This document shows, piece after piece, positions 1 through 42,611 of a DNA stretch of 42,611 nt. Positions within the stretch are counted from its first letter, which is position 1, and the number at the start of each line of letters is the position of its first letter. A model generated the notes under the pieces. It did not search any database, had not been told where the DNA came from, and worked only from the letters and a program-made list of their open reading frames with translations. The translations under genes and the position numbers were made by a program. Location of the stretch: the NCBI GenBank assembly GCA_902634455.1, contig CACPKQ010000010.1, forward strand, positions 1-42,611, given 5' to 3'. Origin of the DNA: an uncultured Pelagibacteraceae bacterium. GTDB taxonomy: Bacteria; Pseudomonadota; Alphaproteobacteria; Pelagibacterales; Pelagibacteraceae.

Positions 1-1
1 A

Positions 2-370
2 GGTGTTAATATTCCTCAAAATAAAATTGTTCAAGTAGGACTTACTTATATCTATGGTATAGGTGAAAAATTCTCAAAACAAATATGTAAAAATCTTGAA
101 ATTCCTAAATCTAAAAGAGTGAATGAACTAACTGATGATCAGATATTAAAGATAAGAGAATATATTGATAAAAATTTTACTGTCGAAGGAGATTTAAGAA
201 GAGAAAATTCTTTAAGTATAAAAAGATTAATAGATTTAGCAACTTATAGAGGTTCTAGACATAGAAAAAAATTACCAGTAAGAGGTCAAAGAACAAGATG
301 CAATGCCAGAACAAGAAAAGGTAAAGCAATAGCTATAGCTGGTAAAAAATTAACACCATTAAAAAAATAA
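2..370 (+). CDS. rpsM: 30S ribosomal protein S13 (5' end cut by window)
   Basis: Small-subunit head protein that contacts 16S rRNA, S19 and the P-site tRNA. The reading frame is open from base 2 and begins at the GVNIP segment, so only about five N-terminal residues lie outside the window. The family hallmarks are present: YIYGIG near the start, [16 protein letters not shown] in the basic C-terminal half, and a lysine-rich tail. A GTG at 119 is in frame but internal, because homology continues upstream of it. It is followed after 3 nt by rpsK, the usual order of the alpha operon. Certain assignment, partial gene. Confidence 0.97.
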
Positions 371-373
371 AAA

Positions 374-817
374 ATGAAAAAAGAAAAAGTTGATATTAAA
401 GAGCAATCTCAAGAAAAAGTAAAAAATATAAAAAAAAGTACATATTCAAAAAAAAAAAAAATTAAAAAAAATGTATTGAATGGTGTTGCATATGTTCAGT
501 CAACTTTTAATAATACAATTGTATCTATAGCAGATACAAATGGTAATGTTATTTCTTGGGCTTCTGCAGGACAAAAAGGATTTAAAGGTTCTAGAAAATC
601 AACACCATATGCTGCTCAAGTAGCAGCTGATTCTGCTGCAGCTAAAGCTTTAGAGGTAGGTATGAAAAATCTATCTGTTGAAATTAAGGGACCTGGTTCA
701 GGTAGAGAAACTGCGCTTAGAGCTTTGCAAGCAAGGGGATTTAAGATTACTTCTATAAAAGATACAACACCGTTACCACACAATGGAACAAGACCACCAA
801 AAAAAAGGAGAGTGTAA
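374..817 (+). CDS. rpsK: 30S ribosomal protein S11
   Basis: Platform protein of the 30S subunit, next to the 3' end of 16S rRNA. The core from about residue 35 is canonical ([36 protein letters not shown]) and it ends in [14 protein letters not shown]-type sequence. At 147 aa it is about 18 residues longer than the E. coli protein; the extra length is an N-terminal, Lys/Glu-rich extension. The codons for residues about 25-30 contain an uninterrupted run of 14 A at 448-461. The stop codon abuts the rpoA start. Function certain; the role of the extension is unknown. Confidence 0.97.
806..810 (+). promoter_or_regulatory. Shine-Dalgarno of rpoA inside the rpsK 3' end
   Basis: AGGAG lies 7 nt before the rpoA ATG at 818 and overlaps the last codons of rpsK. 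It is one of few well-formed Shine-Dalgarno sequences in this window. It fixes the rpoA start and fits translational coupling within the operon. Confidence 0.7.
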
Positions 818-1846
818 ATGGAAACTACTGATGTAAATATAAAAAATTGGAAATCATTAATTAAACCAAATAAACTTGATGTTAAATTAAGTGAAGATAA
901 AACTTATGCCAAAATTATAGCTGAACCACTAGAAAAAGGATACGGTTTAACTTTAGGAAATTCCCTAAGAAGAATATTACTATCATCTATTAGAGGCACA
1001 GCTGTTACAGCGGTACAAATTGATGGAGTTCTTCATGAATTTACATCAATTAAAGGAGTAAGAGAGGATGTTACTGATATTGTGTTAAATGTTAAATCTT
1101 TAGCTTTAAAAGGTTCTTCAGAAGGATCTAAAAAATTAATATTAGATGCAAAAGGACCTGGTGAAATAAAAGCATCAAATATACAAACTGTTTCAGATAT
1201 AGAAATTTTAAATCCTGATTTAGTTATATGCAATTTAGATGAAAATACTAATTTTCATATGGAAATGACTGTTGGTAGTGGAAAAGGTTATGTACCAGCT
1301 GATATGAACAAACCAGAAGAACCTCCTTTGGGCTTAATACCAATTGATTCACTTTTTAGTCCAGTAAAAAAAGTTTCATATTCTGTTAGTACCGCAAGAG
1401 AGGGTAAGGCTCTTGATTATGATAAATTAACAATGGAAGTTGAGACAAATGGATCTATATCAGCAGAAGATGCTGTAGCTTATTCAGCGAGAATTTTTCA
1501 GGATCAAATAGGTATGTTTATAAATTTTGAAGAACCACAAGAGGTAATTATAAGGGAAAAACCTTCTGAACCTGAATTTAATAAAAATCTTTTAAGAAAA
1601 GTAGATGAGCTTGAATTGTCAGTTAGGTCAATGAATTGTTTAAAAAATGATAATATAATTTATATTGGTGATTTAGTTCAAAAATCAGAGGGAGAGATGT
1701 TAAGAACGCCAAATTTTGGTAGAAAATCATTAAATGAAATCAAAGAAGTTTTAAATGGAATGTCACTTTATCTAGGAATGGAAATTCCAAATTGGCCCCC
1801 TGATAACATTGCAGAACTATCAAAAAAACTGGAAGAATCTATTTAA
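818..1846 (+). CDS. rpoA: DNA-directed RNA polymerase alpha subunit
   Basis: Scaffold for assembly of beta and beta' and the docking site for UP elements and activators. The N-terminal dimerisation domain (about residues 10-235) carries [17 protein letters not shown], and the C-terminal domain (about 255-335) carries the helix-hairpin-helix with [14 protein letters not shown]. Length of 342 aa is normal. The start directly follows the rpsK stop and has a good Shine-Dalgarno. Its TAA shares one base with the ATG of rplQ. No anomaly seen. Confidence 0.98.
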
Positions 1847-2286
1847 TGAGACATAAATTTGGATATAAAAAAATAAATAGAACTTCTGAACATAGAAAAG
1901 CGTTAATCAAAAATATGCTTAATTCACTTATTAAATATGAGCAAATTACAACGACTCTACCAAAGGCAAAAATATTAAAACCTCAGGCAGATAAAATAAT
2001 TACACTAGGTAAAAAAAAAACATTAGAAAACACTAGAACTTTAGTATCAAAATTACAAAGTATGGTATCAACAAATAAGGTAAAAAAGACATTGGCAAAA
2101 AGATATGAAAAAAGAAATGGCGGATATACACGAATTATAAAAGCAGGATTTAGATATGGAGATAACGCCCCAATGGCAATATTAGAGTTTGTTGACAGAG
2201 ATGTTGAAGCAAAAAAAGTAGATAAAAAAAAGAGAGAAACTGATACAAGTAAAAAAGAAGTTCAAAAAGAAGCAATAGCACAATAA
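1846..2286 (+). CDS. rplQ: 50S ribosomal protein L17
   Basis: Large-subunit protein near the exit tunnel. It opens with the family signature [20 protein letters not shown] and keeps the central ITTTLPKAK and the GGYTRIIKAGFRYGDNAPMAILEFVD block. The C-terminal 30 residues are a charged, lysine-rich tail of the kind seen in alphaproteobacterial L17 (146 aa in total). It overlaps rpoA by one base (TAATG), so translation is probably coupled. It is the last ribosomal gene of the operon. Confidence 0.97.
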   Translation: MRHKFGYKKINRTSEHRKALIKNMLNSLIKYEQITTTLPKAKILKPQADKIITLGKKKTLENTRTLVSKLQSMVSTNKVKKTLAKRYEKRNGGYTRIIKAGFRYGDNAPMAILEFVDRDVEAKKVDKKKRETDTSKKEVQKEAIAQ

Positions 2287-2297
2287 ACATAAAATTA

Positions 2298-3212
2298 ATG
2301 AAAAAGTCTTTCAAAGTAGACAAAGTGTCTATTGGAATAAGGTTTGATAGATGGATTAGAAATAATATTGGAAAAGTGCCTCAATCATTAATAGAAAAAG
2401 ATTTAAGAAAAGGAAATATAAAATTAAATAAAAAAAAAACTAAAAGCTCAACAAAACTTAAGTTAAATGACGAAATAACATTTTTTGATCTAAATTATAA
2501 ATTAGATTTATCAAAAAAAAAAAGAAAATTTATTCCATCGGGCGAAATAATCAAAGAAAGCGAAGAACAAATAATTGACAATAATGAAAATTTTGTAGTT
2601 ATAAATAAACAGTCAGGAATTTCCGTACAAGGTGGAACAAAATCAAAAAAAAATTTAATTGATATATTCACAAATAGTAAAATTTTCAAAAATCAAAAGC
2701 CATATCCAGTTCATAGACTCGATAAGGCTACATCAGGTGTTTTAATTATCGCAAAAAATAGAGAAACAGCCAAGCTTTTAACTAGTTTATTTAGAATTAG
2801 AAAAATTCACAAAACATACTTAGCTATTTCTAATGGTGAAATTGAAAAAAATGATGGTGAATTGAATCATGATCTAATTAGATATGAGGGGAAAAAGAAA
2901 GTTTTAGAAAATGCTAAAACTTTTTTTAAGATTCTAGATAAAAATTTAAATTGCTCTTTAATTCAATTAAAACCTATAACAGGTAGAAAACACCAGATAA
3001 GAAAACAATTATATTACATTGGTCATTGCGTTTTAGGTGATGATAAATATCATAATACTATATATAAAAGAAATATTAACAATGAATTAATGCTTCATTC
3101 ACATCAAATTCGCTTTATGATTAATAAAAAAAAATACTCATACAAAGCATTGTTACCTGAACATTTTAAAAAAATGTTAAAAATAAAAAGACTTAAATTT
3201 TCAAATTTTTAA
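2298..3212 (+). CDS. RluC/RluD-family 23S rRNA pseudouridine synthase
   Basis: Isomerises specific uridines of 23S rRNA to pseudouridine. An N-terminal S4-like RNA-binding domain (about residues 5-65) precedes the RsuA/RluA catalytic domain. The motif HRLDKATSGVLIIAKN places the catalytic aspartate at about residue 142, and LKPITGRKHQIRKQL is the second family motif. At 304 aa it is standard. The position after rplQ, 11 nt downstream, and the S4 domain favour RluC over RluD, but the target uridines cannot be read from sequence. Its last 20 bp overlap the 3' end of lipB on the other strand. Confidence 0.88.
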   Translation: MKKSFKVDKVSIGIRFDRWIRNNIGKVPQSLIEKDLRKGNIKLNKKKTKSSTKLKLNDEITFFDLNYKLDLSKKKRKFIPSGEIIKESEEQIIDNNENFVVINKQSGISVQGGTKSKKNLIDIFTNSKIFKNQKPYPVHRLDKATSGVLIIAKNRETAKLLTSLFRIRKIHKTYLAISNGEIEKNDGELNHDLIRYEGKKKVLENAKTFFKILDKNLNCSLIQLKPITGRKHQIRKQLYYIGHCVLGDDKYHNTIYKRNINNELMLHSHQIRFMINKKKYSYKALLPEHFKKMLKIKRLKFSNF

Positions 3213-3816
3213 CTAAATGTTTTTCAAGTACACTCGAAACATTGCTGTAGTCTTGTTTTTTTATATTTAGCAAGTTTGTGACCTCTCGATCAGCAATTCC
3301 ACAAGGAATGATTTTTTTATATGAACTTAAATCATTATTTATATTTAGAGAAAAGCCATGATAAGCAACCCATTTTTTTACTTTAATTCCTATAGCTGCT
3401 ACTTTTTTTGATTTTTTATTTTTTGTATACCAGATACCTATTTTTTTTCTGTCACTTTTTGTTTTTATTTTATATTCATGTAATGTATTAACTATTGATT
3501 CTTCTATTATGTTAATAAAATTTCTGATATCACGTTTTCTTTTATTTAAATTTATTACAAAGTAGCAAACTAACTGACCTGGACCGTGCCAAGTTATTTT
3601 TCCTCCTCTTGAGGTTTTTAATATTTTTATTGATTTATCTATAATTTCTTCTTTTTTAAAACTAATTCCTCCAGTGAAAATAGAAGGATGACTAAGAAAC
3701 CATATAAGTTCATTCTCATCTTTTTTATTAATTATATTCTCTACTTTTCTCTCAAGTATATTAATAGCTTTATCGTATTTTATTGGTTTTATTGATTTTT
3801 TTATCTCTATTTTCAT
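3193..3816 (-). CDS. lipB: Octanoyl-[ACP]:protein N-octanoyltransferase
   Basis: Transfers octanoyl from acyl carrier protein to lipoyl domains of 2-oxoacid dehydrogenases and to GcvH, the first step of lipoate synthesis. Signatures in order: HPSIFTGG (about 43-50), RGGKITWHGPGQLVCY (70-85), KKVAAIGIKVKKW with the probable catalytic lysine near residue 138, and PCGI with the catalytic cysteine near 172; the 34-residue spacing between the two fits the family. Length 207 aa is normal. It converges on the pseudouridine synthase with a 20-bp overlap and diverges from mgtE. Confidence 0.95.
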   Translation of the reverse strand: MKIEIKKSIKPIKYDKAINILERKVENIINKKDENELIWFLSHPSIFTGGISFKKEEIIDKSIKILKTSRGGKITWHGPGQLVCYFVINLNKRKRDIRNFINIIEESIVNTLHEYKIKTKSDRKKIGIWYTKNKKSKKVAAIGIKVKKWVAYHGFSLNINNDLSSYKKIIPCGIADREVTNLLNIKKQDYSNVSSVLEKHLVKNLKI

Positions 3817-3875
3817 TTAAGAATTGTAATATAAAAATTATCCATTAATAGTGCCTTATAAAACAAAGGTTTTTT
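3817..3875. promoter_or_regulatory. Divergent lipB/mgtE intergenic region
   Basis: These 59 bp must hold the start signals for both lipB (leftward) and mgtE (rightward). They are AT-rich, with a TATAAA-like element about 20 bp before mgtE, but no convincing -35 box. The span is too short for an M-box magnesium riboswitch. Placement by context only. Confidence 0.35.
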
Positions 3876-5258
3876 ATGACTTTAATTAAAAAAATAAAAG
3901 ATAAAAAAGTCAATTTTGAATTTAATAAAGAATATATCAAGGTTGTAACTGATAAAATTGCTAATAATGATGCAGATTTTATATCAAAATCTTTCAATGA
4001 TATGCATCCTGCAGATGCAGCCGACATAATTGAGCATTTAAATCAAGGAGATAGAGAAAATTTAATTAAATTAAATAATTTTAAAATAGATCCCCAGGTT
4101 TTTGTTGAACTAAATGAATCAATAAAATCAGAAATAATTACATATTTGTCCATAGACTCAATTGTATATATTTTAAAAAACCTAGAATCTGACGATTCAA
4201 TCAAAATTATAGAAAATTTAGATGAAAAAAACAAAAATGATGTTTTAAGCTCTTTGCCACCAAAAGACCGATTCGTATTATTAGAAAGCTTAAGTTACCC
4301 CGAGGACTCAGCTGCAAGAATTATGCAAAGAGAATTTACCGCAATCCCAAGCAACTGGTCTGTAGGTCAAACTATTGATTATTTAAGAGAAAATAAAGAT
4401 TTACCAGAAGAGTTTTTAGAAATTTTTATTGTAGATAATGAATTTAAACCAATAGGTACAGTTCCTTCTTCAAAAGTTTTGAGAACAGCAAGAGATAGAA
4501 AAATGATTTCAATTATGAACGAGTCACAATTGTCAATACCAGTAAATATGGATAGAGAGGAAGTTGGTCACTTATTTGAAAATTATAACTTAAACTCAGC
4601 CTGTGTAGTCGATAAAAATAATAAATTAGTAGGTATGATAACAAGTGATGATGTACTTACTGTTTTAAAAGAAGAAGCCGAAGAGGATGCGTTAAGATTA
4701 GCTGGAGTTGGCGATGAAGAAATTACTGATGGAGTTTTAAAAAAAACAAAGAGAAGATTTACATGGCTTTTGCTTAATTTATTTACAGCAGTAATTGCCT
4801 CAGTTGTTATTGGATTTTTTCAAGAAGATATAGAAAAAGTTGTTGCATTAGCAGTTTTAATGCCAATAGTTGCTTCGATGGGTGGAAACGCTGGTATGCA
4901 AACTTTAGCTGTTACGATTAGAACTATTGCGACCAATGAATTAACTAAAAATAATTTTACAGAAAATGTGCTTAAAGAATTTTCAATTGGTATTTTGAAT
5001 GGTGTAATTTTTGCAATTATAAGCGCAATCATAGTTCAGTTATGGTTTCAAGACACAACTTTATCTCTTATAATTTCAATTTCCATGATATTAAATATGA
5101 TTGTAGCAGGCCTTTTTGGAATTTTAATCCCAATCACTCTAAAAAAATTTAAAATAGATCCAGCAATAGCATCAAGTGTCTTTGTTACTACAATTACTGA
5201 TGTTATAGGGTTTTTGTCATTCTTAGGTATAGGTGCATTTTTTTTCTATGGAACTTAA
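3876..5258 (+). CDS. mgtE: Magnesium transporter MgtE
   Basis: Mg2+-gated Mg2+ channel/transporter of the inner membrane. The domain order is complete: an acidic, helical MgtE N domain (about 35-140), a pair of CBS domains (about 145-270), a plug helix, and a C-terminal membrane domain with five predicted helices from about residue 297. The pore signature PIVASMGGNAGMQT sits at about 330-343. Length 460 aa is typical. The N and CBS domains are the family's cytosolic Mg2+ sensor, so control is probably at the protein level. Its stop overlaps the panC stop on the opposite strand by 4 bp. Confidence 0.95.
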   Translation: MTLIKKIKDKKVNFEFNKEYIKVVTDKIANNDADFISKSFNDMHPADAADIIEHLNQGDRENLIKLNNFKIDPQVFVELNESIKSEIITYLSIDSIVYILKNLESDDSIKIIENLDEKNKNDVLSSLPPKDRFVLLESLSYPEDSAARIMQREFTAIPSNWSVGQTIDYLRENKDLPEEFLEIFIVDNEFKPIGTVPSSKVLRTARDRKMISIMNESQLSIPVNMDREEVGHLFENYNLNSACVVDKNNKLVGMITSDDVLTVLKEEAEEDALRLAGVGDEEITDGVLKKTKRRFTWLLLNLFTAVIASVVIGFFQEDIEKVVALAVLMPIVASMGGNAGMQTLAVTIRTIATNELTKNNFTENVLKEFSIGILNGVIFAIISAIIVQLWFQDTTLSLIISISMILNMIVAGLFGILIPITLKKFKIDPAIASSVFVTTITDVIGFLSFLGIGAFFFYGT

Positions 5259-6064
5259 AAATTATCAATTAATCTTACATTATTCATATAAAAAGCTATA
5301 AATATTTTAAAATTTTTTTTATTAAATTTTTTAGAAAAATTATATTTATTTCTTATTTCAAAATATTCAACATTTATTCCATTTTTAACTAATTCTTTTT
5401 TGACAAATTTTAATTTATTTTTATTAGTTAATTTTTTTTTAATTAATTTGTAAAGTCTTTTTATTTTTAGAGACACTATTGAGGCTTTCAGCAAATCCTT
5501 TTTTTTTAATAGAAAATTTCTCGAAGAATAAGGTAGAGAGTTATTATCCCTTATAGTTTTGCAGGAAATTATTTTAGTGTTAAATTTATTTTTTATAAAT
5601 TTTTTAATCAAATGTACTTGTTGATAGTCTTTTTCACCTAAAAAAACAAATTTAGCTTTTACAATTTGTAATAATTGATTCATTACAGCCAGAACACCTT
5701 CAAAATGTCCTTTTCTAAATTTTGCACATAAAATTTTATCCTTTTTAATAATTTTTATTCTCATTTTATTTTTATTTTTATAAATATGACTAACTTTTGG
5801 AATAAAAACGAAATCAACACCCTTTTTCTTTAATATTTTAATATCTCGAGATATATTACTCGGGTATTTATTATAGTCATTTTTTTTATTAAATTGCGAA
5901 GGATTTACAAAAATACTTATTAAAGTTTTGCTACATTTTTTTTTGCAAGAATCGATTAAAGACAAGTGACCTTTATGCAAAGCGCCCATTGTCGGAACAA
6001 AACCAATGTTTGCCTTAAAATCAACTTCTTTGTTTAATTTATTAATACTTTTAATAATCCTCAT
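5255..6064 (-). CDS. panC: Pantothenate synthetase
   Basis: ATP-dependent condensation of pantoate with beta-alanine, the last step of vitamin B5 synthesis. Visible motifs: FVPTMGALHKGHLSLI (about 22-37), the HIGH-like nucleotide-binding segment; GEKDYQQVHLI (about 143); and SSRNFLL (about 180), the KMSKS-equivalent loop. At 269 aa it is slightly shorter than the usual 280 or so, with a lysine-rich C-terminal half. panB and panD are not in the window. It stands alone between mgtE (convergent, 4-bp overlap) and galU (divergent, 34 bp). Confidence 0.95.
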   Translation of the reverse strand: MRIIKSINKLNKEVDFKANIGFVPTMGALHKGHLSLIDSCKKKCSKTLISIFVNPSQFNKKNDYNKYPSNISRDIKILKKKGVDFVFIPKVSHIYKNKNKMRIKIIKKDKILCAKFRKGHFEGVLAVMNQLLQIVKAKFVFLGEKDYQQVHLIKKFIKNKFNTKIISCKTIRDNNSLPYSSRNFLLKKKDLLKASIVSLKIKRLYKLIKKKLTNKNKLKFVKKELVKNGINVEYFEIRNKYNFSKKFNKKNFKIFIAFYMNNVRLIDNF

Positions 6065-6098
6065 TTATGATAGTGAGCATAATAGTTAAAACATTTTG
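6065..6098. promoter_or_regulatory. Divergent panC/galU intergenic region
   Basis: Only 34 bp separate the two start codons. A CATAAT element at about 6078-6083 could be a -10 for galU, giving a very short leader. Any -35 would then lie inside panC. Low confidence. Confidence 0.3.
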
Positions 6099-6914
6099 AT
6101 GATAAGACAAGCAATAATTCCACTTGCAGGTTTAGGTACTAGGCTTTTACCTTTAACTAGTGTGTTTCCAAAAGAACTTTTACCAATAAATGGAAAACCA
6201 GGATTAGAATATATTTTAGACGAATGCATTAACGCAGGCATTAAAGAATTTATATTTATAATCTCGAATAAAAAAAAACTCATTAAAAAGTATTTTTATA
6301 ATGATAAATTTTACAAAAGTATAATAAAAAAGAAAAAAGACACAAGAGTCATTAAAGAATATAAAAAAATTCTCAATTTAAAAAAAAAAATAAAATTTGT
6401 TTATCAAAATAAACCTTTAGGAACAGGTGATGCAATTTTAAAAACAAAAAAACATATAACTGGGTCACATTTTTTAATTCTATTTCCAGATGATTTAATT
6501 ATGAATAAAAATTGTTCAAAAGACATGATTTTAGTTCATAAAAAATTTAATTGTTCAGTAATGGCATCTATTAAAGTTCAGAAGAAAAATGTGAGTAGGT
6601 GGGGAATTTATTCAATAAAAAAAAAAATAAATAAAAATAATTTTATAATTAAAGATGTAGTTGAAAAACCCAAACAAAAAGATGCGCCATCTACTAATGC
6701 TGTTATAGGAAGATATATTTTACCAAAAGAAATTTTTGCAAAGCTAGAAAAACAAAATAAAGGTATCGGTGGAGAAATACATATAACCGACTCAATCAGA
6801 AAATTAATAAAAGAAAACCATATATTTATTGGCCATAATTTTGCTGGAAAATATTTAGACTGTGGATCCATGAATGGTTATATAAAATCATCTTTGGAAA
6901 TTTCAAAATTATGA
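6099..6914 (+). CDS. galU: UTP-glucose-1-phosphate uridylyltransferase
   Basis: Makes UDP-glucose from UTP and glucose-1-phosphate. The nucleotidyltransferase fold begins with IIPLAGLGTRLLPLT and FPKELLPING, the GxGTR and KE.LP signatures. VEKP and a GRYILPKEIF segment follow, and it ends in the sugar-binding GGEIHITD region. I chose the ATG at 6099 over the TTG one codon upstream because it gives the usual M-I-R-Q type start (271 aa). It overlaps ugd by 4 bp (ATGA), and ugd uses its product, so the pair is a functional unit. Confidence 0.94.
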   Translation: MIRQAIIPLAGLGTRLLPLTSVFPKELLPINGKPGLEYILDECINAGIKEFIFIISNKKKLIKKYFYNDKFYKSIIKKKKDTRVIKEYKKILNLKKKIKFVYQNKPLGTGDAILKTKKHITGSHFLILFPDDLIMNKNCSKDMILVHKKFNCSVMASIKVQKKNVSRWGIYSIKKKINKNNFIIKDVVEKPKQKDAPSTNAVIGRYILPKEIFAKLEKQNKGIGGEIHITDSIRKLIKENHIFIGHNFAGKYLDCGSMNGYIKSSLEISKL

Positions 6915-8209
6915 AACTATGTATGATAGGAACCGGTTATGTTGGTTTGGTCAGCGGTGTATGTTTTGCTGACCTAGGAAACGAAGTTATATGTGTAGAT
7001 AAAGATTTAAATAAAATTAATAAGTTAAGAAAATCAATTATTCCGATTTATGAGCCTGGTTTAGATGAGTTAGTCAAAAAAAACAGCAAATCAGGAAGAT
7101 TAAAATTTTCTACCAATATTAATGAGTCCGTTCAAAAATCAAATATTATTTTTATTTGTGTTGGTACACCAACTAAGAAAAACAAATATGAAGCTGACTT
7201 ATCCCAAGTTTATGATGTAGCTAAGAAAATAAGTAAAAATATTAAATCTTTTAAAATAATTATTAACAAATCTACAGTTCCAGTTATGACGGGTGATAAA
7301 GTAGAAAAAATCATATCCAGAAAAGTAAAAAAAAATTTGTTTAGTGTTGTTTCGAATCCTGAATTTTTGAGGGAAGGAGAGGCTATAAGAGATTTTGTTT
7401 ACCCTGATAGAATTGTTATTGGAACTTCTAGTAAAAAATCAAATAAAATACTTAAGAATTTATATTCTCCTCTTATTTCAAAGGGAGCAAAATACATAAA
7501 TACATCGAGAAGAGCTGCAGAATTAATTAAATATGCTTCTAATGCATTTCTTGCCACTAAAATAACATTTATAAATGAACTAGCTAACTTATGTGAGAAA
7601 TTAAATATTAATGTAGAGGATTTATCAATTGGTATCGGAACAGATAAGAGAATAGGAGGAAGATTTTTAAGAGCAGGTCCAGCATATGGTGGTTCATGTT
7701 TTCCAAAAGATACTAGAGCGCTAGTTGATACGGCTAATAAATCATTAACATCTTTGTCTGTAATAAAATCAGTAATAAACTCAAACAATAAAAGATCAAA
7801 TCTACTTTTGAACAACATAAGTAAAATTTTAAAAAATAGAATTAAAAATAAAAAAATTACATTTTTAGGAGTTACTTTTAAAGCTAACACTGATGATATG
7901 AGAGAGTCTTCAAGTTTAAAAATGATACCTTACTTAAATAAAAAAGGTGCAAAAATTAAATATTACGATCCAACTGGAAAAAAAAGTGAGTTTGATAAAT
8001 TAAAAAATGTTCAATTTAAAAAAAATATAAAAGAAGCCTGCATGTCATCAGATTTAATAATCATTCACACGGAATGGAATGAATTTAAACTAATTGATCT
8101 AAAAAGAATAGTTAATAAAAAAAAATTTATTGTTTATGATCTAAGAAATATTTATTCACCTGAAAAAATAAAAAAACAAAAAATTCAATATTTTGGAATT
8201 GGTCGATAA
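6911..8209 (+). CDS. ugd: UDP-glucose 6-dehydrogenase
   Basis: Two-step NAD+-dependent oxidation of UDP-glucose to UDP-glucuronate, a precursor for surface polysaccharide or lipid sugars. The Rossmann motif GTGYVG is at residues 7-12. VGTPT and SNPEFLREGEAI follow, and the catalytic cysteine lies in PAYGGSCFPKDTRAL (Cys263). LGVTFKANTDDMRES marks the C-terminal UDP-binding domain. Length 432 aa is standard. It is coupled to galU by an ATGA overlap and ends 1 bp before the ridA stop on the other strand. Confidence 0.95.
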   Translation: MKLCMIGTGYVGLVSGVCFADLGNEVICVDKDLNKINKLRKSIIPIYEPGLDELVKKNSKSGRLKFSTNINESVQKSNIIFICVGTPTKKNKYEADLSQVYDVAKKISKNIKSFKIIINKSTVPVMTGDKVEKIISRKVKKNLFSVVSNPEFLREGEAIRDFVYPDRIVIGTSSKKSNKILKNLYSPLISKGAKYINTSRRAAELIKYASNAFLATKITFINELANLCEKLNINVEDLSIGIGTDKRIGGRFLRAGPAYGGSCFPKDTRALVDTANKSLTSLSVIKSVINSNNKRSNLLLNNISKILKNRIKNKKITFLGVTFKANTDDMRESSSLKMIPYLNKKGAKIKYYDPTGKKSEFDKLKNVQFKKNIKEACMSSDLIIIHTEWNEFKLIDLKRIVNKKKFIVYDLRNIYSPEKIKKQKIQYFGIGR

Positions 8210-8210
8210 A

Positions 8211-8672
8211 TTAATTTAACTCAAAAATTGCATCAACTTCTACAGCTACTCCTAAGGGTAAACTATTAGTACTCACAGCGGCTCGTGCATGCATACCATT
8301 ATCATCAAATACTTTTGCTATTGTATCAGATGCACCATTAATAACCTTTGGTTGATCTGTAAAATCATCTGTTGAATTAACAAAGCCAGTTAATTTTATA
8401 CAATTTTTGATTTTAGAAAGATCATTTGACAAATGTTTTTTTGCTTGTGATATAATGCTTAAAGCACATCTTGCAGCAGCTTCATATCCTTCTTCTGTGG
8501 TCAAATTCTTTCCTAATTTACCTTTTATTAAATTTCCACTTGCATCCATTGAAATTTGTCCCGATATATATAGAATTTTTCCAACTTCTTTAGTAGCAAC
8601 GTAGGACCCTACTGGATCAGCTGCCTTTGGAAGGTTAAATTTGTTTTTTTTTAAATTCTCTTCAAATTTCAT
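8211..8672 (-). CDS. RidA/YjgF-family enamine/imine deaminase
   Basis: Probable hydrolase of reactive enamine/imine intermediates released by PLP enzymes. The 153-aa protein has the RidA-like trimer fold signatures: ILYISGQISMD near residue 33, a CIKLTGFVNS strand, and ARAAVSTNSLPLGVAVEVDAIFEL at the C-terminus with the conserved arginine near 131. It is longer than classic RidA (about 128 aa) by an N-terminal segment and so belongs to a YjgF subgroup whose substrate is not certain. Its ATG overlaps the topA stop by 4 bp, so it is probably translationally coupled to topA. Exact substrate unknown. Confidence 0.85.
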   Translation of the reverse strand: MKFEENLKKNKFNLPKAADPVGSYVATKEVGKILYISGQISMDASGNLIKGKLGKNLTTEEGYEAAARCALSIISQAKKHLSNDLSKIKNCIKLTGFVNSTDDFTDQPKVINGASDTIAKVFDDNGMHARAAVSTNSLPLGVAVEVDAIFELN

Positions 8673-11209
8673 TTTTTTCTTTTTTTATTTTTATCGTATT
8701 CTTTTCTTTTTTCTATCAAAATTAGAGCTTCCTCCATAGTTAATTCTGTAGGGTCTTTCTCCTCAGGAATTGTTGCATTTAATGATTTATATTTAATGTA
8801 AGGTCCGTACTGTCCTTTCATTATTCTCACTGGTCTCTTATCTTCTGGATGCTCTCCTAAATCTTTAATTAATGATGATGAGATTCTTCCCGGTTTAGCT
8901 TCAGCAATTAATGTTATAGCCCTGTTTAAACCAATACTAAAAAGTTCATCAACATTTTCTAATCTAGCTGATTTATTTTCACACTTTAAATAAGGTCCAA
9001 ACCTTCCTGAATTTATAGTTATATCTTTTTCATTGTCTGGATGTTGACCTATAACTTTAGGAAGAGAGCATAAATATTTAGCTTTTTGTAAATCGATTTG
9101 ATCAATTTCAATTCCTTTTGGAATCGATACATTTTTTAAATTATCGTTTACTTTTTTCTTTTTCTTTTTTCTTGATGTGGTCTCTTCCTCTATCATTTCA
9201 TATTGAAGATATGGTCCAAATCTACCATTTTTCAAATAAATATCTTTGCCATTTTCATTTTGACCAATTAACTTTGGTTCTGCTAATGCAATTTGATCAT
9301 TTGCTTTAGATTTTGAAAGAGGTCTTGTGAACTTACAGTCAGGATAATTTGAACAACCTATAAAAGCACCACCTCTAAAACTATTTTTTAAACTCAATTC
9401 TCCAGTATTGCATAACTTACATTTTCTATTAATTTTTCCATTTTCATCAGCTTCAAAAATTAGTTCACCAAGACTTTCATTTAAAAGATCCAATACTTCT
9501 CTTGTTCTCTTTTCTTTTACATTTGAAACGTTGTTGTTGAAGTCTTTCCAGAAATTATCAAGAACCTTGATCCATTTCTCTTTACCAGATGTGATATCAT
9601 CAAGCTGCTCTTCTAATCCAGCAGTAAAACCATAATCAACATATTTTGTAAAAAGTTTCTCTAAGAAAGCTGATAGTAATTTACCTCTATCTGTTGGAAA
9701 AAAACGTTTATTAACAATATCAGCATATCCTCTATTGGATATAACTGAAATAATACTTGCATATGTAGAAGGTCTTCCAATACCTAGTTCTTCAAGTTTT
9801 TTTACCAAGCTTGCTTCTGAATATCTTGGAGGTGGTTGTGTAAAATGTTGTTCATCAATAAATTCATCAGTTGATATATTTTCTTTCTGAACATCTGGTA
9901 AAATTTTTTCATCCTCATCATCAATTCTTGTTAGTTTCAAAAATCCATCAAATTTAATTGTAGATCCAGAACATTTAAATTGGTTTAAATTATCATCAGA
10001 CACGATTGTAATTGTTTTTCTATCAAACTTAGCTGCTTCCATTTGTGATGAAAGTGCTCTAGACCATATTAGGTCATATAATTTAATTTGATCGGTACTT
10101 AAGAATTTTTTCATACTATCGGGAGTTCTAGAAATATCGGTTGGTCTTATTGCTTCGTGAGCTTCTTGTGCATTTTTTGCTTTTTTACCAGAATAATTAT
10201 TTGGTTCTTTAGGCAGATAATTATCTCCATAAGAACTTTTTATAAAAGTCCTAAAGTCTGATACTGCATCTTTTGATATGTTCGTTCCATCTGTTCTCAT
10301 GTAAGTAATTAAACCAACGGTATCACCCTCAATATCTATACCTTGATATAACCTTTGCGCTATTTGCATAGTTCTAGACGCACCAAAGCCTAATTTACTT
10401 GATGCAGTTTGTTGCAAGGTTGAAGTGGTAAAAGGACCAAGTGGATTTCTTGTATAAACTTTAGAATTTATATCCGAAATTTTGTATTTTGATTTTTTTA
10501 TCAGCTCAGTCGCTTTATTTGTGTCTTCTTTATTTTTGAAAGAAAATTTCTCAACTTTATTTCCATTAAGTATTACAATATTTGAATTTAAAACATCTCC
10601 CTTTAAAGTTTTAAAATTTACATTTAATGTCCAAAATTCTTCTGGATTAAATTGTTCTATTTCATGTTCTCTTTCAGTTAATAATCTTAAAGCAACAGAT
10701 TGTACTCGCCCTGCAGATTTTGAACCTGGTAATTTTGTCCATAGAATAGGTGAAATGTTAAATCCGACAAGATAATCTAGAGCGCGTCTAGCCATGTAGG
10801 CATCAACTAAATTTGTTTCTATATTTCTAGGGTTATCAATTCCATTAGTTACAGCTTTTTTGGTGATTTCGTTAAAGACGACTCTTTCAATTTTTTTATC
10901 TTTTAAAATTTTTTTTTCATCTAAATATTCTTTTACATGCCACGCAATGGCTTCACCTTCACGATCAGGGTCAGTAGCAAGAATTATTTTTTCTGATTTT
11001 TTTGCTGCATCAGTTATTTCTTTTAAATATTTTTTTGAAAAGCTGTCGACTTCCCATATCATTTTAAATTTATCTTCAGGGTCAACTGATCCGTTCTTAG
11101 AAGGTAGATCTCTTATATGGCCATAACTTGCTAAAACTGTATAATTGTCACCTAAATATTTGTTTATAGTTTTAGCTTTTGCAGGACTTTCAACAATGAC
11201 AAGATTCAT
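8669..11209 (-). CDS. topA: DNA topoisomerase I
   Basis: Relaxes negative supercoils by transient single-strand cleavage. The TOPRIM domain is at the N-terminus (VIVESPAKAKTI; acidic triad region DPDREGEAIAWH near 80-91). The catalytic tyrosine is in ITYMRTDG (about Tyr303), and GRPSTYASIISVI is present at about 480. One CxxC...C zinc ribbon near residues 600-630 is followed by three repeats of the GRFGPYLK/GQYGPYIK type found in alphaproteobacterial TopA. At 846 aa it appears complete. An unusual leader with alternative hairpins precedes it (see 11210-11248). Confidence 0.97.
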   Translation of the reverse strand: MNLVIVESPAKAKTINKYLGDNYTVLASYGHIRDLPSKNGSVDPEDKFKMIWEVDSFSKKYLKEITDAAKKSEKIILATDPDREGEAIAWHVKEYLDEKKILKDKKIERVVFNEITKKAVTNGIDNPRNIETNLVDAYMARRALDYLVGFNISPILWTKLPGSKSAGRVQSVALRLLTEREHEIEQFNPEEFWTLNVNFKTLKGDVLNSNIVILNGNKVEKFSFKNKEDTNKATELIKKSKYKISDINSKVYTRNPLGPFTTSTLQQTASSKLGFGASRTMQIAQRLYQGIDIEGDTVGLITYMRTDGTNISKDAVSDFRTFIKSSYGDNYLPKEPNNYSGKKAKNAQEAHEAIRPTDISRTPDSMKKFLSTDQIKLYDLIWSRALSSQMEAAKFDRKTITIVSDDNLNQFKCSGSTIKFDGFLKLTRIDDEDEKILPDVQKENISTDEFIDEQHFTQPPPRYSEASLVKKLEELGIGRPSTYASIISVISNRGYADIVNKRFFPTDRGKLLSAFLEKLFTKYVDYGFTAGLEEQLDDITSGKEKWIKVLDNFWKDFNNNVSNVKEKRTREVLDLLNESLGELIFEADENGKINRKCKLCNTGELSLKNSFRGGAFIGCSNYPDCKFTRPLSKSKANDQIALAEPKLIGQNENGKDIYLKNGRFGPYLQYEMIEEETTSRKKKKKKVNDNLKNVSIPKGIEIDQIDLQKAKYLCSLPKVIGQHPDNEKDITINSGRFGPYLKCENKSARLENVDELFSIGLNRAITLIAEAKPGRISSSLIKDLGEHPEDKRPVRIMKGQYGPYIKYKSLNATIPEEKDPTELTMEEALILIEKRKEYDKNKKRKK

Positions 11210-11248
11210 ATGTAGTGAAACTACACAAAAAATATATGTGTAGTCAAA
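11210..11248 (-). promoter_or_regulatory. Mutually exclusive hairpins in the topA leader
   Basis: The 39 nt between the plsY stop and the topA ATG contain ACTACACA, then TGTGTAGT, then ACTACA on the coding strand. The middle arm can pair with the first (8 bp, 9-nt loop) or with the last (6 bp, TTC loop). In the second form, pairing can extend by a G-U pair and a U-A pair into the A of the start codon. This resembles a translational attenuator. It is not a typical terminator, because no U-run follows the first hairpin. The pairing is read directly; the function is inferred. Confidence 0.5.
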
Positions 11249-11827
11249 CTAATAAATTTTTGTTTTAGATTCAGTGCGATTTAACAGTCTTTTTATATTT
11301 TCTCGATGAGTATAAAAAATTAAAACAAACATTATTACAAAGAAAAAAACTACTTCATTCTTAAAAATAAAAAAATTAATAATTGGAATAGATAAACTTC
11401 CTATCAAAGAAGATAAAGATGAGTATTTAAATATGAAAAAAATAATAAACCAGACAATTCCAAAAACAAATCCTAAATAAATGTTTATACAAGAAAGTAT
11501 TCCAACGTAAGTAGCCACTCCTTTTCCACCTTTAAATTTTAACCAGATTGGAAAAACATGACCCAAGAAGACAGACAATGAAGAAATATATAGATATTCT
11601 GTGTAATAAATTTTAACAAAAATTACAGGAATTACTGCTTTTAGAATATCAGAAATTAAAGTTGCATATCCAATTGATTTATTACCTGTTCTTAAAGCAT
11701 TTGTTGCACCAATATTTCCAGAACCAACATTTCTTATATCTTTATTTAAAAATATTTTAGTTAACAGTAAGCCAAATGGTATTGATCCCATTAAATATGA
11801 GATAATGATAATTATAAATACTTCCAT
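11249..11827 (-). CDS. plsY: Acyl-phosphate:glycerol-3-phosphate acyltransferase
   Basis: Inner-membrane enzyme that acylates glycerol-3-phosphate using acyl-phosphate, the first step of phospholipid synthesis. Family loops are present: GSGNIGATNALR (about 37-48), LGHVFPIWLKFKGGKGVAT (about 88-106), and a short THRENIKRL motif near the C-terminus. About five hydrophobic helices fill the rest. Length 192 aa is normal. The start overlaps the stop of the dihydroorotase homologue upstream by one base. The acyl-phosphate synthase plsX is not in the window. Confidence 0.95.
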   Translation of the reverse strand: MEVFIIIIISYLMGSIPFGLLLTKIFLNKDIRNVGSGNIGATNALRTGNKSIGYATLISDILKAVIPVIFVKIYYTEYLYISSLSVFLGHVFPIWLKFKGGKGVATYVGILSCINIYLGFVFGIVWFIIFFIFKYSSLSSLIGSLSIPIINFFIFKNEVVFFFVIMFVLIFYTHRENIKRLLNRTESKTKIY

Positions 11828-13116
11828 TATTGGATTTTAAACAATTCTTCACCTTTAACAAAGGTATTCGTTACAACACCTTGTAGTTTTTTGTCTTCAA
11901 TACAAGTATTTTTTGATTTTGATGACATTTTTTCTTTTTTTATTACCCATGGCTTAAACAAATCAACAATACAAAAATCAGCATCACTACCTATTGATAA
12001 ATTTCCTTTATTTACTTTTAATATTTTTGCAGGATTTGTTGTTAATAGTTTTATTATTTTATTTAATTTTATTGACTCATTGTGAAATAATTCTAATGAC
12101 AAAGGTAAAAGAGTTTCTATACCAGAAGCACCTGTTGCAGCTTGAGAAAATGTTAGTCTTTTTGATTCTTCGTCTTCAGGTTTGTGGTCTGAAACAATAA
12201 CATCTATCAGATCTTTATTTATAGCTTTTATTAACGATTGTCTGTCATCTTCAGTTCTAAGTGGTGGAGATAGTTTTAAAAAAGTTCTAAAATCACCAAT
12301 ATCATTTTCATTTAATGAAAGATTGTTTATTGATACCCCAGTGGTGAAATCAACTTTGTCTTTTCTTTGCTCAATTATTTCTAACGATTTAGATGAAGAA
12401 ATTTGAGATATATGGTATCTGCAGTTAAAATCCTCAAGTAATGACAAATCTCTTTCTACAATTATTTTTTCTGCTAAATCAGGAATTCCTTGAAGCCCTA
12501 ATCTTGTAGAGATAATTCCATCATTAACCATTCCATCTTTAGAAAGTTCATAATCTTCAGCATGTTGCATTATTAGAGATCCTAAATCATAAGCTGATTT
12601 CATAATACGTGACATTAATCTAGTATTTTGAATAGTTTTTATTCCATCAGTGAATCCGAGAATTCCTTTTTTTTGCAATAGACCAAATTCTGTCATGTTT
12701 TTACCTTCTAAGTTTTTAGTCAGCGATGCTGTAGGAAAAATATTAATTTTCGATTTATCTCTTCCTCTTCTTTTTAAAAAATCTACTATTGAAACATTGT
12801 CTATTATTGGATTTGTATTAGGCATAGTCACCACAGATGTAACACCGCCTGCTAAAGCGGCATTGCTCAAGGTTTTAAAATTTTCCTTATATTCGTAACC
12901 AGGCTCACCTACAAATACTCTCATATCAACCAAGCCTGGAAATATGTATTTTTCTTTTAAATCAATGAATTTTTCTCTAGAAGGAAGATTATTTTTATTC
13001 ACTTTCTTACCTACAGCTTCTATTTTTCCTTCCTCATTTACAATTAATCCACCAATTTCTTCAATAGAATTGTGTGGATCTACTATATTTGCATTAATAA
13101 AATATTTTTTTTTCAT
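11827..13116 (-). CDS. Dihydroorotase-like protein without zinc ligands (PyrX type)
   Basis: Amidohydrolase-fold homologue of class I dihydroorotase (429 aa), directly overlapping pyrB by one base. The usual DxHVHLREPG zinc motif reads DMRVFVGEPG at residues 64-73, so both histidines and the substrate-binding arginine are replaced. HAED at 185-188 and SDHKP at 309-313 are kept, but the second metal histidine is a glutamine (Gln238 in YHISQISS). It is therefore probably not a catalyst. In Pseudomonas a comparable inactive PyrC' is needed for assembly of active aspartate transcarbamoylase, and the same role is likely here. An active PyrC would be needed elsewhere. Confidence 0.85.
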   Translation of the reverse strand: MKKKYFINANIVDPHNSIEEIGGLIVNEEGKIEAVGKKVNKNNLPSREKFIDLKEKYIFPGLVDMRVFVGEPGYEYKENFKTLSNAALAGGVTSVVTMPNTNPIIDNVSIVDFLKRRGRDKSKINIFPTASLTKNLEGKNMTEFGLLQKKGILGFTDGIKTIQNTRLMSRIMKSAYDLGSLIMQHAEDYELSKDGMVNDGIISTRLGLQGIPDLAEKIIVERDLSLLEDFNCRYHISQISSSKSLEIIEQRKDKVDFTTGVSINNLSLNENDIGDFRTFLKLSPPLRTEDDRQSLIKAINKDLIDVIVSDHKPEDEESKRLTFSQAATGASGIETLLPLSLELFHNESIKLNKIIKLLTTNPAKILKVNKGNLSIGSDADFCIVDLFKPWVIKKEKMSSKSKNTCIEDKKLQGVVTNTFVKGEELFKIQ

Positions 13117-14057
13117 TATTCACAAAAAATTTTCAAACAAGCCATTCTTACTGCTACACCAAGTTCAACTTGTTCTTTAATTACACTTTTATTTATATCG
13201 TCAGCAAGTTTTGTATCAATTTCTATTCCTCTATTCATGGGACCAGGATGCATTATCAATGCATCTTCTTTTGCATGATTTAATTTATCTGGCGTTAAAC
13301 CGTAGTATTCGTAGTATTCTCTATTTGAAGATAAAAAAGAACTAGTCATTCTTTCATTTTGTAATCTTAACATCATTACAATATCACAATCTTTTAAACC
13401 TTGTTTCATATTAGAAAATGTATTTACACCAAGTTTATCAATGTCCTTGGGCAACAAATTAGATGGAGCTACTATATTTACTTCTGCACCTAACATGTTT
13501 AGTAAATAAATATTTGATCTTGCTACTCTAGAATGTAGGATATCTCCACATATAGCAATTTTAAGTCCTTGAATTTTTTCTTTTCTATCGATTATTGTTA
13601 GTGCATCTAGTAGTGCTTGTGTAGGGTGTTCTCTTCTACCATCCCCAGCATTTAATACTGCGCAATTTACTTTTTGTGATAACAAATTACATGCACCAGA
13701 ATCTTGATGTCTAATTACAATTATATCAGGGTGCATAGCATTAAGTGTCATAGCTGTATCAATTAAAGTTTCACCTTTTTTTATTGCTGAGTTAATTATA
13801 TTCATTGACATCACATCAGCTCCCAATCTTTTTCCAGCTAATTCAAATGAACTTTGAGTTCTTGTGGACGGTTCAAAAAATAAATTAATTTGAGTTTTAC
13901 CTCTAAGAATATCTAATTTTTTATTTTTACTCTTATTTAATGAAATAAATTCTTTTGCTTCAGAAAGAATGTAGTTAATATCTGATATAGATAAGTCTTG
14001 AATACCTAATAAATGTTTTTGAGAAATTTTAACAGCTTTCTTAGATGTTGATGCCAT
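13116..14057 (-). CDS. pyrB: Aspartate carbamoyltransferase catalytic subunit
   Basis: Condenses carbamoyl phosphate with aspartate, the committed step of pyrimidine synthesis. The carbamoyl-phosphate site [32 protein letters not shown] and the C-terminal [12 protein letters not shown] motif are all present. I place the start at the ATG at 14057 (313 aa) rather than the TTG three codons upstream. It lies in an apparent operon ruvX-pyrB-pyrX, with the downstream gene overlapping by 1 bp (TAATG). No pyrI is visible, consistent with a PyrB-PyrX type complex. Confidence 0.95.
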
Positions 14058-14100
14058 TAAAACCAACTCTATAGCTGTTAAATACTATTAAGGCAAGTAA

Positions 14101-14556
14101 TTAATTATTTAAAAAATCAATAGCACCTTGAAGAATAAAAGCTGCCGCATTTTTATCTATATTTTTAGTTATTTTGTTAATATTTACATCTAATTGGCTT
14201 GAAATATTAAAAGATCCAACTGTAGAAAGTCTTTCATCCCATAGACAAATAGGAAGATCGATTTTTTTTGACATATTAATAACCTTATCTTTTGTTGATT
14301 GTGATGAAGGGCCAAAAGAACCATCCATATTTATAGGATTTCCAACAACAATTCCTTTAATGTTATTTTCTTTTATAATTTCATTAATCTCATAAATTAA
14401 CGATGATAAATTTGAATAATTTATTACCTTTAAAGGAATCGCAACCAATCTTTTTTCATCACAAATTGATACACCAATTCTTTTTGAGCCTAAATCTAAA
14501 CCTATTAATCTTGAGTTTTTATTAATTTTTTTCTTTAACTCTTCAATAGTGATCAT
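14101..14556 (-). CDS. ruvX: RuvX/YqgF RNase H-fold nuclease
   Basis: Holliday-junction resolvase-like nuclease, in the family linked to 16S rRNA 5'-end maturation. The fold signatures are in place: GLDLGSKRIGVSI (about 19-31), VVGNPINMDGSFG (about 80-92), WDERLST (about 110-116), and a DKNAAAFILQGAIDFL C-terminus. Length 151 aa is standard. First gene of the leftward run; pyrB starts 43 nt downstream. Which of the two proposed activities matters in vivo cannot be told from sequence. Confidence 0.92.
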   Translation of the reverse strand: MITIEELKKKINKNSRLIGLDLGSKRIGVSICDEKRLVAIPLKVINYSNLSSLIYEINEIIKENNIKGIVVGNPINMDGSFGPSSQSTKDKVINMSKKIDLPICLWDERLSTVGSFNISSQLDVNINKITKNIDKNAAAFILQGAIDFLNN

Positions 14557-14605
14557 ATTGTATTTTCTATATTAAGTGGTACTTTGCAATTTATCTAGTT
14601 ATCAT
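14557..14605. promoter_or_regulatory. Divergent ruvX/gatC intergenic region
   Basis: These 49 bp separate two divergent operons (ruvX leftward, gatC rightward). A TATATT at about 14568-14573 is a possible -10, but no matching -35 is clear on either strand. Promoters are expected here by context; I cannot fix their positions. Confidence 0.3.
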
Positions 14606-14893
14606 ATGACAATAGATCTTAAAACAATAAAGCATATATCTAAATTATCTAGGATTTCTGTAGATGATGAAAAAGCTAAGAAATTAGAAGCCGATCTTAA
14701 CTCAATTTTTTTATTTATTGAAAAATTAAATGAATTAGAAACTAAGAATGTGGAACCTTTAACTTCAATTGCAGAAACCACTCTTCAACTTAGGAAAGAT
14801 GAAATAAAAACTCATAATATAAGAGAACAAGTTTTAAAAAATTCACCTGATAAAAATAAAGATTTTTTTGTTGTTCCAAAGGTAGTTGAATAA
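14606..14893 (+). CDS. gatC: Asp/Glu-tRNA amidotransferase subunit C
   Basis: Small subunit that holds GatA and GatB together in the enzyme converting Asp-tRNA(Asn) and Glu-tRNA(Gln) to the amidated forms. The ATG at 14606 gives a 95-aa protein with the usual beginning (IDLKTIKHISKLSRISV) and the conserved PLTSIAE and LRKDE segments. A GTG 30 nt upstream is in frame, but the sequence before the ATG is not family-like. It overlaps gatA by one base. Confidence 0.94.
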   Translation: MTIDLKTIKHISKLSRISVDDEKAKKLEADLNSIFLFIEKLNELETKNVEPLTSIAETTLQLRKDEIKTHNIREQVLKNSPDKNKDFFVVPKVVE

Positions 14894-16347
14894 TGACTAA
14901 TATAATTGATTTAACACTTGTTGAACTAGTAAATAAAATTAAAAAAAAAGAAATTTCCTCTAAAGAAATAACAAAAGCTTATGTTGATAGATGTAAAAAA
15001 TCAAAAAAGTTAAATACATTTATTACAGATGATTTTGATAATGCTTTAAAAAAAGCTGATAAGTTTGATAAAAAACCTGATTTCAATAAAAAATTACCTG
15101 GTATCCCAATAGCAGTAAAAGATCTTTTTTGTACTAAAGATTTAAAAACAACTGCGGGAAGTAAAATATTAAGTAATTTTATTCCGTCTTATGAATCAAC
15201 TGTTACCCAAAATCTATGGAATGAAGGAAGCATTCTTTTAGGAAAGCTCAACTGTGATGAATTTGCCATGGGTTCTTCAAATGAAACTAGTTTTTTTGGA
15301 AATGTTCAAAGTCCAATAGGCAAAGGCTTGGTACCTGGTGGATCATCCGGTGGATCTGCTTCAGCTCTTTCTGCCAAATTAACTCCTGTTACTGTAGGAA
15401 CTGATACTGGTGGTTCAATTCGTCAACCAGCTTCATTTACCGGTACAGTTGGACTCAAACCAACTTATGGTAGCTGCTCAAGATACGGTATTGTTGCTTT
15501 TGCATCTTCATTAGACCAAGCTGGTCCTATGACTAGAAATGTAAAAGATTGTGCCTTATTATTTGAAGTAATAAGTTCATATGATAATAAAGACTCCACT
15601 TCAGTAAATTTCAAAAGAGCAAACTATTCAAATAAATTAAATAAATCAATTAAAGGAAAAAAAATTGGTATACCGAAAGAGTATAGGGCTGAGGGGATGT
15701 CAAAAGAAATCGATGAACTCTGGCAAAGAGGAATAAATATAGTTAAAGAATCTGGAGCGGAGATTCTTGATATTTCATTACCAAATACAAAATATGCATT
15801 ACCAGCTTATTATATAGTCGCTCCAGCAGAAGCATCTTCAAATTTAGCAAGATACGATGGTGTAAAATATGGTTTTAGATCACCAGGAGAAAATTTAATA
15901 GATATGTATGAGAAAACTAGATCTGAGGGATTTGGTGATGAAGTTAAAAGAAGAATTATGATTGGAACATATGTTCTTTCATCAGGTTATTACGATGCTT
16001 ATTATTTAAAAGCTCAAAAAGTAAGACAGTTAATTAAAAATGACTTTGATGAAGTTTACAAGAAAGTTGATGCTATATTAACACCTTCGACTCCAACATC
16101 AGCTTTTACAATCGGTGAAAAAACAAATGATCCTGTTTCTATGTATTTAAATGATATATTTACAGTACCTATTAATTTAGCAGGACTTCCAGCAATATCT
16201 ATACCCGCAGGATTAGATTCAAAAGGATATCCATTAGGTTTACAAATAATTGGAAAAGCCTTTGATGAACAGAATATATTTAATATTGCATATTCTATGG
16301 AAGAAAAAATTAATTTTAAAAATGAAATAAAAAGTTGGTGGATGTAA
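14893..16347 (+). CDS. gatA: Asp/Glu-tRNA amidotransferase subunit A
   Basis: Glutaminase subunit that releases ammonia for GatB. Amidase-signature enzyme with the Ser-cisSer-Lys triad in view: the lysine in [10 protein letters not shown] (about residue 76) and the two serines in [11 protein letters not shown] and [12 protein letters not shown]. The Gly-rich signature is intact, and the C-terminal PAISIPAG block is present. Length 484 aa is typical. TAATG overlaps on both sides link it tightly to gatC and gatB. Confidence 0.97.
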
Positions 16348-17813
16348 TGTCAAAAAATCAATCAGAGTATTTAATAAAAAGAAATAATAATGAATATGAG
16401 GTGGTTATTGGTTTAGAGGTACATGCTCAGGTATTGTCAGAATCAAAACTTTTCTCTAGTTCTTCAACAAAATTTGGGGCAGAGCCTAATACACAGGTAA
16501 GTCTTGTCGATGCTGCTTTTCCAGGAATGCTACCAGTGATAAATGAATTTTGCATAAAACAAGCAGTAAAAACTGGAATTGGATTGAAAGCTAAAATAAA
16601 TAAAAAATCAATTTTTGATAGAAAAAATTATTTTTATGCTGACTTGCCACAAGGATATCAAATTTCTCAATATAAAAATCCTATAGTAGGTGAAGGTTCT
16701 GTAGTTTTAGATTTGCCATCAGGTGAAAAAAAAATTGGTATTGAAAGGCTTCATTTAGAGCAAGATGCGGGAAAAAGTATTCACGATATAGATCCACAAA
16801 ATACTTTAGTTGATCTAAATAGATCAGGTGTCGCATTAATGGAAATAGTTAGTAAACCAGATTTGAGATCTTTAGAAGAAGTAAATGCTTATGTAAAAAA
16901 ACTAAGATCAATTATGAGATACTTGGGCACTTGTGACGGAAATATGCAAGAGGGATCTTTAAGAGCAGATGTTAATGTTTCAGTAAGAAAAAAAGGTCAA
17001 AAAGAACTTGGCACAAGATGTGAAATTAAAAATGTAAATTCAATTAAATTTATGCAAATGGCTATTGAGTATGAAGCAAATAGACAAGTTGATGTCATAG
17101 AGGAGGGTGGCTCAATTGATCAAGAAACTAGACTATTTGATACAAAAAAAAATCAAACAAGATCAATGAGATCCAAAGAAGATGCTCATGATTATAGATA
17201 TTTTCCTGATCCAGATTTATTGCCTTTAGAAATTAGTGATAAATTTATTGATGAATTAAAAAAAAATATTCCTGAACTTCCCGACGAAAAGAAAAAAAGA
17301 TTTATAGAAAAATTTAAGCTTTCAGCATATGAAGCTAATATACTAGTATCAGACAATGAAACTTCAAAATATTTTGAAGAAGTTATTAAAGAATCTGATG
17401 TTAAAATTTCAACAAACTGGATTACTGGTGAATTATTTGCTTTACTGAATGAAAAAAATTTGGAAATTTCTGAAAGCCCAATTAGCGCAAAAAATTTATC
17501 TAAATTGATTAATTTGATTAAAGATGGAACAATTTCAGGAAAAATTGCTAAATCTGTCTTTGAAATTATGGCAGATGGAAATAAAGATCCAAAAAAAATA
17601 ATTGAAGAAAAAGGTCTTAAACAACAAAGCGATCCCAAGGAATTAGAAAAATTAATTGATAAAGTAATTAATGATAATCAAGACAAAGTTAAAGAATATA
17701 AATCTGGAAAAGAAAAATTGTTTGGTTTTTTTGTTGGCCAAACAATGAAAATTTCAGGTGGAAAAGCAAATCCAAAATTAGTGAATGAAATTTTAAAAAA
17801 AAAACTAACATAA
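16347..17813 (+). CDS. gatB: Asp/Glu-tRNA amidotransferase subunit B
   Basis: Phosphorylates and amidates the aspartyl or glutamyl group on t[16 protein letters not shown] starts the cradle domain, [14 protein letters not shown] and [10 protein letters not shown] follow, and [13 protein letters not shown] is the classic signature. A helical and YqeY-like tail completes 488 aa. I use the ATG at 16347, which shares one base with the gatA stop, over an in-frame TTG four codons earlier that lies inside gatA. Whether the complex serves Asn, Gln or both depends on aminoacyl-tRNA synthetases outside the window. Confidence 0.96.
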
Positions 17814-17815
17814 TT

Positions 17816-18472
17816 ATGGGATCAAACCTTGCCATCAATGACAAAATTGAGGAATATATTAATGAACATTCATTAAAGTTAAACCCTATTCAAAAAGAAA
17901 TAATTACATACAATGATACCCTGGGTGAGATTAAAAGAATGCAAATTTCAATATCTCAATGCCATTTTTTACACCTAATTATAAAAGTTTCTAAAATTAA
18001 AAGAATTTTAGAAATTGGTACGTTTACGGGTTTAAGTGCAATATCAATGTCACTAGCATTGCCAGAAAATGGTACTTTAATTGCATTAGATAAAAATGAA
18101 AAAACCTCTAAAAAAGCAGAAGATTATTTTAAAAAAGCAAATCAAGAAAATAAAATTAAATTAATTGTAAAACCAGCTTTAGAAAGTTTAAAAAAATTAA
18201 AAGAAGATAATGAAAAATTTGATCTTGTTTTTATTGATGCTGATAAAGAAAATTACAAAAATTATTATGATTCATCTTTAGACTTAATAAATATAAATGG
18301 ACTTATAATAATTGATAACGTTTTGTGGCATGGTGAAGTAATAAATGAAAAAAAAAAAGACAAACTTACAGAAAATATAAGAAAATTTAATTCTTATGTT
18401 AATTCGGATAAAAGAACTGAAAATTTTATCATTCCCGTTGGAGATGGTTTTACTGTATGTAGAAAGTTATAA
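17816..18472 (+). CDS. CCoAOMT-family O-methyltransferase, TrmR-like candidate
   Basis: SAM-dependent, metal-dependent O-methyltransferase of the caffeoyl-CoA OMT family (218 aa). Motif I is EIGTFTGLS (66-74). Metal ligands are likely Asp141 in FIDADKENY and Asp167-Asn168 in IIDNVLWHG, and the C-terminus carries IIPVGDG. Alone it would be an orphan, but its stop shares a base with the start of trhO, whose product makes 5-hydroxyuridine in tRNA. Bacillus subtilis TrmR (YrrM), of the same fold, methylates that base to 5-methoxyuridine. I infer the same role here; a small-molecule OMT is the alternative. Confidence 0.72.
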   Translation: MGSNLAINDKIEEYINEHSLKLNPIQKEIITYNDTLGEIKRMQISISQCHFLHLIIKVSKIKRILEIGTFTGLSAISMSLALPENGTLIALDKNEKTSKKAEDYFKKANQENKIKLIVKPALESLKKLKEDNEKFDLVFIDADKENYKNYYDSSLDLININGLIIIDNVLWHGEVINEKKKDKLTENIRKFNSYVNSDKRTENFIIPVGDGFTVCRKL

Positions 18473-19371
18473 TGTTTTATATTTCAGGATTTTATAAGTT
18501 TAAAAAAATTGAAAATACCAAGATAAAAAAAAATCATTTACAAAAATATTTTTTAGCATATTCAATAAGAGGAACGTTAATTATCTCAAAAGAAGGTATA
18601 AATGGAACTTTATCTTCAAAGAAAAAAAATCTTAATTCAGCTATATTAAAGATCAAAAAAATATTTAATTTTAACAATTTTGATAGTCAAAACTTATCTA
18701 AAAATAAATTTCAACCTTTTCATAGAACAAAAGTTAAAATTAAAAAAGAAGTTGTTCCTATGGGAATTAAAATTTTAACAAGAAAATTGGAAAATCATAT
18801 AGAGCCATCTAAATGGAATAAACTTATCGAGAACAAAAACACTCTATTAATAGATGCAAGAAAACCATTCGAATACAATGTCGGCACTTTTAAAAAATCT
18901 GTTAACCCTAATGTTAATAATTTCAGAGATTTTCCTAAATATTTAAAAAAATTAGATAAAAAGAAAAATATTGCAATGTTTTGTACGGGTGGAATTAGAT
19001 GTGAAAAAGCTTCTGTTTATTTGAAAAAAAAAGGTTTTAACAATGTTTATCAACTTAAAGGTGGAATTATCAATTATTTAAAAAAAACTAAAAAAAATAA
19101 TAGTTTATGGAAAGGTGAATGTTACGTTTTTGATAACAGGGTTTCGATAAAACATGGATTATTACCTGGTAGTTTTTCCATGTGTAGTGGCTGTAGAAAA
19201 CCAATATCAAATAAAGACAAAAAATCTAAAAAATATGAAGAAGGAGTTTCATGTCCAAATTGTCACGATAGCTTAACAATTTTTCAAAAAGAAAGATTTA
19301 GAATGCGTCAAAAACAAATAAATCTTGCAAAAAAACATGGAAAAAAACATATTTTTCAAAAAGAATTTTAA
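18472..19371 (+). CDS. trhO: tRNA uridine(34) hydroxylase (rhodanese-like)
   Basis: Oxygen-dependent hydroxylase making ho5U at wobble position 34 (YceA/TrhO family). An N-terminal acylphosphatase-like domain with IISKEGINGTLS (about 37-48) precedes a rhodanese domain with LLIDARKPFEYNVGTF and the active cysteine in CTGGIRCEKA (Cys171). A C-terminal cysteine cluster (MCSGCRKPIS, CPNCHD) is also present. Length 299 aa is typical. It overlaps the O-methyltransferase by one base and is followed by the MATE gene after 2 nt, so it sits in a mostly tRNA-directed operon. Confidence 0.93.
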   Translation: MFYISGFYKFKKIENTKIKKNHLQKYFLAYSIRGTLIISKEGINGTLSSKKKNLNSAILKIKKIFNFNNFDSQNLSKNKFQPFHRTKVKIKKEVVPMGIKILTRKLENHIEPSKWNKLIENKNTLLIDARKPFEYNVGTFKKSVNPNVNNFRDFPKYLKKLDKKKNIAMFCTGGIRCEKASVYLKKKGFNNVYQLKGGIINYLKKTKKNNSLWKGECYVFDNRVSIKHGLLPGSFSMCSGCRKPISNKDKKSKKYEEGVSCPNCHDSLTIFQKERFRMRQKQINLAKKHGKKHIFQKEF

Positions 19372-19373
19372 AA

Positions 19374-20735
19374 ATGAACTTATTAAAAGATAATGTTCCA
19401 AAACTAGTTAGAAAACTTGCTTTGCCTGCGATGGTAGGTACACTTTTCCAAACACTTTATAATGTTGTAGATACTTTTTTCGCTGGAAAAATATCGCCCG
19501 AAGCTTTATCTGCTTTAAGTAAATCTTTTCCTATTTACTTTATAATTATCGCTACCTCTATTGGTGTTACAGTAGCCGGAACATCATTAATTGGTAATAG
19601 CATAGGTGAAAAAAATAAGAGTAAAGCTATTAATTATTTTACGCATATTATTTATTTTGGAATTATAATTTCTATACTAATTACATTTATTGGATTAACT
19701 TTTTCTGAAAAAGTATTTACTTTAATGGGTTCGACTAAAGAAGTTACTTTTTTGGGTCTTCAATATACTAATGTTATTTATTCAGGATCTATAATTTTTA
19801 TTTTAGTTGTTGCTTTAAATTCACTTTTACATGCCGAGGGTGATACGAAAACTTATAGAAATGTTTTAATTTTATCATTCCTTCTAAATATTGTTTTAAA
19901 TCCGATATTAATTTTTGGTTTTCTATTTGTACCCGCTCTAGGAGTGAAGGGTATAGGTGTTGCTACTATAATTGCCCAAAGTGTATCTTTAGTAATAATA
20001 ATATACAAGGTTTATAAAAATAGTATTTTTAAAGAAATTACCAAAGTTTATTTGAAACCAAAATTTTTCTTTTTCAAAAACATTTTTTTTCAATCGATGC
20101 CTATATCTATATCAATTTGCGGTTATGCATTAGCAGCAGCAATTATTTTTACTTATGTTGGTGAATCAGGAGAATATGCTGTTGCTGGTTATGGAGCAGG
20201 TACAAGAATTGAGCAAGTAGTGCTGCTTCCAATTTTAGGCATCAATACAGCAATTATCTCAATAATATCTCAAAATTTTGGCGCGAGAAATTTTGATAGA
20301 ATAAAAGAAACTTATTTTACAGCAATAAAATATGCTTTTATTATTATGATAACATCTGGAATAATTGTTTTTATTTTAGCAGGAATTATTACCAGTATCT
20401 TTTCTAGTGATCCCGAGGTAATTGAATATGGAAAAAGATATCTAAAAATATCAGCCTTTGTTTTGCCTGCTTATCCTGTATTTTTTCTTTCTAATGGTTT
20501 TTTTATGGCTTTAAAAAAATCAGAAAATGCAATGATTTCTAATTTTTTTAGGAACGTGCTTAATCCAATTGTAGTGTTTTACGTAGCAAAATACATTAGT
20601 GCCAGTTTTGAGACTTTTTTTTGGATATGGGTTGGTATTAATTGGTTTTTCTCGATATCGTATTTTTTAATTGTAGTTTATTATTTTAAAACAAGATTAG
20701 GTAAATCTAGCGCTATCGTTCAACCATCTCCATAA
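19374..20735 (+). CDS. MATE-family efflux transporter
   Basis: Cation-coupled exporter of the inner membrane, 453 aa with about 12 hydrophobic helices in two MatE halves. The first half has LALPAMVGTLFQTLYNVVDT and the second QSMPISISICGYALAAAI. The substrate cannot be inferred. It is the last gene of the gat operon, 2 nt after trhO. Its last 39 bp lie antisense to the end of soxG; the final hydrophilic residues look like non-conserved read-through to the first available stop. Confidence 0.9.
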   Translation: MNLLKDNVPKLVRKLALPAMVGTLFQTLYNVVDTFFAGKISPEALSALSKSFPIYFIIIATSIGVTVAGTSLIGNSIGEKNKSKAINYFTHIIYFGIIISILITFIGLTFSEKVFTLMGSTKEVTFLGLQYTNVIYSGSIIFILVVALNSLLHAEGDTKTYRNVLILSFLLNIVLNPILIFGFLFVPALGVKGIGVATIIAQSVSLVIIIYKVYKNSIFKEITKVYLKPKFFFFKNIFFQSMPISISICGYALAAAIIFTYVGESGEYAVAGYGAGTRIEQVVLLPILGINTAIISIISQNFGARNFDRIKETYFTAIKYAFIIMITSGIIVFILAGIITSIFSSDPEVIEYGKRYLKISAFVLPAYPVFFLSNGFFMALKKSENAMISNFFRNVLNPIVVFYVAKYISASFETFFWIWVGINWFFSISYFLIVVYYFKTRLGKSSAIVQPSP

Positions 20736-21257
20736 ATGTTCGCAAAAGGATCTTCTTACAAATATATTTAAATCATTAATATTTTTATTATGTATTATTA
20801 CGTCAATATGATTCAATAAGGTTTGAGTAACTGCACCTTTTGAATTTTTAAAATTATTAAAATTAAAAGGACAACCGGAAGATAGTAATTCAAAAACCTT
20901 TGTACCTTTTAAATTAATCATTACCCAATGATCAGAAACGTCTGTGACTGAACCTAACTGTACTTTAGATATTTCATCAAAAAGTTTTTCTAGTAAAGCA
21001 TTTCTTTCATTTAGATAAATTTTATCATTTGAATAAACTAACCATTCATCTGGACTTAACCAAAGAATATTTAATTTCTCGTTTCCTGAAGAAGTATTAG
21101 GATCAGAAGGTGGTATTATTGATAATTCTTTACCTATTTTAGTTATAAAATCTCTATTTTTGCCTCTTAAATTTATTTTAGTAATAGGTTCAATTTCTGA
21201 GATTTTTAATTCAGAATAATTTTTAGCTTCATTAATAGGAGGATTATAATTAAGCAT
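20697..21257 (-). CDS. soxG: Sarcosine oxidase gamma subunit
   Basis: Smallest of the two folate-binding-like chains of heterotetrameric sarcosine oxidase (186 aa). It has the family pattern LSPDEWLVY near residue 70, VTDVSDHWVMINLKG near 104, LSSGCPFN near 126, and a C-terminal RRSFCEHLWRWL. It overlaps soxA by 8 bp. The conserved C-terminal end is encoded opposite the tail of the MATE gene. Last gene of soxBDAG. Confidence 0.9.
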   Translation of the reverse strand: MLNYNPPINEAKNYSELKISEIEPITKINLRGKNRDFITKIGKELSIIPPSDPNTSSGNEKLNILWLSPDEWLVYSNDKIYLNERNALLEKLFDEISKVQLGSVTDVSDHWVMINLKGTKVFELLSSGCPFNFNNFKNSKGAVTQTLLNHIDVIIHNKNINDLNIFVRRSFCEHLWRWLNDSARFT

Positions 21258-24255
21258 TTAACCTCTTATTTTCTTTATCTAAAAATACTGTGTCTGTTAT
21301 AGTTACATTAATTGTTTTATTTTTCATAGGAACGAACATTTTTTGCCCTTTCAATTTTTTACCATTTTTCACTACAGCCAGTGCAATTGATTTATTTAAA
21401 TTTGGACTGAAATAACTAGAGGTAACATGTCCAAGCATTTCTATTGGTTTTTTATTTGTTTTAGCAACAATTTGCGCACCCTCTTCTAAGATTTCATTTG
21501 GATTTTCAGTTAATAGTCCCACCAACTGTTTTCTATCTTCTCTAATTGTATCGCTTCTATATAATGATCTTTTACCAATAAAATCATATTTCTTTTTACT
21601 GATTATCCAATCCATTTGTAAGTCTACAGGTGTCATTGTGCCGTCTGTGTCTTGACCAGCGATTATAAATCCTTTTTCTGCTCTAAGTAAGTGCATCGTT
21701 TCAGTTCCATAGGGAGTGATATTAAATTCTTTTCCCGCTTCAAAGCATTTTTCCCAAACAGATTTAGCATATGATGATTGAATATTAATTTCATAACTAT
21801 GTTCACCAGTAAAACTAATACGCATTACCCTGCATTTTATATTATCAATCAATGCACTTTTAAACGACATGTGTGGAAATTTTTTATCAGACAAATCTAG
21901 GTCAGGAATTAGTTTTGAAAGAATTTTTTTTGAATTAGGTCCGCATATACTTACAGTACCATAGTGGTCAGTTACTGAAGTTAAATATACGTCTAATTCA
22001 GGCCATTCTGTTTGCAAGTAATCTTCTAATTTTGAAAGAACATTAGCAGCACCACCGGTTGTTGTAGTCATTAAGTAATGGTTTTCTGATAATCTAGTTG
22101 TAACTCCATCATCGTAAACCATTCCATCCTCATTCAGCATTAATCCATATCTGCATTTTCCTATTTCTAATTTTGACCAAGCATTTGTATAAACTCTATT
22201 TAAAAACTCAGATGCGTCACTTCCTTGTATATCTATTTTTCCAAGCGTAGATGCATCTAAGATACCGGCGCTATCTCTGGCAGCCTTACTTTCCCTTTGA
22301 ACAGCATCATACATATTTTCATTGTCTTTTGGATAATACCAGGCTCTCTTCCACTGTCCGACATTTTCAAATTCAGCTTTATTTTCTACATGCCAATCAT
22401 GTATTGGTGTTTTTCTTGTAATATCGAAAAATTTACCAACGTTTCTTCCTACAATCGCTCCAAATGTTAACGGAGTGTAAGGAGGTCTAAATGTAGTAGT
22501 TCCCAATTCACCCATTTTGACACCGGCTGTTTCAGCTATAATTCCAAGTGCATGCATGTTGGATAACTTCCCTTGATCAGTAGCCATACCGGTTGTTGTG
22601 TATCTTTTTACATGTTCAATTGATTTAAAACCTTCCCTTAAAGCTAATTTTACATCATTTGCTGTAGAATCATTCTGAAAATCTAAAAAAGGTTTAGTTT
22701 TTCCCAAAGGTTTATCAGATGGAAGTAGCCAAATATTTTTTTTATCAATTTCTTTTGAAGAAATAATTTCTAATTTTTCATAATCATTATTATTAACTTT
22801 TAAAAATTTATTAGTTAAATTAACTGAATTTTTTATTACATCATCGAGTTCAAAATCACCATTACAAGATCCAATACTTATTTGATCCAAATCAGATTTA
22901 TCTGGTAAAAAAACATTGTCTTCATCTCTAAATTTAAGTTTACCACCTGATTGAGTAAACAAATGTACTCTTGGTGTCCAACCTCCCGAAATACCCAAAC
23001 AGTCACATTGTTCTTTTGTTTTTGATTCTACAACAGCAGTACCATCGTCAGACAATTTCATAATTTCAATAGAATTAATTTTTTTATAACCATTTGTATT
23101 AACAACCGTAGATTTCCAGTGAATTTTAATGCCTAATTTTTCAGCTTGTGTAACTATTAATGAATTAGTTTTATCCCTTATATCAATTAGCGAATTAACT
23201 TTTACACCACTATTACTTAAAGAGATGGCTGTTTCATAAGCTGAGTCATTATTTGTAAATAAAGATATTTTTTGTCCACATTTAACTCCGTAGTAGTCTA
23301 TGTATTTTTTGATAGAAGATGAAAGAATAATGCCCGGTCTGTCATTATTGTTAAAAATTAATGGTCTCTCTATCGCTCCTGTAGCTATAATTACTTTTTT
23401 TGCCCTAATTTTCCAAAGTCTTTGACGAATTTTATTTTTTTTTTCATTAAAATCTAAATGATCTGTTAAATTTTCTCTAGCTAAAAGATAATTATAACTA
23501 TGATAAGCAGCTAATGATGTTCTTGTCTTTATATTTAAATTTTTAAACAAATTTAAAGTGCTAATTTCTTTTTTTAACCATTCATTTGAATAAGAATTAT
23601 TAATTTTAAAACATTCATTTTGCTGGAAAAGTGTATTCCCACCTAAGATATTTTTATCGTCTATTAATACAGTATTAAAATTATTCTTAGCTGCTGTTTT
23701 CGCAGCCATTATTCCAGATATACCTCCTCCAACAACCAAAACATCGCAGTGTAAATATCTATGATCATAAATATCTTTATCTGGTTCAGTAGGTGATTTA
23801 CCTAGACCCGCAGATTTTCTAATAAAGTATTCGTATAATTTCCAAAAATTAGCAGGCCACATGAATGTTTTATAATAGAAAGCTGCCGGTAAAAGAGGAG
23901 AGAAAAAATTATTTACCGCACCAATATCAAATTTAACACTTGGCCAACAGTTCTGACTTGAGGCTTCCAAACCTTCGTATAATTCTATTTCAGTTGCTCT
24001 TGTATTTGGTTCTGTCATTGAAGGATCATTTCCAAGTTGTACGATTGCATTAGGTTCTTCAGAACCACATGTCATTATTCCTCTTGGTCGATGATATTTA
24101 AAGCTTCTTCCAACAAGGTGGATATTATTTGCTAATAAAGCTGATGCTAAAGTATCACCCTTAAATCCATATAAGGTTTTACCATCAAATTTAAAAGATA
24201 TTCTAGTTGTTTGATCAATAAACTTATTGTTTGTTATTCTTAAATTTTTGCTCAT
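21250..24255 (-). CDS. soxA: Sarcosine oxidase alpha subunit
   Basis: Large subunit (1001 aa) that binds NAD+ and tetrahydrofolate. The N-terminal 2Fe-2S-ferredoxin-like region contains SFKYHRPRGIMTCG (about 51-64). A Rossmann domain follows with VVGGGISGIMAA (about 174-185), and the C-terminal half (about 600-990) is a GcvT-like aminomethyltransferase domain with DASTLGKIDIQG and PYGTETMHLLRAEKG. The complex oxidatively demethylates sarcosine to glycine and 5,10-methylene-THF. It overlaps soxD by one base (TAATG). Dimethylglycine-type substrates cannot be excluded from sequence. Confidence 0.95.
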   Translation of the reverse strand: MSKNLRITNNKFIDQTTRISFKFDGKTLYGFKGDTLASALLANNIHLVGRSFKYHRPRGIMTCGSEEPNAIVQLGNDPSMTEPNTRATEIELYEGLEASSQNCWPSVKFDIGAVNNFFSPLLPAAFYYKTFMWPANFWKLYEYFIRKSAGLGKSPTEPDKDIYDHRYLHCDVLVVGGGISGIMAAKTAAKNNFNTVLIDDKNILGGNTLFQQNECFKINNSYSNEWLKKEISTLNLFKNLNIKTRTSLAAYHSYNYLLARENLTDHLDFNEKKNKIRQRLWKIRAKKVIIATGAIERPLIFNNNDRPGIILSSSIKKYIDYYGVKCGQKISLFTNNDSAYETAISLSNSGVKVNSLIDIRDKTNSLIVTQAEKLGIKIHWKSTVVNTNGYKKINSIEIMKLSDDGTAVVESKTKEQCDCLGISGGWTPRVHLFTQSGGKLKFRDEDNVFLPDKSDLDQISIGSCNGDFELDDVIKNSVNLTNKFLKVNNNDYEKLEIISSKEIDKKNIWLLPSDKPLGKTKPFLDFQNDSTANDVKLALREGFKSIEHVKRYTTTGMATDQGKLSNMHALGIIAETAGVKMGELGTTTFRPPYTPLTFGAIVGRNVGKFFDITRKTPIHDWHVENKAEFENVGQWKRAWYYPKDNENMYDAVQRESKAARDSAGILDASTLGKIDIQGSDASEFLNRVYTNAWSKLEIGKCRYGLMLNEDGMVYDDGVTTRLSENHYLMTTTTGGAANVLSKLEDYLQTEWPELDVYLTSVTDHYGTVSICGPNSKKILSKLIPDLDLSDKKFPHMSFKSALIDNIKCRVMRISFTGEHSYEINIQSSYAKSVWEKCFEAGKEFNITPYGTETMHLLRAEKGFIIAGQDTDGTMTPVDLQMDWIISKKKYDFIGKRSLYRSDTIREDRKQLVGLLTENPNEILEEGAQIVAKTNKKPIEMLGHVTSSYFSPNLNKSIALAVVKNGKKLKGQKMFVPMKNKTINVTITDTVFLDKENKRLNA

Positions 24256-24530
24256 TATTTTATTGGAGGTTTTTCGCCCATTTTATAAACAGCGTGAATT
24301 TTGTCATTTGATGTATCTCTAACCATATTAAACCATTTTCTACATCCATGAGCATGGTTCCATCTTTCAAATTGAACACCTTTAATATTTTTTCTCATAA
24401 ACAAATATTCTGCCCATTGATCATCACTTAATTCAGTAGGTTGTTTTGGTCTGATAATATGTGCTTCACCACCAGCAGAAAATTCGCTTTGATCTCTTTC
24501 ACCACAATAAGGACAATTGATTAAAAACAT
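24255..24530 (-). CDS. soxD: Sarcosine oxidase delta subunit
   Basis: Zinc-binding small subunit (91 aa). Cys6 and Cys9 (CPYC) with His59 and Cys63 (NHAHGC) form the expected Zn site, and the WAEYLFMRKN segment is family-typical. It starts inside the soxB stop codon (TGATG) and ends inside the soxA start, so all three are likely translated together. Confidence 0.94.
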   Translation of the reverse strand: MFLINCPYCGERDQSEFSAGGEAHIIRPKQPTELSDDQWAEYLFMRKNIKGVQFERWNHAHGCRKWFNMVRDTSNDKIHAVYKMGEKPPIK

Positions 24531-25783
24531 CAGTGTGCTACAGCAGCAGCTCCATGCTCATCAACAAGATCTCCGCTTACAAATCTATTTATATTAAAAT
24601 CAGCATTTAATTTATGAGGTTCATCATTAGCAATAGTATGTGCAAACAAATCACCCGAACCTGGTGTTGCTTTAAATCCTCCTGTACCCCAACCACAATT
24701 AAAATATAATCCTTCAATATGTGTTTTACTAATTATAGGACTAGCATCTGGGCAAATATCAACTATACCTCCCCATTGTCGTAGCATTTTCATTCTACTA
24801 AAAATAGGGTAGAGTTCTAATATTGCTTTTAAAGTACCTTCAACAACGTCATGACTTCCTCTTTGAGTATAAGAAACATAAGCATCAGTTCCAGCTCCTA
24901 TAACAAGCTCCCCTTTATCTGATTGACTTACATATGCGTGAACCGCATTGGACATAACCACAGTATCTATAATTGGTTTTACAGGTTCTGATACTAGAGC
25001 TTGTAAAGGTTTACTTTCAAGAGGTAATTTTAAATCAACCATATTAGCTATAACACTTGAATGACCAGCAGCAACCACTCCTATTTTTTTTGTTTTTATA
25101 AATCCTTTTGTTGTTTCTATACCTTCTACACCGTTTTCTTTTCTTTTAATTCCTTTTACTTCACAATTTTGAATTATATCAACACCCATTGCATCTGCGC
25201 CTCTTGCATAGCCCCATGCAACAGCATCGTGTCTAGCTGTACCTGCTCTTTTTTGCAAAGTTCCTCCTAAAACCGGATATCTAATATTAGGTGAAGTATT
25301 AATTATTGGACAGAATTTTTTTACTTCTTCAGTGTTTAACCATACAGCATCAATACCATTTAATCTATTTGCATGAGTTCTTCTTTTTAAATCTCTTACA
25401 TCTTGAAGATTATGAGCTAAGTTCATAACTCCTCTTTGACTGAACATGACATTATAATTTAATTCTTGAGATAATCCTTCCCAAATTTTTAGAGCGTGGT
25501 CATACAATCCTGCGCTAGCATCCCATAAATAGTTTGAACGAATTATAGTAGTATTTCTTCCTGTATTCCCCCCTCCAATCCAACCTTTTTCAACTACTGC
25601 AATATTTGTCATATTATGCTTTTTAGCTAAATAGAAGGCTGTGGCTAAACCATGACCTCCACCGCCAATAATAATTGCATCATATTCTTTTTTTGGTTCC
25701 GGATCCCTCCAGGCTCTTTGCCAATTTTCATGGTAACTAAAAGCATTTTTAATTAGAGAAAATATTGAATATTTGTTTTTCAT
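24530..25783 (-). CDS. soxB: Sarcosine oxidase beta subunit
   Basis: Flavoprotein subunit carrying the amine-oxidising site (417 aa). The FAD-binding [17 protein letters not shown] motif is at residues 40-56, preceded by the characteristic [18 protein letters not shown] lead. The [13 protein letters not shown] segment near 183-195 contains the histidine that in this family carries covalent FMN. GGWG-type binding appears as [15 protein letters not shown] near the C-terminus. First gene of soxBDAG. The promoter region upstream (25784-25852) holds a 14-bp palindrome. Confidence 0.95.
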
Positions 25784-25852
25784 ATTTTGCCAAAAATACT
25801 TGATTAATATTGAATATTCAATGATTTCAAGTTACACACTAATAATAGAAAA
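25784..25852. promoter_or_regulatory. soxB / tRNA-Ser divergent control region with 14-bp palindrome
   Basis: These 69 bp must serve soxB (leftward) and tRNA-Ser (rightward). A perfect palindrome, ATTGAATATTCAAT, lies at 25809-25822. On the minus strand, TTGAAA (25830-25825) and ATTAAT (25808-25803) are spaced 16 bp and flank it as candidate -35 and -10 of soxB. On the plus strand, TTGAAT (25810-25815) and TACACA (25833-25838) are spaced 17 bp, a weak tRNA promoter. The palindrome is certain; the promoter reading is inferred. Confidence 0.45.
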
Positions 25853-25946
25853 GGTGAGGTGGGTGAGCTGGTTTAAACCAGGAGTTTGCTAAACTTCCGT
25901 ACGTTATAATGACGTACCGAGGGTTCGAATCCCTCCCTCACCGCCA
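25853..25946 (+). tRNA. tRNA-Ser(GCU)
   Basis: A complete class II tRNA with encoded CCA. The acceptor stem GGTGAGG/CCTCACC closes 7 bp with discriminator G. The D stem is 3 bp (GGT/ACC). The anticodon stem GGAGT/ACTTC contains one G-T pair and encloses loop TTGCTAA with anticodon GCT. A long variable arm (GTACGT/ACGTAC) and T arm GAGGG-TTCGAAT-CCCTC follow. The long variable arm and GCT anticodon identify serine, reading AGC/AGU. The final A abuts the slt stop codon on the other strand. Confidence 0.97.
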
Positions 25947-28175
25947 TTAATATAAAGGATCATTTAGAAAGAAATTTTTAAGTTTTATAGGTTTTTGTTC
26001 TAATATATATCTATAAACATTATAATTTTCCAAAACTCTTTGCACATAATTTCTGGTTTCTTTAAACTTGATTAATTCAATCCAATCAACATAATCTATT
26101 TGACCTTTTTGAGGGTTTTTATTTATTTTCTTCCAATATCTAACTCTTTTAGGTCCAGCATTATAGGCAGCTATAGCAAAAGGATAAGATCCATCATATT
26201 CTAAAATTAAGCCAGCTATATAATGTGATCCCAGTTTAATATTGTAATTAGGATCCTTTGTAAGTTTTGATTTTGAATATGGAATTTTAGCTTGTTTTGC
26301 AACAATTTTTGCTGTGTAAGTCATTAGCTGCATTAATCCTTTAGCACCAGCAGAACTGTGTGCACTTGTATCAAATTCGCTTTCTTGTCTTATAATAGCA
26401 AGAATAAATGCTGACTCAGGTATTTTTCTTTTATTAACTAGTTTTGGGGTATTTATAATCGGATAATTATATTTATTATGAAATCTTTTTTCATATGATG
26501 CTAATTTTGCTATTTGGATTGCAAAATCAAATCTTGATATTTCAGTAGCTAATTTTGCAGCTAAGATTTCACTACCTAAATTTACATTTTCATTAGCTAA
26601 ATGTTTAAGAATATGTTTGGTGTATTTATCCTTATTAAGTTCATCAAGCAAATGAACAATTCTAACTAATTCATTATTATAAAATTTTTCAGTAAATTTT
26701 TTATCAACATCCATTAAATCATCTAATTTTATTTCAATGTTAGGATTAATTTTAAGATGTGATAGTTGTCCGTAATAAGTATTTAAATATTTAGAACCTT
26801 TCAAATACCATTGATTAGCAAGTTCCTTTTTACCGATTTTTTCATAAGTTCTTCCTAACCAATATGCACCTCTCGACAAACTAATAGGGTAACCTACATT
26901 ATCATAAAAGTTTTTAAAATGGTTTTCTGCTAAAATCGGGTCTTTTAAGAAACTTAAAGCAATCCACCCACCCATCCATTCTGCTTCAGCATATTCAGGT
27001 CCTTCTGTTAGTGAATGATTATTTACAATTTTATATGCAGTTTCATATTTTTTTTTATAAATTAAAGACCTGGCAATTATTGATCTTTCAACCCACCATT
27101 TATCAGGTCTAACCATATATTCTTTTGTATTTTTAATTTTAAGCAATATTTCTAAAGATGAATCAACTCTGCCTCTTTTTCTTCTCCATTTTAAACGATC
27201 ATAATTTAACCCTGGATCATTTTTGAGTTTTTTTGGAACTTTAGTTATAGCTGTGTCTACACCATAAGATCTGCTCATTAAAAGTTGCCTAGCAGTATAA
27301 AGTAATTGATGATCTTTTGGTAAGTAACGAAGCATTCTTTTCAAATCCCAAAATTTATTTTCCCACGAAAGGTAGTCGGCTCTTTTAATATAGTCTTGGT
27401 TATTTAATATCTTTTTAAATTTTTTTCTGAAAAATTTTAAATCACTTCTAGTTAAATCAGCGGTAATCCACCCTTCTTTTATAAGTTTATTACCAGCATT
27501 TAAGTTACCTTTGTCTATAAGCGCTTCTCCAAGTTTTATCTTACCAAAACCACTTAATGGTGGATTCTTATCAAACCAATCAATAACATTTTTAGAAGAA
27601 AAATTCTTTTTTATAGTAATTTTATGTTCAGCTAAATATTTTAATCTATTAATTCTTGGATAATTAGAATTTTTTTCAATAAAATTTTTGTATCCAAAAA
27701 AAGAAACATTATTTCCAGTGGTCAGAAGGTGTTTCCACCGAATAAAGTTATATATAGACTTATCTTTTGCTTTTTTTGCAATTTTTTCTGCCTCAGACCA
27801 TTTTCTTTTTTCCATTAATTGAACTGATTGTTTTGCTATTAGAAAGTCTTTTTTACTATAAAATTTTGATTTTTTTGCAGTTTTAGATTTTTCTTTTTTA
27901 ACAATCAAAGGTTTTGATTTAGGTATAATTATTCCATCGATTTCAGAAATTTTCTTCTCTTTTTTATCTTTAATTTTTTTACTAATTGTTTCAGTTTTTT
28001 TAATAGTAGGTTTTATTAATGGTATCAAAGTACCCTTAATGATTTTTTTTTCTATTAGTTCTTTTGAAAGTTTCGGCTTTTTTTTGGGTAAAATTATTTC
28101 ATTTGAAATTGCTATCTGTATAGTGGTCAAAAAAACTATATTTATTGCGAAAATTTTAATTGCTTTAATTAACAT
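25947..28175 (-). CDS. Soluble lytic murein transglycosylase (SLT family)
   Basis: Cleaves peptidoglycan glycan strands to 1,6-anhydro products in the periplasm. Residues 1-24 look like a signal peptide. A Lys/Pro-rich linker follows (to about 110), then a long helical repeat region forming the Slt superhelix (about 110-570), then the lysozyme-like catalytic domain. The catalytic glutamate is in AIIRQESEFD, followed by AKGLMQLM and IAAYNAGPKRV. At 742 aa it is somewhat longer than E. coli Slt70 because of the linker. It has its own transcription unit, with its stop directly against the tRNA gene. Confidence 0.92.
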   Translation of the reverse strand: MLIKAIKIFAINIVFLTTIQIAISNEIILPKKKPKLSKELIEKKIIKGTLIPLIKPTIKKTETISKKIKDKKEKKISEIDGIIIPKSKPLIVKKEKSKTAKKSKFYSKKDFLIAKQSVQLMEKRKWSEAEKIAKKAKDKSIYNFIRWKHLLTTGNNVSFFGYKNFIEKNSNYPRINRLKYLAEHKITIKKNFSSKNVIDWFDKNPPLSGFGKIKLGEALIDKGNLNAGNKLIKEGWITADLTRSDLKFFRKKFKKILNNQDYIKRADYLSWENKFWDLKRMLRYLPKDHQLLYTARQLLMSRSYGVDTAITKVPKKLKNDPGLNYDRLKWRRKRGRVDSSLEILLKIKNTKEYMVRPDKWWVERSIIARSLIYKKKYETAYKIVNNHSLTEGPEYAEAEWMGGWIALSFLKDPILAENHFKNFYDNVGYPISLSRGAYWLGRTYEKIGKKELANQWYLKGSKYLNTYYGQLSHLKINPNIEIKLDDLMDVDKKFTEKFYNNELVRIVHLLDELNKDKYTKHILKHLANENVNLGSEILAAKLATEISRFDFAIQIAKLASYEKRFHNKYNYPIINTPKLVNKRKIPESAFILAIIRQESEFDTSAHSSAGAKGLMQLMTYTAKIVAKQAKIPYSKSKLTKDPNYNIKLGSHYIAGLILEYDGSYPFAIAAYNAGPKRVRYWKKINKNPQKGQIDYVDWIELIKFKETRNYVQRVLENYNVYRYILEQKPIKLKNFFLNDPLY

Positions 28176-28215
28176 ATATTTATAAATGAATCTTTAAACT
28201 ATGTTATAAATATTT
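28176..28215. promoter_or_regulatory. Divergent slt/dapA intergenic region
   Basis: Forty AT-rich bases separate the slt and dapA starts. TATAAA about 10 bp before the dapA ATG is too close for a normal leader unless dapA mRNA is nearly leaderless. No convincing promoter pair is visible. Confidence 0.25.
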
Positions 28216-29097
28216 ATGTTTAAAGGTTCAAATGTAGCTTTAGTTACCCCATTTAAAAATAATAAATTAGATGAAGAAAACTATATTAAATTAATAAATT
28301 TTCATCTTCAAAATGGGACTAATGGTCTTGTTCCAGCCGGTACCACTGGTGAGTCACCAACATTAAATCATTCTGAACATGAAAAAGTTATAGAACTTTG
28401 TATAAAAGAAGCAAAAGGCAAAGTTCCAGTGATAGCTGGTACTGGATCTAATTCAACAGAGGAAGCAATATCATTGACAAAGCATGCTGAAAAAGCTGGA
28501 GCCAATGGTGCTTTAGTAGTAACACCTTATTACAATAAACCAACCCAGGAAGGTCTTTACCAACACTACAAAGCTTTAAACGATAATTGTGGCATACCTA
28601 TTATAATTTACAACATTCCAGGAAGATCTGTCGTAGATATGTCGGTTGATACGATGGCAAGACTTTTTGAGTTAAAGAATATAATAGGTGTTAAAGATGC
28701 TACAGGAGATTTAAACAGAGTAAAACAACAAAAAGAAAAAATGGGAAATGAATTTATCCAGTTAACGGGAGAAGATGGAAATGCTTTTGAATTTAATAAA
28801 AGAGGTGGAGTAGGATGTATTTCAGTAACAGCAAATGTTGCGCCGAAACTATGTTCAGAAATGCAAAAATTTTCTAAATCAAGTTCAGATAATGAAATTA
28901 AAGAAGCAGAAAGGATTGATCAAATTTTACAACCCTTACATAAATCTTTATTTATTGAAAGCAACCCAGGCCCAGTCAAATATGCTGCAAAGTTATTAAA
29001 TTTATGTGATGATGCAGTTAGATTACCATTAGTGAAAATTACAAAAAAAACTCAAGAAGAAGTAAAAAAAGCTTTAACTAATGCTAAATTAATTTAG
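28216..29097 (+). CDS. dapA: 4-hydroxy-tetrahydrodipicolinate synthase
   Basis: Condenses pyruvate with aspartate semialdehyde in the lysine/diaminopimelate pathway. TIM-barrel enzyme with AGTTGESPTLNH (about 41-52), Tyr132 in IIYNIPGRS and the Schiff-base lysine at 160 in GVKDATGDL. Length 293 aa is normal. First gene of a ten-gene rightward run; smpB starts 3 nt downstream. Confidence 0.96.
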   Translation: MFKGSNVALVTPFKNNKLDEENYIKLINFHLQNGTNGLVPAGTTGESPTLNHSEHEKVIELCIKEAKGKVPVIAGTGSNSTEEAISLTKHAEKAGANGALVVTPYYNKPTQEGLYQHYKALNDNCGIPIIIYNIPGRSVVDMSVDTMARLFELKNIIGVKDATGDLNRVKQQKEKMGNEFIQLTGEDGNAFEFNKRGGVGCISVTANVAPKLCSEMQKFSKSSSDNEIKEAERIDQILQPLHKSLFIESNPGPVKYAAKLLNLCDDAVRLPLVKITKKTQEEVKKALTNAKLI

Positions 29098-29100
29098 TTG

Positions 29101-29571
29101 ATGAAACGAAGAGCCAATATTGGTTTAAAAATAATTTGTCTTAACAGAAAAGCAAGATTTAATTATTTTCTTCATGAAGTGATCGAGGCAGGTATAGTTT
29201 TAAAAGGTTCAGAAATAAAATCAATTAGACAAGGAAAAGTAAATATTGCAGAATCTTATGCTATTGAAAAAAATGGTGAAATTTTTTTAATTAATTCTCA
29301 TATACCAGTTTATAAAGAAGCAAGCTATTCTAATCACAACCCAGTAGATGAAAGAAAGTTGTTACTATCAAAGAAAGAGATTAATAAATTGATAGGCAAA
29401 ATTAATATGGAAGGTTTCTCCTTAGTTCCAACAAGAATGTATTTTAAAAAAGGTAAAGCTAAATTAGAAATTGCAATTGCTAAAGGAAAAAAACATTACG
29501 ATAAAAGACATACTAAAAAAACAAGAGATTGGAACCGTGAAAAAGCAAGATACTTTAGAAAATCAAGTTAA
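29101..29571 (+). CDS. smpB: SsrA-binding protein
   Basis: Binds tmRNA and brings it to stalled ribosomes for trans-translation. An OB-fold core with [21 protein letters not shown] and VNIAESYA is followed by the basic, unstructured tail ([18 protein letters not shown]) that enters the ribosome. I take the ATG at 29101 (156 aa) rather than the TTG one codon upstream. The 3' end overlaps the folK start region. The tmRNA gene itself is not in this window. Confidence 0.95.
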
Positions 29572-30064
29572 TATAGTTTATTTAGGTTTAGGATCTAATC
29601 TTGGTAATAGAAAAATAAATATAGAAAAAGCAAAGTTTTTACTAAACAAAAATGATATTAACGTTATTAAATTTTCAAGTTACTATGAAACTAAATCATG
29701 GCCAAATGATAATTTTCCCAAATATTACAATATAGTATTAAAGATTGAGACTAGTTTAAGTCCAGTTTCGTTATTAAATAAAATAAAATTTATAGAAAAA
29801 AAAGTTGGAAGAAAAAGAGCAAAAAAAAACTATCCTAGGTTATGTGATATAGATATTTTGGATTATAGTAAGAGAGTGTTGTTTTTAGAATCAAATGGCT
29901 TAAAATTACAAATACCTCATCCTAGACTACATTATAGAAATTTTGTCCTAGTTCCTTTATTTGAAATTGATAAAAATTGGAAACATCCAAAATTTAAAGA
30001 AAATATAAGTCAATTAATATTTAAAAATGGTCTTAGAGTGCTAAGAACTATTAAACTTATTTAA
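29537..30064 (+). CDS. folK: 2-amino-4-hydroxy-6-hydroxymethyldihydropteridine pyrophosphokinase
   Basis: Transfers pyrophosphate from ATP to the pterin in folate synthesis. [11 protein letters not shown] opens the domain, and FYETKSWP-like [24 protein letters not shown] and the [15 protein letters not shown] signature follow. The start is uncertain: a GTG at 29537 gives 175 aa with a short leader before the first strand, while a TTG at 29471 would add 22 non-conserved residues. Either way it begins inside smpB in another frame. Family motifs are intact. Confidence 0.88.
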
Positions 30065-30083
30065 TTTAATGGTATAATTAATT

Positions 30084-31829
30084 ATGCTTAAATCTGAAGA
30101 ATTAATAAATAAAGTTAAAGCTTATAACAAGTTTTTAAATCACGATACTTTATCAAAAGCTTATAATTTTGCACTTAAAGCACATGTTAATCAAAAAAGA
30201 GACGAAGGAGCTCCATATATAATTCACCCCGTTGCTGTTGCCAGTATCTTAACAGAATTAAAACTTGATAGTGCAACTATAGCAACTGGATTGCTTCACG
30301 ATACTATAGAAGATACACATGCAACTTATCAAACAATTGAGCAAGAATTTGGTAAGGAAGTCGCTGATTTAGTCGATGGTGTAACAAAAATTTCTGAATT
30401 TGAAAATCAAGCAATATCTAATTCTAAAGCAGAAAATTTTAGAAAATTAATCTTAGCGACATCAAAAGATATAAGAGTTTTACTAGTTAAGCTTGCTGAC
30501 AGACTTCACAATATGAGAACTATCCAATTCGTTAAAAGTAAAGATAAACAAATTAGAATAGCCAAAGAAACAATGGAAATATATGCCCCCTTAGCTGATA
30601 GAATGGGAATGAACAGAATTAGAGATGAATTAGAAGATCTATCTTTTGAAATACTTAATCCACAAGCTAGAAAGTTAATTAAAGAAAGATTAGACAAAAT
30701 TAAGGAAAATAATTTAACAAATTTTAACTCTATATCTGATGAATTTTTAAAAGAACTTACAAACAAAGGTTTAATAGTTAAAATTTATGGAAGAGAAAAA
30801 ACACCTTTTTCAATATGGAGAAAAGTACAAAATAAAAGAACTTCTTTAGAGCAAATTACTGACATTATTGGTTTTAGAATAATTTTAAATAACATTGATG
30901 AATGCTATAAAGCTTTAGGGATTCTTCATAGTAAATGGAATTGTATACCAGGAAAATTTAAAGATTATATTTCTTCACCAAAAATAAATAAATATAAATC
31001 ACTTCACACAGCAGTAATAGGACCAAATAAAAGACCAATTGAATTGCAGCTAAGAACAATGTCCATGCATGAATTTGCTCAAAGAGGAATAGCTTCACAC
31101 TGGAAATACAAGTCTTCTGAAAAATTTAATTCTTTAACTTGGAAAGAATATGATTGGCTAGCTGATTTAGTAGAAATAATCGACAAAAATGAAAATCCTG
31201 AAGATTTTTATGAATATACTAAACTTCAGATGTTCCAAGATAACGTTTTTTGTTTTACACCAAAAGGTTCTGTCATAAAATTACCAAAAAATGCTACACC
31301 TATAGATTTTGCATATGCAGTACATACTCAGATAGGAGATACAGCAATTGGATCTGAAATAAATGGCAAAGAAAGTGCTCTACAATCAATTTTAAATAAT
31401 GGTGATGTTGTTAAAATTATTACTTCAAAAAATGTTTCTCCATCTTTACATTGGGTAACTTCAGCAAAGACGGGTAAGGCAAGAGCGGCAATAAAAAGAC
31501 ATTGGCAATATCGTGAAGGTCAAGGATCATCTAAAAGCAAACAATATAATACAACGTTGTGGATTTCTTTACCAGATCAGCCAGGACGTTTAGGAGACGT
31601 TACAAGCTTAATTGGTGTTAATAATTTGAATATATCTAGTGTTGAAATGGTTGAAAAGACTAATAAAGCAATAAATTTTAAATTTAACCTCATTATTCAC
31701 GATTTGAAAAACTTTACAAAATTAATTAGTGAGCTAAAACAGAAAGAATATAATTTCAAAATAATTAGACATAAAAATAAAAAATATGCTTTCTTTAAAA
31801 AAATCTTTAGCGGTTTTAAAAAAAACTAA
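30084..31829 (+). CDS. Bifunctional (p)ppGpp synthetase/hydrolase, shortened regulatory part
   Basis: RelA/SpoT homologue controlling the stringent response. The HD hydrolase domain is intact (His48, His72-Asp73 in LLHDTIEDT, LADRLHNMRT). The synthetase domain has GREKTPFSIWRKV, FKDYISSPK and YKSLHT, followed by ELQLRT. TGS spans about 387-449 and ACT about 491-560. Only about 40 residues separate TGS from ACT, so most of the helical and zinc-finger/RIS segments found in the roughly 700-aa family members are missing; the total is 581 aa. Both active sites look usable. pyrE starts 44 nt before its end in another frame. Confidence 0.93.
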   Translation: MLKSEELINKVKAYNKFLNHDTLSKAYNFALKAHVNQKRDEGAPYIIHPVAVASILTELKLDSATIATGLLHDTIEDTHATYQTIEQEFGKEVADLVDGVTKISEFENQAISNSKAENFRKLILATSKDIRVLLVKLADRLHNMRTIQFVKSKDKQIRIAKETMEIYAPLADRMGMNRIRDELEDLSFEILNPQARKLIKERLDKIKENNLTNFNSISDEFLKELTNKGLIVKIYGREKTPFSIWRKVQNKRTSLEQITDIIGFRIILNNIDECYKALGILHSKWNCIPGKFKDYISSPKINKYKSLHTAVIGPNKRPIELQLRTMSMHEFAQRGIASHWKYKSSEKFNSLTWKEYDWLADLVEIIDKNENPEDFYEYTKLQMFQDNVFCFTPKGSVIKLPKNATPIDFAYAVHTQIGDTAIGSEINGKESALQSILNNGDVVKIITSKNVSPSLHWVTSAKTGKARAAIKRHWQYREGQGSSKSKQYNTTLWISLPDQPGRLGDVTSLIGVNNLNISSVEMVEKTNKAINFKFNLIIHDLKNFTKLISELKQKEYNFKIIRHKNKKYAFFKKIFSGFKKN

Positions 31830-32376
31830 TGCATTAGTTGAAGGGCATTTTGTTTTATCATCAGGATTACATTCAAATCAATACATTCAATGTGCTAAGC
31901 TTTTAAGTTATCCAAATCATGCAAAAAAAATTTGCATTTCTTTAAGTAAAAAAATAAAAAAAAAATTTAAAAACATAGACTTAATTTTATCACCTGCTGT
32001 CGGGGGTATAGTTATTGGATATGAAATAGGAAGATTATTAAAAAAAGAGACTATTTTTTGTGAAAGAGTAAAAGGTAGATTTAATTTAAGAAGAGGTTTT
32101 TCTATAAAAAAAAATAGTAAAGTTTTAATTGTCGAAGATGTCATAACCACAGGTAAGTCAGCTTTAGAATGTTCTAAACTAGTAAAAAAATTTAAAGCTA
32201 AAGATATAGGATTTGCATGCTTAATTGACAGATCAGGTAAAAAAAAGATTAAGATAAAATCAAATCAGATTGTATCTCAGGTCAAAATAAATGTACCCAC
32301 CTATAATAAAAAAAATATTCCTGAATTTTTAAAAAAAATTCCCACAACCAGTCCTGGTAGTAAACGTTTAAAATGA
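31786..32376 (+). CDS. pyrE: Orotate phosphoribosyltransferase
   Basis: Converts orotate and PRPP to OMP in pyrimidine synthesis. FVLSSGLHSNQYIQCAKLL, LSPAVGGIVIGYEIGRLL and the PRPP-binding VLIVEDVITTGKSA motif (about 112-125) are present. Length is 196 aa. The ATG at 31786 lies within the last 44 nt of the (p)ppGpp enzyme gene in a different frame, so expression is probably coupled to it. pyrB and pyrX are in another operon of this window. Confidence 0.94.
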   Translation: MLSLKKSLAVLKKTNALVEGHFVLSSGLHSNQYIQCAKLLSYPNHAKKICISLSKKIKKKFKNIDLILSPAVGGIVIGYEIGRLLKKETIFCERVKGRFNLRRGFSIKKNSKVLIVEDVITTGKSALECSKLVKKFKAKDIGFACLIDRSGKKKIKIKSNQIVSQVKINVPTYNKKNIPEFLKKIPTTSPGSKRLK

Positions 32377-33089
32377 TAAAGCTTGGTGTAAACATAGATC
32401 ATATTGCAACAATAAGAAATGCTAGAGGTGAGTATCATCCAGATCCTTACAATGCAGCAAAATTTGCAATTAAATGCGGTGCAGACTCAATTACAATTCA
32501 TTTAAGAGAAGACAGAAGACATATAAAAGATGAAGATTTAAAAACTATATCTTTAAATAAAAAAATACCTTTAAACTTAGAAATTGCGGCAAATAATTCA
32601 ATGGTTAAAATTGCATTACAAAATAATCCAAATTTTATATGCATTGTGCCCGAAAGAAGAAAAGAAATTACTACAGAAGGTGGTTTAAATTTAAAAAAAA
32701 ATAAAAAAAAAATTAAGCAGATTGTTTCTATTTTTAACAAAAAGAAAATTCGAACAAGCCTTTTCATTAATCCAAATATACAAAATATAAAACTATCAAA
32801 AGAAGTTAATGCCAATTGTGTTGAATTACACACTGGTAAAATTTCAAATAAAGTTAAATTAAAAAAAAAATATAAAAATGAATTAAAACAAATAATTAAA
32901 TGTACTAAATATGCCAAGTCTTTAGGTATAGAAGTTCATGCTGGCCATGGAATGGATTACAAAACAGCAAAAATATTATCACAAATTAGTGAAATTAAAG
33001 AATTTAATATAGGACACTTTATAATTGGAGAGTCAATATTTTTTGGGTTAAAAAAAGTTCTCAAAAATTTTAAAAAAATTTTAAATTAA
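32373..33089 (+). CDS. pdxJ: Pyridoxine 5'-phosphate synthase
   Basis: Ring-closing step of the DXP-dependent vitamin B6 pathway. TIM barrel with GVNIDHIATIRNARG at the N-terminus, ITIHLREDRRHI (about 40-51), the ICIVPERR segment and HAGHGMDYKTA near residue 190. Length 238 aa is normal. It overlaps pyrE by 4 bp (ATGA) and is followed by acpS after 1 nt, the usual alphaproteobacterial order. Confidence 0.95.
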   Translation: MIKLGVNIDHIATIRNARGEYHPDPYNAAKFAIKCGADSITIHLREDRRHIKDEDLKTISLNKKIPLNLEIAANNSMVKIALQNNPNFICIVPERRKEITTEGGLNLKKNKKKIKQIVSIFNKKKIRTSLFINPNIQNIKLSKEVNANCVELHTGKISNKVKLKKKYKNELKQIIKCTKYAKSLGIEVHAGHGMDYKTAKILSQISEIKEFNIGHFIIGESIFFGLKKVLKNFKKILN

Positions 33090-33090
33090 T

Positions 33091-33483
33091 ATGAATATTA
33101 TTGGTAATGGAGTCGATATTGTTAAAAATCAAAGAATTAAAAATGCCCTTAAAAATAAGAATTTTGCTAAAAGAATTTTTTCGAAAGCTGAAATAATTCA
33201 ATCTAAAAAAAATAATAATAAAACTAACTTTTTTGCAAAGAGATTTGCTGCAAAAGAAGCTTTTGTTAAAGCTATCGGAACTGGTTTTAGAAAAAATATT
33301 AATTTTAAAGATATATCTATAAGCAACAATATTTATGGAAAACCACAATTAACTTTCAACAACAAAATTCGTAAATTAGTTAAAAAAAAATTTAAATCTA
33401 ATAACTTTAAAATTTATTTATCATTATCAGATGAAAAAAGTTATTCTATAGCATTTGTAATAATTGAAAAAAAAAATGTTTAA
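33091..33483 (+). CDS. acpS: Holo-[acyl-carrier-protein] synthase
   Basis: Transfers 4'-phosphopantetheine from CoA to acyl carrier protein. GNGVDIVKNQRI supplies the metal-binding aspartate, and FAAKEAFVKAIGTG contains the conserved WxxKEA-type glutamate. The C-terminal IYLSLSDEKSYSIAFVI matches the family's LSHD strand. Length 130 aa. It overlaps lepB by 8 bp. Confidence 0.94.
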   Translation: MNIIGNGVDIVKNQRIKNALKNKNFAKRIFSKAEIIQSKKNNNKTNFFAKRFAAKEAFVKAIGTGFRKNINFKDISISNNIYGKPQLTFNNKIRKLVKKKFKSNNFKIYLSLSDEKSYSIAFVIIEKKNV

Positions 33484-34210
33484 CAAAGAATTTTTTACAG
33501 AAAATTTTAAAACATTAATTTATGCTTTAATAATCGCTATATTTATTAGATCAATTATAATCCAACCGTTTTATATACCATCATCATCAATGGAACCAAA
33601 CTTACTTGTAGGTGATAGATTATTTGTTACTAAATTCTCATATGGATACAGCAAACACTCATTTCCCTTTAGTGTACCAATTTTTAAAGGCAGAATTTTT
33701 TTCAAAAATCCAGAACGAGGAGATGTTGTAGTTTTTAAAACTCCCTCTGATAATAGAACAGATTATATAAAAAGATTAGTTGGCCTACCTGGTGATTCTC
33801 TTCAATTTATTAATGGAAATTTATATTTAAACAATAATCAAATATTAAAAACGTTACATAAAAATAATGATAAATTATTTTGTGGTAATCGTGAAATTAT
33901 AGTTAAAACATTTTACGAAAAACTACCCAACCAAAAAAAATACAAAACATCTTATATAAAAAATAATACTTTTAAAAATTCTGATAAATTTATAGTTCCA
34001 AAAGACCATTATTTTTTTTTAGGTGATAATAGAGATTGTTCCAAAGATAGTAGATTTCTTACAGAAGTTGGTTATGTACATAAAGATAATTTAGTAGGAA
34101 AAGCACAATTATTATTTTTTTCATCTAATCCAAAAAAAGGAAGTATTTTTAAATTTTGGAAATGGGATGATATAATTAGATTTAATAGATTTTTTAAAAA
34201 AATAATATAA
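33476..34210 (+). CDS. lepB: Signal peptidase I
   Basis: Inner-membrane protease that removes Sec/Tat signal peptides. One N-terminal membrane helix (about 11-30) precedes the catalytic serine in PSSSMEPNL (Ser38). The general-base lysine is Lys99 in DYIKRLVGLPGD, and FLGDNRDCSKDSR is the third family box. I choose the ATG at 33476 (244 aa) over a TTG four codons upstream. It overlaps acpS by 8 bp and rnc by 1 bp. Confidence 0.95.
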   Translation: MFNKEFFTENFKTLIYALIIAIFIRSIIIQPFYIPSSSMEPNLLVGDRLFVTKFSYGYSKHSFPFSVPIFKGRIFFKNPERGDVVVFKTPSDNRTDYIKRLVGLPGDSLQFINGNLYLNNNQILKTLHKNNDKLFCGNREIIVKTFYEKLPNQKKYKTSYIKNNTFKNSDKFIVPKDHYFFLGDNRDCSKDSRFLTEVGYVHKDNLVGKAQLLFFSSNPKKGSIFKFWKWDDIIRFNRFFKKII

Positions 34211-34869
34211 TGGAAAATATTCTAACTAAATTTCAAAAAAAAATTAAAGTAAATTTTAAAAACATTGATCTTTTAAAAAAATCATTAACACATAAAAGTT
34301 ATGATAATATAAATAATTATGAAAAATTAGAGTTTCTAGGAGATCGATTATTAGGATTAATTTTATCAAAAAGGCTAATATCAATGTATCCGGAATCAAA
34401 AGAGGGAATTTTAGATAAAAAATTAGCTTCTTTAGTTAATAAAAATAAATGCTATGAAATTGGAAAATTATTGAAGTTAGAAAATTTTATTTTTGTTAAA
34501 AATAACAAAAAATCAAAAATCGAAGATAAAATTATTTCTGATTGTACTGAATCATTAATAGCTGCTATTTATTATGAAAAAGGTTTTGATTTTACAGAAA
34601 AATTTGTTTTAAATTTATGGGAAAATTTTTTAAAAAAATCAAAAATTACTTTGATAGATGCTAAAACAAAGTTACAAGAATATTCTTTAAAAAAATTCAA
34701 ATTATTACCAATTTATAAGTTAATTAAAATTTCTGGTCCCAAGCATAAACCAGAATTTACAATTGCTGTACGATTGAAAAATTCAAATTATATTATGGGT
34801 ACTGGTAATTCAAAAAAAATTGCACAACAAAATGCTGCTGATAAATTTTTAAAAAAATTTGATCTATAA
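34210..34869 (+). CDS. rnc: Ribonuclease III
   Basis: Double-strand-specific endonuclease that processes rRNA precursors and mRNAs. The signature EFLGDRLLGL (residues 41-50) is complete, with the second acidic patch in DCTESLIAAIYYEKG (about 112-126). A C-terminal dsRNA-binding domain runs from about 150 (DAKTKLQEY to the end). Length 219 aa is typical. TAATG overlaps join it to lepB before and recO after; the era gene that often follows rnc is absent. Confidence 0.95.
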   Translation: MENILTKFQKKIKVNFKNIDLLKKSLTHKSYDNINNYEKLEFLGDRLLGLILSKRLISMYPESKEGILDKKLASLVNKNKCYEIGKLLKLENFIFVKNNKKSKIEDKIISDCTESLIAAIYYEKGFDFTEKFVLNLWENFLKKSKITLIDAKTKLQEYSLKKFKLLPIYKLIKISGPKHKPEFTIAVRLKNSNYIMGTGNSKKIAQQNAADKFLKKFDL

Positions 34870-35552
34870 TGGAATGGAAAGAAAAAGGATATCTTTTATC
34901 AAAAAACCAATTTAATGAAAATTCATCGATTGTTGAATTTTTTACAAAAAAAAAAGGAAAAGTATCAGGAATAATTTATGGATCTACATCAAAAAAATTA
35001 AAAAATTATCTTCAAATAGGAAATAAATTTATTGTTAATTTTAGTTCTAGAGGCGATGGGAAAATTGGTTATTTCAAAGTAGAAATAGAACAGGTATTGA
35101 CCCCCCTTTATTTTGATAACAAAAATAAACTAGCATGCATCATATCTGCTATGAATCTAATTAAACTTCTCACCGTTGAATTTCAGGAAAATATAAAAAT
35201 TTACAAACTTATTGAAAATTTATTTGAAATTTTAACATTAATTGATTGGTTAAAGAAATATATTTTTTGGGAATTACATTTTTTAAAATTAATAGGCTAT
35301 GACTTAGAATTAAAAAAATTAGTTAACAAAGAAATTATAAATGGCAAAATATTTTATTCTGTTAAATCAAACAAAGAAAAAAAATTTGTACCAAATTTTT
35401 TGATTGAATCTAACAATAAAGATTCTAATAAAAATGATTTATTAAAAGGATTGAAATTAGTTGGTGATTATCTTGATAAATCTATATTAAAACCTAATAA
35501 TATATCTTTCCCTAGAGCAAGATTGGATTTTGTAAATAGAATAAAAACTTAG
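34869..35552 (+). CDS. recO: DNA repair protein RecO
   Basis: Recombination mediator of the RecF pathway that loads RecA on SSB-coated DNA. The N-terminal OB fold is recognisable from MEWKEKGYLLSKNQ and SSIVEFFTKKKGKVSGIIYGS, followed by helical domains. The C-terminal half is weakly conserved and shows no CxxC zinc finger. Length 227 aa is on the short side of normal. It is the last gene of the dapA-recO run, ending 5 bp from the hemB stop. Confidence 0.9.
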   Translation: MEWKEKGYLLSKNQFNENSSIVEFFTKKKGKVSGIIYGSTSKKLKNYLQIGNKFIVNFSSRGDGKIGYFKVEIEQVLTPLYFDNKNKLACIISAMNLIKLLTVEFQENIKIYKLIENLFEILTLIDWLKKYIFWELHFLKLIGYDLELKKLVNKEIINGKIFYSVKSNKEKKFVPNFLIESNNKDSNKNDLLKGLKLVGDYLDKSILKPNNISFPRARLDFVNRIKT

Positions 35553-35557
35553 TAAGT

Positions 35558-36553
35558 TTATTTTTTTAAATTTTTTGCAATTTTGTTGGCAAAATAAGTT
35601 ATTATTGCGTTAGCTCCGGCTCGTTTAAAACTTATTAATGTTTCTAAAATTGTGTTTTCGTTAATAATTTTATTTTTTATTCCTGTTAAAATAATACTGT
35701 ATTCCCCCGAAACTTGGTAAGCTATAACAGGTATTTTAAAATTATCTTTTACTTCTTTTATAACATCTAAATATGGAAGACCCGGTTTTACTATTATCAT
35801 GTCCGCACCTTCTTTTATATCTAAAGAAACTTCTCTTAATGCCTCTTCTCTGTTTCTAAAATCCATCTGATAGGTTTTTTTATCTCCCTTAAGAATATTT
35901 TTAGCTCCTACCGCATCTCTAAAAGGTCCATAAAAATTAGATGCGTACTTAACTGCATAAGAGAGTATTTGAACATTTTCTAAATTATTTTTATCTAAAG
36001 CTTTTCTGATCTTTCCAATTCTACCATCCATCATATCTGATGGAGCAATAACATCACATCCCATTTCTGCTTGTAATAAAGATTGCTTAACAAGCAAGTC
36101 TACCGTTTCATCATTTAATATTTTACCTTTTTTTAATAATCCATCATGCCCGTGCGATGTATATGGGTCTAGAGCTACATCACTCATTAAACCTATTTCA
36201 TTTTTATATCTTTTTTTTATATATCTTAATGCTTTACAAACTAAATTATTTTCATTTAAAGATTCAGATCCCGTATTATCTTTTAATTTTGGATTTGTAT
36301 AAGGAAATAAAGCAATCATTGGTATTTTATTATTTATAGCTTCGTCAACGATGGAAGTAAGTTTATCAACTGTGAATCTATAAACATCTGGCATCGTTTT
36401 AATTTGTATTTTTTTATTTTTTCCATCAACAAGAAAAATTGGTAGTATCAAATCATCTGCTGAAAAATTATTTTCTTGAGTTAACCTTCTAATCCAATCG
36501 GATTTCCTATTTCTTCTAAGTCTTAAATTTGGATATTTTCCAGTGATAATCAT
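35558..36553 (-). CDS. hemB: Delta-aminolevulinic acid dehydratase (porphobilinogen synthase)
   Basis: Joins two ALA molecules to porphobilinogen in tetrapyrrole synthesis. MSDVALDPYTSHGHDGLL is the aspartate-rich active-site loop of Mg-type enzymes, rather than the cysteine-rich zinc type. IAPSDMMDGRIGKIR and MIIVKPGLPYLDVI, with the Schiff-base lysine, are also present. I use the ATG at 36553 (331 aa) rather than the TTG two codons upstream. It is a single-gene leftward unit, converging with recO. Confidence 0.95.
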   Translation of the reverse strand: MIITGKYPNLRLRRNRKSDWIRRLTQENNFSADDLILPIFLVDGKNKKIQIKTMPDVYRFTVDKLTSIVDEAINNKIPMIALFPYTNPKLKDNTGSESLNENNLVCKALRYIKKRYKNEIGLMSDVALDPYTSHGHDGLLKKGKILNDETVDLLVKQSLLQAEMGCDVIAPSDMMDGRIGKIRKALDKNNLENVQILSYAVKYASNFYGPFRDAVGAKNILKGDKKTYQMDFRNREEALREVSLDIKEGADMIIVKPGLPYLDVIKEVKDNFKIPVIAYQVSGEYSIILTGIKNKIINENTILETLISFKRAGANAIITYFANKIAKNLKK

Positions 36554-36624
36554 TCTCAAGTATATTTTATATATGCGACAATAGTTATATATAATATAAT
36601 AGTCTATAGGGTATTAATAAAATT
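36554..36624. promoter_or_regulatory. Divergent hemB/oxygenase intergenic region
   Basis: Seventy-one AT-rich bases. Two overlapping perfect TATAAT boxes at 36590-36600 are good -10 candidates for the rightward oxygenase-rpiB-glyA run, with a weak TTATAT at 36567-36572 at 17-bp spacing as -35. No clear element was found for hemB. Confidence 0.4.
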
Positions 36625-37215
36625 ATGTCGCTGGTTAACACCGATTTTCAAAAACAAAATTTAAAGTTTGATATTAAGAAACTAAGAGAGGCTTGTGATC
36701 AGGTTTTAAATATCAAAGGATTTGACACTAGCCTTGGTATACCTCATTTTGCAAGTATATCATTAAATCAAATTCCTGGAGATCCTTCATCGATCAAAGG
36801 AAATAAAGCAAGAGGAGTATATTGGACTAAACCAGACTCGTCAGGAAAAGAAGTTTCTAGAGATGTAACGATTGATGAAAGCAAATATACGGAATTCGTT
36901 AGTGAGTATAAAAATACATACTTTAAAGAAGTGTATGATATTTTAGTGAAGAAATATAAATTAGGTAGAGTAAGATTGCTTTTAAAAGAACCAAGGTCAA
37001 CTTTAAGTTGGCATAGAGATCCAGAGCCAAGATTACATATTCCTATTTATACTAATCCAGGCGCTATAATGGTAATTGATAAGTCAGCACAACATATGCC
37101 AGCTGACGGATCTGTTTGGGTCACTAACAATCTTAAATATCATAACGCATTTAATGGAGGTGAAGAAAATAGAGTCCATTTAGTAGCTTGCGTTTTAGAT
37201 TATAAATTTAATTAA
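36625..37215 (+). CDS. Aspartyl/asparaginyl beta-hydroxylase-like oxygenase, substrate unknown
   Basis: A 196-aa protein that I read as an Fe(II)/2-oxoglutarate oxygenase of the AspH-like cupin type. The C-terminal third carries WHRDPEPRLHIPI with His130 (and Asp132), then NP, then MPADGSVWVTNNLKYHNAF with His173, and RVHLV with Arg183. This fits the two iron histidines and the arginine that binds 2-oxoglutarate. The N-terminal 110 residues resemble nothing I recognise. The neighbours hemB and rpiB give no substrate hint. It starts the rpiB-glyA-rib run, with 1 nt before rpiB. Fold moderately sure, substrate unknown. Confidence 0.65.
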   Translation: MSLVNTDFQKQNLKFDIKKLREACDQVLNIKGFDTSLGIPHFASISLNQIPGDPSSIKGNKARGVYWTKPDSSGKEVSRDVTIDESKYTEFVSEYKNTYFKEVYDILVKKYKLGRVRLLLKEPRSTLSWHRDPEPRLHIPIYTNPGAIMVIDKSAQHMPADGSVWVTNNLKYHNAFNGGEENRVHLVACVLDYKFN

Positions 37216-37216
37216 T

Positions 37217-37642
37217 TTGAGAATAATTTTTATTGCATCTGATCACGCCGGTTTTAATTTAAAAAAATCTATAATAACTAACTTTTCAAGAAAGTTGAAA
37301 TTTGTAGATTTGGGACCATTTTCCTCAAACACACCCGTTAATTATCCTGATTATGCACATAGATTATGTAAAAAAGTTTCTCAAAAAAGTAATAATATTG
37401 GTGTTTTAGTTTGTGGATCAGGAATGGGAATGTCTATGGCTGCTAACAAGCATAAAAAAATTAGAGCTGCCCTTTGCTATTCAATAAAAAATACTAAATT
37501 ATCTAGATTGCATAACAATGCAAATATCATTACATTAGGAGCTAGGTTAATTAATAAAAATACTGCCTTTAAATGTATTAATATTTTTATCAATACTAAA
37601 TTTGAAGGCGGAAGACATACTAAAAGAGTTAAAAAAATTTAG
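37217..37642 (+). CDS. rpiB: Ribose-5-phosphate isomerase B
   Basis: Interconverts ribose-5-phosphate and ribulose-5-phosphate, which feeds riboflavin and nucleotide synthesis. IASDHAGFNLKK at the N-terminus, the cysteine in GVLVCGSGMGMSMAANK (about 63-79), and NIITLGARLI are typical. Length 141 aa. The start appears to be TTG, 1 nt after the upstream stop, since no ATG lies before the first strand; this suggests dependence on upstream translation. A RpiB/LacA-type allose isomerase cannot be strictly excluded. Confidence 0.9.
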   Translation: MRIIFIASDHAGFNLKKSIITNFSRKLKFVDLGPFSSNTPVNYPDYAHRLCKKVSQKSNNIGVLVCGSGMGMSMAANKHKKIRAALCYSIKNTKLSRLHNNANIITLGARLINKNTAFKCINIFINTKFEGGRHTKRVKKI

Positions 37643-37663
37643 TATATAAAAAAGAGTTTATTT

Positions 37664-38971
37664 ATGTCTAGCGAAGGAAAATATCTAAATGATAAATACA
37701 GAGATTTTTTTGAAAAAAGTTTATCTGAAACTGATCCAGACTTATATAAAGCAATAAATAATGAACTTAAAAGACAACAACAACATATAGAATTAATTGC
37801 ATCTGAAAACATTGTTTCACAAGCAGTCTTAGAAGCACAGGGATCTGTATTAACTAATAAATATGCAGAAGGCTACCCAGGTAAAAGATATTATGATGGC
37901 TGCGAGCATGTAGATGTTGCTGAAAATCTTGCAGTTGAAAGACTAAAAAAATTATTTAATTGTAAATTTGCTAATGCACAACCTCATTCTGGCGCACAAG
38001 CCAATGGCGCAGTTTTTCTAGCACTACTTAAACCAGGTGAGACTTTTATGGGTATGAGTTTAAATTCAGGAGGTCATATAACTCACGGATTAAAAATTGC
38101 AATGTCTGGTAAGTGGTTTAATGCCATAGGTTACGATGTTGATAAAGATTCTGAACTTATCAATTATGATAACGTTGAAGAACTTGCTTTAAAACATAAA
38201 CCAAAACTTATCATTGCTGGAGGTAGTGCTTATTCAAGAATAATAGATTTTAAAAAATTTAGAGAAATAGCTGATAAAGTTGGCGCTTATCTTATGGTCG
38301 ATATGGCTCATTTTTCTGGTCTTGTTGCCGGAAATGGTTACCCTAATCCTACTGAGCATGCTCATGTAGTCAGTTCTACTACGCATAAAGTTTTTAGAAG
38401 TGCAAGAGGCGGTATTATTTTGACCAATGATGAGTCATTAAGTAAAAAAATAAACTCTGCAGTATTTCCTGGTTACCAAGGTGGCCCCTTAATGCATATT
38501 ATTGCAGCAAAAGCAGCTGGTTTTCTAGAAGCATTAAAACCTGAATTTAAAGATTATATAAAATCAGTTTTAGCTAATGCTAAAGTTTTATCAGAAACTT
38601 TAAAAAATAATGGATTTAAAATATATTCAGGGGGTACTGATACACATTTAATGCTTGTTGATCTTAGGCCATTCAATGTCAAAGGTAATACAACTGCAGA
38701 AAGCTTAAGCAGAGCAAATATTACATGTAATAAAAATGGAATTCCTTTTGATACAGAAAGTCCAATGATTACATCAGGTATTAGACTTGGCTCACAAGCT
38801 GCTACCACTCGTGGTTTTGGCTTAAATGAATTTAAAAAAGTTGGTGAATTGATTACAAAAACAGTTAAAGGTTTAACTTTGAATAAAGAAGATAATTCAA
38901 AAGTTGAAAACGAAGTAAGAAACGAAGTGATTGATCTTTGTTCTAAATTCCCTATTTATAAAAATTTATAA
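37664..38971 (+). CDS. glyA: Serine hydroxymethyltransferase
   Basis: PLP enzyme interconverting serine plus THF with glycine plus 5,10-methylene-THF. [20 protein letters not shown] (about 42-61) and [13 protein letters not shown] are canonical. The PLP lysine is Lys242 in [13 protein letters not shown], where the family more often has THKTLRGPRGG, and NGIPFD is present at about 365. Length 435 aa is standard. It uses the same C1 pool that sarcosine oxidase supplies. nrdR follows after 9 nt. Confidence 0.97.
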
Positions 38972-38980
38972 TTAAATAAT

Positions 38981-39439
38981 ATGATTTGTCCTATTTGTAA
39001 AAAAGGTGAAACTTCAGTTGTAGATTCAAGACCAACAGAGGATGGAACAGCTATAAGAAGAAGAAGACTTTGTAGTTGTGGTGAAAGATTTACTACTTTC
39101 GAAAGAGTTCAATTTAGAGAACTTATGGTAGTAAAAAAAAGTGGAAGAAAATCAACTTTTGATAGAGAAAAATTATCTAAATCTATTTATATTGCATTAA
39201 AAAAAAGACCTATAGATACTGATACAGTTGAAAAATTTATAACAAATATTTCTAGATCTCTTGAGGAATTGGGTCAAAGTGAAATAGCAAGTAGCACAAT
39301 AGGCACCATTGTTATGGATGGCCTAAAAAACTTAGATCCCGTTGCTTATGTGAGATTCGCCTCTGTTTATAGAAATTTCAGAGAAGAAAAAGATTTTGTT
39401 CAATTCGTAGACAAAATTGATGTCTTCAAAAAAAGATAA
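38981..39439 (+). CDS. nrdR: Transcriptional repressor NrdR with CxC zinc knuckle
   Basis: Represses ribonucleotide reductase genes through an ATP-cone sensing dATP/ATP. The zinc ribbon opens with CPIC (Cys3, Cys6) and [17 protein letters not shown]. The second knuckle, however, is CSCGERF, a C-x-C one residue shorter than the usual CxxC. The ATP-cone from about residue 47 ([16 protein letters not shown]) and the final [10 protein letters not shown] are normal. Length 152 aa. Placement between glyA and ribD is the usual alphaproteobacterial arrangement. ribD begins inside its end. Confidence 0.94.
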
Positions 39440-40502
39440 ATTATTTATGAAACTAGCCTTAGATTTGGCTAGTCAAAGAGATGGGTTAACAGGCCCAAAT
39501 CCCTCTGTTGGATGTGTAATTGTTAAGAATAATCAGATTATATCAATAGGTCAAACTGGTATAAATGGTCGTCCACATGCAGAATATAATGCAATAAAAA
39601 ATTGTAAAAAAAAAATTAAAGGTTCAACAATTTATATTTCACTTGAACCTTGTAGTCATTACGGAATGACTCCACCATGTACAGATCTAATTATTAGAAG
39701 TAAAATTAAAAAAGTTTTTTTTGCAATTAATGATATTGATAGAAGATCATCTAAAAAAGCAAAAAAAATTTTAAATTATAATAAAATAATTGTTAAAAGT
39801 TTTTTACTTAAAAAAGAAGCAAAAAAACTTTATACACCATATTTTTTTACTAAATCCAAAAAAATACCATACGTAACGGGAAAAATAGCAAAGTCTAAAG
39901 ATAATTATATTTATTTTAATAAAAAAAAAATTACGAATAATTATTCTTTGAGTTTATCTCACATTTTACGTTATTTTAATCAGGGTATATTAGTTTCTGC
40001 CAATACATTAAATTCTGACAATCCAAAACTAACCTGTAGAATCAAAGGATTAGAAAAATTTTCTCCAAAAAGATTTATTTTAGATAAAAATTTAATATGT
40101 AAAAAAAATTTACAATTAATTAGTAATGCAAAAAAAATCAAAACCTACATATTTTTTAATAAAAAAAAAAAGGAAAAAATAAAACACCTAAAAAAAGCTG
40201 GAGTTTCTTTAGTTTATCTTAATTTGAACAAAAATAATCATTTTGATCTAAATGAAGTTTTAAAAAAAATTAACACTTATGGTGTGAACTATTTATTGGT
40301 TGAGGGAGGAAAAAAATTAACAATGAATTTTCTTAAATCAAACCTTTTTAATCAATTTTATTTATTTAAAAGTAACAAAAAACTTGGAATTAAAGGTAAA
40401 TTAAAAATAACTAATATTATTAAAGAATTAGGTATAAAATTTAATTTTTATAAAAAAATTAATACATTTATAGATAAAGATGAACTTTTTCACTATTACT
40501 AA
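39420..40502 (+). CDS. ribD: Bifunctional riboflavin deaminase/reductase
   Basis: Deaminates and then reduces the pyrimidine intermediate from GTP. The deaminase zinc site is HAEYNAI (about 50) with [16 protein letters not shown] (about 76-91). The reductase domain shows [19 protein letters not shown] and [10 protein letters not shown] take the ATG at 39420 (360 aa), one codon after an in-frame TTG; the start overlaps nrdR by 20 nt. The reductase half is lysine/asparagine-rich but keeps its motifs. ribE follows after 3 nt. Confidence 0.94.
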
Positions 40503-40505
40503 AAT

Positions 40506-41099
40506 ATGTTTAATGGAATTATTTTTAATCAGGGTGTTGTAAAAAAAATTTTAAAAAGATCTAAAGGAGTTAATCTTTTTTTAAAATCAAAACTTAAACT
40601 TACAAATAAAAATCTAGGAATTTCAGTATCTTGTGATGGTGTATGTCTTACACTAATATCTGCTAAAAACAAACTACTTGAGTTTTATTTATCAAATGAA
40701 ACTCTTAAAAGATCAAAATTTAAAAGTCTTAAAATTGGCGATTATATAAATTTAGAATTACCTTTAAAAAAGGGTCAAAAAATTTCTGGCCATATATGCC
40801 AAGGCCATGTTGATACTACAGCAAAAATTAATAAAATTTTAAAAAAAGATAAATCATTAATTTATGATTTTAAAATTGATAAATTGTATAAAAAAGAACT
40901 TGTTAATAAAGCATCTATTCTTGTAAACGGAGTTTCGCTAACCATTTCAAAGATAACTAAAAATGGTTTTAAAATTTGGACAATTCCACATACATTGAAA
41001 CTAACAAATTTATCAAAACTTAAAAAAGGTAGCATTGTTAATGTAGAGATAGATATACTCTCAAAATATGTAAAAAAATATCTTAATGAAAAAAAATAA
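40506..41099 (+). CDS. ribE: Riboflavin synthase alpha chain
   Basis: Dismutates two 6,7-dimethyl-8-ribityllumazines to riboflavin. It shows the internal duplication of lumazine-binding barrels: MFNGII and VSCDGVCLTLIS in the first, GHICQGHVDTTAKI and VNGVSLTIS in the second, with the C-terminal helix NVEIDILSKYVKKYL. Length 197 aa is normal. Its last 14 nt overlap the ribB start. Confidence 0.95.
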   Translation: MFNGIIFNQGVVKKILKRSKGVNLFLKSKLKLTNKNLGISVSCDGVCLTLISAKNKLLEFYLSNETLKRSKFKSLKIGDYINLELPLKKGQKISGHICQGHVDTTAKINKILKKDKSLIYDFKIDKLYKKELVNKASILVNGVSLTISKITKNGFKIWTIPHTLKLTNLSKLKKGSIVNVEIDILSKYVKKYLNEKK

Positions 41100-42189
41100 A
41101 TTTAGCAAAATTGAAAACATAATACATACCGCAAAAAAAGGAGGCATGTATATTCTTGTTGATGATGAGCAGAGAGAAAATGAAGGTGATTTAGTTTTTT
41201 GCGCCTCTGATGTTACAGCTAATAAAATTAATTTTATGGCAAAAAATGGAAGAGGACTTATTTGTTTAGCTTTAAACTCTATTCAGGCAAAAAAATTAGA
41301 TTTAAATTATATGTCTCCTGTCAATCAATCGAGAAACCAAACAGCATTCACAGTTTCCATAGAAGCAAAAAAAGGTGTTACAACAGGAATTTCCGCAAAA
41401 GATCGGGCAAAAACAATAAAAGTTGCAACTAAAAAAAACGTAAACAAAAAAGAAATTGTTTCACCAGGCCATGTTTTTCCAATTATTTCTAAGGATGGTG
41501 GTGTTTTAGTTAGAGCTGGTCACACAGAAGCTTCAGTTGATATATCAAAACTAGCTAAAAAAAATAACTCTGCTGTTATATGTGAAATAATGAATGAAGA
41601 TGGAACTATGGCTAGAGGGGATAAACTTCATTTTTTTGCAAAAAAACATAAATTAAAAGTTGGACGTATAGATGATTTAATCGCATATAGATTAAAAAAA
41701 GAAAAATTAATTAAATTAAAAAAAACATCAAAAATTAAAGTTAATAATCGTATTTTCAAAATTAAAGTTTTTGAAAATTTATTAGATGGGTCTGAACATT
41801 TTGCTCTTATAAAGGGCGAAATTAAAAAAAGTATTATTCCCAGGGTTAGAGTAATTTCATCTAACGTTGTTCAAAATTATTTAATAAATCAAAAACTACC
41901 AAATTCTTTTAATAATACTTTAAACTATTTTAAAAAGTACAATAATTGTGTTTTAATATTTATTAGAGATACTAATTTAAGATCCGTTTCTCAGACTTTA
42001 CGTGACTATAAAAGCAAAAACTTTTATAAAAAAGGGAAGGATAAATTAATAAAGAACTATGGTATAGGAGCACAAATTATAAAATCTTTACAAATAAAAA
42101 ATATGATACTAGTAACTAGATCTAGAAAAAAAGTAGTTGGATTAGATGGCTACGGAATTAAAATAACAAAACAAGAAATTATTAAATGA
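41086..42189 (+). CDS. ribB: 3,4-dihydroxy-2-butanone-4-phosphate synthase fused to a dead GTP cyclohydrolase II-like domain (RibBX type)
   Basis: The N-terminal DHBP synthase (about 1-205) is intact: VDDEQRENEGDLVFCA, KNGRGLICL, PGHVFPIISKDGGVL, RAGHTEASVD and EIMNEDGTMARGDKL. The C-terminal domain (about 220-367) aligns with GTP cyclohydrolase II, ending KNYGIGAQIIKSL and KKVVGLDGYGI. It contains one cysteine (Cys288), lacks the three zinc cysteines, and lacks the QEGRGIG catalytic segment. It therefore supplies only the C4 unit. Alphaproteobacterial RibBX proteins have this layout. It overlaps ribH by 4 bp. Confidence 0.93.
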   Translation: MKKNKFSKIENIIHTAKKGGMYILVDDEQRENEGDLVFCASDVTANKINFMAKNGRGLICLALNSIQAKKLDLNYMSPVNQSRNQTAFTVSIEAKKGVTTGISAKDRAKTIKVATKKNVNKKEIVSPGHVFPIISKDGGVLVRAGHTEASVDISKLAKKNNSAVICEIMNEDGTMARGDKLHFFAKKHKLKVGRIDDLIAYRLKKEKLIKLKKTSKIKVNNRIFKIKVFENLLDGSEHFALIKGEIKKSIIPRVRVISSNVVQNYLINQKLPNSFNNTLNYFKKYNNCVLIFIRDTNLRSVSQTLRDYKSKNFYKKGKDKLIKNYGIGAQIIKSLQIKNMILVTRSRKKVVGLDGYGIKITKQEIIK

Positions 42190-42611
42190 AAAAAAAAGTG
42201 TTAATAGTTTGCGCAGATTATTATTGGAATACTACTTTAAGTTTAAAAGTAGATGCAGAAAATATTTTGGATGAAGCTAAAATAAAACATAACTCTATAC
42301 ATGTGCCTGGAATTTTTGAAATACCAGTGGTTATTTCAAAAAATATAAAAAAATATGATGGATTTGTTGCACTAGGTTGTGTGATTAAAGGCGAAACGCC
42401 ACATTTTGACTTTATTTCAAAAACAACCTTTGAAGCTATAATGAATTTATCAATACAAAGTAAGAAACCTATAGGAAATGGTATAATAACAGCATTAAAC
42501 ATGTCTCAAGCTAATCAAAGATCGGGTGATCCAGAAATCGTTTTAGATAAAAAAAAAATTAAAAAAGGTAAGGGACGTGAAGCAGCAAAAGCTGTAATAG
42601 CTGTATTATCC
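42186..42611 (+). CDS. ribH: 6,7-dimethyl-8-ribityllumazine synthase (3' end beyond window)
   Basis: Joins the products of RibD and RibB to form lumazine. The frame opens at the ATG overlapping the ribB stop (ATGA) and stays open for 142 codons to the window edge. VPGIFEIPVVISK and LGCVIKGETPHFDFISK, the latter with the catalytic histidine, followed by GIITALNMSQANQRS, identify the family. GREAAKAVIAVL at the edge is the C-terminal helix, so only a few residues are missing. Confidence 0.96.
   Translation, partial: MKKKVLIVCADYYWNTTLSLKVDAENILDEAKIKHNSIHVPGIFEIPVVISKNIKKYDGFVALGCVIKGETPHFDFISKTTFEAIMNLSIQSKKPIGNGIITALNMSQANQRSGDPEIVLDKKKIKKGKGREAAKAVIAVLS

Follow-up and report, generated by a model that had tools for sequence, protein, structure and literature searches.

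Does the O-methyltransferase gene that overlaps trhO by one base in a SAR11 genome supply the second step of a wobble-uridine pathway, and is its product a TrmR? The locus lies in a window of 42,611 nucleotides (the whole stretch of DNA that was analyzed) from a draft SAR11 (Pelagibacteraceae) genome of 1,085,841 bases, 81% complete. In this window, gatC, gatA, gatB, the O-methyltransferase gene (OMT), trhO, and a MATE-family transporter gene follow each other in one direction, with intergenic gaps of a few bases at most (Table 1); the gatC frame is open from a GTG at 14576, with an ATG at 14606. An initial annotation had described a TrmR-like methyltransferase "fused by overlap" to TrhO right after gatCAB. 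The TAATG overlap and its position are confirmed, the OMT stop codon TAA (18470-18472) and the trhO start codon ATG (18472-18474) having base A18472 in common. The two genes are separate open reading frames, however, and "fused" was loose wording. The TrhO assignment is upheld by the NCBIfam equivalog NF001133 (268.8 bits against a cut-off of 170), and the OMT product belongs to PF01596 (Methyltransf_3, 196.8 bits against a cut-off of 22). On the - strand, positions 20697-25783 of the window hold a cluster of genes that read as the gamma, alpha, delta, and beta subunits of sarcosine oxidase and overlap one another by 8 bases or 1 base.

Table 1 Features of the OMT-trhO locus, in positions of the window.
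Feature	Position	Strand	Basis and remarks
gatC (Asp/Glu-tRNA amidotransferase subunit C)	14606..14893	+	ORF; identity from sequence reading and position; context only
gatA	14893..16347	+	ORF; tblastn relatives >150 aa in 72/80 Pelagibacteraceae loci
gatB	16347..17813	+	ORF from ATG; alternative TTG start 16335; 5' of OMT in 77/80 loci
OMT, PF01596 class I O-methyltransferase, CCoAOMT/SynOMT type, 218 aa	17816..18472	+	ORF, profile, motifs, tree, model
TAATG stop/start overlap, OMT/trhO	18470..18474	+	-1 exactly in 74/76 loci
trhO, O2-dependent tRNA U34 hydroxylase, 299 aa, loop CTGGIRC	18472..19371	+	ORF, profile, loop
MATE-family transporter, more variable 3' neighbor	19374..20735	+	TIGR00797, 237.8 bits

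The reading that we favor, with moderate confidence and on sequence-based grounds, is that OMT and trhO form a coupled pair leading from ho5U34 to mo5U34, with a methyltransferase from outside the TrmR branch. In Pelagibacteraceae, the two genes would be translationally coupled and their products would modify the tRNA wobble uridine. TrhO, with O2, would convert U34 into 5-hydroxyuridine (ho5U34) in tRNAs reading NYN family boxes, and OMT, as a metal- and SAM-dependent enzyme recruited from a CCoAOMT/SynOMT-like branch and not from the Bacillus TrmR branch, would add a methyl group at the 5-hydroxyl, yielding 5-methoxyuridine (mo5U34). Enzymes of this class bind vicinal oxygens through their metal, an arrangement that the 5-OH of ho5U beside C4=O would resemble, and the modification would allow every codon of a four-codon box to be read with a minimal set of tRNAs.

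A one-base overlap is in itself ordinary for the source genome, as five others lie near the pair (11827, 13116, 14893, 24255, and 24530), or six with the ATG start of gatB (16347). Its persistence across relatives is not ordinary. Among 80 Pelagibacteraceae loci, with the starts in relatives projected by tblastn, the distance between OMT and trhO is exactly -1 in 74 of the 76 measurable junctions, whereas the flanking junctions drift, from -4 to 44 between gatB and OMT (77 junctions) and from 1 to 23 between trhO and the MATE gene (76 junctions), a comparison in which overlaps are inherently harder to alter than gaps. Such an overlap may couple the translation of OMT and trhO.

The best 80 relatives of the window OMT are all labelled Pelagibacteraceae, Pelagibacter, or Pelagibacterales, with the exception of L265, labelled Rhodospirillaceae. 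In the 80 loci, trhO adjoins OMT in 76; at L259 and L265 the OMT locus stops at a contig end, and the linkage in Pelagibacteraceae is complete apart from one MAG (L266, discussed below) and one inverted single-cell contig (L244). In the latter assembly (L244:4001-6842), trhO and the MATE gene are inverted beside OMT, perhaps through an amplification chimera. The 3' neighbor is less fixed: in this set, trhO is followed by a MATE gene at all 76 of 76 loci, but in another set of 30 loci it was not found beside trhO in five, those of genera g3 and g4. OMT and TrhO diverge to a similar degree, with median identities to the window of 64.7% and 65.2%, respectively; those of gatB and the MATE transporter are 82.9% and 42.6%.

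The gatB gene is found 5' of OMT in 77 of the 80 loci, the remainder being two contig ends and one other neighbor, which suggests that part of the OMT-trhO linkage is simply old gene order. Indeed, gatB is linked to OMT about as tightly as trhO is (77 against 76 loci), as would be expected if OMT had no function in tRNA and instead methylated small molecules (catechol/caffeoyl type) or protein carboxyl groups, the gene order having been frozen at the base of Pelagibacteraceae. We consider this alternative unlikely, while giving it real weight. A frozen order fits poorly with a single-cell assembly (L284:3451-6943) in which OMT, trhO, and the MATE gene follow nuo-like and biotin-ligase (birA)-like genes, named by sequence reading, and not gatB. 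This one assembly suggests that linkage to gatCAB does not by itself keep the pair together, the block having either moved context as a unit or arisen as a single-cell chimera. The retention of OMT with a tRNA enzyme in streamlined genomes and the fixed -1 overlap also argue for a shared role.

We surveyed 147 genomes of the order Pelagibacterales, 94 from the window's own family (f1) and 53 from a second family (f2), many of the latter incomplete; the 80 loci overlap these genomes and are not independent samples. Listed TrhO matches were taken down to a partial one in G079 and PF01596 matches down to 3.8e-13, weaker ones (other rhodaneses, other methyltransferases) being left out, and adjacency was read from coordinates. 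Both genes are present in 89 of the 94 f1 genomes and are adjacent, with OMT upstream, in all 89, including G034, where OMT is split across two contigs. No trhO without OMT occurs in the 94 genomes, which again speaks against a methyltransferase with no tRNA role. As for the other five, a contig end truncates the OMT of G122, which lacks TrhO, and G092, G119, G137, and G145 have neither gene. We do not count these four as co-loss, because they also show no GatB (0/4 at 1e-20); the region is probably missing from their assemblies, and they were treated as missing data.

The f2 genomes comprise 31 with TrhO and some PF01596 protein, seven with TrhO only, 12 with a PF01596 protein only, and three with neither, and the two genes are adjacent in none of the 31. 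No OMT was seen directly 3' of gatB in the five f2 loci read, and no methyltransferase was recognized by sequence reading among the TrhO neighbors in 10 f2 loci. This second SAR11 family (L064-L074) has an unlinked COMT-like O-methyltransferase: the one protein searched resembles mammalian COMT (114.9 bits, against 38.4 to YrrM), and four f2 rows group with COMT in the tree. We rejected the f2 proteins as a substitute TrmR since those compared are COMT-like and none adjoins trhO.

In a sample of 192 alphaproteobacterial genomes of at least 90% completeness (the window's own excepted), TrhO is present in 68 and a strong OMT, defined at 1e-30, in 71. Once the three SAR11 genomes are set aside, both genes occur together in 17 of 189 genomes, with 23.4 expected (Fisher p 0.055), and by listed coordinates they are adjacent in none of the 17. 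The pairing proposed by the initial annotation is supported within Pelagibacteraceae but not for alphaproteobacteria at large. Among the 48 genomes with TrhO and no strong OMT, 47 were searched (G269, with a partial TrhO, was left out), and 42 of the 47 have no PF01596 protein at 1e-6. The remaining five hold seven PF01596 matches, which we rejected as TrmR because none carries the TrmR signature on sequence reading. In most sampled TrhO-bearing alphaproteobacteria, ho5U34 may thus be the end product, or a still unrecognized enzyme may act on it. Outside SAR11, the trhO gene adjoins a glutathione S-transferase-like gene in 13 of 30 loci by eye, three of them Pfam-checked (L076-L105, the best 30 of 68).

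These 42 genomes, and the f2 genomes with TrhO and no adjacent OMT, suggest that ho5U34 may be an end product, and raise the idea that it is also the final product in Pelagibacteraceae, with OMT acting elsewhere in the translation apparatus, on another RNA position or on a protein. It is consistent with this idea that f2 combines TrhO with only an unlinked COMT-like enzyme and that no sampled genome of the class has CmoB at 1e-30. Nevertheless, it would leave the binding of OMT to trhO in Pelagibacteraceae unexplained, and the chemistry of PF01596 enzymes fits ho5U directly, so that we regard it as improbable.

The loop FCTGGIRCEK is found in 75 of 76 TrhO relatives and FCTGGVRCEK in one; according to an excerpt of PMC6599085, CTGGIR is the active-site loop of TrhO, and the enzyme requires O2. 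In line with the initial annotation, neither CmoB nor TrhP turned up. CmoB (TIGR00452) is over the cut-off in none of the 147 genomes of the order, the best score being 62.4, and in none of the 192 class genomes at 1e-30, with E. coli as a positive control; the Peptidase_U32/TrhP family is absent at 1e-5 from the 14 Pelagibacterales genomes searched. Two proteins of the source genome match PF08003, the family containing CmoB, weakly (22.9 bits and 20; the former reaches 24.4 with its neighbors, just above the cut-off of 23.8, in one reading). Neither was accepted as CmoB: the first matches Methyltransf_23 better (68.6 bits), the second is a cyclopropane fatty acid synthase (CMAS, 304.5 bits), and both score 26, compared to 275 for CmoB. 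With no CmoB and no Peptidase_U32 protein found, TrhO is the only known route to ho5U34 that we found.

The tRNA set is small. The complete relative G026 has 32 tRNA genes, with a single Ala tRNA (UGC) and a single Pro tRNA (UGG); none of the six family boxes Ala, Pro, Val, Thr, Ser(UCN), and Leu(CUN) is served by a CNN anticodon. The source draft yielded 27 tRNAs and agrees with G026 as regards Ala and Pro. UNN tRNAs for NYN codons are described as known xo5U carriers (excerpt of PMC6599085), and we infer that ho5U34 is probably needed for decoding in this lineage.

To settle which METHYLTRANSFERASE, we used phmmer against the PDB, signature motifs, trees with an AU test, and a structural model. 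The evidence leads away from the initial description of the enzyme as TrmR-like. By phmmer, OMT scores 161 bits to 3r3h, 151 to 3tr6, 144 to SynOMT (3cbg), and 124 to SafC (5lhm), compared to 83 to 8k1f and 79 to YrrM (5zw3) on the TrmR side. Its motifs, FIDADKxNY and DNVLWHG, are those of CCoAOMT/SynOMT and not the FIDAAKxQYxxFF of TrmR. FID[AG]DK is present in 9/9 SAR11 rows, and FIDAAK in 6/6 TrmR rows, with small variations in the rest of the signature; across the 80 loci, FID[AG]D is found in 80 and DN.LW.G in 60. Residues D141, D143, K144, D167, and N168 are invariant in 12 aligned SAR11 copies, and the Asp, Asp, and Asn positions are presumably the metal ligands.

The structural model (pLDDT 92.6) is closest to 3tr6 (Z 32.9), SafC (5log, 32.6), and SynOMT (3cbg, 32.2), with lower values for TrmR (5zw3, Z 28.8; tRNA-bound 5zw4, Z 28.4 over 209 residues, rmsd 3.1); the first 32 of the 50 structural matches listed are not TrmR. 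As modeled, the fold is common to both types and appears nearest to the CCoAOMT type. A tree of 57 rows, comprising 30 OMTs drawn from the 71 class genomes that have one, nine SAR11 rows, and references including COMT, sets TrmR apart as one clade (98/94) and COMT as another (100/100), and groups the SAR11 rows with those of CCoAOMT type and of alphaproteobacteria (94/85). The TrmR rows L289 and L292 were accepted on an upstream mltG, L289 also on a downstream U32 gene.

Could OMT nonetheless be a true, diverged TrmR orthologue, a reading that overlaps ours in function? The two share Pfam family and fold (5zw3, Z 28.8), and an AU test does not reject a joint SAR11 and TrmR group (p 0.152). When COMT is removed together with three long rows and a short one, SAR11 and TrmR share a side of a branch of the unrooted tree (100/98), with SAR11 no longer a single group and the bootstrap unsettled; this grouping could also arise if TrmR behaves as a remote outgroup drawn toward AT-rich rows. 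In the same tree, however, the distance to the nearest Legionella row is 1.92, against 3.7-6.0 to TrmR rows. The signatures differ throughout, the COMT-containing tree separates the groups, and the neighbors are gatB and trhO rather than mltG and U32 genes. We therefore find it very improbable that OMT is a TrmR by descent: that it works like TrmR is plausible, that it is one is not supported.

The same motifs, PDB scores, and tree, by placing OMT with CCoAOMT/SynOMT-type enzymes, favor the small-molecule or protein methyltransferase introduced above. The known substrates of SynOMT/CCoAOMT-like bacterial enzymes are aromatic small molecules, and a relative from Legionella adelaidensis (42% identity) is encoded in a cluster for tyrosine catabolism, where its gene is flanked by hppD and a gene for an amino-acid dehydrogenase. 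A protein target also has a precedent, as the Anaplasma family 3 OMT (4oa5) methylates the surface protein Msp4, targeting glutamates (excerpt of PMC4636158). The enzyme thus groups with the small-molecule type and does not co-occur with trhO outside SAR11, both of which the initial annotation had named as arguments against its proposal, while the linkage inside Pelagibacteraceae holds.

Several other observations concern the enzyme itself. Charge is uninformative as a sign of RNA binding, with a pI of 8.3 for the window OMT and a median of 5.5 over nine SAR11 copies. A PADLOC match to mad2 (51 bits) was discarded as a generic methyltransferase-domain match, covering only positions 285-396 of the 492 of the model. 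Two OMT relatives occur on viral contigs, with no trhO recognized beside them, and no second PF01596 protein was found in the source genome (81% complete).

The result most against the mo5U-pair reading comes from L266, a SAR11 IIa.A MAG whose title gives ETNP 2013, 300 m, a depth that we take to be the anoxic core. Here an intact OMT is followed by a scar at L266:4658-4696, an ATG and 11 codons (MRKKHIFRKEFY), and then by the MATE gene, trhO having been excised; MRKKHIFRKEFY corresponds to the C-terminal end of TrhO in relatives (GKKHIFVKEFY in L273). IIa.A is particularly abundant in oxygen-deficient zones, of which the ETNP is one (excerpt of PMC12598773), and since TrhO needs O2, its loss there makes sense. 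The retention of OMT despite this deletion favors a methyltransferase unrelated to tRNA; it might reflect a recent loss of trhO, another source of ho5U, or another substrate. Between L266 and L264, the OMT dN/dS is ~0.1 (dN 0.137; dS 1.38, near saturation), a value that mostly reflects the time before the deletion and is similar to that of the trhO-bearing pair L264-L273 (dN 0.11, dS 0.95). L266 is a single MAG, possibly misassembled, and the finding refers to the locus only, so that trhO may lie elsewhere in the MAG.

We still favor the coupled ho5U34-to-mo5U34 pair. More tentatively, the ho5U34 methyltransferase of Pelagibacteraceae might have evolved independently of TrmR, through recruitment of a small-molecule-type OMT, and become locked to an O2-dependent hydroxylase; decoding would then depend on O2, and lineages of oxygen-deficient zones, such as that of the trhO-deleted IIa.A MAG, might have lost the modification. 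SAR11 bacteria rank among the ocean's most abundant cells, and the limited library consulted yielded nothing on the chemistry of their wobble uridine. If a second ho5U34 methyltransferase was recruited separately, a PF01596 match would not suffice to call a protein TrmR, and lists compiled by homology would need correction. As TrhO is the sole hydroxylation route found, a minimal tRNA set would decode in an O2-dependent manner, an idea that can be tested through the trhO scar in this MAG from an oxygen-deficient region. The literature already contains the mo5U pathway, trhO-trmR fusions, and a trmR call in Ehrlichia canis, an alphaproteobacterium (excerpt of PMC6599085); what is new is the coupling across SAR11, an OMT from a different branch, and the trhO scar.

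Among known systems, the nearest to the SAR11 OMT by sequence and fold are SynOMT (3cbg), the Legionella (3r3h) and Coxiella (3tr6) enzymes, and SafC (5lhm), but none of the SynOMT/CCoAOMT-like enzymes in our comparisons is coupled to a tRNA hydroxylase. TrmR (YrrM) of B. subtilis shares with it the PF01596 fold, SAM dependence, and an encoded U34 hydroxylase partner, and by analogy the conversion of ho5U34 to mo5U34 would be expected; the two differ in signature, DAAK.QY..FF in TrmR and DADK.NY..YY in SAR11. Their contexts also differ: yrrM is in one operon with trhP1/trhP2 (excerpt of PMC6599085), and the Acetoanaerobium TrmR (L289) is flanked by mltG (280 bits, cut-off 103) and by a U32 gene whose best match is TrhP (395.5 bits, below the cut-off of 534), whereas the SAR11 OMT is found with gatCAB and trhO. 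The window TrhO resembles E. coli TrhO (YceA) in exceeding the equivalog cut-off and carrying the CTGGIR loop, but the E. coli enzyme is paired with CmoA/CmoB for cmo5U, and CmoB was not found in SAR11. A parallel to the pairing itself is offered by the yceA-trmR (trhO-trmR) fusions of Phytophthora and Phaeodactylum (excerpt of PMC6599085), where hydroxylase and methyltransferase are likewise joined, but as a single polypeptide and in eukaryotes.
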